A stretch of 7,960 nt of DNA, from positions 1-7,960 of the forward strand of contig JAQVGK010000144.1 of NCBI GenBank assembly GCA_028696755.1, written 5' to 3'. Below the pieces are notes generated by a model. It was not told where the DNA came from. It saw only the letters and a program-made list of their open reading frames with translations, and ran no database searches. Positions 1 through 7,960 of this stretch are shown in pieces. This DNA is from Bacteroidales bacterium (GTDB lineage Bacteria > Bacteroidota > Bacteroidia > Bacteroidales > ML635J-15). Position 1 is the first letter of the stretch, and each line of letters opens with the position of its first letter. The position numbers and the translations under genes were made by a program.

Positions 1-1115
1 CTATCTACCTCTATGTAACCTGCAGGATCGAAACCCAGAAGATAGGGCTTATCAAGCAGCAGGTAGTGTAACGTGGCCTGAAAGTTTAGCTTTGAGCTTA
101 CTTTATAGTCTGCCCTTAGGAAAAAGTCATTAATACCGGCCCAACGAACCTCGCGGAGATCGGCCGAGGTAAAGTAGTCCATAAACCCCATATGGGCATG
201 GCCAGCACACATTATCCTATTGAAAGCTGTGTAGTACCCCGAATCGCCTGACCAGTCGTTACCTGAGTATATATCAGCTGTAGCCGACAACTTAAAATTT
301 TCCGTAACGCTATACCAAAGGATTGCATTGTAGCTATAGGCTCTTATCTTTCTATTAGTCTCTCCGAAAGCACCATTGCTAACCCATGAACTACCCATCT
401 GATAATAGCCGCCTATACGCCCACCCATTGTATTGGTAAGGTTAAATATACCATTGGCGCCCAAGGTATTCCTTCCGTACATGGTGTGAACATCGCCTGG
501 ATTTTGCGTTAAATCGAATAGGTTAAGCGCATTAAACCTTAGGTTGTCCGACACTTTCATGTCGTACCATAGGAACGACATGTACTTAAACGACAATGGT
601 GTATTGTAAAGCGAAAGGAAGTTTGTCTCGCCCAGATTGTTGATCATGGTTCCCCAGTGTAGATTTATCCCTAACTCCTTGTTGCCATACATCAGCAGTG
701 CGGCATCATAAGTAACCCCTGTGATGGAATAATCCCTTGCTGCCATTATTCGCTGATCGTCGTAACGCAACTCCTGACGACCAAGCTTAAATGCGAGATT
801 TTTATTTGGCTTGTATGCTGCCCAAGCCTCGTAGAGGTGAACGGCATTGCTTGCCATTGCATTCCAGTTCTGTCCCCATACCCGGGCATCCTGTGCCGAA
901 AATCGGAAGTCGAAGCTGGAATCGGCAAAATTTAAGATTACCCGTGACCTTTGGCTCACCAAAGGAGCAGGGTAGCTTACATCCGAAGCTAACTCGCGAT
1001 AGCCATCACGAAGTTCGGCTCGGGAGCGAAACTGACCATCGAGAGTAAGCTGGCTTTGTGCGGAAAAGCTCAGTAGAAGTAGCGTTATTAGAATCCACAA
1101 GTACAATCTATTCAT
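1..1115 (-). CDS. Alginate-export family outer-membrane beta-barrel protein, 3' end beyond window
   Basis: The frame opens with ATG at 1115-1113 and stays open for 371 codons to the left edge, so the C-terminus is missing. The first 20 residues, MNRLYLWILITLLLLSFSAQ, form a Sec signal peptide with likely cleavage near SAQ/SQ. The mature part starts LTLDGQFRSRAELRDGY and has the alternating aromatic/polar strands of a porin. It includes FKLGRQELRYDDQRI (about residues 109-123), which resembles the alginate_exp (AlgE-like) family. Family proteins are usually slightly over 400 residues, so only the last few strands should be missing. AlgE exports alginate in Pseudomonas; in Bacteroidota the substrate of such porins is generally unknown. 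It sits downstream of the DUF302 gene but behind a terminator, so it probably has its own promoter in 1116-1207, where I found no convincing TAnnTTTG box. Family assignment is fairly sure, substrate is not. Confidence 0.8.
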   Translation of the reverse strand, partial: MNRLYLWILITLLLLSFSAQSQLTLDGQFRSRAELRDGYRELASDVSYPAPLVSQRSRVILNFADSSFDFRFSAQDARVWGQNWNAMASNAVHLYEAWAAYKPNKNLAFKLGRQELRYDDQRIMAARDYSITGVTYDAALLMYGNKELGINLHWGTMINNLGETNFLSLYNTPLSFKYMSFLWYDMKVSDNLRFNALNLFDLTQNPGDVHTMYGRNTLGANGIFNLTNTMGGRIGGYYQMGSSWVSNGAFGETNRKIRAYSYNAILWYSVTENFKLSATADIYSGNDWSGDSGYYTAFNRIMCAGHAHMGFMDYFTSADLREVRWAGINDFFLRADYKVSSKLNFQATLHYLLLDKPYLLGFDPAGYIEVD

Positions 1116-1207
1116 AGCATGAAATTTTGTTAGCAGTGTGAAAATACAACTATTGCATTTAATGAGAGTAATTTGATGGTATGATATTCCTCATCAGTAG
1201 CCTATCA

Positions 1208-1238
1208 TAACAAAAGGTGGCTATAGTAATGCCACCTT
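1208..1238 (-). terminator. Rho-independent terminator of the DUF302 gene
   Basis: Read on the minus strand, a perfect 8-bp stem AAGGTGGC / GCCACCTT closes a 9-nt loop and is followed by TTGTT, so the T-run after the GC part is TTTTGTT. It begins 26 nt after the DUF302 stop codon. The remaining intergenic sequence 1116-1207 contains no further gene that I can see. Confidence 0.8.
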
Positions 1239-1264
1239 GTATGTTACTCAATCAGAGAACTGCA

Positions 1265-1726
1265 CTACTTAATTAAGGGTAAAATTATCTGCTCGCTTTC
1301 GCGCGAAGCATTTTTCATAACTTTGGGTACAACACCTTTCATCATACTCCCCATTAGGCCAGTATTCATCCACGACACATAGGTTTTTCCGTCGATTTTC
1401 TTATAAATTGCTACTCGACATGGCATCATCGACATCACAATGCGTTCCTTATCGCGACTCAGAATCTCGAATGCATGCTCGGGGTGGCAAAGCTCAAACA
1501 CCTTGGCTTCAACCACATCCTTCCCAAACTTGTCCATAGTTTTTTGCATGTCATGCACCGTTGGTATTGACCATCCCTGCTCTGTGGCCGACTCTTCGAA
1601 TAGCTCAACCGATCCCTCGAAACCATGCAAGCTCACCTGCTCCTTAAGCATTACCGATTGTGCCGATGCGTAGATTATCAGCAAAGTAATCAAAACACCC
1701 GCCACCAATCCAGCCGATGCCAACAA
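1265..1726 (-). CDS. DUF302 domain-containing protein, 5' end displaced by island insertion
   Basis: As it stands the frame has no ATG: it can only start at tandem TTG codons (1726-1724 or 1723-1721), giving up to 153 aa. An N-terminal hydrophobic segment (about residues 5-23) is followed by a DUF302 domain with GWSIPTVHDMQ (51-61), FELCHPEHA (77-85) and MMPCRVAIYKK (100-110). DUF302 proteins are small and often membrane-anchored; their biochemical role is unknown. The in-frame codons upstream of TTG back to the stop (LSSSLRFLSK) come from the island. The native start, MKKTVLFTSA, lies at 7859-7828, and both pieces carry CATCGGCTGG in the same reading frame. Joined there, they give a 158-aa protein with a normal MKK start and hydrophobic anchor. 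The gene is thus interrupted in its tenth or eleventh codon. Whether the remnant is still expressed from TTG is unknown. Confidence 0.85.
   Translation of the reverse strand: MLASAGLVAGVLITLLIIYASAQSVMLKEQVSLHGFEGSVELFEESATEQGWSIPTVHDMQKTMDKFGKDVVEAKVFELCHPEHAFEILSRDKERIVMSMMPCRVAIYKKIDGKTYVSWMNTGLMGSMMKGVVPKVMKNASRESEQIILPLIK
1710..1719. repeat. Left junction copy of direct repeat CCAGCCGATG
   Basis: This copy lies inside the DUF302 coding sequence (minus-strand codons xCA TCG GCT GGn). Bases left of it belong to the chromosome and continue DUF302; bases right of it belong to the island. Identity to the right copy ends on both sides after exactly 10 bp. Confidence 0.75.
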
Positions 1727-1777
1727 TTTTGAAAGAAATCGTAGACTACTAGATAATTAAAATGTAAATTTGATATT

Positions 1778-1812
1778 CTGTCATAGTTTGACAGTCTGGA
1801 TTGTTATCTTTA
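1778..1812 (+). promoter_or_regulatory. Operator 1 and promoter of the WYL regulator gene
   Basis: A perfect inverted repeat CTGTCA-TAGTT-TGACAG (1778-1794) is followed, 14 nt after its TTTG (1787-1790), by TATCTTTA (1805-1812), a one-mismatch version of the Bacteroidota -7 box TAnnTTTG. The ATG at 1834 lies 21 nt after the box. The same arrangement recurs at 2753-2786 and 5062-5098. It fits autoregulation by the WYL protein; the repeat covers the region where the -33 element and spacer would lie. Confidence 0.7.
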
Positions 1813-1833
1813 TGCTCGAAAAGAATAAATGAT

Positions 1834-2760
1834 ATGTCAAAAAGAACATTTTTTAAACGGTATATATGGCTCTTTGATTTAATAAAGAATAACCCGTATA
1901 TAACTCTTAATGAAATAATTGAAAAATACAACAATTCAATTCTTTGGAATGATGAAACAGTTGGATTCTCAAAAAGAACATTCCACAGGGATATTAATGA
2001 AATTGAAGAATTATTTGGGGTAGAAATAGAGTACGACAATGTAAATAAGGGCTATTTTATTGATTATGAAATAATCCAAGAGAACACCTCTTTACTAATT
2101 GAATCTTACAGAATTATTAACACCTTAGAGCAATTTAAGGAAATAAAGAAATACATTTCAACTGGTTTTTACAATACAGGAAGTGAGCACATATCAGCAA
2201 TTCTTTGTGCCATTAAGAATAAAAACACTATTGAGTTTTCCTATTACAAGTATGTTGGAGGAGAGTTTTCGCAAAGAGAAATTGAACCTTACTTTGTAAA
2301 AGAATTTAAGTTCAGATGGTATGTAGTTGGAAAAGACATTGAAGATAATCAGGTTAAAACTTTCGCTTTAGAACGAATTCAAGGAAATACTTTAATTATC
2401 AAAACAAACGCAACTTATCAAATCCCAGAAGATATTAACCCCGAGAATTTCTTTGATGATACTTTCGGAATTTTTAAACTGCAAAATACAGAACCAGAAA
2501 AAGTTGAACTATCATTTAGTCCGTTAAAAGGTAAATTTATTAAATCCGTTCCTCTCCATAAATCACAAAAGTTGTTGATTGACAATGAAACAGAATTTAG
2601 AATACAATTGCAATTACAAATAACTCACGACTTTATAATGGAAATTCTTTCACACGGATGTGATGTAGTTGTATTAAAACCTGCAAGTTTAGCCGAAAGG
2701 ATTAAAAACGAACTGGAACAAAGCATTAAACACTACAATAAGAATCACAGTATGCCATAG
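1834..2760 (+). CDS. WYL-domain HTH transcriptional regulator
   Basis: This 308-aa protein has the usual WYL-regulator layout: an N-terminal winged HTH (about 8-75, recognition-helix region FSKRTFHRDINEIEELF), a WYL domain (about 118-190, with IEFSYYKY, REIEPYFVKEFKFRWYVVGKD and FALERI) and a C-terminal WCX-like region (about 222-300, ending ILSHGCDVVVLKPASLAERI). The name-giving triad reads W162-Y163-V164. WYL domains sense ligands such as nucleic-acid fragments or nucleotides; CapW and BrxR, of this type, control CBASS and BREX defence loci. I chose ATG 1834 over an in-frame TTG at 1801 because the predicted -7 box (1805-1812) lies downstream of that TTG. The stop codon is inside operator 2. 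Likely job: a local regulator of itself and of the two downstream units carrying the same inverted repeat. Family assignment is strong; target assignment is inferred. Confidence 0.9.
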   Translation: MSKRTFFKRYIWLFDLIKNNPYITLNEIIEKYNNSILWNDETVGFSKRTFHRDINEIEELFGVEIEYDNVNKGYFIDYEIIQENTSLLIESYRIINTLEQFKEIKKYISTGFYNTGSEHISAILCAIKNKNTIEFSYYKYVGGEFSQREIEPYFVKEFKFRWYVVGKDIEDNQVKTFALERIQGNTLIIKTNATYQIPEDINPENFFDDTFGIFKLQNTEPEKVELSFSPLKGKFIKSVPLHKSQKLLIDNETEFRIQLQLQITHDFIMEILSHGCDVVVLKPASLAERIKNELEQSIKHYNKNHSMP

Positions 2761-2786
2761 TTTGGCAGCCATTGAGCCTATTTTTG
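2753..2786 (+). promoter_or_regulatory. Operator 2 and promoter of the 361-aa protein/nuclease operon
   Basis: The inverted repeat TGCCA-TAGTT-TGGCA (2753-2767) overlaps the WYL stop codon. Its TTTG (2761-2764) is 14 nt upstream of a perfect -7 box TATTTTTG (2779-2786), and the ATG at 2805 follows 18 nt after the box. Compared with operator 1, the central TAGTT is identical and both arms changed together (T to C left, A to G right), so the dyad symmetry has been kept. Confidence 0.75.
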
Positions 2787-2804
2787 TAGTAAAACAATCC
2801 TACT

Positions 2805-3890
2805 ATGATAGACGCCAACACAATAGAAAAAGAATTGCTTAGATGCATAGAGATTTTTATACTTCAAGCAGATTACAATGAATTTGCAAATTACATAAGT
2901 AAGTTAACGGACTTAGGATATAGAGTCCATATTAAAGTAAACCCCGATAAAAAACTATACAATTTCATTTTAAAACAATACAAACCAGACGATAGTAAAT
3001 TACTGTCAAAAAAAGAAAATCTAACTCAACTAGTTCTAACAGAGAAATTCGCTGCAATTCGTTCACAAGATTTTGAATACGCTGTTAAGTTACGAAATTT
3101 AGAAAATGAGATTGAATATATTTCAGAAGAAGAGGTAATCAGAACAATTGCAACAACAATAAACCTGAAATTTGAATACTCAATCGCTATACAATTACAA
3201 GAAATCTATATTGTTATTCAATCGGAACTTCACTTTTTGAAATATCTTGAAAATGACCTTTTTAAAATTATAAATCGCAGTTATTCGCTTAAGATTGAGA
3301 GCATAAAAGAGAAGATAGTTGACGATATAAAACGGAATACATCTATTAGAAAACAACTTGAAAAAAAATTTGAGTATGAAAATGAGTACTGCAAAGCCTT
3401 TGTTGCTTATGTTGCCCCAAATAGGTCAGAAGAAATTATTTATTTACAGCCTTTCAGTAACCTTGACAAAAAACCTGCAATTTCTTTAAAAGAGCATTTA
3501 AATGAAATTGATTGCTCTGACATCAGGTCGTTAACCTTGCTTTGCACGTACTACCTCGAATTGCAAAAGCCATTAATGCCTTATGTTGGAATCAAGAACC
3601 CTATAATTGATGAAATTCTAGCTGATTCTTTAGGTTGGCTTGCATACCCACACCAACTTATTACGCTGTTTTCGCTTGCAACGGGTATCAATAGAATGGA
3701 AAAAATTGATAAATTCGTTGAAGATTTTAATAATAACAACCAGAGAGAAATTGATGTTTATTTAAGTCAACCTTTTTTGGGGGCAACTTTGGGAGAGATA
3801 GTTAACGAAAGAATTTTATCAAAACAAAGAAATCTAAAGTACCCGAATTACAATTATGGGTATAAAATTTATAATTATCTATTTGAGTAA
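2805..3890 (+). CDS. Unrecognised 361-aa protein with a UVR-like motif, partner of the PD-(D/E)XK nuclease
   Basis: I do not recognise the full-length family. The protein is soluble, with no signal peptide or membrane segment. The one local resemblance is AAIRSQDF followed by EYAVKLRNLENEIE (about residues 83-104), close to the UVR helical-hairpin motif found in UvrB, UvrC and McsA, where it mediates protein contacts. Residues about 105-200 are strongly helical and charged. The C-terminal third (about 240-340) is helical with conserved-looking stretches such as ILADSLGWLAYPHQL and FLGATLGEIV. It is the first gene after operator 2, and the nuclease follows 15 nt later, so the two are almost certainly co-transcribed and probably form one functional unit, for example sensor or adaptor plus effector. 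That role is inference. A domain of a known defence protein too divergent to see by eye remains possible. Confidence 0.75.
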   Translation: MIDANTIEKELLRCIEIFILQADYNEFANYISKLTDLGYRVHIKVNPDKKLYNFILKQYKPDDSKLLSKKENLTQLVLTEKFAAIRSQDFEYAVKLRNLENEIEYISEEEVIRTIATTINLKFEYSIAIQLQEIYIVIQSELHFLKYLENDLFKIINRSYSLKIESIKEKIVDDIKRNTSIRKQLEKKFEYENEYCKAFVAYVAPNRSEEIIYLQPFSNLDKKPAISLKEHLNEIDCSDIRSLTLLCTYYLELQKPLMPYVGIKNPIIDEILADSLGWLAYPHQLITLFSLATGINRMEKIDKFVEDFNNNNQREIDVYLSQPFLGATLGEIVNERILSKQRNLKYPNYNYGYKIYNYLFE

Positions 3891-3905
3891 AAACATATTA
3901 TAATT

Positions 3906-5048
3906 ATGGACAGACTAATTTCTCTTTTAAAAGAGGTTAAAGCAATAAGCGAGAAGTACGAAGAAATATCTCTATTGAAGGGGGAAAAATTTAATCTATT
4001 TGACATTCTCGACAGGCGCACTGATGAGGTGAAAACTCACTCTGCTATGATTGCAGAATTACTTAACCCAAAGGGGTCACACGGTTTAGGTGATGAATTT
4101 CTGAAGTTATTCCTGAATTATTTAAACACGAATGTTCTTGAGAAACAAAATCGGATAGTGTTTCAAGATGTTTCAAACACATCTGTATTTACAGAATACT
4201 ACATTGGGGAAATTAATGATGAAAAAGCAGTAGGGGGGCGAATTGATATCTATCTCTCTAATAAACAGTTCAATATTTGTATTGAAAATAAAATTTTTGC
4301 AGGAGACCAACATCTACAATTACTCCGTTATCATAACTTTTTGAATAACAAAACAGGCAAACTGCTTATTTATCTTACTTTAAATGGTGATGACCCGAAT
4401 GACACAAGCATTAAGTGTATAGAAAAAAATATATGCTTAATGAAAGATGTTGATTACTATGGCATTTCTTATAGCGTAGACATCCTAAATTGGCTTCAAG
4501 AGTGCTTAAAATCAAGCGTTTCTTATCCAATATTGCGCGAATCAATTAATCAGTACATTATTCTTATAAAGAGTTTAACTAACCAATTAACATCAACACT
4601 TATGGAGGAGCAAGTAAAAAAGGCTATACTTAATGATATTGCTAGTGCCGAGATTATTAAAGATAATTTTGACAAAGCCGTTGAAGTTGTTGCAAATAGG
4701 CTCAGAGACGAAGTGCTAGAAGAGTTGCAAAATTACTACCCAAGTGCTAAAAGAGAGAACGCTAGGTCAAACTTAATCAGCATATTTATACCCGTTTCGA
4801 ATGGGCGGCTTGGTATAGAATCTTTTAATGGTAAGGGGATATTTATGAACAAAGCCCTTTTTGTTGGCTTATTAATGCATAACCAAGAAAATCAAAAATG
4901 GGAATGGGAGAACTGTACTCAAATTTTCGACAAAAAAAAGCTTTACGAAAAATTACAGAATTTTGAAAAAGGAGACATTGGTATTGTAAATGAAATAGTT
5001 GACAAGGTTAAAGAATACATAAATACTAAAAATATAGAGGTTCGGTAA
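3906..5048 (+). CDS. PD-(D/E)XK nuclease superfamily protein (PDDEXK_4-like)
   Basis: This 380-aa protein shows the PDDEXK_4 pattern. An N-terminal segment FNLFDILDRRTDEVKTHS with E41 and H45 leads into AELLNPKGSHGLGDEFLKLF. The catalytic core follows: GGRIDIYL (D114), ICIENKI (E127 and K129, the E-x-K pair) and DQHLQLLRY (Q135), then the strand KLLIYLTLNGDDP. All expected metal-binding and catalytic residues seem present, so it is probably an active Mg-dependent DNA (or RNA) nuclease. The C-terminal half (about 190-380) is helical and ends in a charged region. Family members occur in restriction- and defence-associated loci but most lack an assigned substrate. The gene follows its partner by 15 nt and has no promoter of its own, so operator 2 controls both. 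Superfamily call is firm; target and trigger are unknown. Confidence 0.85.
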   Translation: MDRLISLLKEVKAISEKYEEISLLKGEKFNLFDILDRRTDEVKTHSAMIAELLNPKGSHGLGDEFLKLFLNYLNTNVLEKQNRIVFQDVSNTSVFTEYYIGEINDEKAVGGRIDIYLSNKQFNICIENKIFAGDQHLQLLRYHNFLNNKTGKLLIYLTLNGDDPNDTSIKCIEKNICLMKDVDYYGISYSVDILNWLQECLKSSVSYPILRESINQYIILIKSLTNQLTSTLMEEQVKKAILNDIASAEIIKDNFDKAVEVVANRLRDEVLEELQNYYPSAKRENARSNLISIFIPVSNGRLGIESFNGKGIFMNKALFVGLLMHNQENQKWEWENCTQIFDKKKLYEKLQNFEKGDIGIVNEIVDKVKEYINTKNIEVR

Positions 5049-5061
5049 AAACATCTACAGC

Positions 5062-5098
5062 GTGCGCCACCCTTTGGCACACCCCCGCACTACCTTTG
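5062..5098 (+). promoter_or_regulatory. Operator 3 and promoter of the ATPase/secreted-protein pair
   Basis: Inverted repeat GTGCGCCA-CCCTT-TGGCACAC (arms 5062-5069 and 5075-5082, one mismatched pair) contains TTTG (5073-5076). After 14 nt comes a perfect -7 box TACCTTTG (5091-5098). The spacing equals that of operators 1 and 2, though the centre differs (CCCTT versus TAGTT) and the arms are longer. ATG 5127 lies 28 nt after the box. The hairpin is followed by CCCCGC rather than a T-run, so it is not a good terminator for the nuclease gene. Confidence 0.65.
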
Positions 5099-5126
5099 AT
5101 TCCATATTAACCAAACTTCAAAAAAT

Positions 5127-5792
5127 ATGGAATCAATTGAACTACCAATTGGGCTAACTGCTGTTGGCGGGTTAAAGGGTGAGGGCAAAACTTCATTTTG
5201 CCTCAAACTCGCCAACCACTTAGCCCAAAGGGAAAAGGTACTATTTATTAGCTACCAAGATTATAAGGAGAAAATCAAAGAACACCTTATAAGCACTGAC
5301 AGAAGTATTAATCCAGGGCTTAAGATTAGGACAGATTTTGAGTACTTTGGGTTGGATACTTTCGTAAAATTGATGTGGCACTTAGAAAAAAAATCCTACT
5401 CAACAGTTTTTATTGACAACAGCGATTTTCTAATCAAATACGAACCTTGGGATAGGGCATACGGTGACGTTGATGAATTTATTGAAGCGCTTGAGCTTAT
5501 GCATCATATTTGCAGAGTTAAAGTAGTCTTCACTATAAACATTGGGCAAAAAGCAGATTATTCCAGAAAGTATCCAATGCTTAGAGATTTTAATTCGTCA
5601 AGGCTCATACCCAATAAATGTCGTCAGGTACTAGCCATTTATCGACCACACTATCACGGTTATATGGAAGACGAACAAGGTGTTCCTCTAAAAAACCGAT
5701 TTGACATTTATTGTCTTAAAAATCAATCCGATAAAACTCTTATCAAAACAATGGACTGGTCAAATTTTGAGAGCAAACATTTTTCTAATTAG
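5127..5792 (+). CDS. Short DnaB/RecA-like P-loop ATPase
   Basis: This 221-aa protein is a single RecA-fold domain. Walker A is GLKGEGKTS (15-23). KVLFISYQD (37-45) matches the DnaB strand that follows the first helix, and STVFIDNSD (92-100) is Walker B. MLRDFNSSRLIPNKCRQVLAIYRPHY (151-176) parallels the DnaB segment in which a LRESG-type element is followed by a VLxIYRP-type strand; DIYCLKNQSDKT (193-204) parallels the AKxRNGPxG strand. DnaB itself is over 400 residues with an N-terminal primase-interacting domain, which is absent here. It may therefore be an ATPase or DNA-translocating motor rather than a replicative helicase. It is first in a two-gene unit behind operator 3. Role in the island (helicase accessory, sensor or signalling ATPase) cannot be told from sequence alone. 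Confidence 0.8.
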   Translation: MESIELPIGLTAVGGLKGEGKTSFCLKLANHLAQREKVLFISYQDYKEKIKEHLISTDRSINPGLKIRTDFEYFGLDTFVKLMWHLEKKSYSTVFIDNSDFLIKYEPWDRAYGDVDEFIEALELMHHICRVKVVFTINIGQKADYSRKYPMLRDFNSSRLIPNKCRQVLAIYRPHYHGYMEDEQGVPLKNRFDIYCLKNQSDKTLIKTMDWSNFESKHFSN

Positions 5793-5816
5793 TTGCATTA
5801 AAATCACAAGAATATT

Positions 5817-6911
5817 ATGAAACTATATATCAGCATATTAATTGCAATCACCTCATTTTGCATAAATAGCAATGCTCAAATTTCTGTAACTACAGTCGAG
5901 AGAAAAGAGCCAGAGAAAAAAGTAATCCCAGCCCCTGCATACGATAGCTTAGAAGCGTTTGTCAGTTACGGTTCTTACTATAGGGCAAATTGGCAGATAC
6001 CAAAAGATGAAAAATGTACTGTAGAGGAATTTTACAAAAGGTACGTTGGTCTACAAATTTATTACCCTTCCTATAGTAATGATTTTAATAAAACCAGTAC
6101 AATTTTCTTTACGGATTCAACGCCAATAAAATATTTAACGTGGGAAGAAGTTGGAGATAAATACTATACCATTCTCAAAATTCATCCATCTTTGGATAAA
6201 ACCCAATACTACGACCTAATAAAACAGGAAAAAAACATTGGGCTTGGTTTAAGTGGCGCATTGCTTTTGGAACTAAAAGACGAAACCTCAGGACAAACAA
6301 TATATTCGGTTGAATCAGATTATAGCAATAGGTTTATTTTAGTTCCATATTTTGTAAAAAAACAGCAATTACTTAAAAACAATACCCTTGTAGCAACGGA
6401 TTACATTAGTGCTCGCAAGTTTCCCGATGTTGATGAATTCTTAAGAGTTTATGAAAAGACCGAGTTGACAGGAGAATTCACATTAATCCGTAGCGAAGTT
6501 CTCGGCAAGTCCAATAACCCTGATTCTGACGAAAGTATAATTCTCGTTTATATACTACGGAATAACGAAAATGCATTTTTGCTTTTCAACGATAACCAAA
6601 GGGGTCGTCCTGTTTTTAGTGATGTAATAACGTTTAAAGATGAGTTACAGAAACAGGAAAGCAAAAAGGTTGCAGAAGAGAAAGCAAGAATTGATGGTTA
6701 TGTAAAAAAGTACGGTGCTGAATACGGTAAATTAGTTGCAAAGAATCAGATAAAAATTGGAATGACAAAACAAATGTGTGAGGATGCTTGGGGAATAACT
6801 TTTGACATTAAGAGGTTTACCGATAGTGCTGAGGAAAAAGAAATCTGGCGTTACGTAGGCAAAGGAAGACTAATTTTTGTAAACGGTATTCTATCAAACA
6901 TTATTGAGTAA
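5817..6911 (+). CDS. Secreted protein with C-terminal BamE/SmpA-like domain
   Basis: This 364-aa protein starts with a Sec signal peptide (MKLYISILIAITSFCINSNA, cleavage probably before Q21). There is no lipobox Cys at the cleavage point, so it should be periplasmic or exported rather than a lipoprotein. Residues about 40-280 are of mixed strand/helix composition and I do not recognise them. A charged helix (about 275-305, QKQESKKVAEEKARIDGYV) leads to IKIGMTKQMCEDAWG (about 312-326), then EIWRYV and LIFVNGILSNII. This is the pattern of the BamE/SmpA/OmlA small domain, where GM, the helix, W-Y and F-NG-L recur. Such domains mediate envelope protein contacts. It starts 24 nt after the ATPase gene and has no separate promoter, so an envelope protein is transcribed with a cytoplasmic ATPase from operator 3. 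N-terminal function is unknown; the C-terminal call is moderately sure. Confidence 0.75.
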   Translation: MKLYISILIAITSFCINSNAQISVTTVERKEPEKKVIPAPAYDSLEAFVSYGSYYRANWQIPKDEKCTVEEFYKRYVGLQIYYPSYSNDFNKTSTIFFTDSTPIKYLTWEEVGDKYYTILKIHPSLDKTQYYDLIKQEKNIGLGLSGALLLELKDETSGQTIYSVESDYSNRFILVPYFVKKQQLLKNNTLVATDYISARKFPDVDEFLRVYEKTELTGEFTLIRSEVLGKSNNPDSDESIILVYILRNNENAFLLFNDNQRGRPVFSDVITFKDELQKQESKKVAEEKARIDGYVKKYGAEYGKLVAKNQIKIGMTKQMCEDAWGITFDIKRFTDSAEEKEIWRYVGKGRLIFVNGILSNIIE

Positions 6912-6939
6912 CCCATAATTATCGGTTGTAAATTCAAAG

Positions 6940-6984
6940 TTTGTTATAATTTAACCTTATTAACTTTTACAATAGAATTGTAAA
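6940..6984 (+). promoter_or_regulatory. Possible promoter and inverted repeat upstream of the UDG-like gene
   Basis: The 80-nt gap holds TTTG (6940-6943), then 17 nt, then TAACTTTT (6961-6968), a one-mismatch -7 box. Overlapping it is a perfect inverted repeat TTTACAA-TAGAA-TTGTAAA (6966-6984), ending 7 nt before ATG 6992. Arm spacing is again 5 nt, but the sequence and its position downstream of the -7 box differ from operators 1-3, so it may be bound by another protein or be chance in AT-rich DNA. Confidence 0.35.
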
Positions 6985-6991
6985 TACAGAA

Positions 6992-7639
6992 ATGGTTATG
7001 GAAGAGAAAATTCGCATAAATTGCAGTAAATGTAAGGACTATGGTTTTGAATTCCGTTCAAAACATAATATATCACCACTTGACTGTATTGATGGTAATG
7101 CTAATGCTGAAATCTGGATAATTGGTTTAAACCCAAAAAATAAATTGGGGCATATTGAAACAAGAAGCCAAAAGGATTTTCAATTTTTCAATCCAAATGG
7201 TCATCAATATTTTAGAGATTTCAAAAAAGTGTCAACTAGGCTTTATAGCAATTGGGAGCGTGACGATAGAAATATTGCCCATATAGATTTGGTTAAATGT
7301 TTCTCTGAAACCTTCCCACCTATGGTTGAGAAAAACGGAAAAAACAATCAAAGGTTTATTGTGGACAATTGTATTGGATATTTGAAACTGCAAATAATAA
7401 AGTATAAGCCAAAAATTATTATTTGTAATGGTTCACCTGTATGCTGGGAAATTATGCGATTACTTCCACCCAAACAAGACTATGACCTTGACTGCTTAAC
7501 ATCGTATTGTACAAATGTTGACAATCACAACTTCTGGATTGTTCTTTCTGGTTTTATCGGAAGGATAGACAATAGAAATAAGAGAAGATTGGGAATGGAG
7601 ATAGAGCAAATAATTGAAAGTGAGAACATTTCATATTAA
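6992..7639 (+). CDS. Uracil-DNA-glycosylase-like superfamily protein
   Basis: The 215-aa protein has the UDG-like fold pattern. An N-terminal CSKC (C11, C14) is followed by AEIWIIGLNPK (39-49), the counterpart of the first active-site motif (GEAPG or GxNP). Next come IAHIDLVKCFSETFPP (95-110), like the NVVKCRPP segment of family-4 enzymes, then C127 with YLKLQIIKYKPKIIICNGSPV (130-150), like the C-x-P-L-x-x-QI...PK-x-II-x-x-G strand. C11, C14, C103 and C127 could hold a 4Fe-4S cluster as in family 4, although the C103-C127 gap is wider than usual. Where motif 2 normally gives HPS or a similar His, this protein has VLSGFIGRIDNRNKRRLG, so classical uracil excision is uncertain. The start is ATG 6992; ATG 6998 in the same frame is an alternative. 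It may be an unlinked passenger of the island or part of the same DNA-targeting programme. Confidence 0.75.
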   Translation: MVMEEKIRINCSKCKDYGFEFRSKHNISPLDCIDGNANAEIWIIGLNPKNKLGHIETRSQKDFQFFNPNGHQYFRDFKKVSTRLYSNWERDDRNIAHIDLVKCFSETFPPMVEKNGKNNQRFIVDNCIGYLKLQIIKYKPKIIICNGSPVCWEIMRLLPPKQDYDLDCLTSYCTNVDNHNFWIVLSGFIGRIDNRNKRRLGMEIEQIIESENISY

Positions 7640-7720
7640 ACTACTGAAAAAAATGTTTTAGAAAAAAGTACAAAATAAACTGAATACCAATACAGTAAAA
7701 TAAAAAACTGTTGGCAACAA
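7640..7720. other. AT-rich non-coding spacer after the last island gene
   Basis: No gene is visible on either strand. A weak 4-bp hairpin (ACTG...CAGT) precedes an A-rich stretch, and a short dyad TGTTG-g-CAACA occupies 7709-7719, immediately before the foldable element. No convincing T-tailed terminator was found. Confidence 0.5.
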
Positions 7721-7828
7721 GGGGTGTAACCATTTGGGCTGAAGGGTTACGGGAACAGGTCGGCACGCAGGCAACTTCTTAACGGGGGATAAATCCCAAG
7801 CCCAGCGCCCCCAAACTGGTCACACCCC
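7721..7828. other. GC-rich long-stem structured element at the right island end
   Basis: GGGGTGT (7721-7727) pairs with ACACCCC (7822-7828), ACCA (7729-7732) with TGGT (7817-7820), and TTTGGG (7733-7738) with CCCAAA (7810-7815). Together this is 17 pairs with one A/C mismatch and one bulged C (7816). Inside are smaller possible hairpins, such as GGGA-taaa-TCCC (7786-7797). The stem ends where the right direct repeat begins (7828). It stands out by its high GC content from the AT-rich island. It may be a recombination-site structure, an origin-like single-strand hairpin or an RNA; I recognise no named family. Confidence 0.6.
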
Positions 7829-7859
7829 CAGCCGATGTAAATAAAACAGTCTTCTTCAT
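7779..7859 (-). pseudogene. Displaced 5' end of the DUF302 gene, now a 26-codon chimeric ORF
   Basis: ATG at 7859-7857 encodes MKKTVLFTSA and then enters the shared CATCGGCTGG. Up to 7828 this is the true start of the DUF302 gene. Beyond it the frame runs into the island's structured element (GGVTSLGALG...) and stops at TAA 7781-7779. Rejoined to 1709 and leftward, the frame is continuous with the DUF302 remnant. Confidence 0.75.
7828..7837. repeat. Right junction copy of direct repeat CCAGCCGATG
   Basis: This copy is identical to 1710-1719 and in the same orientation. To its right is chromosomal sequence (start of DUF302); to its left is the island's foldable element, whose last stem base coincides with the repeat's first base. 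Confidence 0.75.
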
Positions 7860-7893
7860 AGCTTTTAAAATTTAAATTTAGAGTAAATAGAAG

Positions 7894-7901
7894 CAAATAT
7901 A
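7894..7901 (-). promoter_or_regulatory. Native DUF302 promoter, -7 box TATATTTG
   Basis: Read on the minus strand this is a perfect TAnnTTTG box, 34 nt upstream of the DUF302 ATG at 7859. No clear TTG element lies at the usual distance upstream. It now drives only the 26-codon chimeric ORF. The remaining sequence 7902-7960 is AT-rich, with two tandem copies of ATTCATAT (7911-7926) and no visible gene. Confidence 0.6.
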
Positions 7902-7960
7902 CAGATTCTTATTCATATATTCATATATATACATTTTTAATTACCTTTTTGCCAATTGAA

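Follow-up and report, generated by a model that had tools for sequence, protein, structure and literature searches.

The window analysed here, 7,960 nt of a Bacteroidales bacterium (assembly GCA_028696755.1, contig JAQVGK010000144.1, positions 1-7,960 of the forward strand), carries three inverted repeats set at a fixed distance from a promoter -7 box, and sites of the same layout are concentrated around WYL genes. There is good support for reading them as WYL operators that define a local regulon; such sites are absent, however, from many WYL loci. The regulator is probably a homodimeric WYL activator that works like DriD and, from a dyad that replaces a missing -33 element, would raise the expression of three transcription units.

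Operator-promoters of the window and the genes they precede

The three operator-promoters are on the + strand. Operator 1 (1778..1794; CTGTCA-TAGTT-TGACAG, core GTC-N7-GAC) covers the -33 position in the promoter of the WYL gene. Its TTTG (1787-1790) is 14 nt 5' of the -7 box TATCTTTA (1805..1812), which is found 12 nt 3' of the right GNC half-site. Operator 2 (2753..2767; TGCCA-TAGTT-TGGCA, core GCC-N7-GGC) overlaps the WYL stop codon (2758-2760) and has its TTTG (2761-2764) 14 nt 5' of TATTTTTG, the -7 box of promoter 2 (2779..2786). Operator 3 (5062..5082; GTGCGCCA-CCCTT-TGGCACAC, core GCC-N7-GGC with one mismatched pair) shows the same 14 nt between its TTTG (5073-5076) and TACCTTTG, the -7 box of promoter 3 (5091..5098). 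The dyads are upstream of the boxes and end 10, 11 and 8 nt from them at sites 1, 2 and 3, respectively. The repeats and their common spacing had been predicted from the sequence, and every letter and distance checks. The prediction that 14 nt is shorter than the usual distance between -33 and -7 elements agrees with the published -33/-7 promoter.

A search of both strands of the window for TTTG-N14-TAYYTTTR returned the three operators only; dinucleotide shuffles gave a mean of 0.07 matches and three were reached in none of 200. Inverted repeats are abundant in the window (44 with a net score of at least 6) and dyad 1 is the only operator among them. The dyads alone are ordinary and it is the common spacing that carries the signal. 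Rfam gave no match at gathering scores in the window. A sigma-54 promoter (-24/-12) was considered for the TTGGCA parts and dropped, its spacing suiting, as judged by eye, site 2 only.

Site 1 precedes the gene of the WYL regulator (1834..2760, +; 308 aa), which has WYL (PF13280, E 5.4e-14) and WCX (PF25583, E 1.6e-8) domains and, according to its AF2 model (mean pLDDT 88.9), a winged HTH; the fold matches those of DriD, PafBC, BrxR and CapW. Site 2 precedes a 361-aa protein with no assigned function (2805..3890, +) and a PD-(D/E)XK nuclease (3906..5048, +; PF14281, E 1.2e-37) that matches PDC-S26, a candidate defence family of PADLOC (E 3.9e-97). The nuclease gene begins 15 nt past the 361-aa gene, a position indicative of a shared operon. 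The 361-aa protein matched 15 database proteins including the window's own copy, has a UvrB/UvrC-motif-like stretch just below the Pfam cut-off (21.4 vs 21.5 bits) and yields a poor structure model (pLDDT 41). Site 3 precedes a 221-aa P-loop ATPase related to DnaB_C (5127..5792, +; PF03796, E 2.5e-8) and, 24 nt past its gene and probably in the same operon given this position, a 364-aa protein with no confident family whose N terminus resembles by eye a signal peptide (5817..6911, +). This gene order is as originally predicted. One of the two neighbouring operons looks like a candidate phage-defence operon. Searches of viral contigs for relatives of the WYL protein, the nuclease and the ATPase gave none.

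A close relative, L001, provides a footprint of sites 2 and 3; its sequence begins inside its WYL gene, and site 1 is therefore absent from the comparison. Both sites are conserved with the 14-nt spacing. Identity is complete in the dyad cores (13/13 and 13/13) and in the -7 boxes (8/8 and 8/8), while only 6/12 and 10/12 of the intervening nucleotides are identical.

Site geometry across WYL loci

The dyad layout GNC-N7-GNC-N12-TAnnTTTR, in which all three window sites are embedded, has 43 matches in 455 kb of WYL loci, to be compared with a mean of 1.58 and a maximum of 9 for 197 other spacings in the same sequence; spacings one base off are only modestly above background. The matches are spread over 21 of 32 loci (11 have no site) and form 27 clusters at 70% identity, several matches being found within some loci. 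Their orientation is that of the nearest WYL gene in 41 of 43 cases. A sample of 400 kb without WYL genes has a single site; this sample was taken from 13 of the first sample's 19 genomes, and its nearest stretch is separated from a WYL gene by about 12 kb. Note that the motif was shaped on loci overlapping the 455-kb set (L022 and L025 excluded); the held-out set is the second genome set only. There the motif, fixed beforehand, found 13 sites against a mean of 0.27, and 21 of 29 loci had no site, one locus of the 29 (L110) giving no usable gene. This set was drawn as the order of genome G147, which appears to be a different order: no positive listed from the first search reappears in it. Order searches centred on G001 and on G155 gave nearly identical results (82 and 81 positives of 395) and no loci were gained from G001. 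The original prediction had called for a motif search at homologous WYL loci, and the dyads prove to be conserved in a large part of them.

Own-promoter sites, located 5' of the WYL gene, are present in 26 of 44 loci, window included; 13 of these 26 are further loci of one order, mostly from one closely related family, and, of the eight in the second set, that of L100 overlaps the script-assigned start codon. In relatives, genes for a patatin effector and for a SLOG protein are among those downstream of sites, with DUF262 or dynamin-like GTPase genes nearby. A Pfam scan of 20 downstream proteins left eight with no match at E 0.001 and two with sub-cut-off matches only, and two of the 43 sites had no downstream ORF according to the simple caller.

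Both half-sites are required, the right half alone showing no enrichment like that of the dyad. The middle bases of the two GNC halves are complementary in only 19 of 41 sites from many loci (41 of the 43 sites entered the logo, from which L001 was left out). From operator 1 to operator 2, the compensated T/A to C/G change proposed to preserve symmetry is real, but middle-base symmetry is no rule. The right half is GGC in 3 of 13 own-promoter operators vs 16 of 28 target operators (Fisher p = 0.052), and no difference is claimed. The spacer is asymmetric, with a T-tract directly 5' of the right half (42, 41 and 50 of 54). This asymmetry would suit an alternative-sigma promoter, TTTGNC-N12-TAnnTTTG (-28/-7), palindromic by accident and read by the polymerase rather than by a WYL protein; a second promoter class of B. 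thetaiotaomicron has elements at -10 and -30 (PMC7366714). The behaviour of the right half alone and the distribution of sites in the sample taken (43 near WYL genes, one far) make such a promoter very improbable. Repeats of chance or unrelated origin are scarcely credible: dyads this strong are indeed common in the window, but neither the spacing statistics of the two sets and the distant sample nor the L001 footprint are accounted for. These results support the predicted regulon of WYL operators, beyond what a promoter alone explains, with the WYL protein as their putative binding partner.

A genome-wide regulon was also considered and rejected: the loose pattern TTTG-N14-TAYYTTTR occurs in G001 at control level (49 matches vs 54 for the reversed pattern). 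Together with the single site in the 400-kb sample lacking WYL genes, this favours a local regulon.

Mode of action of the WYL regulator

DriD of Caulobacter crescentus is a homodimeric WYL activator whose operator, CGAC-N7-GTCG with invariant guanines, lies over the -35 element at a constant distance from the -10 (PMC12340889). A DriD-like activator is preferred here because the dyad core equals that operator, with the same placement over the upstream element and a constant distance to the box. The published core, GAC-N7-GTC over a poor -35, has a geometry identical to the window GNC-N7-GNC, with N12 to TAnnTTTR in 3/3 sites. Both proteins have the wHTH-WYL-WCX architecture (308 aa in the window, 327 aa in DriD) and DriD is the top VIA-align match of the WYL model. 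Differences are found in the half-sites (GTC/GAC and GCC/GGC in the window, the middle base differing from DriD), in the -7 box, which is the Bacteroidota TAnnTTTG, and in the segment between HTH and WYL, about 40 residues (77-116) modelled as one long helix vs 55 residues in DriD, where a three-helix bundle joins HTH and WYL. In addition, the window sites adjoin the regulator, serving its own gene and neighbouring operons, while DriD sites precede named DNA-repair genes and the driD gene itself is not a DriD target. Since site 1 precedes the WYL gene, the window protein is filed as working like DriD rather than as a DriD member.

The WYL protein encoded by 1834-2760 would use the three repeats as its operators, binding GNC-N7-GNC as a homodimer with each winged HTH on one half-site. 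The right half would be located about 26 nt 5' of the predicted transcription start and the dyad centre near -31, where sigma would contact its -33 element. A TTTG 19-21 nt 5' of the -7 box is impossible because the left half-site fills those bases; a canonical -33 element was not detectable among 61 boxes of ordinary promoters in the same genomes. The signal-bound dimer, its distance to the -7 box constant, may retain RNA polymerase on an otherwise too weak promoter. DriD responds to single-stranded DNA bound in its WYL domain, and a similar signal-bound state can be envisaged here, which would jointly raise the regulator, the 361-aa/PD-(D/E)XK nuclease operon and the ATPase/secreted-protein operon.

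The opposite sign of regulation is that of the BrxR (BREX) and CapW (CBASS) repressors, which are homodimers acting on palindromes in the promoter of the regulator and its defence genes. Palindromes are likewise present in the regulator and candidate defence promoters of the window (sites 1-3; PDC-S26), and the dyad points to a homodimer. A repressor of this type would bind at rest, occlude the -33 region of promoters that would be active without it, keep the nuclease operon, the ATPase operon and its own WYL gene off, and release them on a phage or damage signal. This is rather unlikely. The frequency of own-promoter sites and the candidate defence neighbours (PDC-S26 in the window; patatin, SLOG, DUF262 and dynamin-like GTPase in relatives) are in its favour, as is the 5-nt arm spacing of described BrxR operators. 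The Acinetobacter BrxR site overlaps the -35, so the position of the window dyads over the -33 is compatible with the BrxR/CapW family as a whole. However, the repressor sites vary in place (CapW over the -10, E. fergusonii BrxR downstream), whereas one spacing stands out in two samples here, and the site positions preclude a TTTG 19-21 nt before the -7 box. The VIA-align Z scores of BrxR/CapW are lower (13.1, rmsd 8.0, 213 aligned; 11.7, rmsd 10.4, 225 aligned).

A MerR-like dual switch, its dimer permanently on the promoter, repressing without ligand and activating with it, would explain why the dyad keeps one place over the -33 region and why there is an autoregulatory site; MerR promoters have non-optimal spacing, as summarised in PMC12340889. 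It is nonetheless improbable: the literature passages covered here describe no WYL protein that works so, and in apo DriD DNA binding is autoinhibited.

Two other WYL activators share part of these features. PafBC, which controls the RecA-independent DNA damage response of mycobacteria, is the solved structure that matches best by sequence (9fnd_X, E 3.2e-10) and the first Foldseek match of the WYL model. The RecA-NDp motif has the same TTGTCR-N11-TA spacing. PafBC acts at the -26 element as a heterodimer on a non-palindromic site, unlike the window with its single WYL gene and palindromic sites of which both halves are needed. SiwR of M. smegmatis is a homodimeric activator of adjacent genes with an essential -26 region and, between -35 and -10, an imperfect palindrome of 19 bp; it differs by a conserved GGA triplet at -26 and an actinobacterial promoter, and no multi-operon set of identical sites was found in the passages on SiwR.

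A possible promoter class of Bacteroidota

No description of WYL operators in Bacteroidota was found among the matches listed from full-text literature outside most subscription journals. It is proposed tentatively that the sites represent a Bacteroidota-specific promoter class in which a WYL dimer site replaces the -33 element, and in which each WYL cassette, with several copies upstream of regulator and effectors, may form a self-contained, self-amplifying signal switch, a counterpart of the DriD and PafBC damage responses that serves defence islands. The cassette effectors would then be very diverse and include nucleases, patatin lipases, AAA proteins, SLOG proteins and FtsZ-like proteins. 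The rule GNC-N7-GNC-N12-TAnnTTTR near a WYL gene predicts controlled promoters and leads in this way to unknown genes of the same system. If activation is confirmed, DriD-style anchoring of the polymerase would reach beyond Caulobacter into a phylum whose housekeeping sigma factor and promoter are different, and the sensing of damage or single-stranded DNA could be tied to Bacteroidota defence islands.

Probable operator sites in the window

Three inverted repeats, at 1778–1794, 2753–2767 and 5062–5082, precede the WYL regulator gene (1834–2760, forward strand), the 361-aa/nuclease operon and the ATPase/secreted-protein operon, respectively. They had been proposed to be operators of a WYL regulon placed at an identical distance from the -7 box, and a direct check bore out their letters, their positions and the 14 nt that separate TTTG from the box. 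The motif TTTG-N14-TAYYTTTR matches the window exactly three times, at the three operator sites (0.07 expected), and none of 200 shuffles of the window gave three matches. The inverted repeats by themselves are not convincing evidence; 44 of net score at least 6 are found in the window, with operator 1 the only one of the three among them. Read from the inner bases, the sites share the core GNC-N7-GNC-N12-TAnnTTTR. A perfect 8-bp dyad, TTTACAAT-aga-ATTGTAAA (6966–6984), found just 5' of a uracil-DNA-glycosylase-like ORF (6992–7639), is not of this GNC-N7-GNC type. Near the contig end, a long imperfect inverted repeat (7700–7840) is attC-like by eye; folded as a single strand, it scores no better than shuffles (z -0.43).

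Spacing and promoter architecture

Comparison genomes were sampled from the phylum or orders of three genomes (G001, G155 and G147). The near set (455,263 bases) comprises the window, its close relative L001, 10 plasmid or phage loci and 20 WYL-gene neighbourhoods of at most 20 kb each. The far set (400,000 bases), composed of stretches without a WYL relative at E 1e-3, was drawn from 13 of the 19 genomes that supplied the near set. A second set of 29 loci was scanned once the motif was already fixed. The pattern G.C.{k}G.C.{m}TA..TTT[AG] was counted for k = 2–12 and m = 4–21. Of these combinations, k = 7 with m = 12 accounts for 43 matches in the near set, where the 197 remaining cells have a mean of 1.58 and a maximum of 9, against 1 match in the far set (remaining cells: mean 1.14, maximum 5); the second set gives 13 matches, versus 0.27 on average and at most 3. 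A single half-site is not enough, the right one without the left being found 39 times near and 27 times far and the left one without the right 35 and 36 times. Spacings one base shorter or longer yield 5 and 3 near-set matches, somewhat over background, and TTTGNC-N11 and TTTGNC-N13 each occur 7 times near versus once far.

A logo of 41 sites, numbered from the T of TA as position 0, shows C at -26 (31/41), GNC at -25 to -23 and A at -22 (27/41), followed by T at -18, -17 and -16 (33, 32 and 37 of 41) and GNC at -15 to -13. The T-tract preceding the right half renders the site asymmetric. An A at +12, found in 33 of 41 sites, fits a transcription start. TAnnTTTG is reported to lie at -12 to -5 in a Flavobacterium (PMC9723704). 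With a start at this A, the right GNC would fall at roughly -26 and the dyad would be centred near -31. In the Bacteroides consensus, TTTG is located around -33 (PMC7366714). Since GNC takes up the bases concerned, a TTTG 19–21 nt before TA is impossible in these sites.

Conservation among WYL loci

L001 is the sole close relative retrieved, with a WYL protein 86% identical to that of the window over residues 57–308. It retains sites 2 and 3 with both 13-bp cores and both -7 boxes identical, 6 (site 2) and 10 (site 3) of the 12 nt between core and box matching the window. Record names of close relatives, Lutibacter, Mariniphaga and Tenuifilaceae among them, and the -7 boxes suggest that the window belongs to Bacteroidota. 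L001 is titled Lutibacter, yet its genome groups in the order-level set of G155 with the other positives of that search; the record may be misnamed or wrongly binned. WYL loci at greater distance, with 25–45% identity for the most part, were matched in 81 of 395 genomes of one order and 139 of 390 of a second, and are present also on plasmids and phage scaffolds.

The dyad conservation expected at homologous WYL loci is seen at a substantial share of them, as the enrichment in the near and second sets shows. A site of this form is missing from 11 of 32 near-set loci and from 21 of 29 in the second set, so the motif applies to many, though not all, of the WYL genes related to that of the window. 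Only 3 of 9 plasmid loci have one. Nearly all near-set sites (41/43) are oriented like the WYL gene closest to them. An ORF of 100 aa or longer has its ATG no more than 120 nt 3' of 42 of 56 sites, versus 6.7% of random positions. A site precedes the WYL gene itself in 26 of 44 cases, namely at 13/13 further first-order loci (mostly one closely related family) and 13/31 others, and in 8 of 28 WYL genes of the second set. At four second-set loci (L104, L105, L106 and L109) the -7 box lies only 4 nt before the script-chosen ATG of the WYL gene, whose mRNA may be leaderless. Besides the window, six loci (L055, L065, L066, L068, L070 and L071) carry 3–5 sites each.

Probable mode of action and genes behind the sites

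We consider it very probable that the sites are operators of the WYL protein. The RecA-NDp motif TTGTCR-N11-TA parallels their spacing and was given no weight in this assessment. Its letters were not found in the available parts of PMC6789036, PMC8223512 and PMC2897130, and full-text search found no paper on WYL operators in Bacteroidota among the matches listed. DriD, the WYL activator of Caulobacter crescentus, binds ATACGAC(X)7GTCGTAT (GAC-N7-GTC) through arginines that contact guanines, over the -35 and at equal distance from the -10 across its promoters, and anchors RNA polymerase at promoters with a poor -35 (PMC12340889). The window sites closely resemble this operator in half-site, in the distance between half-sites and in their place in the promoter. 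R48 and R52 of the window WYL protein, both in its putative recognition helix, are nearly invariant and invariant, respectively, among 77 aligned sequences; these residues would contact the guanines. Of the repressors of the same family, CapW (over the -10; PMC9122588) and BrxR of E. fergusonii (downstream of the -10; PMC9122601) sit elsewhere than the window sites, whereas Acinetobacter BrxR sits over the -35 (PMC9122589). Repression or a dual switch is possible, its main argument being the site upstream of the WYL gene itself. The nearly strict spacing favours activation, which we regard as fairly likely provided that the sites are operators; operator identity and activation taken together are slightly less so.

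Genes behind sites elsewhere code for AAA ATPases (three loci), a SLOG-family protein, a DnaA-type ATPase, a TM2 protein, peptidase M49 and an M15 peptidase. An FtsZ/tubulin-like gene (L066, 18390–19307; PF00091, E 3.3e-35) directly follows a WYL-type operator. Patatin-like phospholipase genes (L068, 11201–12235; L071, 7771–8808; 75% mutual identity) also lie behind such operators, each beside an M15 peptidase gene that has an operator to itself; the L071 pair is named via identity to that of L068. Pfam gave no family match for 8 of 20 downstream proteins, and a PADLOC scan of ten matched strongly only the patatin (E 2.6e-66 to phospholipase effectors). A WYL gene adjoins a PD-(D/E)XK nuclease gene, as in the window, on a Chryseobacterium oryzae plasmid (L049) and, on the opposite strand, on a Segatella hominis plasmid (L047); L025 has a similar nuclease-like ORF, by eye. 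Taken together, these loci resemble a group of local regulons whose genes are varied and in part defence-like.
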